NCBI GenBank assembly: GCA_034620365.1
Contig: JAQGEQ010000225.1
Span: forward strand, 1-64,000
Source: Pegea sp. RAD2-039
Taxonomy: Eukaryota; Chordata; Thaliacea; Salpida; Salpidae
Direction: 5' to 3'
DNA length: 64,000 nt
The notes under the pieces are model-generated. The model was not told the DNA's origin, made no database searches, and saw only the letters and a list, made by a program, of their open reading frames with translations. This document shows positions 1-64,000 of the stretch, piece after piece (positions within the stretch are counted from its first letter, which is position 1; each line of letters begins with the position of its first letter). Made by a program: the position numbers and the translations under genes.

Positions 1-887
1 AGATTTTTACACATTTAAAGAAGATTCAGTTCGTGGAATAGCTTCTATGATGTTGATATCTTCGGGAAAATCACTATTTTAAATCAGGTTATTTATTGAA
101 ACTTTTTTTATATTTGATTCTGAAACCTCAAAGAAATAATTGTTAAAAAAAATATTTTTGAATCTTTTTATTCAGTTTATATATTTTAAAACTTGTTTAG
201 TAATGTGTTAAAAAAATTATCAAAATTTAAACTTTTTTTGTTTAAATTATAAATTAATAATATTTATCAAATTCTTATATAATTTCTAGTTTAATTTTAA
301 TGTATCTAAGATAATAGATTATTACAATTTATAGTTTCTGTAAAATAAATTTCTTGAAATTCTACTATTTACTTATTATTAAAATTTAGAATAATTAAAT
401 TATATTTTCAATAAAATATTTATTTAGTAATAATTTTTTTCCAATTTGATGAAATAATTTTCTAAATATTTCTGAATCTTTTTAACAAATTTTTAAACTT
501 CTTCATTTTCAAAACTTCAACTTTTTTAAACTTATTAAGACTTTTAAGACATCATTTTATATTTGTATATTTTATTATGTGTCACTTATCCAATTGAGTC
601 CTTTCTCTATTTCTTTATCACTACTTTGGGTTGTTTTTGATAAAAAATTTGAATAATTTAAAATCTAAAATAATTTATGAGTTGAAATTTGTATCATAAT
701 ATTAAGAGCTTTTTACTGTATCCAGAAAATGTTAAATATTTCAACAAAATTTGTTTTAAATTTTCTACAAATTAATTTATAAAATTTTAAATATATTTAA
801 TATTAATATAAAAATATTTTTATTATAATCAAATATTTCTAATATAAAGTATAGATGTTGAAATTTTTAACAAATAATCTTGGATAG

Positions 888-1187
888 ATGGATTAGTAAA
901 AGATGTTGATGAAGATACAAGGAGATTTATGGTTAATATTGGAGCAGTCCCAATTTGTTTAAAGATCGTGGAAGCAGATTATAAATGCGCCAAATTTGTG
1001 AGTTTATTCATCAACTTCTGAACAAAGACATAAAAGATCTTTTCAACAGCTCGCTGCTTTTATTTTCCAACTATTGTTATTAGACGAAAATGGCTTCAAA
1101 TTAATCTGCGCGACATTTAATCGCTTCCAGAATCTCAATTTCGTTTGCGACTTCATCAACTTTTCATTTGTCGAATCTTCATCTTGA
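888..1187 (+). pseudogene. CNOT9 (RQCD1/RCD1)-like gene fragment, copy A
   Basis: Two exons join in frame: 888-996 ends at a GTGAG donor, and 1,050-1,187 follows a TTTTCAACAG acceptor and ends in TGA. The 82-codon product begins DGLVKDVDEDTRRF, continues through GAVPICLKIVE and AAFIFQLLLLDENGFKLIC, and ends in FVESSS. From family knowledge this aligns with the armadillo-repeat core of CNOT9 in the CCR4-NOT deadenylase complex (GALVKTDE..., IIPLCLRIME, ILLDDTGLAYIC). The N-terminal two thirds, the rest of the armadillo repeat and the C-terminus are missing, and I found no further exons in the flanking AT-rich DNA. It is most likely a truncated pseudogene, although its frame and splice sites are still open. 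Confidence 0.7.
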
Positions 1188-1432
1188 GATTTCCTCATCT
1201 TTATTTGGTTGCTACGTAACTGTTCTCGACATCTACGTGATTTACATTACATTTACTTCCACTTGAGTAGCTCCATACACAAACATACTTTTATGCTTGT
1301 CTTCGCGTAAACTTAAAGATTGGCGAGCTTTAGTTCGGTTGAAAGCATCCAGTTGCGTATCACCGAGTAGATCATATACGTAATCGTGATATATTTCCAC
1401 GTAAGAAATAAATATCGATCATCTGATCCTGG

Positions 1433-1735
1433 ATTCGTTGATTTAGTGAACTTGATGTCATGACATCAGACTTTACAGAAAATCTATTGATTCGGTAAAA
1501 AGATATATTTCTCAGCTTGTAGTTGATTGTTCAAATTAAAAATCATATATATTTAACACGAAGTAGTAATCGAAGATTCTGTTGCATTCGTTGATTTAGT
1601 GAACTTGATGTCATGACATCAGACTTTACAGAAAATCTATTGATTCGGTAAAAAGATATATTTCTCAGCTTGTAGTTGATTGTTCAAATTAAAAATCATA
1701 TTAGTAACACGAAGTAGTAATCAAGATTCTGTTGC
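1433..1735 (+). repeat. 153-bp tandem duplication
   Basis: A unit starting attcgttgatttagtgaac occurs at 1,433 and again at 1,586. Each unit contains the perfect palindrome GATGTCATGACATC. Copy B of the segmental duplication has only one unit (about 15,456), so one unit was gained here or lost there after the large duplication. Confidence 0.9.
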
Positions 1736-2055
1736 AGATATTTTATATGTTTACCAGAACTTGTCACTTCAATATCTTTTGGTTGACAGTTAATTGAAAT
1801 ACTAATTTCGCTAAAACTTTTTTTCTATTTCTAAACATTCTGTCAATTTATCAGTTACATGTTTGCGTCAAAATAAATTTTCAACATAAATTATTTTGAT
1901 GTTTCTATTTGTACTTCGTATTTGATACAAAAATTTCAATAAAAGAATAACACTTTTAATTCTTTGGTTTTGTGTTTAATAAGAAATTCTCTAGCGCCCA
2001 GTAGTGGAAAAGGAAAATTTGGAATTATTGTTTTATAAAGTTATTTTTTTAACTC

Positions 2056-2552
2056 ATTTATTTATTACAATAAATGCGAAGGAGGGTACCTGAAAAAACC
2101 ACCTCTCGCTAACACACATTCTCACAAATAATATCTATTTAGTCAAAAATATAAAGAGCAAAAGATATAACACATGACATTTCGCAAGTCCTTAAAGCAT
2201 ATAACAGTGAACAATCACTTAGAATGTTAATAATATAAAAAGGGAAATAATCACAGTTTAGAAATGACAATTGTGGTGATATTATAACGGTTCAACTTCT
2301 GCTTGAACAATGGGAGTGCTTCTGACATGACAATGTCTGATGTCAGCTGGTTCCATGTACTAATTGTGCGGTATGAGAAAAAAATTTGCTCTGACCAATG
2401 TACCAGGTGATATGGGCTTATCAAGATGTAATGTGGGTCGTCTGAGTTGATATAACTTGAAGGAAGGAATAATGGAGAAGAAATCATCAAACTGAATGTC
2501 AATTAAATTGTGGATAATTTTAAAAATAAGAATTAAGTCGTATCTAATTTAA
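2056..2552 (-). mobile_element. CR1/Jockey-like LINE, 5'-truncated 3' end
   Basis: About 500 bp of the 3' end of the same LINE family as 11,108-12,575. It encodes the last 83 codons of the reverse-transcriptase ORF (2,251-2,502, with the FFSYRTISTWNQL motif), then a 3' UTR ending in a TAAA-type microsatellite (read on + as catttatttattacaataaatg). Similarity stops at about 2,552, the usual 5' truncation. It is shared with the copy at 15,926. Confidence 0.85.
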
Positions 2553-2716
2553 TTGAAAAATTTTCAGTGGTTTATATTGAAATCGCGACAACTTAATTAC
2601 TTAAAGTTAAAATCTAGTTGTTTATAAAGTTATGGCATTTGGTTATAATGAAAATAATTGTGTATCTTCAAATTTATTCCATCTTAAACACAATCAACAT
2701 CAACTAATGTACCAAA

Positions 2717-4690
2717 AACGATTAATTTTAAACGATTAATTGCTGAAAAGATACAGGTAGTAATAAACTATCTTTGATTTTTATTTTGTAAAGTTTATCT
2801 TTATCAAAAGTTTATCTTCTTTTCCAAATACAAGAATCATTTTAATCACTATAAATACATTCTTCAAGTTATGTTGTTGAAGTTAGCAGTGTCTAACTTA
2901 ATTTCATTCAAATAGTTTTAAGTTAAAAAAATAGTTGAAAGTCTAGGAATTTTTACAACTTTTCTATTTATGTGAGAAGAATATGAAATGAATTTCAAAA
3001 AAAAAACTATTTTGTATACAACAAATTTGTATTAGATATTTGAAATGATGATTAAAAATTAAAATCAAATTAAGTTGGAAGATTTACCTTTACAAGGTAT
3101 TTGTAAACACCAAGCAATCTCAAGAAAATATAAAACTTTATTTCCTCTAATGAAAAATACTTGTTGGGTAAACATTCGCAAATAAGTCAAACAGTAAGAA
3201 GTTTTGAAATAAACATCGTTTTCTTTTTATATTTGATAGCACACTCTAGCGGAAATAAAAGCTACAAAGATAAAATGAGATTTTAACAAAACTTTATTTA
3301 GTGTCTTCAGAGAATCTTACTATTCATGTTTAACAACAATTTTTTAAATATTTTAAAGTCATTAGAGTGAAATTAATTATTCTCTGTTAAAAAACAATTC
3401 TATGACTTTTTTTTGAAATGTTTGTTTTCTATTTGATTTCTAAGAGCAAAAAGAATATCGGTTTGGACAATTTAAAGTTGTAAGAAAAAATTGTATAATA
3501 AAAAGACAAATTAAGGAACCGCGGAATAACTAGTTCAAAATTTTTGAAATAATTATATGAAGATTTAAAAAATGTTTGACTCATGAGAAGTACATCTGAA
3601 GAAAAAATAATACTTTAATGATTTTAACTATTTTCTAATTTTAGAAATGTTCTTTTACAACCTTACACTTTAAAACTTACAGTAATTCCATCAAACTTGA
3701 AATATTCATAAAATTCTATTAAAAGTGAAGACTAAATTAAATTCAAATTAAATAGAATACTTTACAACTTGTAAATTTTTGTTTTATTTTTCTAATACTA
3801 AAATAAATTTAAAAAAGATGACATCAGTAAACGTTGTGATAATTTTTGGTTTTTAGAGGTGAAGTCATCAGATGATGCTTTTCAGCAAGTAATCAGAAGA
3901 CATTTAAGATGTTTTCTGACTAAATTTAAGAATCATAATGAATAATATCTAGTAATAGATTTATTAAATTAGATTTAAAGCAATTTAATTAAAAGCAAGC
4001 AAAAAATTAGATTCCTAATACTAAACAGTTTAAAAATTAATTAATATTAGGAAGATTCTACAAGTTAGAGTTTTAGTGATACAAATATCCTTGAAACATT
4101 GAATTAAGAACAATTATGATTTTTATTTTTTAATTTACTTATATTTTTGGAGTAAAAAAATTTTTCTTGAATAAATAGAAATAGTTAATAAAATGTAAAA
4201 GAAAATTACTCTTAAAAAACAGAATTGTAAATTATCAAACAATCTCAAGAAAAGCAAATTCTTGTTATTTCTTATTTTGAAAAATATCTTTTTGAAAAAC
4301 CGATCCAAATACAAATTTATTTTAGAAATTATCAAAGTCTGTTTAGAGGCTTTAATAAACCTTTATTTTTATTACTTTTAACATCAAAAGTTTTGTTTGA
4401 TATAAAGCTAGAGATTTTTAAATTACTTGAAAATCTAAAATCATTTAAACTTTAATTCAAGGAAATCCAATAAAACAAAAAAATAAAATCATTTTCATTA
4501 AAAATGAACGATAGTTTACGATTTTGTGCAATAATTTTAAAAAGAAATTGTAGACGAAATATTTAGGCTATAGTATTTTATAACAATTTTGAAGAAACAA
4601 TTACTCATTGATTTAGTTATTATTACCGCATAAATTATTTTGGCACTAAAAGCAAGTAATATTTCAGTCCGCAGTATTAAGCCTGTTTTC
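2717..4690. other. AT-rich DNA with no supported gene
   Basis: No multi-exon gene could be built on either strand. Short open stretches that could be isolated exons occur at about 3,060-3,180 (both strands look plausible) and at 3,845-3,945 (+), where a TTTTTAG acceptor is followed by about 29 open codons. Neither has a recognisable product or partner exons. Confidence 0.6.
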
Positions 4691-4995
4691 CCCTCGCTTG
4701 TTAGTTGAATACGACATTTATTACTATTCATGGCGCGATTCTTTCAATTTGGTGGTAATCACCTGTTTCACATTTGCTCTTTTAAGTTGGGACATGCGCG
4801 AAAAACTTTTCAATGAAGCATAAGAAAGGGCGTTCGCATACGCATACCCATGCAAGAAATAGCGCGGCCGAGTCATTCACATTTGGAACAATCGCAAGGG
4901 TCAATCTGATCGCAGTGCAATGAACAGACCTCGTCCTGGGCTAACAGTCTTTCTGACTTTCGGTTAAATTTCGTTAGGTAAGTATGCTTTTAACA
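4691..4995. other. GC-rich island with a Cys-rich minus-strand ORF
   Basis: This block is clearly richer in G+C and CpG than the several kilobases on either side. On the minus strand, 4,873-4,992 is open for 39 codons and ends in a cysteine-dense stretch (CSLHCDQIDPCDCSKCE) before TGA. Downstream on the same strand a short ORF starting MSQLKRANVKQ runs into a CAG|GTGATT donor-like site at about 4,760. On the plus strand the block ends in a consensus donor (TTAG|GTAAGTATG, about 4,979). It could be a divergent promoter with first exons, or the last exon of a lost mobile-element protein. I do not recognise the Cys-rich motif. Confidence 0.35.
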
Positions 4996-7966
4996 GCGAT
5001 TTGCTGTTATTTATAAACTCTTATAAGTTTTTTGTTTGTGGTTTGAGTTGACGTCACTAAAATTTATCACTTTGTAAGTTTATTGTATGAACAACTTTCT
5101 TTTGAAAGTTATTAAATAGTTTATCAGCAGACACAAAAAAAAAGTTTTTGGAAAAAAATTTAATCTTCTTCAGTTTGTAAACTTTTTTTGTTATCTCTTA
5201 TCGAAATCATTTGTTTGTAATAATTTTAAATATGTTTAGCTTAAAGGTAAGTTTGAACAATCTAGTTTTTATCTAAACTTGTTAAAATTAAATTAAATAA
5301 TTTATAAAAAGAAGAATATTTGAAAATCATCTCTATTTAGAAACGAAATGATTTAAAATTTGCTTTATAGCAAAATATCAGGTGTTAATAAGAACTGCAT
5401 CATTTCTGTGATCAAATTTGTGAAAACATAAACCAGCAAGTTGAATATCGGTGACATTTCAGTTTAACCCTTAATTGTTGATAAAATAGAAAAGTATTTT
5501 AATAACAAAAGTATTTATTGACAAATTTAGTTCATAAAACAAATACATGCTGAAATAGAAATGTTTTGAAAATCCCTCACGCATATATATTAGTTGTTTG
5601 ATTCTCAATATTTTGAAATTAGTCAAAGAACTTATGTTTAAGAAATAATTTGAAGTTTTGAAAATAGTTTGGCTTTTAATTCAAACTTAATCAGTTATCA
5701 TACTTTAAAAAAATCTTTTATAAAATTAATTGATGTTTTCATCACACAGCAAATTTTTGTAAAATCAACAAATGTTAAAACTCTTTATCTTTATATAGAG
5801 ACCTTTGAGATATCCAGAACATTTATACTTTCAATTTAAATGAAGAAGTTGAGATTATTTACATGATTAAAATATAATAAATAATCTTAACTGAGTTTGA
5901 AACTTTTTCAACTTTTGTTTAATGATGTTATTTACCTTCACTTTCTAATCTTATTCACGACCAATGCATCTTACCTCAGTTCAAATCTTACTGCCAAGAA
6001 ATAGATTATTATAAATTAATTTCATTTTTTGTGGTTTATATTGAACGTTTTTAATGCTCTTCTTACTTCAATCACTGTATTTATGTAATCTTGCTAGATT
6101 AAGCTACTTGGTTAGTGACTGGCAAGCTGAAAACCCCAAAAATATATTTCTATGTTTTTATTTTATGAGCTTTCTAGCGGATAGAATATCTCGGTTACAA
6201 AAAGTAAAATTTGTAAACTAAAATAATCAAAACAGCCATTTCACACAAATTTAAAGGTTGAAATAAGAGTAATATTCTAACAACAAAATTTTCTTAAAAA
6301 TGTCAATTGATAGAAGGATGCATATTATTTGCTAAAACCTCAATCTTCTTTCAAATTAAAAAAATTATTTTTTGTTCTTAAAGCTTATTTTACCAACTTT
6401 AGATTCATAATTTGAAAGATGTACTTATTTCTCTAATCAATCAATAAGTTTTTTTGTATTAGGGAAAGATAAAAAACTTTAAATTTTTGAAGAACTTTCT
6501 TATTATGTTTTTAAAATATATACTTTTAGAATAACTTTCGTGACTTCTTTTAAAATCTATATTATCAAAACTAATCTTAAAAAATTTTATTGACTTCTTA
6601 TCAATTATTTATTCTAGCTAATAAATTTTTTACCCTTTTTAATAATAGTATGTGCGAATATTAAATTGGTTAATGTCTCTTCCTTGCTGAATACGCAAAA
6701 CTCACAAGGTATTTTTTCTGTTTTTTAATTGTTTTTTTTTTGCGTATACTATACACTTATTAGGTTTACATAAACATTGTTACAAGTTTTAAATTATTGT
6801 AAGTTTGAATATGTATATATTAATTATTATCAATTTGAATGTTTAAGTATTAATTATTATTATGGAAAGAAAAAATTAATTAATTGTAGATATATTCTAA
6901 AGATTTTATAAAAACTTTAAAAAAGAATTCGATTGAGCTTGATACCACAAACTCATAGATTGGGACAAAGTAATAAATTATGAAAAACTAACTTGGGATT
7001 ACTGAGATGGCGTCAGTAGAAGTATATATTTTTTGAGTTGAAATATTTTTCAACGAAATTTTAATTAGTAAATCAGTTAAATAAACTGTTTCCATTTTTT
7101 CAAGAGAAACGACATAAAAACTTTAACTATAAATTTTATTTAGTTTTTAAACATGTTACTTGTATTATGACAGAATATTACTTTCATATTATTACTTTCA
7201 ATAAATTAAATAAAATTATTTACGGCATCACCAAAAACTGCTTTAAATGTAGTTTCATTTGAAATTCTATTTCATATAAATAAAAACATATAGTTTATAT
7301 TTTTATTATTTTAAGTTTGTCGTTTTACCAAAATGTTGAAATTAGTATGCAACAACAAAACTTGATTAATTTTTTAATTTTTTTTGTTCTATTTGCAACA
7401 TTTCGTTTTAACTGCACTTTTTTTCATTTTAGCTTAATAAAATCTCTATTTACAAGCTTATTAGTTTATAATTTGTTTATATATAATACTATATATAAAT
7501 AAATAATTCTAAATATTATTATTTTATGTTTGGCGTTTTAGCAAAGATTCTGTTGATTGAAAAGTTCAGTTGAAACTAAATAGTAATTTTATTATGTATT
7601 TCATCTATACAAGGTAAACAGTATATCATCTTTTGATATATAATATCAAAAAAACTATTTTTGATTAATTGAAATTTCAAAACTGCTTTTACTTTGCACA
7701 GAAAACTCATAGTATATTTTATAAAACTATAAATTTTAATTAATTTTGATTTTGGTGATCTCATTTATCAAAGATTTTATTAAATAATTTTAGATGGAAA
7801 TTTATAGATGATTTTAAGTGATTTTGTGAAAAGAATTTTGTAGTGAATTTGATAAATATAACAACAGGTTAATTTACTGCAGAAGTAAATATAATTTGAA
7901 AAAAGTTAAAAACTTTGATGAAAATACTTTATTTTTGAAACAAATTAAAAGAAGTTTGATAACATC
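4996..7966. other. AT-rich DNA with no supported gene
   Basis: I saw no coding exon, RNA gene or structured repeat. A single TGACGTCA octamer lies at about 5,049, next to the GC-rich island. The only long ORF (7,317-7,502, +) is Phe/Asn/Ile-rich and typical of random AT-rich sequence. Confidence 0.6.
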
Positions 7967-7981
7967 TTTATTAAAATTTCA

Positions 7982-10126
7982 TTAAGGACTATCATCACAT
8001 TTGTAAATTGCATTTAGCTTCAAAACAGATGATTCATTGATATGAATATTATAAAAAATAGTTTTCATTTGATTACTAAATTCAAGTTGTAAGATTTCAC
8101 TTCCAACAGCTTTACTTCCAACCATTCCACTACCAACCATTCCACTACCAACCATTCCACTACCAACCATTCCACTACCAACCATTCCACTACTAACCAT
8201 TCCACTACCAACCATTCCACTACCAACCATTCCACTTCCAACCATTCCACTTTCTTCGAAATTGTTGCAATATATTTCAGTAGTGTTTATATGATTTATC
8301 TCATCTCCACTCTTACAAGTATATTCAAAATCTGTTTCAGTTACTGTTGTTGAATCATGTGTAGTGTATGAAATTGAAAAGTTTCCTTTTTTAAGAAGTT
8401 TTGGATCCTGACAAACTTTATACAAAAAAACATTTATGTTAAAATCAAATAAAAGTATTAACCAATTCTAATAACTAAATCAATCAAGTATTTATGGGAT
8501 AGTTTATCTTTAAATTGAATGTCAAGAAAGACTTTTTAGAAAGATTTTTTGTTTCTTAAATGTAAGTTACAAATTTGATATTTTTGTTTCTTAAAATATA
8601 TTTTAAAAAAGTGTTTAGGTTTGAAGTCATCTTGAAGATATATACCCGATTTCAGAATCCAATCATTTTCAATTTCATCTATCCACAAGCAAGAGTTTGT
8701 AGAAAACGTGCAGGTTTGTAGAGAATCGTTTGAAAAAGCTGTAAGAAATTTTGTAAAAACTAAATTATAAAAGAAAGTAGAAAAACTAACATCTAATCAG
8801 ACTAAATATTTGAATAAAACTTTCTACTTCATAACTTCAACATGATAATAGGAACCTAAACTGAAACTTACTCTTTATACACTTTGGTAGAACTGAATGC
8901 GACCAATTGCCATTTGAAAGGCATTTCCAATGAGATTGGTTAGGTGAAGATAATAAAAAACCATCATCACATTCGTAAGATACATTCAATTGCAAACTAA
9001 ATGACTCATTCAAATAAACATCGAAAACATGTTTCGTTCCATTATTAATATCAGGTGATGACCCACAATCTGAAAATAAAACAATTAATAGAATATTTTT
9101 AATAGTCTTGTTGTCTTGTTGTTGCTTCATCAGAAGCTATAAGAATAAAATACGACAGAAGCACAAAACCTGAAGCACAAAATGGCTTCTTATCAAAACT
9201 CCATTTTGATTCTTTTGTGCAAATTGCTGAAGCATTTAAAGGTATAAGAATATAATCTTTATCACAGAAAAACTTTATCTTTGTTCCAATTCCATAAAAA
9301 TTTGTTTTTTTCGGATTATTTGTTTCATATCTTATCATATTATCAGTAATATTTGGCTGTTTACAATCTTCAAAATAAAAATCAAGTTTAGATTTTGAAA
9401 TGTCATTTTTAAAGGATAATCAATACGATTTAATTACAAATCTTTTTAATTTCTTGTTACAAATATAAAAATAAATATTTAAAATCTAATTCTTGAGTTT
9501 ACACAATTATTTAAAACTTCTAAAGTACTCTTGATTAAAAGAATTAATTTGAAAACATTTTCTTGTCTTTTTGCAACTTTAAATAGAAATAATTTTAGTA
9601 AAAAAGTTAATAATATTTATTAATTAAACTTAAAAAATTATTTTTGTAATTAATTTACCTTGTAAACATTGTGGAAGTCGTTTGCTTTGAATGGAATAGT
9701 CACCATTTTGTAAACATTCTAATTCAAAATTGTTTTTAAATCTTCCAAATGGTGTAAATCCTTCATCACAAGAGTATTTGTATATAGAAGAAGGATATGC
9801 CTTGAGTGGCCCTCTGTATGATGCGTTTTTCAATTTAGGGGGTTCACCGCACACTGTAATTTTGAAAATGTTTTAAACAAATCTTTTGATAAATTAATTA
9901 TTTAACTAACAAAATTCTTTTTATCAAATTTGGCTCATTTATTTTTGCGTTTTTATAATTTTTTTGAAGTTATGATTTTATTTAACAACCACGAAAATTA
10001 TAGATTCTGTTACAAGCTTGATTTGCTGTTTAGTTAGATAATTTGAAACAAACTTTATATCAAGTAATTTCACTCACTTATAGTTATACTCCAAATAACC
10101 CTAATAACGTCGCAAGGTGAACACAT
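7982..10126 (-). CDS. Secreted or membrane CCP (sushi)-domain protein with minisatellite C-terminus
   Basis: Six exons give a 388-residue model: 10,126-10,078, 9,853-9,659, 9,367-9,170, 9,069-8,872, 8,738-8,646 and 8,415-7,982. All five introns are phase 1, the rule for shuffled CCP modules. Exons 2-4 each encode one complete CCP domain with four cysteines in the family order (starting CGEPP, CKQPN and CGSSP). Exon 5 has a short CTFSTNSCLW segment resembling the start of an MAM domain. Exon 6 holds a fourth, atypical CCP (CQDPK...), nine SGMVG-type repeats and a CCP-like tail cut off at YKCDDSP, a clear paralogue of part of exon 4. The first exon is only MCSPCDVIRVIWSITI, a weak signal sequence. 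A CAG acceptor lies 3 nt before the ATG, and AATAAA is 10 nt past the stop (7,967-7,972). CCP proteins bind partners outside the cell; no specific ligand can be named. Confidence 0.75.
8115..8252 (-). repeat. 15-bp coding minisatellite, about 9 units
   Basis: Nine tandem units of the plus-strand form ccactaccaaccatt lie in the last exon of the CCP gene and encode SGMVG pentapeptides. The 15-bp period keeps the frame whatever the copy number. A second minus-strand frame is also open across the array and would read as a VVEWL-type repeat. Confidence 0.95.
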
Positions 10127-10368
10127 TTTCTGGAATATTTGAATTTATTTATTCAGTTTATTTAACAAAAAGTTTGTTTTTAAATCAGTAAAATTTAAAT
10201 TGTAAAATTTTATTTTGTAAAAATTTGGAATAATAATCGTTGAAATTTGCATTAAGCGATTATTACGTCATAATAAATGGTTTGCCTGAAATGCATTCAC
10301 TTTTTAATATTCGCATAAACCTATTTCGGGCCGAGAACAACCATGTTAGGTTCCTACAGAAAAGGCCT

Positions 10369-10640
10369 TTATGGTTTCTTTCTATTATTTATAGCTGGAT
10401 TTTCTTCTCTCTCTTTCAGATGTTTGCGGAGTAGAGAGCGCCATTTGGAGCGATCCACTGCGATATCTTCACAGTTGCTTGTATTGGTGTTGAGCGATTT
10501 CATATCGCGCTTGCAAGTATCTTTAAAACAAAGACACGATGATTCGAATGTCTTTTGAGAGCTCTTCATACAACAGATCTTTTGGGAACCGTCTGTCTTC
10601 CATCTGACCTATGTAGATCAGTCACAAAACAATAATATTT
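10369..10640 (-). mobile_element. Relic of a LINE ORF2 C-terminus, frameshifted
   Basis: Two overlapping minus-strand pieces match the C-terminal tail common in animal non-LTR retrotransposons. One reads GQMEDRRFPKDLLYEELS (about 10,560-10,625), recalling the GH..RM.DSR.PKQLLYGEL motif. The next, in another frame, reads CKRDMKSLNTN...DRSKWRSLLRKH. The frame change between them, and the lack of any upstream reverse-transcriptase domain, show a dead fragment. It is a different family from the neighbour at 11,108. Confidence 0.7.
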
Positions 10641-11107
10641 AAAAATTAAAAAATAAATTGATAATTTTTTTAAATTGATTTTATTTAAGTTACCTTAAAC
10701 AGATTCTATCATCACTTCTTCTTTGATTTTCAAAGTTCCCGCCTTTTCACCGCCTTTTATTGCAAAAAGCAAAACTTTTCTTAATAACAATTTTTCGTGG
10801 ATCAAAACACTAAATCAACAAAACTGGTTTTTTTGTGACTCTCATAGAGATTACATGAGTCTCAAATAGTTTTTAGAAATAGTTATCACTTGATAGAGTT
10901 TGACGATTTTGAGTCAAATTATTTTATCAGAAATTATTTTATTGTAAAAGTAATGCTGTAGTAAGCGGAAACCTTTTTACAATCTTATTAAATTTCGTTA
11001 AATTATATCTAAACCAACTTTGAGTTTATAAAAATAAACAAACTTATTTGATACAAGATACTATATGTAATTTTTTGTAAACTTCTTTATTCACTATTCT
11101 TGAGTCA

Positions 11108-12575
11108 ATTATTTATTTATTTTATTTATTTATTACAATAAATGTGAAGGAGGGTGCCTAAAAAGAGCACCTCTCGCTAACACACATTCTCACAAATTAG
11201 ATCTATTTGACGTGTAAACGAAAAAGCATATGACAATGAAGAACTGCACAGAATCATAGTATTGTAAAAGAGAAAAATTCACAGTTTAGAAATGGCAATG
11301 TTGGCGATATTATAACAATTCAGCTTTTTCTTGAACAGCATAAGTGATTTTGACATGACAATCTCTGATGGCAGATTGTTCCATGTACTGATTATGCGGT
11401 ATGAGAAAAAACTTAATCTGGTTAACGTAGCTGGTGGAGTGGGCTTATTAAGATGTAATTTATGTCTTCTAAGTTGATATAACTTGAGGGAGGGACTAAT
11501 GGAGAAAAAGTCATCAAACTGAAGATCAATTAGGTTGTGAATAATTTTAAAAATCAGAATAAGGTCGTATTTGATTCTTCGGATTTCCAAAGAATCTAGA
11601 TTGAAGAAGCTGAGACGATGGTTATAACTCCCGTATTTGATATTAAGTTTCCTGCAAACCAATCTCGTAAATGTTGCCTGAACAGATTCGATTTTTCTGA
11701 TATCACCAACTTGATATGGCATCCATGCACTGATATTGTATTCAAGAATAGGGCGTATGTACAGTTTGAAAAGGTTGACGAAAAACCATGGATCTTTAGA
11801 ATTAAAAGTCTTTATGATGAGGTGGACAAGCTTGATAGATTTTCCAAAGATTCTGGAAACATAACTGTGCCATTTGAAGTCAGATGTCAGAGTAATGCCG
11901 AGGTCTATGACTGAGGATACTCGTTCAAGAATGGATCCATTGATGTAGTATTGGTTGCTGAAGTTGGCCGCTGGCTTACGGGAGAATGTTATAACTTCAG
12001 ACTTTGTTGGCTGGATTTTAAGTTGCCAATTCGCAGACCAGTTTTCTACAATGTTTAGTGCAGTTTGGAGTTTTGAGTGAGAACCAGATAATAGCTTGAT
12101 GTCATCTGCATACACAAACACACTGACATTGTCTACTGTTATTAGTCTTCTGATGAGGTCTTCAATGAAAATCAAAAAGAGAAGTGGACCCAGGACGGAA
12201 CCTTGAGGAACGCCGCTGGTGACTTTACTAGGAGTAGATAAAGATCTTTCTACACGGGTTCGTTGGGTTCTACCTGATAAGAAATCTTCAATCCATTTTA
12301 AGATAGAGTTGCTGATTTTTATGTTTTTCAATACAGTAATGAGCTTGTTGTGTGGAACAGAATCAAACGCTTTAGCAAAATCAAGGTATATGATGTCACA
12401 TGGAGTATTACTTTCGTAATGAGCTGTAAGCTCATTGAAAAAAGTGAGATGTTGAGTCAAAGAAGATCTTTGCTTAACAAAGCCATGCTGGGCATCAGAT
12501 ATTAGATGATGCTCCGTCAAATGGCTAGTTATATGGTTGTGAATGATATGTTCTTGAGTTCTGCAGATAACCGAA
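11108..12575 (-). mobile_element. CR1/Jockey-like LINE, 5'-truncated, reverse-transcriptase ORF open
   Basis: The longest copy of the window's main LINE family. The ORF runs to 11,279 and is open for more than 413 codons, from the SVICRTQEHII motif just upstream of 12,520. It has the reverse-transcriptase landmarks AFDSVPHNKL, SGVPQGSVLGPLLFLIF and the catalytic FVYADD box, then the thumb and the FFSYRIISTWNNLP tail. The 3' UTR ends at about 11,108 in a TAAA-type microsatellite. The endonuclease, ORF1 and the first RT block are missing, with truncation at about 12,575, so this copy cannot move by itself. The intact frame suggests recent insertion. Clade assignment comes from motif style only. 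Confidence 0.9.
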
Positions 12576-13070
12576 GTCAGCTTAAAGATTAATTTCAGCT
12601 TCAGATCAAGTCTCTACTAACAAGACATCAACAACTATATCTCAGCAATATATAAACTGTGTAAAAAGTGTTAACTAAAAAAGTTTCTTAAGATGTAACT
12701 TCTCTTCATACAAATACTGCTTCTACAAGCTAAGTATGAAATCCTTGAATATTTAAGATATTTCTTCTGACTTTCTATACTATTTGAACTTGTTAATGAT
12801 TTTTTCATCTCAATTTCTTTAAAGATCGTTCATATGTCCTCAGAGGCTCATCATTCAAAATTAATCCATTTTAATAACTTGAATAACATCCCGTAAAAAA
12901 GTAACAACATTTTCAATAAAGTAAACATGGTTTGATTCCATCAAAATCTATCTTATCTTCAAATTTTTTCCTCGAAAAGTTATTGAAAACATAAATTGAA
13001 AACATAATAACTAATATATGCCACTTTCTTCACTTATCTTTAAATTTTTGATTCACAATTCTTATACTTC
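12576..13070. other. AT-rich DNA with no supported gene
   Basis: I saw no open reading frame, splice-linked exons or repeats. Confidence 0.6.
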
Positions 13071-13207
13071 TGCAGTATTTCTATTCTTTTTATATCAATT
13101 ACTAAATTGTGACAGTTAAGACCTTTTCATTATCTTTCAGCTCATATTGTTCGCTATAAGAGCTGTAGAATTTGTCACTCGCAGCCACGCGTTGAATAAA
13201 TAAACAA
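13071..13207 (+). mobile_element. 3' end of a second LINE-like family
   Basis: About 135 bp (from ctgcagtatttctattc to ttgaataaataaa) recurs at 56,969-57,105 with only a few differences. Both copies are on the plus strand and end in an AATAAATAAA-type tail, as expected for the 3' ends of a 5'-truncated non-LTR element. No coding sequence is left to classify it. Confidence 0.65.
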
Positions 13208-14023
13208 AATGTCCTCCAACATACCCTTGCTTACTTGTTAATAGCTTTTTTGGTGCTTATAGTTGAGTAGTTTGTGTTACTTTGCACATTTTATGAAAGA
13301 TAAAATTGTCTTGATGAGTAATAACCATTACAACGAGCATATTTCATTTACTAAATAAATTTAAAAGTGTTCAAGTAGTTACTTACATCAATAAATTATT
13401 CGGAAAGTAATTAAAAATTCTGATACAGTCTTGTTTATTTTCGACAGTTATATCGACCGATACTTTGTATTTTAAGTATCAAGCTATCTAAAAGCTATCA
13501 GCTAAAATTATTTTATAAAATTATAACTGATGTCTTAATACAAAATCTGTGGCACAAAAATACTTTGTTTTAAAATATCTGTTTATTAGTTCAAAGGTTT
13601 GCAACAAGAAATTATTTCAAATTTTCTGTTAGTTGTCAATTTGTACCTGTCTTTAGGAAATAAGGGCAATAAACATTTTATAATAGTAAACATAATATAA
13701 TAAATTAAAATTATTGCATTGATATCATAACTATAATATTTTAAAAGAAGTATAGGAAATAGATCTCACAAATTTAATAAGATTATGGTTTACCATCTCA
13801 AGATAATTCTAAGAAAATCTAACAAGGTTATGATAAATTTATAATAACTAAATTCTAAAAATACAATAAAGTTTGAGCTAAAAATAATGTTACTAAGATA
13901 TCGGTTAAAAATTATGAAATGTAATATTTTAAGATGGCTTTAAAAAATAAATATTACTAAAAAAAAATGATTACAAAATTGGCTTTTTTGGGGCCATTCC
14001 AGTTTTGCGCTATAGAATTTTCT
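13208..14023. other. AT-rich DNA with no supported gene
   Basis: I see nothing here except the left breakpoint of segmental-duplication copy B at 14,023/14,024. Confidence 0.6.
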
Positions 14024-14910
14024 AGATTTTTACACATTTAAAGAAGATTCAGTTCGTGGAATAGCTTCTATGGTGTTGATATCTTCGGGAAAATCACTAT
14101 TTTAAATCAGGTTATTTATTGAAACTTTTTTTATATTTGATTCTGAAACCTCAAAGAAATAATTGTTAAAAAAAATATTTTTGAATCTTTTTATTCAGTT
14201 TATATATTTTAAAACTTGTTTAGTAATGTGTTAAAAAAATTATCAAAATTTACACTTTTTTTGTTTAAATTATAAATTAATAATATTTATCAAATTCTTA
14301 TATAATTTCTAGTTTAATTTTAATGTATCTAAGATAATAGATTATTACAATTTATAGTTTTTGTAAAATAAATTTCTTGAAATTCTACTATTTACTTATT
14401 ATTAAAATTTAGAATAATTAAATTATATTTTCAATAAAATATTTATTTAGTAATAATTTTTTTCCAATTTGATGAAATAATTTTCTAAATATTTCTGAAT
14501 CTTTTTAACAAATTTTTAAACTTCTTCATTTTCAAAACTTCAACTTTTTTAAACTTATTAAGACTTTTAAGACATCATTTTATATTTGTATATTTTATTA
14601 TGTGTCACTTATCCAATTGAGTCCTTTCTCTATTTCTTTATCACTACTTTGGGTTGTTTTTGATAAAAAATTTGAATAATTTAAAATCTAAAATAATTTA
14701 TGAGTTGAAATTTGTATCATAATATTAAGAGCTTTTTACTGTATCCAGAAAATGTTAAATATTTCAACAAAATTTGTTTTAAATTTTCTACAAATTAATT
14801 TATAAAATTTTAAATATATTTAATATTAATATAAAAATATTTTTATTATAATCAAATATTTCTAATATAAAGTATAGATGTTGAAATTTTTAACAAATAA
14901 TCTTGGATAG

Positions 14911-15210
14911 ATGGATTAGTAAAAGATGTTGATGAAGATACAAGGAGATTTATGGTTAATATTGGAGCAGTCCCAATTTGTTTAAAGATCGTGGAAGCAG
15001 ATTATAAATGCGCCAAATTTGTGAGTTTATTCATCAACTTCTGAACAAAGACATAAAAGATCTTTTCAACAGCTCGCTGCTTTTATTTTCCAACTATTGT
15101 TATTAGACGAAAATGGCTTCAAATTAATCTGCGCGACATTTAATCACTTCCAGAATCTCAATTTCGTTTGCGACTTCATCAACTTTTCATTTGTCGAATC
15201 TTCATCTTGA
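14911..15210 (+). pseudogene. CNOT9 (RQCD1/RCD1)-like gene fragment, copy B
   Basis: Same two-exon fragment as 888-1,187, with the same splice sites and stop codon. One replacement is visible (CGC to CAC, Arg to His, in the ATFNRF segment). The frame is still open, but the fragment covers only part of one armadillo core, so it is probably not a working CNOT9. Confidence 0.7.
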
Positions 15211-15925
15211 GATTTCCTCATCTTTATTTGGTTGCTACGTAACTGTTCTCGACATCTACGTGATTTACATTACATTTACTTCCACTTGAGTAGCTCCATA
15301 CACAAACATACTTTTATGCTTGTCTTCGCGTAAACTTAAAGATTGGCGAGCTTTAGTTCGGTTGAAAGCATCCAGTTGCGTATCACCGAGTAGATCATAT
15401 ACGTAATCGTGATATATTTCCACGTAAGAAATAAATATCGATCATCTGATCCTGGATTCGTTGATTTAGTGAACTTGATGTCATGACATCAGACTTTACA
15501 GAAAATCTATTGATTCGGTAAAAAGATATATTTCTCAGCTTGTAGTTGATTGTTCAAATTAAAAATCATATTAGTAACACGAAGTAGTAATCAAGATTCT
15601 GTTGCAGATATTTTATATGTTTACCAGAACTTGTCACTTCAATATCTTTTGGTTGACAGTTAATTGAAATACTAATTTCGCTAAAACTTTTTTTCTATTT
15701 CTAAACATTCTGTCAATTTATCAGTTACATGTTTGCGTCAAAATAAATTTTCAACATAAATTATTTTGATGTTTCTATTTGTACTTCGTATTTGATACAA
15801 AAATTTCAATAAAAGAATAACACTTTTAATTCTTTGGTTTTGTGTTTAATAAGAAATTCTCTAGCGCCCAGTAGTGGAAAAGGAAAATTTGGAATTATTG
15901 TTTTATAAAGTTATTTTTTTTAACT

Positions 15926-16421
15926 CATTTATTTATTACAATAAATGCGAAGGAGGGTACCTGAAAAAACCACCTCTCGCTAACACACATTCTCACAAAT
16001 AATATCTATTTAGTCAAAAATATAAAGAGCAAAAGATATAACACATGACATTTCGCAAGTCCTTAAAGCATATAACAGTGAACAATCACTTAGAATGTTA
16101 ATAATATAAAAAGGGAAATAATCACAGTTTAGAAATGACAATTGTGGTGATATTATAACGGTTCAACTTCTGCTTGAACAATGGGAGTGCTTCTGACATG
16201 ACAATGTCTGATGTCAGCTGGTTCCATGTACTAATTGTGCGGTATGAGAAAAAAATTTGCTCTGACCAATGTACCAGGTGATATGGGCTTATCAAGATGT
16301 AATGTGGGTCGTCTGAGTTGATATAACTTGAAGGAAGGAATAATGGAGAAGAAATCATCAAACTGAATGTCAATTAAATTGTGGATAATTTTAAAAATAA
16401 GAATTAAGTCGTATCTAATTT
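15926..16421 (-). mobile_element. CR1/Jockey-like LINE 3' end within segmental copy B
   Basis: Duplicate of the LINE remnant at 2,056-2,552, carried along in the segmental duplication. Its 83-codon ORF tail (16,122-16,373) translates identically to the one in copy A. Confidence 0.85.
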
Positions 16422-16587
16422 AATTGAAAAATTTTCAGTGGTTTATATTGAAATCGCGACAACTTAATTACTTAAAGTTAAAATCTAGTTGTTTATAAAG
16501 TTATGGCATTTGGTTATAATGAAAATAATTGTGTATCTTCAAATTTATTCCATCTTAAACACAATCAACATCAACTAATGTACCAAA

Positions 16588-18314
16588 TTTTCACCAAAAT
16601 GGCCGCAATTACACAAAAAGCATTCTACAAAAGCTACTTAAGATGTTTGTCATTTATTCGGCATCTAAATTAAAGTCTAGCAAAATTTCAAACATTTTTT
16701 TATTTTAAAATCAACTTGTATTTCTGACAATTTAAATTGAATAAGATAAGAAACTGAAGTTGAATCTTAATGTGATATGATTAACAAATATTTAAAGCAA
16801 ATTCATCACATCAAGTTGTTAATAAACTTTTGATTTTTGTGTAAAGGTTTGAACAGATTAACTGAATTGGTTTTTAAATTGATGATAATTTGATTGAAAA
16901 TATGTTTCAAAGAGCTTTTTATAAAATACTTCAATTTGATCTTCAATTTGTAAAGAGTTATAAAAATATGAAGGATGTTTAAATTATTTTTCTCTTTTGA
17001 CAAATAAATCAACTCTTGAATCAAGAACTTGAAGGTAATCAGCTAGACTATTTTGGATTTTTCAAAGAAGTATTTAGACTTGCGATGATTCACTTAATTT
17101 CTTCAATTTACTTTTGAATTTACACAATTGTCATTTCCTCTAATTTTCTTGCAGCAAAATATAATGATGTCATTTGATTAAAACTATTATCTGTAAACTT
17201 ATTCTTAATTAGAATAGAAAGACAACCACTTAACAGTAAACATCATTTCAACTTTTTCTACAAAAAACTAATTTGAAATTCAGGTAATTAAATCCATCAA
17301 TTTTTAATTGTGGTAATTAATTATTCCCAAGAAGTTTATTATCAATTTACAATAAATAAGAATATGATGATTCGATGTACATTCTAATTTTAATTTTAAC
17401 TTTAAATTTACTTATGATTTATTCATCTTGAATCTCAAAAATTTAATCTTTTTGAAATTTGTAACTAGTTATAAGCTCCAACTTTTCGACTTCTTAAAAC
17501 AACTTAAATTTAAATTTCTTATTTTTTTATAAAAACTTTAAGAAAAAGTATGAAGTAAAAACTATTAAATTTCAAAATTATTTTTATTAACAAATATTTA
17601 TTGAAATTTTTAATTATCTAATGAAATATGAATTACATCAACTACTTATCTAAGTATATATTAGTTGCTTCAATCAATTTTCTTTCAGCACTAAGACGTT
17701 AGAACAAAAGATTATTCTACCGCATATGTAAAAGTCATTTAACAGTTGGGTTATTTATAATTACTTTTGTGTTTTAATAGCAATTTATGAAAGACTAAAG
17801 CTCTCTTAAAGAAATTATCTTTACAAATACTTATTACAAAAAATACAATGAAATAAATGATGCAATTATTTGTGGAAATTTAATTTAAGAATTTCTAAAT
17901 CATAAAAGTTCTAGAAGTTCTGAAAGATGTTTTACATCAGTTGCCTTCAACCTCTTTCCACTGTGTGTGAGATGCTTATATTTGATGTTTCAATAGACGA
18001 TGTTTCTAAATACTTTGCTGAAAGCAGTTTTTTGAAATAATGAAATATTGACTATTAATAATGGAAAAGTTTAAAACATTTTAAACTTCTTAAGGCTTCT
18101 ATAGAAACAAAATAGAATTTCCAAAAATTGTATTTATAAGTAGTAATTATCAATACACGATTATTAATGATTGAAACCGAAGCAAGTTGTTGTCAGAAGA
18201 CCTTAACCCACTAAAAAGGAAACTTAATAGTTTTGTTGTTGTGGGTTTTGAAACACTCAAAAGCATTTGAAGCATAAAACGTTATCAATCTTCAAAGTAA
18301 GAAAAAAAAAGTTG
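16588..18314. other. AT-rich DNA; one short ORF after the duplication edge
   Basis: The only hint of coding is 16,599-16,673 (+), a 24-codon ORF reading MAAITQKAFYKSYLRCLSF and then a few residues to a stop, with no clear donor. It recalls the start of LYR-motif proteins but is too short to call. The rest is AT-rich with no gene seen. Confidence 0.5.
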
Positions 18315-18387
18315 TTTATTTACGCGTTTATTAAGTCCGCAAATTTTCGGAACTCTTTTTTACACATCTTTAGTTTTGGGAACAATT

Positions 18388-18682
18388 TCACCAATGATAA
18401 GGCCACATAATGAAAAGTATAATTAGAATTCCCGAAATTAATAAAGAAAAAACATAAAAATATACAAGTCTTTGGATTACTTCAGGTTTGTAGCTACTCA
18501 GTTTCTGCAAATTAAAAAAAAGTCATTTGATGAAAGTTTATTTGTGATTTAAAAATGTATTTCTTTACCTGATGTACATTATACCCTTTTAGGGTGACAT
18601 TATCGAAATTTTTTGGGGAACAGATAGATGAAGGTATTGAATAGGAGCTTGAAATAGAGTCATCTGTAGAAGTACGATTCAT
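18388..18682 (-). CDS. Small single-pass membrane protein, unidentified
   Basis: Two exons (18,682-18,569 and 18,504-18,388) join in phase 0 through CAG|GTAAAG and TTTGCAG to give 76 residues. The N-terminal half is Ser/Thr-rich and polar. The C-terminal half has one hydrophobic helix (LVYFYVFSLLISGILIILF), ending MWPYHW. An acceptor-like AATTAG stands one base before the ATG, so either an upstream exon or trans-splicing is possible. AATAAA signals lie 56 and 68 nt past the stop (18,327-18,332 and 18,315-18,320). I do not recognise the family. The clean splice sites, signal and membrane helix together favour a real gene. Confidence 0.5.
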
Positions 18683-18699
18683 CCTAATTTTTAGAATCA

Positions 18700-20095
18700 A
18701 TCAAATCTAAGAATTGTTTTTTAAATTTGGAGATGTTAGTCAACAATTATAAACAAATATTTTTAGATAAAATTTAATCATAATATTTTAACACAAATTT
18801 TTTATATTTAACTTATTTTTCGATAAATTTAATTATTCATTATTTTTAAAAACTATATTATTGAATTCTATAAATTTATTTACTTAATTATAAAAAAAAA
18901 GTTTTATTTTATAAAAAAAATCTTATTAAACTTTTTTGTAAATAAAATACTTAAATATTTTTATCAAATACTAAAAGTATTAAATTTAAAAAATTCTTCA
19001 AATAAATCATTTTGCAAAAAACTCAAGAATTTGACGATTAATGAATCAGAATACAAATTTATTTTTACTGAAATTCAAAGTCTTAAACATCCAGTATCAA
19101 AGGAGATATTATTAAGTTTCTATTTTATTTAATTCTGAACTAACCATAAACTTTTGATTTTTATAATTGATATTTTTGCGAATAATTTTTATAAAAAAAT
19201 TATTTGATTAATCTATAATAAAAATCAAATAATTAAACTGATTGAAAACTACTTTAAAACTGATATTGAAAATATTTACTTCATAATAATCTCAAATTGG
19301 TATCTAGAGATAAATCTTTAAATGTTCTTTTTTTTCAAGCAATTATCTTCAAAACTATTTTTATGAAATTAAACTTTTATTTTTTATAAATTGTTGGTTT
19401 GTCTGGAATTTTATTTTTCTCGTTTTTAGTTTTATACAAAAAAATATTTTTGCGAAATAAAATCTCAGAGTTTATTTCTAACACTTAAAAAATATTGAAT
19501 TTTTGAGTTTAAACTCAACACGCATCTTCAGCTAATGTTGGATCTTCTCTTTGTGATGCAATCTAAGAGTTTTGGGATTTTAAAAATGATGATTTTAAGG
19601 TCTTATGATTGCTAGCAACAAACTGAATAAATGAAGTTAAAGATAACTTAATAAATTAAATAATAGTTTTACTTTAAAAGATATTTCAAATAAACTTTGT
19701 TTAGTTAAGAATAAAAACATCTTTATTATAATTCTCATATTTAACATCTTGCTGCTTTTGTAACTTTAATAAAACTTGTAGATGTTGCAATCTTCTTGTA
19801 AACTACTGATGCAGAACTTGCTGTGGTAATTGATACCTTTTCATATCTTGCAACAAAATCTATAATTTGCAGCCATGCGATGAATTTCAAAATATTTTTA
19901 CTACTTATGTGAAATTTAATTTTATCAAATCATGATTTAATGTTCAAATTTATGAGTTTGAAGAGTAGAAGACCTCATAAAAACTCACAAACAAAACTTG
20001 AAATTTGTTTAATTTTGATGAAAAGTTTAACTTTTCAGATAATCATATTTGAGTTAGAAAGATCAAATGATCACCAAAACCCTCTAAACTTGAAA
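18700..20095. other. AT-rich DNA; one open minus-strand stretch
   Basis: A minus-strand frame is open from about 19,937 to a TAA near 19,742, without a Met. Its C-terminal part is Ala/Ser/Thr/Lys-rich (SITTASSASVVYKK). It could be a final exon, but no upstream exon was found. The remainder shows nothing. Confidence 0.4.
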
Positions 20096-20145
20096 GCTTT
20101 TTATTGTCGCCGCAAATCACTTTTATATTTTCAACAAAATTTAAA

Positions 20146-27667
<7,522 letters not shown>

Positions 27668-28317
27668 TATGAATTTCTAAAAACAAATAAATGATAATTT
27701 ACTTCATAAAATATAAAATTATTAAAGAATTTGTTAATATGAATTAGTAATATGTATAATATATAACTTAAAACTAATAAAATATATCATTAAAAACAAT
27801 TTTTCAAGTAAATAGTTATTATAATATTTTCAAATGCAAACATTCACTAAAATTTTTATTTAAAAATGTTAAAAATAAACTTCAGTAATTTATAAATATA
27901 ATAAATATATAATATAATAATCTATTTTATAAATTTTGTATATATTTAATATCTAAATCAGTTATTTAAATTATAAAACAATCTACTATATAATTTGACA
28001 AAAATAACAAACTAACTGAAAGAATTATTTTATACAACTTAATTTTAAAAACTAAAAGTTTTTTTTATAATAATACTTTAAAAATATAGTTTACAAAAAA
28101 ATGTTTAAATTAAAATTTATAAAAAGTTAAAAATCATTCAAAAATTAGGTAATTAAGAATAAACTCAAAAATTATAAAAAAAATTATAAAAATATGAAAA
28201 GAAAAAACTAAAAAAGTGGTTATTTAGTTAAGTAAGAATTCTTAGAAATAAAGCAAATTTGTTTGCATTTTTTAAATGAAAGTTTTTCAATAAAAATATT
28301 AATTTTTTTATTTTTTT
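27668..28317. other. Very AT-rich intergenic DNA
   Basis: No coding signal or repeat was seen upstream of POLR1A apart from poly-A and poly-T runs. Confidence 0.6.
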
Positions 28318-28392
28318 TTTTATTTTATATATATAAATGCGAAGGAGGGTGCCTAAAGAGAGCACATCTCACTAACACACATTCTCAGTAGT
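28318..28392 (-). mobile_element. Short CR1/Jockey-like LINE 3' tail
   Basis: About 70 bp matches the extreme 3' UTR of the main LINE family (aaatgcgaaggagggtgcc ... ctcactaacacacattctca), next to a T-rich tail. It is a severely truncated insertion. Confidence 0.75.
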
Positions 28393-28570
28393 TTTTTATG
28401 GTTTTTCTCAGGAGTTTTATATGTCTCCACCTGGGGTCGAACCCGAATGACTGAAATTTTATTGAAAATAATTAATACTAACAAAAAATTAAAATATTTT
28501 CTAACTAACAAACACTGTAGAAATTAACATTAAATTTTAATAGATACAAAACCCTCGTGGCCTTAGTACC

Positions 28571-28601
28571 AGACAGTATTTCATAAGTTACGAAACTGTC
28601 T
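28571..28601. repeat. Imperfect inverted repeat (hairpin)
   Basis: AGACAGTATTTC and GAAACTGTCT form a stem with one bulged A around the 9-nt loop ataagttac. It is isolated in AT-rich DNA with no gene assigned. It could be the end of an unrecognised element or chance. Confidence 0.4.
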
Positions 28602-30076
28602 TAATACTTTAATGGCTTCTAAAAGCTGAATAGTTTACTATTATTATAAAATAACTAAATTAAAAACTTTTTTTTTTTAATTATTCTTTCAGGATTGAAA
28701 AATATAATTTGCAATTTATAGCTCATTAGATAAAATATAATAAATCTGTAAAACTAAGCCTTTTGAAAGTTAAACAAAATCTCTGATTGAAAGCACACGT
28801 TTACATTCTTAAGATTTTCTATTGGATGAAAAAACTCATAAAAAATGTATAATTTTACTTTGATAAGGATAAGGAATTAAAGTATAAAAGAAATTGAAAG
28901 AGGTTTGATTAATATATAGAGATACTAGTTTAAAGCATTCAGTAACAACTCCTTTGCGCTTATATATAAAAGTTAAATTATACTACAGAATATAAAAGAT
29001 TTTGAGACAATTAACATTATTCAAGTTCCAAAAAAAGTTGGATCTTTTTGTTAAATACAAGATTTTATTTGCTGCAGATAATAAAACTGGTCACAAGCTC
29101 CAAAAAAAAATATTTATTTATCTTTTACAATAAACAAATGAAAAAGTAGATGTAAAACTTGAGAATTAGTTTAAAATGTATAATCTATATTAACATCACA
29201 CTAAACTACTAAATAAAGTTTCATTGATAAGAATTTAATATTTCAGAAAATTTGTCAAAAATATTACATTATTATTTCAATTTTTTCACGAGTTTTGCTT
29301 GTAGCAGTTGTAAACATCACGAATTCAAAGTATGTCTTTCACTGTATACTTCTGAGCGATTTTTTAAACTGCAGTCAGTGAAAATATTGCTTTTCAATGA
29401 AGTATTTCACAAGTTAAGGTGCTAGATTAATTCAATAATTTTTATTATCAGTGCTCTGATGTTAATAGTGTGTAAAATGGTCAGAAGCAAGAATTAATTT
29501 CAAAAAAACTCAAATATTTATAGTAGATTATAATTAATAAATAATAAATTTAGAGAGACCAACGAGTTTATATCAGGTTATGTCCGATGCTAACAATTGA
29601 AGATTATTTATCGAGATTCAAATTTAAATTAAATAAAAAAAAAACTTTGAAATTAAGTGAATGAAATTGATCCAAAATTTTCAAAGATAAAAATTGTAAA
29701 AAGTCTTCACTAAAATATAAACTGATGAATGTTTAAAACTAATTTATCAACTAATCAGATGCAATTGAAGATGCTCTGGTTGATTGCTTCATCTTCAAAT
29801 TCTCAACTCAGCGAGTTTTCCACTCAATTTGAAGTCCAATTTTCTTGATTAATTTAAAGAGTTCAGCTTTTAAAAGCTGGAAAATTAAAAGCAAAGTCTT
29901 CTGAATTAATATAAAGATGAAGAGATGATATAAACACATAATCTTCATCTTTCAATCTCCATCTAAAACTTTAAAGGTTTCTTTTAAGCTATATAATAAG
30001 CTGAAATAAAAAAGTTTTATTTTAATCCATAATTTTGATGAAGTCGATTTTTTTTTGTAGTAACATTTTAAATAAA
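28602..30076. other. AT-rich DNA with no supported gene
   Basis: I saw no convincing exons. One 29-codon plus-strand ORF after an AATCAG site (29,760-29,850, MQLKMLWLIASSS...) has no partner exon. Confidence 0.5.
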
Positions 30077-30202
30077 TCATCTCTCAAAGATTGTTGAGTC
30101 TATAAAAGATGTAAAAACTTCTTGTTTTGTGATAAAAATTGTTGGATCAGCTTCGTATCTCAATTTAAAAACCTCACCAATTAGTCGATTTAGCACCTTA
30201 AC
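30077..30202 (-). CDS. Possible orphan terminal exon
   Basis: After a CTGCAG acceptor, 41 codons are open to TGA and begin VKVLNRLIGEVFKLRYEADP. The composition is typical of a folded protein and unlike the surrounding AT-rich noise. The frame stays open upstream of the acceptor to about 30,243 but lacks a Met. The SAM-domain gene upstream ends at its own stop, so this would belong to another transcript or be a relic. Product unknown. Confidence 0.3.
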   Translation of the reverse strand, partial: VKVLNRLIGEVFKLRYEADPTIFITKQEVFTSFIDSTIFER

Positions 30203-30678
30203 CTGCAGAAACTTCTCCGTCTTTTGAAATCCGGAAAAATATCAGCAAAGTCCCGCCGTTTACTCAATCACCCCCTTGTTTCAGACAGCAACGAGAAAGG
30301 TTGAATTATTGGCTTGCTTGGTAATTCTTGAGACGAAAATAGATATTTTCATGAATTAAATTGTTTCAATTTTGTTATTTCATTAAAAAGGTGTTTGAAT
30401 TGTCTTTTTACTTCTTATTAACAACTTTCTTTCTTATGTTTGTCTGAAACTTAAATAACTTTTCTTACAAATTATCTGAAGCATTTTTTAAGCTCAGTTC
30501 TTAAAAAAAGATTTAAAAATCGAACTTCAATTCGTATAGATGACTTGAAAAAGATTTTATAAAAATAAATCCAAAATATTTACTCAAAATTATTCTAATA
30601 AAATTCGCATCAAATCCTATTTAGTTTATCTGATAAATAATCACGATTTCCAGCTAATTTCTTTATTAAATGTTAGTT

Positions 30679-31467
30679 TCACGGTGAATGAAAAGCCAAC
30701 ACCACATCAACATACGATCCTAAGCAACGATGGACTTTCGAGATCAATGTATGAGCTTTACCAAGAGGTACATCCAGATTTACGAGGTCTGAAACCGTCA
30801 ACAATGGCAAGGCATATCCATTTATCACATTTTCATGAAAAACCTGAAATTGTAAACAAAATTAATAAAATAAGAAGTTTGTTGTTTCATCTTTTTACTT
30901 CTTTAAACTCTCCACAACCTATATGCTCGAGAAAATCATCAAGTTGTCTAACAGACCACTTCCCCATCTCTTCAGCAATCATCATAATCTTCCTTCTCTC
31001 ATCACAAGAAGCATTCATCGAGTAAGTAGCTGCTGGTGACCGGCCACTAAAATTATCAAATATTTCTTATATATTCAAATAAAGACGACAAATTAAATTT
31101 ACTCCATTTTTGTCGGTATTAGTTTTTAATTATCTATTTGTTTATTATAAATACATCGAGTTGAAAATCTTTTATAATTCTTTGAAACATTTAATAATTC
31201 AAATAATTTATTCAATATTTCTCCAAAAATAAGAAACTTAGAAAATACTACAAAAGCTACTTACTTTATTGACAGTGCATCAAAATTTCCATCGAAATTT
31301 CCATCAAAATGTCCATCAATTAAGTCACTGTATGGACAGAGTAGATTGAGATGATGACTTGAGAGTATTCTACTTCCTGTCGACGATAAAAGTCTTTAAA
31401 GCAATTAAAAGATTAGATATCGAGTCTTACGTGGATTAAATGAGAATTGAGTTACGAACGGACCCAT
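30679..31467 (-). CDS. SAM-domain protein, 153 residues
   Basis: Four exons join in frame: 31,467-31,431, 31,376-31,265, 31,046-30,899 and 30,843-30,679. The C-terminal half is a sterile alpha motif: KWSVRQLDDFLEHIGCGEF, then VFHENVINGYALPLLTVSDL, then VPLGKAHTLISKVHRCLG. This is the W...V..F....GC..F...F.EN.I.G..LL.LT..DL...PLG..H.I...I pattern of SAM proteins, which bind each other, other proteins or RNA. The N-terminal half is low-complexity, with DGHFDGNFDGNFD repeats from an 11-15 bp DNA repeat. A TATCTAG acceptor directly abuts the ATG, and AATAAA (30,662-30,667) is 12 nt past the stop. The nearest SAM subfamily cannot be set from sequence alone. The long plus-strand ORF over this locus is its antisense shadow. 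Confidence 0.75.
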
Positions 31468-32918
31468 CTAGATACTTTTAATCTTTAATCGAAAATATTT
31501 TATTGAAAACTGCTGAGAAAATAAAAGAAATAAAATTGAAACTTTCAAAGAACTTTACATCAGATGAAACTGTTTATTGAATTATTAAGATTTAAAAATT
31601 GACATTTGTTTTATTGATTCACTTTGTATCAAAGAAACTGAAAAAAATTTCTGAAATATTTAATTTCTAACCATTAAGTAAAAAGTTATGACGTAATGTT
31701 GGCAACTCAAACTATCTCATCAAAAAGAAGATTAACTTTTAAATAAATTAAAAATCCTGCTGTTTAAAGTCTGATAGAAATATACAAAATACTCGTTCAG
31801 TTTAGATGTCATCTTTTCAAGCTGTTAAAGTCATTGAAAAACTGATTAAATTAGTAACATTTTTGACCAGATAATCTTCTAAACAAACAAAATTATGATA
31901 AAAAAGTTTAAATATCTCTGTTTTTTCAAAGTTCTTTCTACATATTAGAAATATTTAGATATATAAGAATTGCAAACAGTTATAAGAACTTGAAAAAAAG
32001 AACAAAAACACCAAAAAGTTTTAAACTTTTAAATTAGAAACTAAATTCTTGTTTTGAAATTTGATTTTGTAACAAAATTGATTTCAAAATTTCTATGAAT
32101 TGCTTAAAACTATTAGAGTTGCTTTTAGAAAATATTTTTTACATTTTTATAACTGATTAATATTTTTTAAACTATTTTCAAATATCTAGAAATTAAAACT
32201 AAGAATATTAAAAAAAATAATAAAAATTTTATAAAATACTTTAGATTAACATGAATAAATCAAATTAAAATTTATAATTGTAGAACTTTAATAAAAATAA
32301 ATTAACTTATTTAGCGAAAAAAATAAATATTATTAAAGAGAGTTTGAAGTAATTTAAGATTATTACAGAAAGAATAGAAATATTGCTTATATAAAAATAT
32401 AAATAATAAATTATGAATCAAAAATAGAAAATAACAAAATTCTAAACTAATATCGAAACACGAAATTTCAATATTAAAACTTTTTCATTATTAAAAAATA
32501 TGTTTGAATTTCATTGAAATCAAACAAACAATTTTCCCATATTTAAACTATTCAAAAACTCTCTAATAAGAGAATAATTATTATTATAATATTTACTTTT
32601 CTACAAGTTTAATAAAAAATTAGAAAAAAATGAAATTAGTTTTAAATAAATAAATATATCAAAAATACAAAACAAATAAATATAGTTTATTAGTTTGAAA
32701 TAATTTATACCGATATTGTCAAAAACAACTTGAAATAAATAATCAAACTTTAATCCTATTTAAATTACTTAAATCTTATCTAGAAAAGGTTAAAAAACAA
32801 TTTAAATTATTGTAAAAGCAAAATATTCAGATTAATTAACAAAATAGAAAGTGAAGAAAGACCTAAAAGTCCAATAATCTGAACTATATCTACTAAACCT
32901 GAACTACTAAAATGAGTT
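31468..32918. other. Very AT-rich DNA with no supported gene
   Basis: I see no coding exons or repeats up to the outer edge of the SLC6 inverted repeat. Confidence 0.6.
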
Positions 32919-33502
32919 TAAGGTTCTTCAAATATTTCTTAAATAATATTTTTGAGGATTATAATTTCGTAAAAAATCTTACCAAATAAAACTTTGCTAA
33001 AAAAAATTGACAAATAATTATGACAGTATAAAAGATTAATTTTACTTGTTTGTTAAATCAATTTTATTATTGTTTTAAAACTTGTTGATTTCTTTGAATG
33101 GAAATCTTTTAGGGATTTTTACTGTTTCTAAATCCTTCTGTAAAATAATTGAAATTTAAAGAAATAAATAAAGGAAGAAACAGTATATATAGAACTTCAA
33201 ACCAATAAAGTTCAAATTTAAAATCATAATTTAAAGCTTTTACTAAAGCAACTTTAAAAATAGTTTTTAATCTTTTTAAAATATTTGTATTTTTTATTAG
33301 CTTCAAACAGATGAGATTTGAAACAATGTTTTGATTATTGTATTTAGCTTTAAAGTATCTTTAAAGTATTTAAGATTTTTCTATTAGATATTAGAGAGTT
33401 TAATTAAACTCTTTTTGAAGTTTTATTCATTTGCAAAGTAATAAAATCATTCTCATTTTTAAGAATTTAATTTTGAAGATAGTAAAATCAGAAATATCAA
33501 AA

Positions 33503-36132
33503 ATGAAGCAAGAGAGCTCCAAGACACAGATTGAGATGGAAGAAATCACATTAAATGATGATTTCCAAGTAAGAAGCAGAAACTTGATGAGATCTTCTTA
33601 ATCTTTAAAAAATTTCTTTCAGGTTGAACCTAGTTCAGTTTCAATGACTAATTCAAATGATAATGGAAGCAATCAAAGAAAATGGGACAACAAATTCCAG
33701 TATATGCTTGCTCAAATTGGATTTGCTGTTAGTTCATCAATCAGCTGATTTCCAACAAATATTTCATTTCTTTCATCTTACAAAAGAATCTCGTAAAAAA
33801 CTTTGAATTTCTACAGGTGGGACTTGGAAATGTTTGGAGATTTCCTTACCTCTGTTCCAAACACGGCGGAGGAGCTTTTCTTGTTCCTTATGTTACCATG
33901 GTGATCCTTCTGGGACTCCCGCTCTTTTATCTGGAAATCGCAATAGGACAAAGAATTGGTTTGGGAAGTTTAGGAACTTGGAAACAAATTGATTCTCGTT
34001 TATATGGGATCGGTTTATCATCTATCATGGTAAAAACTCGATAAATTTCGAAAGTGATATTTTTAACAGTTTCTCTTTTCTAGGTTTGTTTTTGTATATC
34101 TTGGTACTACAATGTATTAATAGCTTGGGCTTTACACTACTTCAGTCGTTCGTTTTTGTTAAGTAAAGGTGGTCAATGGATGACGTGTCCAATACTTAAC
34201 TCTACATCAGGACAAAGTAAGTCTTCTTGACGAGATTTCCAACTTTTCACTTCGAGTTTAGTTGCACAGGAATGTGGTGAGAAAGGTTCAGCTGAATATT
34301 ACTTCTCCAGAACAACGTTAGATGTTTCTGAAAGTATCAATAACTTTGATCATCCTGTTTGGCCTATCTTTATTACACTCGTGGTCGCTTGGTTTATTGT
34401 GTTTATTTGCATCAGAAAAGGAATTACAAGCTCGAAAAATGTTTGAAAATCAACGAGCAAATTGAATATTTAACTGAAATATTACTTTTAGGTTGTTTAC
34501 ATCAGTGCAATTCTTCCATATATCATCCTATTTGCTTTTCTCATATTTTCATTTACTTTAAATGGAGCAAAAGAAGGAGTCATCTACTTATTCTATCCTG
34601 ATGTTAGTAAACATTTCTTCATTAATTTCTTTGACTTTTAAATTTTCATATTTGCAGTTTTCAAGAGTTTCAGATATTAATATGTGGAAAGATGCAGCCA
34701 CTCAAATCTTCTTCTCTTTAGGACTTGGATACGGAGGAGCTTTAGCATTCTCATCTTACAATGATCAAAAGAACGATTGCAAAAAAGATGGAATCATTGT
34801 GACTATTGTCAACTGTGGTACTAGTATCTTAGCTTCTGTAGTTGTATTTGCAATCAGTGGATTTCGTGCTTATAATCGAGCAGAAGATTGTGTTTCAATG
34901 TCAGTTAGATCCTAACTTTTAAGAACTTTTAATAAATTGTTTAAATGCAGGAGCTTAAACAAGACTAATGACTTTATCAGCCTTCATCCTGAAGTTTATG
35001 ATAGAAATGTGACGAGTTTGGATTATTCTAAAGCCTTTGAAAAAATCAATTTTACAGTTTTTGATTTGTATGATCCAAACACAACTAACCTCAATGTAAG
35101 ATTTGTTTGTGAGACTTTTACAAGATTTTAACAAGTTCTTTCTTCAACAGTCGTGGGTGAATCTTTCTCTAACTTCATGTACGATTGAAAATGAGCTAAA
35201 AACAGTGAGTATTCTACACTTTACTAGAATGATCTTTCATTTGAAGTATTTGTGACAGGCCTAGAGTGGACCAGGATTAGCTTTTATCGTATTTGCTGAA
35301 GCAGTGAAAAATCTTCCTTTCCCTACTATATGGGGAGTTTCATTCTTTGCTATGCTCATCAATCTTGGTATTGGATCTATGTTAGGTACCATGGAAGGAA
35401 TCATCACACCTTTGACTAACCTCTTTCCTCGATTGAATGTTCTTTTAATCACATGTAAAAATTGAGTTTTGTAAAATCTTTAACAGTTATTTGAATCATT
35501 GAATATTTCTAGCTGTTATTTGTTTATTTAATTTTGCTTGTGGAAGCGCATTTACTTGGCGAAATGGTTCATATCTGATCACTATTATGGATGATTATGT
35601 TGTTCCTATTCCTCTATTGTTAATTGCTTTGATGGAAGTCATTGGAGTCTGTTACTTTTATGGTTATGAAAGGTAAGTATAAAGTTGATATTTATCAAAC
35701 TAACTTGGAATGATTTTCAGATTTGCAATGGATATCGAAGATATGTTAGGAGCAAAACCATTTGTTTACTGGAAGTTCACTTGGAAGTTTATTGCACCTT
35801 TATTAACAGCAGTCATGTTTATTTCTTCAATTTATGGACTACTTACAAAACCTATGATGTATACTGCAACTTTAGTATCCGGTTCAATAAGTAAGTTTGT
35901 TGATCTGTTACTTCGATTAAAAATCTCTTAATCTTCTTATTGTTCAGATCTTTCTTATCCAATTTGGGCTGTTGCTATTGTTGTTGTTCTACTTTTTGTA
36001 TCACTTGCTTTTATCCCATCTCTATTTATCATTGAACATTGTACATCAAGTTAGTGAAGGAATTGTTTAATGAGTAAAATTAGTTTTTAATTGATTTATT
36101 TTACAGAAAACAAGCCGAGAAGAAGAAACTAA
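33503..36132 (+). CDS. SLC6 Na+-dependent neutral amino acid transporter-like protein, copy 1
   Basis: About 13 exons encode roughly 665 residues with twelve predicted membrane helices. SLC6 proteins import amino acids or transmitters across the plasma membrane with Na+. Diagnostic segments are [18 protein letters not shown] in TM1 (Na+ and substrate site), [27 protein letters not shown] in TM6, [13 protein letters not shown] in TM7, [14 protein letters not shown] in TM8 and [28 protein letters not shown] and the TM8 segment fit the B0AT/NTT4 (SLC6A15-20) branch better than the GABA or monoamine branch. The TM8 exon must start at CCTAG|AGTGG; using the nearer ACAG site would give a stop. The C-terminus is either TSS or, through a last 26-nt exon, the basic KNKPRRRN. 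AATAAA is at 36,238-36,243. It looks intact. Confidence 0.9.
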
Positions 36133-36587
36133 ATTGGTTTTCGACTTCCGTTTTTCTAAATCGTTCTTTTTAAATCTTCTTGATTCTTCTCAACTTTTTA
36201 TAATCGATCACAAGAATTTCATTTCAATTATTTTTTAAATAAACCAAAAAAACATCTAAATTTTGTTTACTTATTTGTCAAACTTTGAAAATAATTTGTA
36301 TTTTTATCATTTATTGATTTAGAAATTTGTAAAGCGAGAAGTTGAAAAAATCTTCTTTACATTCATCTGTAGATTTGAAGTTTAAAAATAATTAAACAGA
36401 TTCTATTCAGTCTTCGTTTTCTAGATAAGCAGTTCATGAAGAACTAATATTTGAGCAAAAAAACTTTTTAAGTTTAATTTAATTCTTTTTCTATTCTAAA
36501 CGAATTTTTGTTCTAAACAATCACCAAAGATTTGTCTGCAAACCAGATTTCTTCTTAGTTTTTTAGTCAAATAGTTTTTATTAGTTA

Positions 36588-36728
36588 ATATATTTGTTAC
36601 AATAAATGCAAAGAAGGTTGTCTGAAAAGAGCATTTCTCACTAACACACATTTTCATAAATAATATTTATTAAGTTGCAAATATACACATGCCATTTCGA
36701 CAGCATTCAAAACATATAAGCGTACGAG
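36588..36728 (-). mobile_element. LINE 3' tail inside the left arm
   Basis: A diverged copy of the CR1/Jockey-like 3' UTR (gttacaataaatgcaaagaagg ... ctaacacacattttcataa). The mirror copy lies at 38,300-38,441, so it was part of the segment before the inverted duplication. Confidence 0.8.
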
Positions 36729-36860
36729 TTGTATAATCAAATCACATCCAACTTCAATGTTGGATTAGTTAGTTTAGATATTTCATACTTCTCCAAGTTT
36801 GAAGTCTTTTTGATAAACTTTTTAACAATCTTAGGTCAATTTTTGATTTTTTCTCTTTCT

Positions 36861-36930
36861 TATAGTATTAACATTCTATGTGATTGTTCACTGTTAATAT
36901 GTTTTGAGGACTACTGAAATACCATGTGTT
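36861..36930 (+). mobile_element. Inverted LINE 3' UTR scrap at the palindrome spacer
   Basis: About 70 bp (attctatgtgattgttcac ... tgaaataccatgtgttac) matches the reverse complement of the LINE 3' UTR at about 42,965-43,035. It therefore has the opposite orientation to the tail at 36,588 and sits at the inner edge of the left arm. Confidence 0.7.
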
Positions 36931-36967
36931 ACATAGAAATTAGAATATATATTTTTTTTTAAATTTG

Positions 36968-37545
36968 GTCTGTTGATTCACTTCATTTTATTTAACTTTT
37001 TATATTGGCAAGACAGATTAAGAAAATCTATTTTGAAACATTTTTTTACCTTCTATTCCAGATTCCCGCTAAACAGTCTTTCAGGAAATTTCTGCGTGTG
37101 TGGATAACCTATTTTTTGTCTCTCTTTTTTTATTTATTTATTTCACTCAGGTCAAGTATAAATTTTTTATTTATTTATAAGGAAGTAACTTTATATTGTT
37201 TGTTTATTATATTAGTATAAGAAGTTATTTGCTTAAGTATTTTTGATCTAAAATAATTTTTCTGAAATATAAGTTTTTTTTAATCTTTTTATATTTGCAA
37301 TAGTTTACTTGAAAATATCCTAAAATTGTAATTTATTTTAAATTAAATAAATTAATTATTTGTTGTTTTAATGAATAGTAGATAAATATTATGATGTATT
37401 TTTGAACTAATGTTTTGTATAATATCTTTTTTATGTCACTATTATCCATTAATATTAGTTTTTAGAAACAATATTTTAAACTTTTTTTTATTTATTTTCA
37501 ATTTTTAAACTTGATGTTGTCTAGTATTTTTATTAGTTTCATATT
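36968..37545 (+). repeat. Direct repeat of 44,470-45,048, copy 1
   Basis: About 580 bp of AT-rich noncoding sequence shared in direct orientation with 44,470-45,048. It is diverged over the first 200 bp and nearly identical over the last 300 bp (from atttgcttaa to gtctagtatttttattag). It lies within the spacer of the SLC6 palindrome. Confidence 0.9.
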
Positions 37546-37739
37546 TATTTATTCGACAATTTCTTATCAAACATTATAAAGTTCATTTTATGTTTATATT
37601 AAAGATTATGAGTGTAATTAAGATGATCCAAAAAAAATCATTGATGCAAAATCAATCGTAGATGAAGTTAAAGAAAGATTTATTCAAGATTGTTATAAAA
37701 TATGTTACAAAGACTTGAAAAAGAAACTTATCTTGGAAA

Positions 37740-38195
37740 GAGACAACTTAATCATTCATAATTGTTATCATATATGATCCATTTCACCAAACAAAGAGAG
37801 ACCCACAAGTGAGGTTAGATACACATATTCCAGCTAAAAAACTTAAGATTGGAAAGCTTTTGATATTTAACAAAATTAGATGTTTAGATTTGACCAACAA
37901 AACATTCAGTCGAGGAAAGAGGTTAATCAAGAATGTGATGATTCCTTCCATCGTGCCTATCATTGATCCTGTTCCCAGGTTTATAAGCATTCCAAAAAAT
38001 GCCGCTCCCCACACAGTAGGCAAGGGAAGGTTCTTTACAGCCTCCGCAAAGACTATAAAGGCCAATCCTGACCCACTATAGGCTTGTCACAAACACTTCA
38101 AGTTATTATCTATCAAGTTGGTGTATAGATAACTCACTGTTTGAAGCTCATTCTCTATTTTGCATGGAGTAAACGAAAGATTGACCCAAGACTGT
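37740..38195 (-). pseudogene. Broken third SLC6 copy in the palindrome spacer
   Basis: Three exon-like pieces parallel exons of the flanking SLC6 genes: SWVNLSFTPCKIENELQT (about 38,190-38,135), [20 protein letters not shown] through [11 protein letters not shown] (about 38,070-37,895), and a piece resembling [19 protein letters not shown]. The third piece carries in-frame stops (TGA for the Arg of WRNGSY, then TAA for a Tyr). Nothing before or after these exons survives. Divergence from the two intact genes is far larger than between them, so this is an older duplicate. Confidence 0.85.
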
Positions 38196-38299
38196 TAAAA
38201 AGTTTATCAAAAAGACTTCAAACTTGGAGAAGTATGAAATATCTAAACTAACTAATCCAACATTGAAGTTGGATGTGATTTGATTATACAACTCGTACG

Positions 38300-38441
38300 C
38301 TTATATGTTTTGAATGCTGTCGAAATGGCATGTGTATATTTGCAACTTAATAAATATTATTTATGAAAATGTGTGTTAGTGAGAGATGCTCTTTTCAGAC
38401 AACCTTCTTTGCATTTATTGTAACAAACAAATAAATTAACT
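38300..38441 (+). mobile_element. LINE 3' tail inside the right arm
   Basis: Mirror copy of 36,588-36,728, again ending at the poly-AT tail (gcatttattgtaacaaac). Confidence 0.8.
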
Positions 38442-38891
38442 AATAAAAACTATTTGACTAAAAAACTAAGAAGAAATCTGGTTTGCAGACAAATCTTTGG
38501 TGATTGTTTAGAACAAAAATTCGTTTAGAATAGAAAAAGAATTAAATTAAACTTAAAAAGTTTTTTTGCTCAAATATTAGTTCTTCATGAACTGCTTATC
38601 TAGAAAACGAAGACTGAATAGAATCTGTTTAATTATTTTTAAACTTCAAATCTACAGATGAATGTAAAGAAGATTTTCTCAACTTCTCGCTTTACAAATT
38701 TCTAAATCAATAAATGATAAATATACAAATTATTTTCAAAGTTTGACAAATAAGTAAACAAAATTTAGATGTTTTTTTGGTTTATTTAAAAAATAATTGA
38801 AATGAAATTCTTGTGATCGATTATAAAAAGTTGAGTAGAATCAAGAAGATTTAAAAAGAACGATTTAGGAAAATGGAAGTCGAAAACCAAT

Positions 38892-41536
38892 TTAGTTTCT
38901 TCTGCTCGGCTTGTTTTCTGTAAAATAAATCAATTAAAAACTAATTTTACTCATTAAACAATTCCTTCACTAACTTGATGTACAATGTTCAATGATAAAT
39001 AGAGATGGGATAAAAGCAAGTGATACAAAAAGTAGAACAACAACAATAGCAACAGCCCAAATTGGATAAGAAAGATCTGAACAATAAGAAGATTAAGAGA
39101 TTTTTAATCGAAGTAACAAATCAACAAGCTTACTGATTGAACCGGATACTAAAGTTGCAGTATACATCATAGGTTTTGTAAGTAGTCCATAAATTGAAGA
39201 AATAAACATGACTGCTGTTAATAAAGGTGCAATAAACTTCCAAGTGAACTTCCAGTAAAAAAGTGGTTTTGCTCCTAACATATCTTCGATATCCATTGCA
39301 AATCTGAAAATCATTCTAAGTTAATTTGATAAATAACAAACTTTATTCTTACCTTTCATAACCATAAAAGTAACAGACTCCAATGACTTCCATCAAAGCA
39401 ATTAACAATAGAGGAATAGGAACAACATAATCATCCATAATAGTGATCAGATACGAACCATTTCGCCAAGTAAATGCGCTTCCACAAGCAAAATTAAATA
39501 AACAAATAACAGCTAGAAATATTCAATGATTCAAATAACTGTTAAAGATTTTACAAAACTCAATTTTTACATGTGATTAAAAGAACATTCAATCGAGGAA
39601 AGAGGTTAGTCAAAGGTGTGATGATTCCTTCCATGGTACCTAACATAGATCCAATACCAAGATTGATGAGCATAGCAAAGAATGAAACTCCCCATATAGT
39701 AGGGAAAGGAAGATTTTTCACTGCTTCAGCAAATACGATAAAAGCTAATCCTGGTCCACTCTAGGCCTGTCACAAATACTTCAAATGAAAGATCATTCTA
39801 GTAAAGTGTAGAATACTCACTGTTTTTAGCTCATTTTCAATCGTACATGAAGTTAGAGAAAGATTCACCCACGACTGTTGAAGAAAGAACTTGTTAAAAT
39901 CTTGTAAAAGTCTCACAAACAAATCTTACATTGAGGTTAGTTGTGTTTGGATCATACAAATCAAAAACTGTAAAATTGATTTTTTCAAAGGCTTTAGAAT
40001 AATCCAAACTCGTCACATTTCTATCATAAACTTCAGGATGAAGGCTGATAAAGTCATTAGTCTTGTTTAAGCTCCTGCATTTAAACAATTTATTAAAAGT
40101 TCTTAAAAGTTAGGATCTAACTGACATTGAAACACAATCTTCTGCTCGATTATAAGCACGAAATCCACTGATTGCAAATACAACTACAGAAGCTAAGATA
40201 CTAGTACCACAGTTGACAATAGTCACAATGATTCCATCTTTTTTGCAATCGTTCTTTTGATCATTGTAAGATGAGAATGCTAAAGCTCCTCCGTATCCAA
40301 GTCCTAAAGAGAAGAAGATTTGAGTGGCTGCATCTTTCCACATATTAATATCTGAAACTCTTGAAAACTGCAAATATGAAAATTTAAAAGTCAAAGAAAT
40401 TAATGAAGAAATGTTTACTAACATCAGGATAGAATAAGTAGATGACTCCTTCTTTTGCTCCATTTAAAGTAAATGAAAATATGAGAAAAGCAAATAGGAT
40501 GATATATGGAAGAATTGCACTGATGTAAACAACCTAAAAGTAATATTTAAGTTAAATATTCAATTTGCTCGTTGATTTTCAAACATTTTTCGAGCTTGTA
40601 ATTCCTTTTCTGATGCAAATAAACACAATAAACCAAGCGACCACGAGTGTAATAAAGATAGGCCAAACAGGATGATCAAAGTTATTGATACTTTCAGAAA
40701 CATCTAACGTTGTTCTGGAGAAGTAATATTCAGCTGAACCTTTCTCACCACATTCCTGTGCAACTAAACTCGAAGTGAAAAGTTGGAAATCTCGTCAAGA
40801 AGACTTACTTTGTCCTGATGTAGAGTTAAGTATTGGACACGTCATCCATTGACCACCTTTACTTAACAAAAACGAACGACTGAAGTAGTGTAAAGCCCAA
40901 GCTATTAATACATTGTAGTACCAAGATATACAAAAACAAACCTAGAAAAGAGAAACTGTTAAAAATATCACTTTCGAAATTTATCGAGTTTTTACCATGA
41001 TAGATGATAAACCGATCCCATATAAACGAGAATCAATTTGTTTCCAAGTTCCTAAACTTCCCAAACCAATTCTTTGTCCGATTGCGATTTCCAGATAAAA
41101 GAGCGGGAGTCCCAGAAGGATCACCATGGTAACATAAGGAACAAGAAAAGCTCCTCCGCCGTGTTTGGAACAGAGGTAAGGAAATCTCCAAACATTTCCA
41201 AGTCCCACCTGTAGAAATTCAAAGTTTTTTACGAGATTCTTTTGTAAGATGAAAGAAATGAAATATTTGTTGGAAATCAGCTGATTGATGAACTAACAGC
41301 AAATCCAATTTGAGCAAGCATATACTGGAATTTGTTGTCCCATTTTCTTTGATTGCTTCCATTATCATTTGAATTAGTCATTGAAACTGAACTAGGTTCA
41401 ACCTGAAAGAAATTTTTTAAAGATTAAGAAGAGTTGAAGATAAAGATCTCATCAAGTTTCTGCTTCTTACTTGGAAATCATCATTTAATGTGATTTCTTC
41501 CATCTCAATCTGTGTCTTGGAGCTCTCTTGCTTCAT
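38892..41536 (-). CDS. SLC6 Na+-dependent neutral amino acid transporter-like protein, copy 2
   Basis: Reverse-oriented duplicate of the gene at 33,503-36,132, with all exons, splice sites and the alternative CCTAG acceptor retained. The TM1 motif [11 protein letters not shown], the TM6/TM7 pair ([13 protein letters not shown]) and the TM8 SGPGLAF segment are unchanged. Replacements noted are AKPLFYWK instead of AKPFVYWK in the TM11 region and KNKPSRRN at the optional C-terminus. AATAAA lies at 38,781-38,786. The two genes are convergent, with their 3' ends toward the spacer. Read-through transcription of either would make RNA complementary to the other. Both seem functional, so dosage gain or very recent duplication is likely. 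Confidence 0.9.
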
Positions 41537-42115
41537 TTTTGATATTTCTGATTTTACTATCTTCAAAATTAAATTCTTAAAAATGAGAATGATTTTATTA
41601 CTTTGCAAATGAATAAAACTTCAAAAAGAGTTTAATTAAACTCTCTAATATCTAATAGAAAAATCTTAAATACTTTAAAGATACTTTAAAGCTAAATACA
41701 ATAATCAAAACATTGTTTCAAATCTCATCTGTTTGAAGCTAATAAAAAATACAAATATTTTAAAAAGATTAAAAACTATTTTTAAAGTTGCTTTAGGAAA
41801 AGCTTTAAATTATGATTTTAAATTTGAACTTTATTGGTTTGAAGTTCTATATATACTGTTTCTTCCTTTATTTATTTCTTTAAATTTCAATTATTTTACA
41901 GAAGGATTTAGAAACAGTAAAAATCCCTAAAAGATTTCCATTCAAAGAAATCAACAAGTTTTAAAACAATAATAAAATTGATTTAACAAACAAGTAAAAT
42001 TAATCTTTTATACTGTCATAATTATTTGTCAATTTTTTTAGCAAAGTTTTATTTTACATTTTACGAAATTATAATCCTCAAAAAACTAAAATTGAAGAAA
42101 TATTTAAAGAACTTT

Positions 42116-42849
42116 AAATTACTGATTAAATTAATCACTTTCAGTGAAATTAATATTGTAATTAGTATTCACAGTTTAATATAAAGTGCAAATTTAAAAC
42201 TTTTAAAAACTTAATTATTGATAAATAATAAGTATTTTATAATAATAGATATAAATGATAAAATTTAGTTATCAACGAAAAAATTTCTTTCTAACATTTG
42301 TAAATATTTAATTAAAATGTTTGAAATTAGTTTAAAATAAGTAATAAAAAAAAAACGGAATATTTTCACCTTTAAGCGATTATAAATAAAAATAATAAAA
42401 ATAACGATAAAAATAATAAAAGTTTATAAATTAATTTTTCAGTTAATATTCAAACTATTTATATTTATGAATAAAAATGATAATTTATTCATCTTTTATC
42501 TAATATTTTTATGTTAATTTTATTTTTTAAGGCGACTTTCTATATAATTACCTTCAAAGAAATTGTTTTATAGATGATCTTTTATTCATCATTCACTTGA
42601 ATAACTGTCTTCAAGATGTTCTTTTAGAGCTTACTACTTTTAAACTTCATATTTTTACTGCTAACAACGTCTATTAGAAAAGTTTCTATTAAATGCTTTT
42701 GAGAGTTTTTAAAACATATTTCTTGAAAATTAATTAGCTCTTTGAAGGCTTTCAAATTTGAAGTTTTAAACAAAGTTTAGCTGACGTATTCGGGTTATAA
42801 CAAATATCTATTTTTTTTAGATTAATTGTAAACAAATTTTGTGGTAACT
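42116..42849. other. AT-rich DNA with no supported gene
   Basis: I see nothing between the inverted-repeat edge and the next LINE copy. Confidence 0.6.
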
Positions 42850-44047
42850 TTTATTTATTTATTTATTACAATAAATGCAAATAAGGGTGCCTGAAGAGAG
42901 TACCTTTCGCTAACACACATTCTCACAAATAACATCTATTTAGTCAAAAATATAGAAAGTAAAAGATGTAACAAATGGTATTTCAGTAGTTCTCAAAACA
43001 TATAACAGTGAACAATTACATAGAATGTTAATAATATAAAAAAGGAAAAAATCATAGTTTAGAAATGACAAAGTTGGAAATATTATAACGGTTCAACTTC
43101 TGCTTGAATAACGCGAGTGATTCTGACATGACAATGTCTGATGGCAGCTGGTTCTAAGAACTAATTGTGCGGTATGAGAAAAAAATTTGCTCTGACCAAT
43201 TTACCAGGTGATGTAGGCTTATTAAGATCTAATGTGTGTCGTCTGAGTTGATATAACTTGAGGGAAGGACTAATAGAAAAGAAATCATCGAATTGAAGGT
43301 CAATTAAATTGTGGAACTTTTAAAAATAAGAATTAAGTCGAATTTCAAAAGTATCTAAACTGAAGAAGCTAAGACGATGTTTATAACTATCATATTTAAT
43401 ATTAAGTTTCCTGCATACCAATCTCGTAAATGTGGCCTGAACAGACTCGATTTTTTTGATATCACTAACTTGATATGTCATCCATGCACTGATTTTTTCT
43501 TTTTCTTCACGGTCCAAAGTAAGTTTTTTTGTGGATGTCGGTGACCTTTTTGGCAAGAAGCTGCACCTTACTAGTATTTTTGACAAAATCTGGATAACCG
43601 ACCACCGAGGGCCATGTGACAGGTTTCTTTGTTTGATTTAGACAAACTAAACAATTTTTCATTGATCTTGGCAACATCGTTACCAATTTCAATTTTAAAT
43701 TTGGCCATTTAAGCGGATATAGATTTGCTAATGTCTGATAATAGGTTTTGATTAGAATTAGAGGAGGGAGCTGTTGTCTCCATTATCATACATTTAATGC
43801 AGAACTATTTAAATCCCATTTGCTTCATCTGGTTGTTTTAATACATATCATAAATTTTCTTGCTCACATCACTACAGGTGAGTTGAAACCAGGAAAGGCA
43901 TCTGATGCATTCTATTGCCAGATCTTCAGCAGAGCAAATTTCATTGCAGGTTTGGCAATTGTAAGCTTGTTTTGATGAAGTCTGTTTGTCAGAACTTTTT
44001 ATTATACTGAAACGTAAGGTCTTGCCACTTTTATTTGGATCCACCAA
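42850..44047 (-). mobile_element. CR1/Jockey-like LINE with a large internal deletion
   Basis: The 3' part (42,850-43,495) is the usual tail: TAAA microsatellite, 3' UTR and decayed RT C-terminus, up to SAWMTYQVSDIKKIES. At about 43,490 it joins directly to ORF1-like sequence. This includes a zinc-finger-like stretch (CQTCNEICSAEDL...CIRCLSWF, 43,838-44,047) typical of the PHD-like finger in ORF1 of CR1-group elements, plus a frameshifted coiled stretch (43,507-43,692). The endonuclease and most of the RT are gone. It is non-functional. Confidence 0.75.
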
Positions 44048-44469
44048 AGTTTATACCTTCATGAAAGATTTTTAGTGTCATCAAATAGTTCGAATCTATT
44101 TCTTATCCAGACAGAATAATTTATCACAAGTAATATACAAATCACTCACTAAAAATAATTTTATCCCAGCTTATAATCAATATGCAATATAATATAAGCT
44201 ATAACATATAAAATAGAATTTCATCTAAAATTTATTAAGTTGAAAACCGAGACTGACTTTGTATATTTTTATTTTGTAAAAATTTTGTTTTTTTGTATAA
44301 AATTATATTTACAAATATATTATGAACTACTTTTAACAAAATTATCGCATTAAAGTTTTTATTAAATTAGTGGTAATCGTCCAAACTGTGTTTAGCTAAA
44401 AAATATTCTTTTTTAGAGTTTAAAATACATTTAAATTAGAATATCCAGTTTCCTATAACAAAATTTGTT
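44048..44469. other. AT-rich DNA with no supported gene
   Basis: I saw no coding sequence. It is probably the 5' flank or decayed remainder of the LINE copy beside it. Confidence 0.5.
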
Positions 44470-45048
44470 CTGTTGACTTACTTCATTTTATTTAACTTTG
44501 TACATTGGTAATACAGATTAAAAAAATCTATTTTGAAACATTTTTTTATCTTCACTTAAAGATTCCCGCTAATAGAATATCGAGAAAATTTTAGCGTGTG
44601 TAAATAACTTATTTTTTATATATCTCTTTTTATTTATTTATTCAACTCAGGTTTACTATAATTTTTTATTTATTTATAAGGAAGTAACTTTATATTGTTT
44701 GATTTTTATATTACTATAAGAAATTATTTGCTTAAATATTTTTGATTTAAAGTAATTTTTCTGAAATATAAGTTTTTTTTAATCTTTTTATATTTGCAAT
44801 AATTTACTTGAAAATATCCTAAAATTGTAATTTATTTTAAATTAAATAAATTAATTATTTGTTGTTTTAATGAATAGTAGATAAATATTATGATGTATTT
44901 TTGAACTAATGTTTTGTATAATATCTTTTTTATGTCACTATTATCCATTAATATTAGTTTTTAGAAACAATATTTTAAACTTTTTTTTATTTATTTTCAA
45001 TTTTTAAACTTGATGTTGTCTAGTATTTTTATTAGTTTTATATCTAAT
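44470..45048 (+). repeat. Direct repeat of 36,968-37,545, copy 2
   Basis: See copy 1. The match ends in gtctagtatttttattagttt in both. Copy 2 lies between the LINE remnant and PDS5. Confidence 0.9.
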
Positions 45049-45590
45049 TAATCAAAAATTTATTTTCAAACTTTAATATATTACAAATATTATTGTTAAA
45101 TTTGTTAGTAAATTATTTAAATTACTTATATTTATAGAAAATTAACGATTTTATTATTAAAATTATTTTATTTAAAATTGTTAATATTATATTTATTATT
45201 GTTTAAATTATATATTTATATTGCTTGTTTATGTTAATTTAATTAAAATATTTTTAAATATAACTGATTAAATTTTAAGATTATATTTTATAAATAATTA
45301 AATTCTTTTTTTAGTTTTATTTAATTTTTATATAATTTAAATGCTTTAAAAAAAGTTTTTAATTTTATGTTTTTGTTATGATTTAAAAAATAAAATTTAA
45401 ACAATTTATAAAATTTATATATTAAAATATAGATATATTTAATAATAACTTTATATTTACTAAAACTAACTTATTTATAAAGTTATATAACAAAATATAA
45501 CAAATATTTATAACATCAATTTTTAATTTCTATAATCAGATTTTTATCTCAGATTTTGCTGGATAGAAATTTTAAAATTGTTAATCATTT
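45049..45590. other. Extremely AT-rich DNA upstream of PDS5
   Basis: Long stretches made almost only of A and T. No promoter motif can be singled out. A TTTTTTTTAG site ends 42 nt before the PDS5 start codon and is a possible trans-splice acceptor. Confidence 0.5.
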
Positions 45591-45638
45591 TTTTTAGTGA
45601 TATTTTTAAAGGTTTTTATTCGGTTTTATTATTCAAGT

Positions 45639-48600
45639 ATGTCTAAAGAAGAAAAAATCAAATTTCCACCTGGGGTTAAACAAATTAGTAGCAATATGAA
45701 TGTTGCAGATTTGTCAAAATCCATAAAAGTAACTTTTAAACATCTTCAAATTTATTTTTTAAAATAATAACTTTTATATTTTTGTTTGTAGAAATGTTGT
45801 CGGTTTTTTTCTGAACTTGAACAACATGACAATATATTATTTGAGTACAAGGAATTTGTTGAATATATCGTTCAAGATGAATTTATTTTATTAATTAAAG
45901 ATATCAACTGTTGTGTTTATCTGGGTTGCCTTATTACAGATATATTTCGTGTTTATGCCCCAAATAATCCATTTAGTTCATCTGATAGATTAAAGGTAAG
46001 TTTTTATTGATTTATTTTCATTTTTTCTTAATTCAGTTTATTTTTAGAGTATCTTTTTATTTATAAGCAAACAATTAGAGTTATTAAAAGATCCTAAAGA
46101 CCCTATCTATCACAAAGCTTTTCATATTCTCAATAATTTGGCTACATTCAAATGCTACAATATCTGCACAGAACTTGATTCAGAAACCTCATCTGAAATT
46201 TTCATCGATTTATTTCGAAAGTTATTAAGCACAGTGAAGTAAGAAATTAAGTTTAAATTTATGGTGTTGTAAACACTTTTATAGTAAAGATTTTAATTTT
46301 TGATGTTGTAAACACTTTTATAGTAAAGTAAGAAATTAAATTTTGAATTTTTGATATTGTAAACACTTTTATAGTAAAGTAAGAATTTTAATTTTTAACT
46401 TTTGATGTTGTAAACACTTTTATAGTATAGTAAAGATTTTAACCTTTGATTTTTTAAACACTTTTATAGTAAATTAAGAATTTTAATTTTGAATTTTTGA
46501 TGTTGTAAACACTTATATAGTAAATTAAGAATTTAAATTTTTGATGTTGTAAACACTTTTATAGTAAAGTAAGAATTTAAATTTTTTATGTTGTAAACAG
46601 TTTTATAGTAAAGTAAGGATTTAAATTGTTGATGTTGTAAACACTTTTACAGTAAAGTAAGGATTTAAATTTTAACTTTTGATGTTGTAATCACTTTTAT
46701 AGTAAAGTAATGATTTAAATTTTTGATGTTGTAAACACTTTTTATCAACAGTTCAGCACATGATGCTACTTTGAAGTCACATATGTTGGATATCATGACG
46801 TTTGTAGTAACAGATACATCACGTTTATCACAATCGCTTCTTGAAGTAATCCTTCAAAGTTTACTAGAAACTTCACAAAGAATGAATCCTTCAGCTTTTC
46901 AGCTCTCTAAAGAGCTACTAAGAAGAGCTTCTGTTGTAATAGAACAAGCTCTAGTTACGGTAAAACCTCCAACAACTTATATTCAAATTAACATCGAAAT
47001 ACTTCTAGTATTTTCAATATAACGTCATCACCAGCAAACAAACACCAAGTACCATCTCAACACAATGGGATAAGTTGATACCGATCATGTACCTCATCTA
47101 CCCACCTCTGCTACTAAATACTTTACCACAATTCGAGTTTAAACTAAAGGTATGGTCCACATCAACCCAAACTTCGTCTAAACCACCTCTGTAGGTGGAC
47201 AGTCCCAAGGAACGTCTACAAACTGTCCAACTTTTCTCTCAAATGTTTTCTTGTAAAGATTCGTTACTTGCTGATCAATATAACAAATTGTGGGTTGCTT
47301 TTCTCGGTCGTTTCAACGATATCGACTCTGAAGTAAAATATTCGGTTGCTATGACAACCTACTAATCAACACTCGATAGGTCCGGTGTGCTTGTGTCCGT
47401 TTTTACTGGCATCTGACCGTCAACCATGGTCCTACGTCATTGATGAGTAAAGAGGCTTTGGCTTTTTTCAAACCACGACGCCATGACACGGATGAAAATG
47501 TGAGATTGGAAGTTGTTCGAGCCATCCGCGGGATTTCGATTCATGATCTCCGGCTGATTTCTGATGAATTACTCGGTTTTTTAGAAGATCGCGTAAAAGA
47601 TAAAAAGGTTGCTTGAACTCGTTCCGCATCACTGATTTGCGTTGTTTGAAAATGTTCAAAACAAGTTTGAAAGCGTTTTTTAGCGCTCTATCGCCACCTA
47701 CTGATTTTCTGTTTTAGTGGAAAGTTCGAGAAGGAGCTATTCGTGCAATGGCTGATATCTACCGGAAGTACGTCACGTGTTCCACGCGCGTTCAAAGCAA
47801 CGTCAATCGATTATATTCGTTTCGAAACAGTCTTCTTCATGTTTATTATCATCAAAGTTGTGACGATGCGTAAGTTACTTCTACTTTTGTAACAACTTGT
47901 TTATAAACAATCACTCGCTTAGCAACCGCGTGACACCTTAGCAACCACGTGACACCTTAGCAACCACGTGACACCTTAGCAACCACGAGATACCTTAGCA
48001 ACCACGTGACACCTTAGCGACCACGTGACACCTTAGCAACCACGTGGCACCTTAGCAACCACGAGATACCTTAGCAACCACGTGACACCTTAGCAACCAC
48101 GTGACACCTTAGCAACCACGAGATACCTTAGCAACCACGTGACACCTTAGCGACCACGTGACACCTTAGCAACCACGCGACACCTTAGCAACCAAGTGAC
48201 ACCTTAGCAACCCCATGACACCTTAGCAACCAAGTGACACTTTAGCAACCACGTGAGACCTTAGCGACCACGTGATACCTTAGCAACCACGTGACACCTT
48301 AGCGACCACGTGACACCTTAGCAACCACGCGACACCTTAGCAACCAAGTGACACCTTAGCAACCCCATGACACCTTAGCAACCCCATGACACCTTAGCAA
48401 CCAAGTGACACTTTAGCAACCACGTGAGACCTTAGCGACCACGTGATACCTTAGCAACCACGTGACACCTTAGCGACCACGTGACACCTTAGCAACCACG
48501 CGACACCTTAGCAACCAAGTGACACCTTAGCAACCCCATGACACCTTAGCAACCACGAGACATCTTAGCAACCCCATGACACCTTAGCAACCACGTGATA

Positions 48601-51600
48601 CCTTAGCAACCCCATGACACCTTAGCAACCACATGACATCTTAGCAACCCCACGACACCTTAGCAACCCCATGACACCTTAGTAATCACACGACAACGTA
48701 GAAACCATGTAAAACTTGTAATATACTTTTGACAGCGTGTTACTCGAGCGAATGTTGATTAGTAGTTTAGTTCCTTACAAATCAAGTAACGAGGAACGAA
48801 TGAAGTTACTTCTCGAACTTTACGTCACAGTCGACAATAACTCACTCAAGTAAGCCACCTAGTGGTCAAAACTAAAAACTAATCTTTCTTCTTTTAGAGC
48901 GATTGCAGAAATCATCAAAAATCATTGTCGTATGCAACGCGCGCTTCATGACGTCATCGAAGCGTTTGCAATCGAATCAGTGAGTTGATAATGTGAGTCT
49001 TTAATTCTGATCTAAGATGATCCTTAGGAAGAAGAACGATTCAAACAAATCTGGCCGTGCGTCGTTACCATAGCATCACTAGTTCCCGGAAGTACCCAGG
49101 TTGCTAGGGAACATATCAAGAAGTTTATAAGAGCTGCTCATCAAGACACACGTCTCCGTCAACTTCTCACTTACATCGTCGGAAATGATTACAAATGTCG
49201 AAAAATCGAGACGAATGTGGTGAGTGACGTCACGGGGTCGATTCCGCGCCGAACCAACAAAATTCGAATCCTTCTAACCACATATCATTTAAACAACAAC
49301 AAAAATCACCAATCGTGCAATGACGTAATACGCGATTACGCTTCGCGATTCGCCACAACCGAAAGATGGCGTCGAGACGCGATTGCGCGGTCGGGAAGCG
49401 TCGTATGTCGCCTAGCAACCGAACCAAATTGGTCATATTAGTTTGTAGAAACAGGGCGACGCTGACCCAACCATTCTTCGTGTCCCATTCATTTGTTATT
49501 CTGTGTGTTGATGACGTCATAAGTGTGATGACGTCATTGTTGTTGCTCACCTGCTGATGATGCGATCGTGCAAAGGTTGCTCGAGTCTTAATGACGTCAT
49601 CAGTTGTTTGTTGAAGGCTTTTTTGTTGAAATGATGAAGTGGACATTTTAGTGGGTTTTTGTGACCTGAAATTAATTAGAAATTGGTCCAATGTACCAGG
49701 GACTTGAATGACTTACTTGAGGACCACAAATATTTGAGTACAGTCACAGGTAATCCAATCAAAAACATCATCTCGACCACTTGCTTCGATTCAATCACCT
49801 GTTTCAGTTTGATCTCTTTTAAAGATTCGATATTTTTAACTCCAAATATCCAAAGAAGAAATGAGATTATTATTTGATCGATTTGATTGAAATTAAATGA
49901 TCTTTTGATATATAAAGCTACTTCCTTCAATTGATGATCATTTAAACTGATCATCAACATCCACATATCTTCAATTGTTGTTGTTTCAACTCCATTTTCT
50001 GATGGTGACAATTTGTTAAAAAGCCATTTGAGTCACTTAACTTACTTTCAAAACTTCTTTTCAATTTCCTCCACCTTAAAAAGACTTCCGCTAAAAGTTG
50101 AGGATCAAAACTCCGGAAGTTGCAATCATTCTCCAAAGACATAAGATCACATCGACACTGATTCATCTGTATCAACCAATCAGCAACCACCATCAAACTA
50201 ATTTGCATACCTGCCAATCAAATATACAAAATCCTCCGCCACCAACAGCATCAACTTCAAACAAATCTTCTTCAACTTCATAATCTCCTCTCAATTCAAA
50301 ATCCACAAATTTCTCATCTCTACAAATATAACATGACGTCATCACCATCATAACTTCATCAACGCTTACCTACGCGTAAAGCCTTTCTCGCTACTCTCTA
50401 AAATATCTGCGATGAATAATTGATATAATTTTCCCCAAACTAAAACTTCAACGAAACCACCGACTGTGTAAACCGCTGACATCTGTCCACTTATTTTTGT
50501 GGTCCTCTGTCTCACTTTCACCAGTGACCTACGTCTCGGTGGTACTAGGATAGTCTTACTAACCACCTCTGGGTCCATGTTTGAGTGTATACTGGTCCAT
50601 TTTGAAGCAGGTAGTTGAATTTGATGTTGAAATTTGGGTTGAAGTCGAACTTTTTTCAAATTACCACCTCCTGAAATAGTTCGATGAAAACAGAAACTTC
50701 TGCAGCTTCTTACTTGTTTCTTGATATTCAAATCACATCTGATTGCTTTTTTATTCTTGTTACAAATAAATCGTCCAATCAAATCAACGTTAGCTTCTTT
50801 ATCAATTAATTCGATATCTTCATCGATATCTCTAGAAGTCTCAATTTTTTTACTTTCTGTAAATTCGACAAAACCACAACAACTTTCAACATGTGACCAA
50901 TTAATCAAGTCCTTGTTGATTCTAAGATGTCCCTGGTCCTGAGCGTACCTGACCACCTCATCACTTAGATCAACTTCTAAATCATTTTTCTTCTGCATCT
51001 TTTGATCTGATAAAAAAAATCTTTAACTTTAAAAGCTGGAGACAAAAAAAAATCGCTGACTAAATTCGAGAATTTGTTACATAAAAGAAACTAATTTTTA
51101 AAGCAAACAAAAAGAACAAAAGACAAGCCACGTGACTCGCAACAAACTGAACAAACCACGTGACTCGCGGCAAATTGAACAAACACGTGACTCGCGGCAA
51201 ATTGAACAAATCACGTGACTCACGACAAACTGAACAAACCACGTGACTCTCTCGTTTCAAATTATTATTTTTTCTTTTTTAGAGAGATATATTAAAGAAA
51301 CTAGAAACAGATGGAATGAGTAAACAAACCCGACAAATTATCCAGCAAGTCCTCGAGAGAGCTGTAATTCTACCGATCATCATCGATTCAGACGCTCTAA
51401 AGTAACCGCGTGCGTCGTCGTCGCGTTTTCGCGTCTCAAACCTCCAATTTCAGAATCCTCTTCGATTTGGTGAAAAGTAGTCTTGATGAAGAATCAGAAA
51501 TTGATGAATTAAACACAGAAAAAGCTCAACAAAGATCTATAGATCTTCTCAAGGTGAAATCGAAGATGGTTGCTACGGGTAACCAACGATGTCTTTGCAG

Positions 51601-54600
51601 TTGCTATCCAAACTAGCTCCACATATCTACAACAACCGAGAATGTTTTGAAGATCTTCTAGTGTTGTTACGTCGTAAAAATGATTACGTCATCGACTCTG
51701 TGATGTTGATCTTTGAGAAAACTGCTCATCTTCTAGAAGAAAACTTCCCAGAGATTCGCGCGTAAGATCTTTCGCGTTGATGACGTCATAATCATCGATG
51801 TTCGACAGATTTCTGCTTCCTGAGTTAAAGAAGAAAGCTGAAGGGAAAGTAGGGAACGCGAAGCAGGCCAAATTCTCCGTCTTCTGCATCTCCAAGATGA
51901 AATCGATTGCAGAAAGCGCGCTCACTACAGTTAGTCGCTTCACACGTGATCACAAACGCGATGATGACGTCATCACTTGTGTAGATCTTCGACTATTGTA
52001 AAGATGAAGTGGTGGATTGTGAAGATCTTTCCAAACTTTCAATTTTATTCACTTCGATGGGCTGCATTGCGGAAGTGTTACCAGGACGCGTTGCTATGCA
52101 ACTACGTAACGTCATCGCCAACACTGTTGTCAAGCAGGTGATGACGTCACTACTACTCGCGTATTTACATTGACGTCATTTGCACAGGTGATCATGAAAA
52201 CGTCACAAAACGCGATTTCGAACGCGGCAGGTTTAAAAAGTCGAAAGAACGCGAGTTATTGGTGCGAGAAAAGAGCTGTTGGTGACGAAACAAAGACAAA
52301 GGTGACGGTGACGTCCTTATCGAGTGATATGTGATGACGTAATTGGTTCTATAGATTGCAGGAATGAAATGTATGGTTAGATGGTTGGTTGGAATGAAAT
52401 CAAATGATTCAAATGTTTGTGGATCATCTTTAAGATTACTACAACACATGTTACATAATAATGGTGACTTAATGAAGACTGGAACTATACCTCAGGTTAG
52501 TCATGTGTTTGTTTTTCACGTGTTAAGTTTGTCACGTGGTTAGGGTTGTCACGTGGTTGTTAGTCACGTGTTTGTTGGCCGCATGGTTGTTAGTCACGAG
52601 TTTAGGTTGTCACGTGTTTGTTTATCACGTGATTACTTTTCAAACTTTTTAATTCAACTTTCAGAGTGATATGTGTCATCTACGTCTTCAAGCTGCTTGC
52701 TGTATCCTGAAGATCGCTCAAGTTCGTCAATATCGTGATCTCTTTACACCTCTTCTGTACCTCGAACTTGCCATGATGGTCAATGTAACTGTCCCACAAC
52801 CACCTTTCAACTGGTCCACATCTTTCACTTTTTCAGGATTCAGAATTAGAAATTCGTCGGATATTTATCAACAAACTTTATCGCGCGCTTTTCTGTTTCC
52901 ATATCAACATCTCATTTCTATCTCTATTTGCGATGGTTTCACAAGTTAGTATCTTATTTACCAGTATCATCACCATCACGACAACTGGTTGCTAGGAAAC
53001 CAGCAAAGAACAACGCGAACGCGGCACAGCGCTCTACCATCAGTTAGTTCGACGATTTCGTGAATTCAACAAAGACAAGGGTGTCGGTTCAAGTAAGTCA
53101 CGCGTGTGTGACGTCACAAGCGCGCTGATGACGTCATCATTCGTAGCATCACCGAGTCCTTTGACACCGGAGTATATGTTGCCTCATCTCATCTACCTCC
53201 TCGCCGACGATCCGGACTTTCAACAAGGAATCTCGAAACGAAGTCTTGCTCGCATCAAAGAGTACGTCATCATCACTCGTGGTGGTTGCTAGGTGATGGC
53301 GTCATCGTGTTGTTGTTGCTAGTTGTATTCAGTTCGCGTTGGAACCGCTTTTGACGAAAACTCACTCAGAAAGTTTTGGGTTTGTCAAAAGATTGGCGGA
53401 AAATATCAAAAGAACCAAAATAGTCGAAGCACCCGAAGATAAGCAGCGAAATGAGGTGATTCCGCGTCGCGATTCCACTCATCACGTCGCGATTCCACAA
53501 TTCCGTGATTCAACGTCACTTTGTTGTTCTCAGAACATCTACGCGGTCTGTGATCTTGTGTCTTTATACGTCATCCAGCGTTCAGCTCAATTCGCGGTTG
53601 GCGTCATCGAACCGGATAATAAATCGGTGGTTCGCTTCATACCTTCTCGTCTCTTCACACAAGTAATCGCGTCTTCGCGCCATCCTCTGTGACGTCATCA
53701 ACGCTCGTTGTAGCCCACCGGACCGGAGAATACCAATTACTATCTTCCGCGAGAATTTTATATCAATTTAAAGAAAAGTATACCGACTCCAGTGACGTCA
53801 TCATCACAACCGCGCGTCGTCGAGAAACCGAAGAAGCAACAGATCAGGTGAGTGATGACGTCATCACCATCATATGACGTCATCAGCAGTTTTATGAACA
53901 GGAAGCTTCCAGTGGTGGTTGTAGCTTCAACTGAAATTAAATCGCGTTCTAGAACGCAATCAGGGGAAACCCCTAATCCCAACTCTTCCTCTTCCTCAAT
54001 CAGTTCTGATCCTTCACAAAAGTCTCAGGTCAGAAAATCAACTTCTTCAAAATTTCGATAATTTCTATTTTTATTTCCAGGAATCTGAAAATTTGACGTC
54101 AAATGCTCCCAGGTACCCTAAACGCCCCATTTTGCCCCTTTTTCATCTCATCTTTGTTGTAGAACATCCAACCGGAAGCGGAAGATCCCTAAACGTCTCT
54201 CCCCGTCTCCAGTGAGAAGTCCGAATCGGAACAAGCCGAAAAAAAGGTGATTTGAGATGAAGATTTCCTAGAGATCAACTCTTGGATGTTTTTCAGTAAA
54301 AATTTATCAAATGATGATGAAGATAGTATGGGAGATGAAGCATCCGCATCTGATCCTTGTTCCTCTTTAAGTGATGAAGATTCACCTCTCAGCAATCTTC
54401 TTGAAAGATCGAAACAAAAGTAGAAAAAGAAATCCGAAAACTTTTCGTTTCAAAAAATCCTTTTTTTTTCAGTTCAAAACCAAAAACTAAAAAATCTTCT
54501 GGGAAATCTTCTAAGACACAGGTGAGTCTTTGAATCATTGATCTGATCTTCATCATCTTCATCTGCAGACATCCACAAGAAGTTCTGTAAGGAATCGATA

Positions 54601-54601
54601 G
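45639..54601 (+). CDS. PDS5: Cohesin-associated factor PDS5
   Basis: About 31 exons give a HEAT-repeat protein of more than 1,100 residues, ending in a basic, Ser-rich tail. PDS5 binds the cohesin kleisin in the nucleus and controls cohesin loading, acetylation and release. Matches to the family run in order: FPPGVKQIS at the start, LGCLITDIFRVYAPNNPF, SHMLDIMTFVV, LPQFEFKLK, LWVAFLGRFNDI, WKVREGAIRAMADIYRKY, LLERMLISSLVPY, AGMKCMVRWLVGMKS, SSLRLLQHMLHNNGDL, LRLQAACCILKIAQ, DSELEIRRIFINKLYRAL, TPEYMLPHLIYLLADDPDF and GFVKRLAENIKRTK. The C-terminal exons (53,890-54,601) are rich in Ser, Lys and acidic residues, as in vertebrate PDS5. Several introns carry minisatellites, and the 49,220-51,282 intron contains an antisense gene. 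AATAAA is at 54,729-54,734. No disruption was seen. Confidence 0.95.
46255..46745 (+). repeat. Tandem repeat in a PDS5 intron, about 40-45 bp unit
   Basis: About eleven degenerate units built around ttgtaaacacttttatagta fill nearly the whole intron between the RKLLSTV and SAHDATLK exons. Unit length drifts because the AT-rich spacer varies. Confidence 0.9.
47920..48700 (+). repeat. 19-bp E-box minisatellite in a PDS5 intron, about 40 units
   Basis: Unit consensus is CACGTGACACCTTAGCAAC. The first seven bases vary (CACGTGA, CACGAGA, CACGCGA, CAAGTGA, CCCATGA), while ACACCTTAGCAAC is well kept. Blocks of several units recur in the same order, showing higher-order amplification. About half the units hold the palindrome CACGTG, the core site of bHLH-Zip factors. 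The array sits in the intron after the SCDDA exon. Confidence 0.95.
49230..50998 (-). CDS. Unidentified gene nested antisense in a PDS5 intron
   Basis: A multi-exon minus-strand gene fits inside the PDS5 intron 49,220-51,282. A long first exon (from 50,998, MQKKNDLEVDLSDEVV) is followed by exons beginning RDEKFVDFELRGDYEV, MNQCRCDLMSLENDC, NGVETTTIEDMWMLM, HKNPLKCPLHHFNKKA and ITNEWDTKNGWVSVAL, ending EFCWFGAESTP and TGA at 49,230. From the RDEKF exon on, all junctions keep frame through normal donors and acceptors. An 84-nt segment near 50,480-50,570 may be exon or intron. The product is about 480 residues, with no signal peptide or clear membrane segment; the middle looks helical. I do not recognise a family. 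A TTTTTTTTATCAG acceptor ends 8 nt before the ATG. With the stop 10 bp inside the intron, its 3' UTR would lie antisense to a PDS5 exon. Confidence 0.6.
51125..51247 (+). repeat. 28-bp repeat with CACGTGACTC cores
   Basis: Five cores of CACGTGACTC are spaced by cgcggcaaattgaacaaa-type linkers. The array lies in the PDS5 intron, 130-250 bp upstream of the nested gene's start codon on the opposite strand. It could serve as its promoter E-box cluster; that role is inferred. Confidence 0.85.
52498..52632 (+). repeat. Degenerate GTTGTCACGTG repeat in a PDS5 intron
   Basis: Eight or so units of about 17 bp (gtcacgtgtttgtt / gtcacgtggttag) form most of the intron after the GTIPQ exon. The flanking unit sequence is unrelated to the other two CACGTG arrays in the gene. 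Confidence 0.85.
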
Positions 54602-54929
54602 TTGGAAAATATTTCTTTTATTTTTTGTTCTTTTATTTTCGATATATTCAATTTTCTGAAGAAAGTTTTTTTGTGATTTTCAACTTCTTCTATTTGATGG
54701 CATTTTCGAGAAGCTCTGTTTTCCTTCAAATAAAATTTCCTTCAAATAAAAATGATGCAAAAAATTTGAGAGATTTCTTAAATTGTAAAAAAAGTTTAAA
54801 ATGAAATTAGAAATTAACAAAAAAGTTTTTTCGAAATTTGGTTGAAAGTTGCATTTGCTGATAAACTTTCAGTTTCAGGGGTTCTTTCTCATATATTTTG
54901 ATATAAAAACCTGAAACTTCATCAACAAA

Positions 54930-55397
54930 ATGATTATCAACAAAAGTTTAGACTTGACGAGATTCAAACTGAAATATTTTCAAGAAATCAGAATTGAAAA
55001 ACAATTAGAAGTTTTATTAACAGATTTTGAAAACATCTGAAGTTAAAAGACGTTCTTTGGATGCTAGTTGACTTCATCATCTTCAGCTTGAAGACAATTT
55101 ACTGATTTATCTGCTTCATAATTATTTAAAAGAAGTTTTACATCCGGGCTTCACTAGAAACTTGTTACAATCAGCTGATAGAAAGTCACTTCAGAATCTC
55201 ACCAATTATTTAGGAACTATTTGATTAAATTCAAGTTTTTCAGATTTGCTGATCTTATGAGAGCAGATAAAATAAGATTTTCTCATCTTGCTCATCAGGA
55301 GAAGATAGAGATCACATTAGGAGCTACAGTAAGACCTAAAGATTTGAAGATGACTTTAAAAGAGCAAAATATAGTTTCTGTGTCAATTACTATTTAG
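54930..55397 (+). CDS. Probable small three-exon gene, unidentified
   Basis: A frame-consistent model joins exon 1 (MIINKSLDLTRFKLKYF..., from 54,930, GTTTTATT donor), exon 2 (after CATCTTCAG: LEDNLLIYLLHNYLKEVLHP) and exon 3 (after GTTTTTCAG: FADLMRADKIRFSHLAHQEK ... TLGATVRPKDL) ending in TAG, about 111 residues. The composition is protein-like and far from that of the flanking AT-rich DNA. The donors are weak, no AATAAA follows closely, and an alternative exon in the first intron has a stop. It is soluble, with amphipathic helices. I do not recognise it. A decayed gene fragment is the main alternative. Confidence 0.4.
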
Positions 55398-55750
55398 TTG
55401 AATGATTATCTTCAAAAAAAGTTTTTTATTGGAAAGAGTTTTTAAAACATTTTTATGAATTGCTTCATTACTTTTGTTATCTTTATACTTTATTTATAAT
55501 ATAATAATATTTGCAATTTGTGATAACTTTAAATCTATCAAACTAAATATATTTATATAAATAAATATTAAATATAAATAAATCACGTGACGTGATTTGA
55601 CTACTTTGGAATAAAAATATTTTATTTTTGTTAGTTGATCATGCGAATAAAAATGAAGTTTATACTTTCCAATCCATAAAGATGATGAAAAAAATGTCTT
55701 AAATAATGAATAAACGAAGATACAAACAAATTAAATTGATTTATTTCAAC
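55398..55750. other. Intergenic DNA with a CACGTGACGTG palindrome
   Basis: AT-rich, with no exon seen. At 55,581-55,597 AATCACGTGACGTGATT is an almost perfect palindrome with a single unpaired centre, combining E-box and CRE-like half-sites. It lies between the 3' ends of two convergent genes. Confidence 0.6.
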
Positions 55751-55854
55751 CACAAATTTATTTTTTGATACAAAAACTGCTTTAAACTGAACATTTTTAA
55801 ATACAAAAAACGGTTATTAGCCAGCAGCAGTAGAAAGGAAAGTTTTCGAAATTC

Positions 55855-57203
55855 TTAATCTGTAAAAAAATGTTTATCAAACATATAAACTCCAATTTGA
55901 GGGCCACAAAGATGAATATTGGAAATAAAAGATTTTAATTCATGAATCGAATTAATTTGTTCATGAAGATATTCGGAAGTTATATAATCTTGAAACTGTC
56001 GACGAAAAAAAAACAAATTTTAGAATTTAGAATTTCTAGAAATTTGATAATTACTTGAGGATCATTTGGAGCAGTATCCATCAATTGAAGGAGCTTATCA
56101 TAAACATCCTCTTCAAGTTTCAACGCTTTTTGAAAAGCTTTAAGTAAAGTGAAGTCCTCTGGAAGATTTTCAATCTACAAAATTCAAAATAAATGAAAAT
56201 ATTTGAAATTTTTAACAACTTACAGTTATCGGAAACATTTCAACATTTCCACATCTTTTATTTTGATATTTCATTAAAGATTTGGCGTGTTCATATTCTT
56301 CTTCAGCAGATTTGTAGAAATATTTTGCTACATTATGTAAGGCAACATCATTTTTTTCAAAATGCTGAGCCTAAAAGGCTTGAGTGTTAAATAAATTAGC
56401 AAATATCGATTTTTTAGCTTACTAGAAGCAAGTAGAAGTAGTTTGCTGAAAGTTCTGCGTTTATTTGTTTGTTTAAATAAGTTTCTGACAAATTACTCCA
56501 TTTTCTAGACGAACTTTCAACAATCTAAAATAAAAAACTTTTTTTAAAATTTATTAAAAATATTATTTGAATAATTTTGTTGAAAGTGTTGCAAAACATA
56601 AAAAATAAAAAAAAAAATATTTTAAATTCTAAATTTATTTATCTTTCAATTTGAAGAAACACCCAATAGACCAGCAGCATTTTCAATAAAATCATCTATC
56701 ACTTAAATTAATTCAATTAATAAATTCAATAAATGCCAGTAGCTTATCTAACAAGGTAACCAAGATTTGGAATTCCCTTTCCGATTCCATTAATACATCA
56801 ACATAAAAATTTTGTTTTAAAAAATGATGATAAATTTCTTAACAATTGATTGATAACATATATGCCAATTTCTTCATTAATTTATTTCAATTCTATATTT
56901 TTTTACCTCTATAGTTTCTACATTTATTTCTAAATTTTTGTGTCAAAATTTAAGTTTCTATACCTCTGCAGTATTTCTATTCTTTTTATATCAATTACTA
57001 AGTTGTGATACTTAAGACCTTTTTATTATCTTTCAGCTCATATTGTTCGCTATAAGAGCTGTAGAATTCGTCACTCGCAGCCATGCGTTGAATAAATAAA
57101 TATATAAATAAATTATTATGAGATAGTTATTACAAAATAACCGAAAAATTAAAATAATAAATATTCCAACCTTAGAAATAGTTGTCTCGGGCTTTTTCGA
57201 CAT
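55855..57203 (-). CDS. Ferritin, cytosolic ferroxidase-type subunit
   Basis: Five exons encode 181 residues, the usual ferritin length. It stores iron as a 24-mer shell and oxidises Fe(II). Ferroxidase residues are present: Glu and Tyr in NAELSANYFY, the Glu pair and His in SAEEEYEHAKSLM, Glu in LKLEEDVYDKL, and the Gln of SEYLHEQ. Other matches are LMKYQNKRCG and IENLPEDF. There is no signal peptide (MSKKPETTISK), so it is cytosolic, not secreted. I saw no CAGTG iron-responsive hairpin in the 100 bp upstream, so translational IRE control is unlikely. The first intron (about 645 bp) contains a LINE tail. AATAAA is at 55,757-55,762. Confidence 0.93.
56969..57105 (+). mobile_element. 3' end of the second LINE-like family, in the ferritin intron
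   Basis: Near-identical to 13,071-13,207 and in the same strand orientation, ending ttgaataaataaatat. It lies antisense in the first intron of the ferritin gene. Confidence 0.65.
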
Positions 57204-57229
57204 AATCCAAATTCTTCAGAAAAACTCTA

Positions 57230-57370
57230 ATCAAAGGCTGCTAGGTCTCTAAATGAAATGCAGCTAAAAATCGATGCATCGACAAAAACGTCGAGGTCAC
57301 GTGGTAAAAGTGAAAAAAGTGAACTTCTTCGGGTGACCGTCGACAGAAAGTCAATTTTTTTGGAGAAGAT
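57230..57370. promoter_or_regulatory. Candidate ferritin promoter region
   Basis: A short GC-richer block 30-170 bp upstream of the ferritin ATG. It has the perfect 12-bp palindrome TCGATGCATCGA (57,271-57,282) and, further up, a GTCACGTGG E-box. Beyond it the sequence becomes AT-rich at once. A promoter role is inferred from position and composition. Confidence 0.4.
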
Positions 57371-58180
57371 TTTACTTTTGCAGTTATTTATTACAAATTA
57401 TATAAATTTAAATTAAATAATTAGATTTAAAAACATTTTCAAATTTATCAAAACTTAATTTAAAAAGTTTAAAAATAAACAAATAAAAAGAAAACTGAAA
57501 AAAAGTTTATTAAATTAAAAAAGCTTTGAAACTAGTAAATAATTCATAAAATCACAAAATTACTTTTTTGTTGTTAGTTTAAAATATTTCCAAAAATAAT
57601 AATTTTAACTTTTAGAAAAAACCTCTAAAATTCAATGAAGAAAAATTTTTATTTTTTTTCTCTTAAATCGATTTCTTTAAAACTAAAATCGAAAAATAAA
57701 ACTTTTTTAAAAATTTATAATTCAATTTTCAGCAAAAAATGTATTTTTATTTTCCTAAACTATGAAGCAAATAACAATTCAACTTTATCTCCTAATATTA
57801 AAATAAATCTTTATAAGTTTAAAAAATTACTTGTTCAAATGCTAGAATAACTTTTATGTTCATCTTTCAGATTAAACTCAAAAATGAATTTGATTTAATT
57901 TCTAAAAACATTTTTTCTGTTTTAATATCAATAAAACTTCTTTATTTAGATTTATTTCGTTTATAAATCATTTACTGATCAAGATTTTTTGTTGATACAA
58001 ATATTTGATTGAATTCTTTGATAGTGTTTCAATAAAACTGAATATTTAAATTAATTTATTGAATAAAGTCTCAAAGATGAAATTAAATCTTATCATGAAA
58101 TGTTTGACGATTTATTTATTTCCTACAAATAAAATAATTTCATTTAAATATCATTTTATTGCAACTTTACACTTTCAACG
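57371..58180. other. AT-rich intergenic DNA
   Basis: No exon was seen. The ORF at 57,635-57,850 (+) is Lys/Phe/Asn-rich and looks like random AT-rich sequence. Confidence 0.6.
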
Positions 58181-58204
58181 TCTTTATTGATAAAATAGAA
58201 GTCT

Positions 58205-60901
58205 TCAAAGTTTGACGTATCGTGAAAAAAGACCAGTAACAGGTGAACCAGTTGGAAGACCCGGAAATGAACCTTCAGAGCCAGCAATATCGAGATGAGT
58301 ATACTTCAACTTGATATTTGAATCCAATCCATGCTGAAAGACATCAAATTAGAAGATGAAGAGACGAGAAAGATATACTTTATCAAGTCCAGATGTCATA
58401 ATCATGAAAGCACTGGGACTTTGATGTCCCCGAGGGGTCCTGGTTGACGGGGAGTTGTTACATTGAAGGACATCTTCATAAACAGACTTTCCTGTGAAAG
58501 AACAGATGAAGAGATGAAGATGAGAAAGTTTTTTGAACCTGTGTGGAAGACATAATCTTCACGACGTATCCTAGAGATTTCAAACATGTCTCCAACAACA
58601 TCACCAGCATCTTGAAGTTGTTGGGCATTTCTAATTTGATGAGCTGGTCCATTATCCATAGCAATCTACCATATCAATATCAGAGTGGTCCACATCTACT
58701 TACAAACCACTTACACTGTAACCTTTACCCATTGCAATTATAGCATGACCAGTTAAAGTAGCAATTGTGTAAAGATGAGGATTAGTTGATGTTACAGCTT
58801 TCTCCTTTGCTTCACAAAGACAATCAACCATCGCCATACGACCTTCAGCGTCAGTATTACCAACTCTAACCTAAAAACCACTTATAAACCAGTGAAAGGA
58901 ACCAGTAAACCAGTTACTAACCCGAACACCAGCTCTTGAAGTGATTATTTCATCAGCTACGTAACCATTTGCACCAATACTATTTCTCACCATCGACATG
59001 GTCCCATGAACTTGCAGATGCGATGGTTTAAGAAGTCTCAAAACCTACCATCAAAACACCATAAAAAAACCATCAAAAACACCATCAAAAACACCATAAA
59101 AAAACCATCATAAAAACCATAAAAAAACCATCACTACAAACATGGTAACCAGTTTCTTACCTCAAAAAAACCAGCAACTGCCGAAGCACCACCTTTATCA
59201 CGATGCATACCAGCCATGACACCACCAGCTTTCACATCAGCACCACCTGTGTCGTAGGTGACGCCTTTACCAACCAGGAATAAGGTATCAGTGATCGGTC
59301 CTGACCCTTCGTAGTTCAACTTGACGACGCGAGCGTTATGACGAGGAACATCTGAAGATGAAGAAGTGATGAAGATGAGAAGATGGAGGAAGGAAGGATT
59401 ACTTTTAGCAGCTCTATTAACAGCTCCAAGACACGGATATTGCTCTTCAATCACATCCACATTATCAACAACTTCCACCTGAAACCGAGACATCAGAAGA
59501 AGATCTCTGAGATCAAAAATCATCTCACTGAGATGTTAGATCCTTGAAAATGCTTCGAAACGAATTCAGCGACTTTCGGAGGAGCCATCCTCTCAGGATC
59601 AGATCCCTGAATATCTCGCGTCAAGCTCCTAAACAATAGATGACGTCATCAACGATGATATGACGTCATCAACGATGATATGATGTCATTAACGATGATA
59701 TGATGTCATTAACGACGATATGATGTCATCAACGACGATATGACGTCATCAACGACAATATGACGTCATCAACGACGATATGACGTCATCAACGATGATA
59801 TGATGTCATTAACGATGATATAATGTCATTAACGACGATATGATGTCATCAACGACGATATGACGTCATCAACGACAATATGACGTCATCAACGACGATA
59901 TGACGTCATCAACGACGATATGACGTCATCAACGACGATATGACGTCATCAACGACGATATGACGTCATCAACGACGATATGACGTCATTAACGACAATA
60001 TGACGTCATAAACGACGATATGACGTCATCAACGACGATATGACGTCATCAACGACGATATGACGTCATCAACGACGATATGACGTCATCAACGACGATA
60101 TGACGTCATCAAAACCAACCTGCCGCATTCATAAGCTGTACAAACGTCGCGAAACTTCTCAGGTTCCTCTTTGCACCAAAATCCGATCGCGTTGAGCTGT
60201 AAACATCGAGATGAAGAGTTTGGGAAGATAGATTAGTTGCCTAGCAACCTTAAACGCCTTCTGTGGAAAACTCTCGCGTATTTCGAGCGGAACGTAAAGT
60301 TGTTGAAGAGCGCCCAACGCGGCTACAAGTTGAGCTTGAGGGTACCTGAAGTAGAAGTTGATGGACCTCTAATTCGATATCTGGACCAACCTGGTGTCCG
60401 GTGGAGTTACTAAAAGTGGACTTCTACATCCAGCTTGAAGCGCGCGTTCAACACCCAACATCGCCGCGTCATAGAAGCGTCTGACGTCATCATAATCGCG
60501 ATTTAAAGCTCCTGTTGGTGAAAAGATCTGAAATTGGATATTTTAGGAAGATGCGATGAAGTGAGGTTGGATTACTAATCGACTGAAGATGGATTTGATT
60601 GGGAGAATGCAAGGATTAACTCCAACAGATTTATCAGTCTGAAAAAAGAAGATGAAAAAAAATTAGGAAAAAATGATGAAAAAAAAGTGACTTTTTTAAA
60701 CTCTTCTAAAGGATTTTTCAAGAAATTTAATCCTCCTGTTAGATTATTGATTGAATCTGTGATTAAAATGATTCCATCATATTTAACTGATCCTAATGAA
60801 GCTGCATCAGTTAGTGAACTAGTCACGTGAATATCACAAGGTAATCTACAAAAAGAAATCTTAAATCTTTCACTAAATTGAAATTAACTAACTCACGGCA
60901 T
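58205..60901 (-). CDS. M17-family leucyl aminopeptidase (W07G4.4 type)
   Basis: About 13 exons encode roughly 515 residues. The C-terminal half is the M17 catalytic domain, a two-metal enzyme that removes N-terminal residues from peptides in the cytosol. Metal-ligand and catalytic motifs are intact: FLVGKGVTYDTGG (Lys, Asp), MHRDKGGASAVAG (Asp) and VGNTDAEGRMAM (Asp, Glu, Arg). LTGHAIIAMGKGYS, IAMDNGPAHQ, QCNNSPSTRTPRGHQ and YTHLDIAGSEG place it in the invertebrate group of C. elegans W07G4.4 rather than classical LAP3. The N-terminus starts MPLPCDIHVTSSLTD, and the first exon is 5 nt long. A CATTTCAG acceptor ends 25 nt before the ATG. AATAAA (58,183-58,188) follows the stop. It is third in the same-strand cluster, 165 bp after IGBP1. 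Confidence 0.93.
59040..59142 (-). repeat. ACCATCAAAAAC simple repeat in an aminopeptidase intron
   Basis: The intron before the VLRLLKPSH exon consists of about nine accatcaaaaac / accataaaaaa units. Confidence 0.85.
59641..60115 (-). repeat. 20-bp CRE-palindrome minisatellite, about 23 units
   Basis: Unit consensus TGACGTCATCAACGACGATA, strictly 20 bp with no length drift, fills the intron between the AYECGR and SLTRDIQG exons. Most units contain the perfect palindrome TGACGTCA. Five or six have TGATGTCA, the CpG-decay form, and these cluster in two similar blocks about 120 bp apart (59,661-59,760 and 59,781-59,880), showing a higher-order duplication. Confidence 0.97.
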
Positions 60902-61066
60902 ATTGAAACTTGTTGCTATGAAACGACTGAAATGTTTCGAAGCTCGAAACGACGAAATAATTATTAACTAAACACTTAAACTAACAAAATAACTGCAAAA
61001 AAAATTAATAATCAAACTCAATAGTCTACAAATCGATTATTAAAAAAAAACAGAGACACTAAAAAG

Positions 61067-62044
61067 TTATCCTTTTCTGTAGCGGTTTCCATCTCCTCTT
61101 CGATGAGTGTCTTTAAAATCATCCATACTTCTCTTAGCTTCGATCTTAGAGTCATCATCATCATCACTTTCTTCTTCTTTGCTCTCTGGGACCCCATTTC
61201 CGCTATCAGGGACTCTTCCAGCCGCTACTTCGCGCTCATAAAACTCATCTAGTGTCATTGTAGGCAAACTAGGGTACCCCGCCCCAAATACTGCTGATTG
61301 CATCTTGTCCCTGGTCAACATAAACGGCATTTGACCTCTAGCACCATCTGGTGGACGCCGTGGAGCTTGTTTCTGATGAGAAATACTCTTCATGTATTCC
61401 AACATCTTCTCTTCCTCATTTATTGATCTGATTTCATCAATAATTTCATAAATCCAATCTTTGATTTGAATCAACCAAAGTTGACGTTTTGTGTCATCAT
61501 CTAAAGTATCTTCACGAGATTGTAGTTCTGATATCTTCTCTTTTCTTGCTTTTGCTTCCTTATATCTTCTGATCTTCATGTCTCTACCATCAGCTTGAGC
61601 TTTCAGCTCTTCAGTTTTGCTTCCACCAATTTTCACTTTTTCAACTTTATCGTTTTTCTTCATCAAAATCTCTTCAATCTCATCAACAGGTTCGAAACCG
61701 TAACTTAAACAAAGTTTTAAAAACTTTTTCAAAAACTCTAAACTACTTTCCAATACAGCAGGTCTTTCCGAAGTATCTTTACAAGTCTTCTTCATATGGA
61801 GCTTGCCTAATACAGCAGGGATCAGAATAAACTTCAAATCTCCCGTAGCAACTTCCTCAATTTCTTCATTAGAACTATACAAGTCTAACTGATCAACAAG
61901 TTTGCACAAATGAGTTGTCGATGAAATCGCTGATGTCAGCTCTGATTGATATTTCGTTGATAAAGAAGGTTCAGAAGACTCTTCAATATCTAAATACATC
62001 TTCCAGCAGTCAGTGAACATTTGAGACACTTTCTTATCTTCCAT
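61067..62044 (-). CDS. IGBP1: IGBP1 / alpha4 / Tap42-like PP2A regulator
   Basis: A single uninterrupted exon of 325 codons. The family binds free catalytic subunits of PP2A-type phosphatases and stabilises them, linking to TOR signalling. The N-terminal 220 residues are helical, as in the TPR-like alpha4 fold (starting MEDKKVSQMFTDCWKM, with FILIPAVLGKLHMK and RYKEAKARKEKISEL). The C-terminal part has the conserved TRDKMQSAVFGAGYPSLPTM and LDEFYEREVAAGRVPD segments, then an acidic/basic tail. Length is typical. It is the only intron-free long gene in this window. Its ATG lies one base after the TM2D2 stop on the same strand, so the two ORFs must share an mRNA or be separated by trans-splicing inside the TM2D2 coding region. 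Confidence 0.95.
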   Translation of the reverse strand: MEDKKVSQMFTDCWKMYLDIEESSEPSLSTKYQSELTSAISSTTHLCKLVDQLDLYSSNEEIEEVATGDLKFILIPAVLGKLHMKKTCKDTSERPAVLESSLEFLKKFLKLCLSYGFEPVDEIEEILMKKNDKVEKVKIGGSKTEELKAQADGRDMKIRRYKEAKARKEKISELQSREDTLDDDTKRQLWLIQIKDWIYEIIDEIRSINEEEKMLEYMKSISHQKQAPRRPPDGARGQMPFMLTRDKMQSAVFGAGYPSLPTMTLDEFYEREVAAGRVPDSGNGVPESKEEESDDDDDSKIEAKRSMDDFKDTHRRGDGNRYRKG

Positions 62045-62045
62045 T

Positions 62046-62804
62046 TTAACAATACAAGGACCAGTTACTGTTATCAGCTGGTACTAATTTACCAGTTAGC
62101 AATAAAACAATATCAACAAGCCACCAGACTCCAACTCCACCTAGTGTTAGAAGTTTACCAACCCCAGTTGGAATATAACCCAATGAAAAGCGGTCTACGC
62201 CCAAAAACCCTAGAAAAACTGACTGTAGAAGAACGTTAATGAAACAGGTTCCTGTGTATCTGAAAAATAAAAGTAATTTGTTTTAATATTTTAATAATAT
62301 TTGTGAGAATAAATAAAATTTATAAAAATTGAAACTTCTTTCTAACTTTAAACAGGGGATATTATGTCTTTGAAAGACTCGACTTCCGGCACAATCTATA
62401 GATGTATCAATAACCCGACAAGTCACAGACACAAATTGAGTTGATTTAAAAGTGTATTGATCTGAAGACCTCTATAAAAATCAAACTTTAGGGGGGTGGT
62501 TTATGAATAATTTATAATTACCTTTTTACAGTTGTTCACTGGAATATTAGAAGTTGATTGGTTTTGAGAGTTTGAAGAATTTAAACTTGAAAAGCTTGGT
62601 TCTTCACAAATAATAAATTCAGATGGCCTAGAAAGAATTGATTAGTATTTGATGATTAGAATCAGATTTTGAAACTTACAACAAATAACAACTTATATTT
62701 GGTGACAAAGGGTTTAGATTAAGCGATGAAATGTCACAAAATACTCCGCCAAAAACAAATATCAAAATAAAAATTATTCTTTTTGAAATCAAAATTGAAA
62801 ACAT
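62046..62804 (-). CDS. TM2D2: TM2 domain-containing protein 2
   Basis: Four exons encode about 189 residues. A signal peptide ([20 protein letters not shown]) is followed by an extracellular stretch with conserved cysteines ([37 protein letters not shown]) and two membrane helices joined by the family DRF turn ([20 protein letters not shown], then [19 protein letters not shown]). The end [11 protein letters not shown] matches TM2D2 rather than TM2D1 or TM2D3. These membrane proteins are linked to Notch signalling and phagocytosis in flies. A TTTTTGTCTTTAG acceptor ends 13 nt before the ATG. The TAA stop (62,048-62,046) is followed after one base by the IGBP1 ATG. Confidence 0.93.
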
Positions 62805-62829
62805 TAGTTCAACTACACTAAAGACAAAA

Positions 62830-64000
62830 ATAAAAGTCAAAATACAAAAAATCATTTATTTAAATTCATAAATTAATAACTTGTTAATCATAAATATATA
62901 TAAAAATATATCAACTTACTTAATAAAAGATTTATAAAGATTTTTTAAATATACTTTTTATTTCAATATATAAAAAAGCTTAACAATTTATAATAGCAAA
63001 AATTTTAGAATATTTTAAATATTAATATATCAAGTTTAAAATTGTTTTAACTTAAAAATATTCTAGTAACTGATTATTAAGTAAATAAAACTAAATATTG
63101 CTCTAAAAAAACTTTCATTTAAAAATATAAATAAAAGATATTAAAAAAACATCCTATTTATAAAATCTTTGAAAAGAACAAAGTTCAAATAAACTAAATA
63201 AAAGTTTACAAACAGTTTTGTAGTTACTAATTTTATATTCAAAATAAAAGAATATTATAACCATTATAAAGCTTTTTATATAAAGAAATATAAAAAATCT
63301 AATTATGAAACTTAATCATTACATAAAGTTAAATTTTATAAGTCAGAAAAAAAGTAAAAATTATCTAAAGTTTGTAATTTAAGCATTTTATTTACTTGAA
63401 ATATTATTAATAAATCTTTAATTTCAAAACAACCAATTTGCAACAATCTTATTTCGTTTTAAAATTGACAAAAGTTAAATATGAAAATGGTGGAAATATG
63501 AAAGGCAGATTTAATAGGAAAATATTTATATATGAATTTTAATTAAAAAATTATAAATAATAATTTTGAATAATTTCAAAGTATACCACTTAACAAAATA
63601 TCGCAAAAAATTTCAAAATCCAAAAACATTGATAATATCTAAACATAAAAGACTTATTTGAAAATATTGATATTAAATAAATTTGTGTATATGTGAAATA
63701 TAATAATAAAGTTTCTCTAAAATATTTTACTATTTTTAAAAAGTTAAAGTTTTTATCAGCTACTATTTAGTCAAAGGACATTTTTGTCGTAACCTATAAA
63801 ATTTTAACAAAATCATTTGTAGGTTTTCTTCTTTGTTTTGTCATTTTAAAAACAATATAAACAAATTGAAATTAGAAAAATAAAAGTGATTATATTAAAC
63901 GAAATTAAATCGCGGTTGATTTAGGTTGATAAAGGACTTATATCAGTTGAGTTATTCTATAGTAAAACTAACTGTAGTTAGGTAATGGGCAGAATCGAAA
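62830..64000. other. Very AT-rich DNA with no supported gene
   Basis: Upstream of TM2D2 I saw no exon, repeat or RNA gene up to the window edge. Confidence 0.6.

Follow-up and report, generated by a model that had tools for sequence, protein, structure and literature searches.

Organization of the TM2D2-IGBP1 locus

Within the window, the whole 64,000-nt stretch of DNA that was analyzed (contig 38, bases 1-64000), we find two genes in tandem on the minus strand whose products belong to distinct families (TM2 and TAP42) and whose ORFs are separated by 1 nt. The features of this pair are as follows.

62680..62804, minus strand: TM2D2 exon 1, with the ATG at 62804-62802 in a weak context, GAACTAATGT
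62522..62627, minus strand: TM2D2 exon 2, without ATG, flanked by TTTCTAG and GTAATT
62347..62471, minus strand: TM2D2 exon 3, without ATG, flanked by TTTATAG and GTTAGA
62046..62259, minus strand: TM2D2 exon 4, carrying the TM2 domain and the TAA stop, without ATG; acceptor TTATTTTTCAG, leave-one-out score 10.4
62048-62046, minus strand: TM2D2 stop codon TAA, read from the sequence
62045, minus strand: single-base spacer, A, between the TM2D2 stop and the IGBP1 start
62044-62042, minus strand: ATG of IGBP1
61067..62044, minus strand: IGBP1 (alpha4/TAP42) coding sequence, one exon, 325 aa, identified by ORF, Pfam, and PDB match; ATG in a strong context, GTTAAAATGG

The minus strand at 62052-62038 reads TTGTTAAAATGGAAG, TM2D2 ending in TGT TAA (62051-62046). 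The succession of TM2D2 stop, one A, and IGBP1 ATG given in the original prediction was borne out when the sequence was read again; both gene ends look natural, and the junction is genuine. The locus sequence is present once in the genome (105.7 Mb, 387 contigs).

The four TM2D2 exons, separated by GT..AG introns, join in frame into a 570-nt coding sequence of 189 residues that is free of stops up to the TAA, and the last exon matches the TM2 domain (PF05154) with 53.2 bits. A profile search of the genome returned three TM2 matches, this locus among them, which we take from their C-termini to be TM2D1, TM2D2, and TM2D3; gene names other than those derived from Pfam or PDB are likewise our own assumption.

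IGBP1 covers the full TAP42 profile (1-346 of 346, 244.6 bits), and in the PDB it matches Immunoglobulin-binding protein 1 best (E = 9.8e-23). Since it is the sole TAP42 match in a profile search of the genome, with no second, intron-bearing parent, we rejected the idea of a retrocopy. The unusual origin suggested for this gene from its lack of introns finds no support either, given this single match and the presence nearby of other ORFs that are long, uninterrupted, and matched by Pfam domains. The premise that IGBP1 is the only long intron-free gene fails outside the window: the next 200 kb hold nine other uninterrupted ORFs (185 to 795 codons, picked by eye), all nine with Pfam matches, though at least one of these ORFs (PIP5K, 159703-160257) is the final portion of a larger gene and cannot be counted as intron-free. 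By eye, words of the GATGACGTCA type recur in several regional ORFs, where they read "DDVT".

Absence of internal ATGs from the TM2D2 coding sequence

The 570 nt of the TM2D2 coding sequence contain a single ATG, that of its own start, and none besides in any of the three frames. The next ATG after it is that of IGBP1, 571 nt on when counted along the spliced RNA, or 760 nt on in the DNA. A first-order Markov model predicts 8.7 ATGs for TM2D2, and none of 5000 simulations produced zero. The original prediction overlooked this ATG-free coding sequence, which we consider the main feature of the locus.

For comparison, we took ten other coding stretches from the same genome: nine uninterrupted ORFs (IGBP1 included) and the paralogue TM2D3. 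The ORFs derive from a set of 27 that run from stop to stop over 180 codons or more, reduced by eye to 12 and then to nine by dropping two that are repeat-rich and one that seems to be a partial gene. Each of the eight besides IGBP1 has a Pfam match above the cut-off and is thus coding, which does not make all of them complete genes: 159703-160257 matches the end of PIP5K only, and the ORF at 192349 a PH domain only. These ten stretches have a mean of 0.022 internal ATGs per nucleotide. They never go more than 262 nt without an ATG, and each of their 5,526 overlapping 567-nt windows contains at least one. For the paralogue TM2D3, the count is 15 ATGs over 621 nt, its start included. Measured backward from a start codon to the preceding ATG, the 760 nt of IGBP1 is the largest value among 56 ORFs (next 318, median 80.5); these comprise every ORF with 100 or more codons from its first ATG in 264 kb, unselected and so not all genes.

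The picture is more modest when the TM2D2 protein sequence is held fixed. Redrawing its synonymous codons gives an expectation of 2.3-2.6 out-of-frame ATGs and a probability of zero of 0.025-0.048, and with the same codon table two of nine control ORFs are depleted about equally or more (P = 0.044 and 0.011). The strong ATG contrast therefore rests largely on amino acid content, and at fixed protein sequence the lack of ATGs in TM2D2 is only mildly unusual, by a test that was picked after the sequence had been seen.

At the level of codons, TM2D2 has 12 with TG as their first two bases and 14 with AT as their last two, none of them positioned to form an ATG; in control genes, an ATG arises at 25 of 95 and 145 of 435 such codons, respectively. 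Were positions free, the chance of zero ATGs from these 12 and 14 codons would be ∼9e-5. One example is the motif P[AS]DGS, in which Asp-Gly is encoded by GATGGT, with its ATG, in both paralogues; TM2D2 has Asp-Asn there, encoded by GATAAC. Either drift of the protein chanced to remove the ATGs of TM2D2, or selection acted on residues. The stronger proposal, that the TM2D2 protein was reshaped over all 189 codons, at synonymous sites and at residue pairs that make ATGs, so that its neighbor could be translated, a first cistron of unusual length and wholly free of AUGs being obligatory for expression of the only alpha4 gene found here, is one we would advance only tentatively and consider doubtful. 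The three TM2D2 introns are also ATG-free, as would be expected half the time (P = 0.52).

Start codon contexts and upstream ATGs

The TM2D2 start, with C at -3 and T at +4, is weak, and the IGBP1 start (AAAATGG) is strong; among reference starts of the same genome, 11 out of 12 have a purine at -3. Under three context scorings of 14 starts, TM2D2 ranks third, second, and second lowest, and IGBP1 highest, fourth, and highest, in a ranking based on just 12 reference starts that are not RNA-proven and of which one or two fall below TM2D2. Two features lie close upstream of TM2D2.

62853..62855, minus strand: ATG in frame with TM2D2 and 17 codons ahead of the start chosen here, in the context AATAAATGA with T at -3
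62818..62829, minus strand: acceptor-like TTTTGTCTTTAG, 13 nt before the TM2D2 ATG, score 4.4

The ATG at 62855 is a possible alternative start for TM2D2, provided that the 5′ end of the mRNA lies further upstream, and there are further upstream ATGs at 62869 and 62891. The acceptor-like site could possibly serve as the acceptor of a 5′ UTR intron or as a trans-splice site, and splicing there may leave a very short leader.

Splice acceptors, spliced leaders, and 3′ signals

We scored potential acceptors against the 15 local ones of the TM2D2 and M17 aminopeptidase introns, the M17 introns having been placed by eye (leave-one-out scores 0.2 to 10.4, median 7.7). The site GATAACAG, at which IGBP1 had been suggested to be trans-spliced, scores -0.9, below all 15, and we reject it. 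The three AGs nearest the IGBP1 start (62083, 62077, and 62067) score 0.2 at best. No good acceptor is found between the cistrons, where there is zero room, or near the IGBP1 ATG. AGs with better scores are found 165-215 nt upstream of that ATG, at the beginning of exon 4 or within it (62259, strong; 62222, score 5.5; 62209, score 4.2), so a modified trans-splicing model is conceivable. The statement that a 5′ UTR or an acceptor cannot fit at the junction holds for the space between the ORFs only: a 5′ UTR of IGBP1 can sit within TM2D2, and TM2D2 exon 4 may be read as leader sequence for IGBP1.

We know of no spliced leader for this genome. The C. elegans SL1 is absent from it within two mismatches, for which reason a nematode operon was set aside. 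The Rfam SL1 model has no match in the genome, the model being silent in all 14 controls as well; nematode cuticle collagen and arthropod cuticle domains also have no genome match, and neither matched in any of the 14 controls. One locus (L003; contig 1, 1384340-1387458) holds four 5S rRNA genes in a short tandem array of 365-368-nt units, with a truncated 5S copy in one spacer. Nothing clearly resembling a spliced leader is seen beside the 5S array in L003 by eye or in L003 and L004 against Rfam, two of the four overlapping array loci.

On the 3′ side, we note the following.

61419..61424, minus strand: AATAAA inside the IGBP1 coding sequence, the sole AATAAA from the TM2D2 start to the start of the downstream gene
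60902..61066, minus strand: 165-nt gap from the IGBP1 stop to the M17 aminopeptidase gene (its ATG taken as 60901-60899), without AATAAA

AATAAA signals occur just beyond the end of M17, at 58188 and 58160, and a three-gene unit TM2D2-IGBP1-M17 is possible. Inside the M17 gene, window positions 59640-60112 form an array of 23.6 copies of the 20-nt unit ATGACGTCATCAACGACGAT.

A second stop-start junction in the same genome

MOCS2 is bicistronic elsewhere, and this prompted a search of the genome for MoaE. It led to the junction below.

L031 (contig 246), locus positions 2030-2036, minus strand: MOCS2A/MOCS2B junction, reading TGA, one T, ATG

MOCS2A is a ThiS-like protein of 85 residues with a Gly-Gly end (ThiS, 46.7 bits), and MOCS2B matches MoaE with 84.5 bits over the 88 residues given. 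There is one internal ATG in the 258 nt of MOCS2A. Both human MOCS2 proteins are reported to be made from one mRNA by leaky scanning, from ORFs that overlap by 77 bp, compared with the one-base gap here (PMC9607355). The arrangement of stop, one nucleotide, and ATG is thus seen a second time in this genome, in a pair that elsewhere is a known leaky-scanning bicistron, although MOCS2A and MOCS2B are subunits of one enzyme and TM2D2 and IGBP1 belong to unrelated families. This was the only other gene pair looked for; a composition-based scan for abutting gene pairs over 264 kb was too noisy, and the TM2D2-IGBP1 locus itself was not among its results.

Interpretation of the locus

We consider it probable (∼0.6) that the two genes are expressed from one bicistronic mRNA and that IGBP1 is translated by leaky scanning. 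A single mRNA would have its 5′ end upstream of TM2D2 and its 3′ end past IGBP1. Some scanning ribosomes would begin translation at the weak ATG of TM2D2 and produce that protein; the remainder would bypass this ATG, meet no other ATG in 571 nt, and initiate at the strong ATG of IGBP1. We infer all three elements here: an mRNA that spans both ORFs, leaky scanning, and selection for the loss of ATGs. The modest depletion at fixed protein sequence and the small set of reference starts count against this interpretation, as do further points. The three ATGs upstream of TM2D2 would have to lie outside the mRNA or be bypassed, IGBP1 has no AATAAA between itself and the next gene, and the MOCS2A comparator does contain an internal ATG.

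The main alternative, which part of the evidence would also suit, is an IGBP1 mRNA of its own, with a 5′ end in or just before TM2D2 exon 4, arising from an internal promoter or through spliced-leader trans-splicing at the exon 4 acceptor (62259) or at 62222/62209; exon 4 would then be the 5′ UTR of IGBP1, and the TM2D2 mRNA would end inside or after IGBP1. The acceptors at these positions (one strong, two fair) and the AATAAA within IGBP1 are consistent with such an arrangement, which would also account for the absence of ATGs from exon 4. Several regional starts have a pyrimidine-rich AG within ∼60 nt upstream (judged by eye, with no background rate), and flatworm acceptors are described as common to cis- and trans-splicing (PMC12582326). 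A separate IGBP1 mRNA does not require exons 1-3 to be free of ATGs, yet this is a weak point, with P = 0.07-0.25 given the protein; its trans-spliced form is further countered by the missing C. elegans SL1 and the poor score of GATAACAG. On balance, we judge a separate IGBP1 mRNA rather unlikely. Of the two options in the original prediction, one mRNA or trans-splicing, the first is the better half, in a form in which leaky scanning is favored over the reinitiation proposed there. This preference follows from the absence of ATGs in any frame between the two starts and from the weak first and strong second context.

Reinitiation at the adjoining IGBP1 ATG by ribosomes that have finished TM2D2, again on one bicistronic mRNA, would make use of the 1-base spacing between stop and start, and influenza B M1/BM2 is reported to reinitiate at an overlapping stop-start (PMC3035654). 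However, it would work without a weak first start and without a lack of ATGs in the coding sequence distant from the stop, and the 189 codons of TM2D2 exceed the length of 55 codons above which, according to a review, upstream ORFs are predicted to block reinitiation (PMC4705651); given this limit, we hold reinitiation here to be improbable. Least credible of all is an error of assembly or gene model by which the junction or the ATG-free stretch would be absent from the animal. We worked from the assembly sequence, which leaves such an error conceivable, but IGBP1 matches its family over the full profile, TM2D2 exon 4 matches TM2, the spliced frame is stop-free, and the locus has a single genomic place. 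If an A of the AAAA run had been miscounted, both TAA and ATG would still be there, so a simple indel error there neither creates nor destroys the junction.

Comparison with known systems

Shared bicistronic messages are known in animals and are uncommon. Dicistronic transcripts of Drosophila, stoned being one of two, were reportedly described by Wall et al. in 2005; compared with these, TM2D2 is without AUG in all three frames. The best reading of TM2D2/IGBP1 appears to be a further case of the known leaky-scanning bicistronic type. In Drosophila sloth1/sloth2, as reported, the ORFs are spaced by 5 nt, a nonoptimal ACACATG precedes an optimal CAAAATG, and reporters support leaky scanning, a better first context lowering the output of the second cistron (PMC9681215). 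TM2D2/IGBP1, spaced by 1 nt, has the same succession of weak and strong starts (ACTAATG and TAAAATG), but joins unrelated proteins of 189 and 325 aa, whereas sloth1 and sloth2 are described as small related peptides of 79 and 61 aa. Unlike in that pair, the TM2D2 cistron has three introns, and the arrangement is known here from sequence alone.

Green-algal bicistronic loci are described with an AUG-depleted ORF 1, a start context weaker than that of ORF 2, and generally short inter-ORF sequence, together with demonstrated transcripts and support for leaky scanning in vivo (PMC11892635). TM2D2/IGBP1 bears the same marks in an animal genome, but with evidence from sequence only. In C. elegans SL1-type and Ciona operons, the poly(A) site is reported to abut the trans-splice site with zero intercistronic sequence (PMC12582326). 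An intercistronic stretch is missing here too; unlike in those operons, the coding sequences themselves abut, and we found neither a good acceptor at the junction nor a spliced leader.

If our reading is right, the membrane protein TM2D2 and the PP2A chaperone IGBP1 would be tied to one mRNA in this lineage, with their ratio set by one start codon. The locus would then be a natural test of two questions: how long a first cistron may be in an animal and still be crossed by leaky scanning, and whether amino acid sequence, too, is subject to selection against AUG. Annotation pipelines may fuse two such genes or lose one of them. TM2D2 is not named in what a limited literature search for a TM2D2/IGBP1 operon returned.

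Other features of the window and genome

A search for cox1 gave no match in the whole genome, with positive controls that were prokaryotic only; either the mitochondrial genome was left out of the assembly or it is unusual. Elsewhere in the window, positions 33000-42039 form a large, near-perfect inverted duplication, whose arms match at 100% over 2094 nt and 597 nt, at 98% over 914 nt, and at 96% over 269 nt. An ORF of 117 codons occurs in it twice in identical form, once on each strand (34562-34915 and 40110-40463), and seems to resemble part of an SLC6 transporter.
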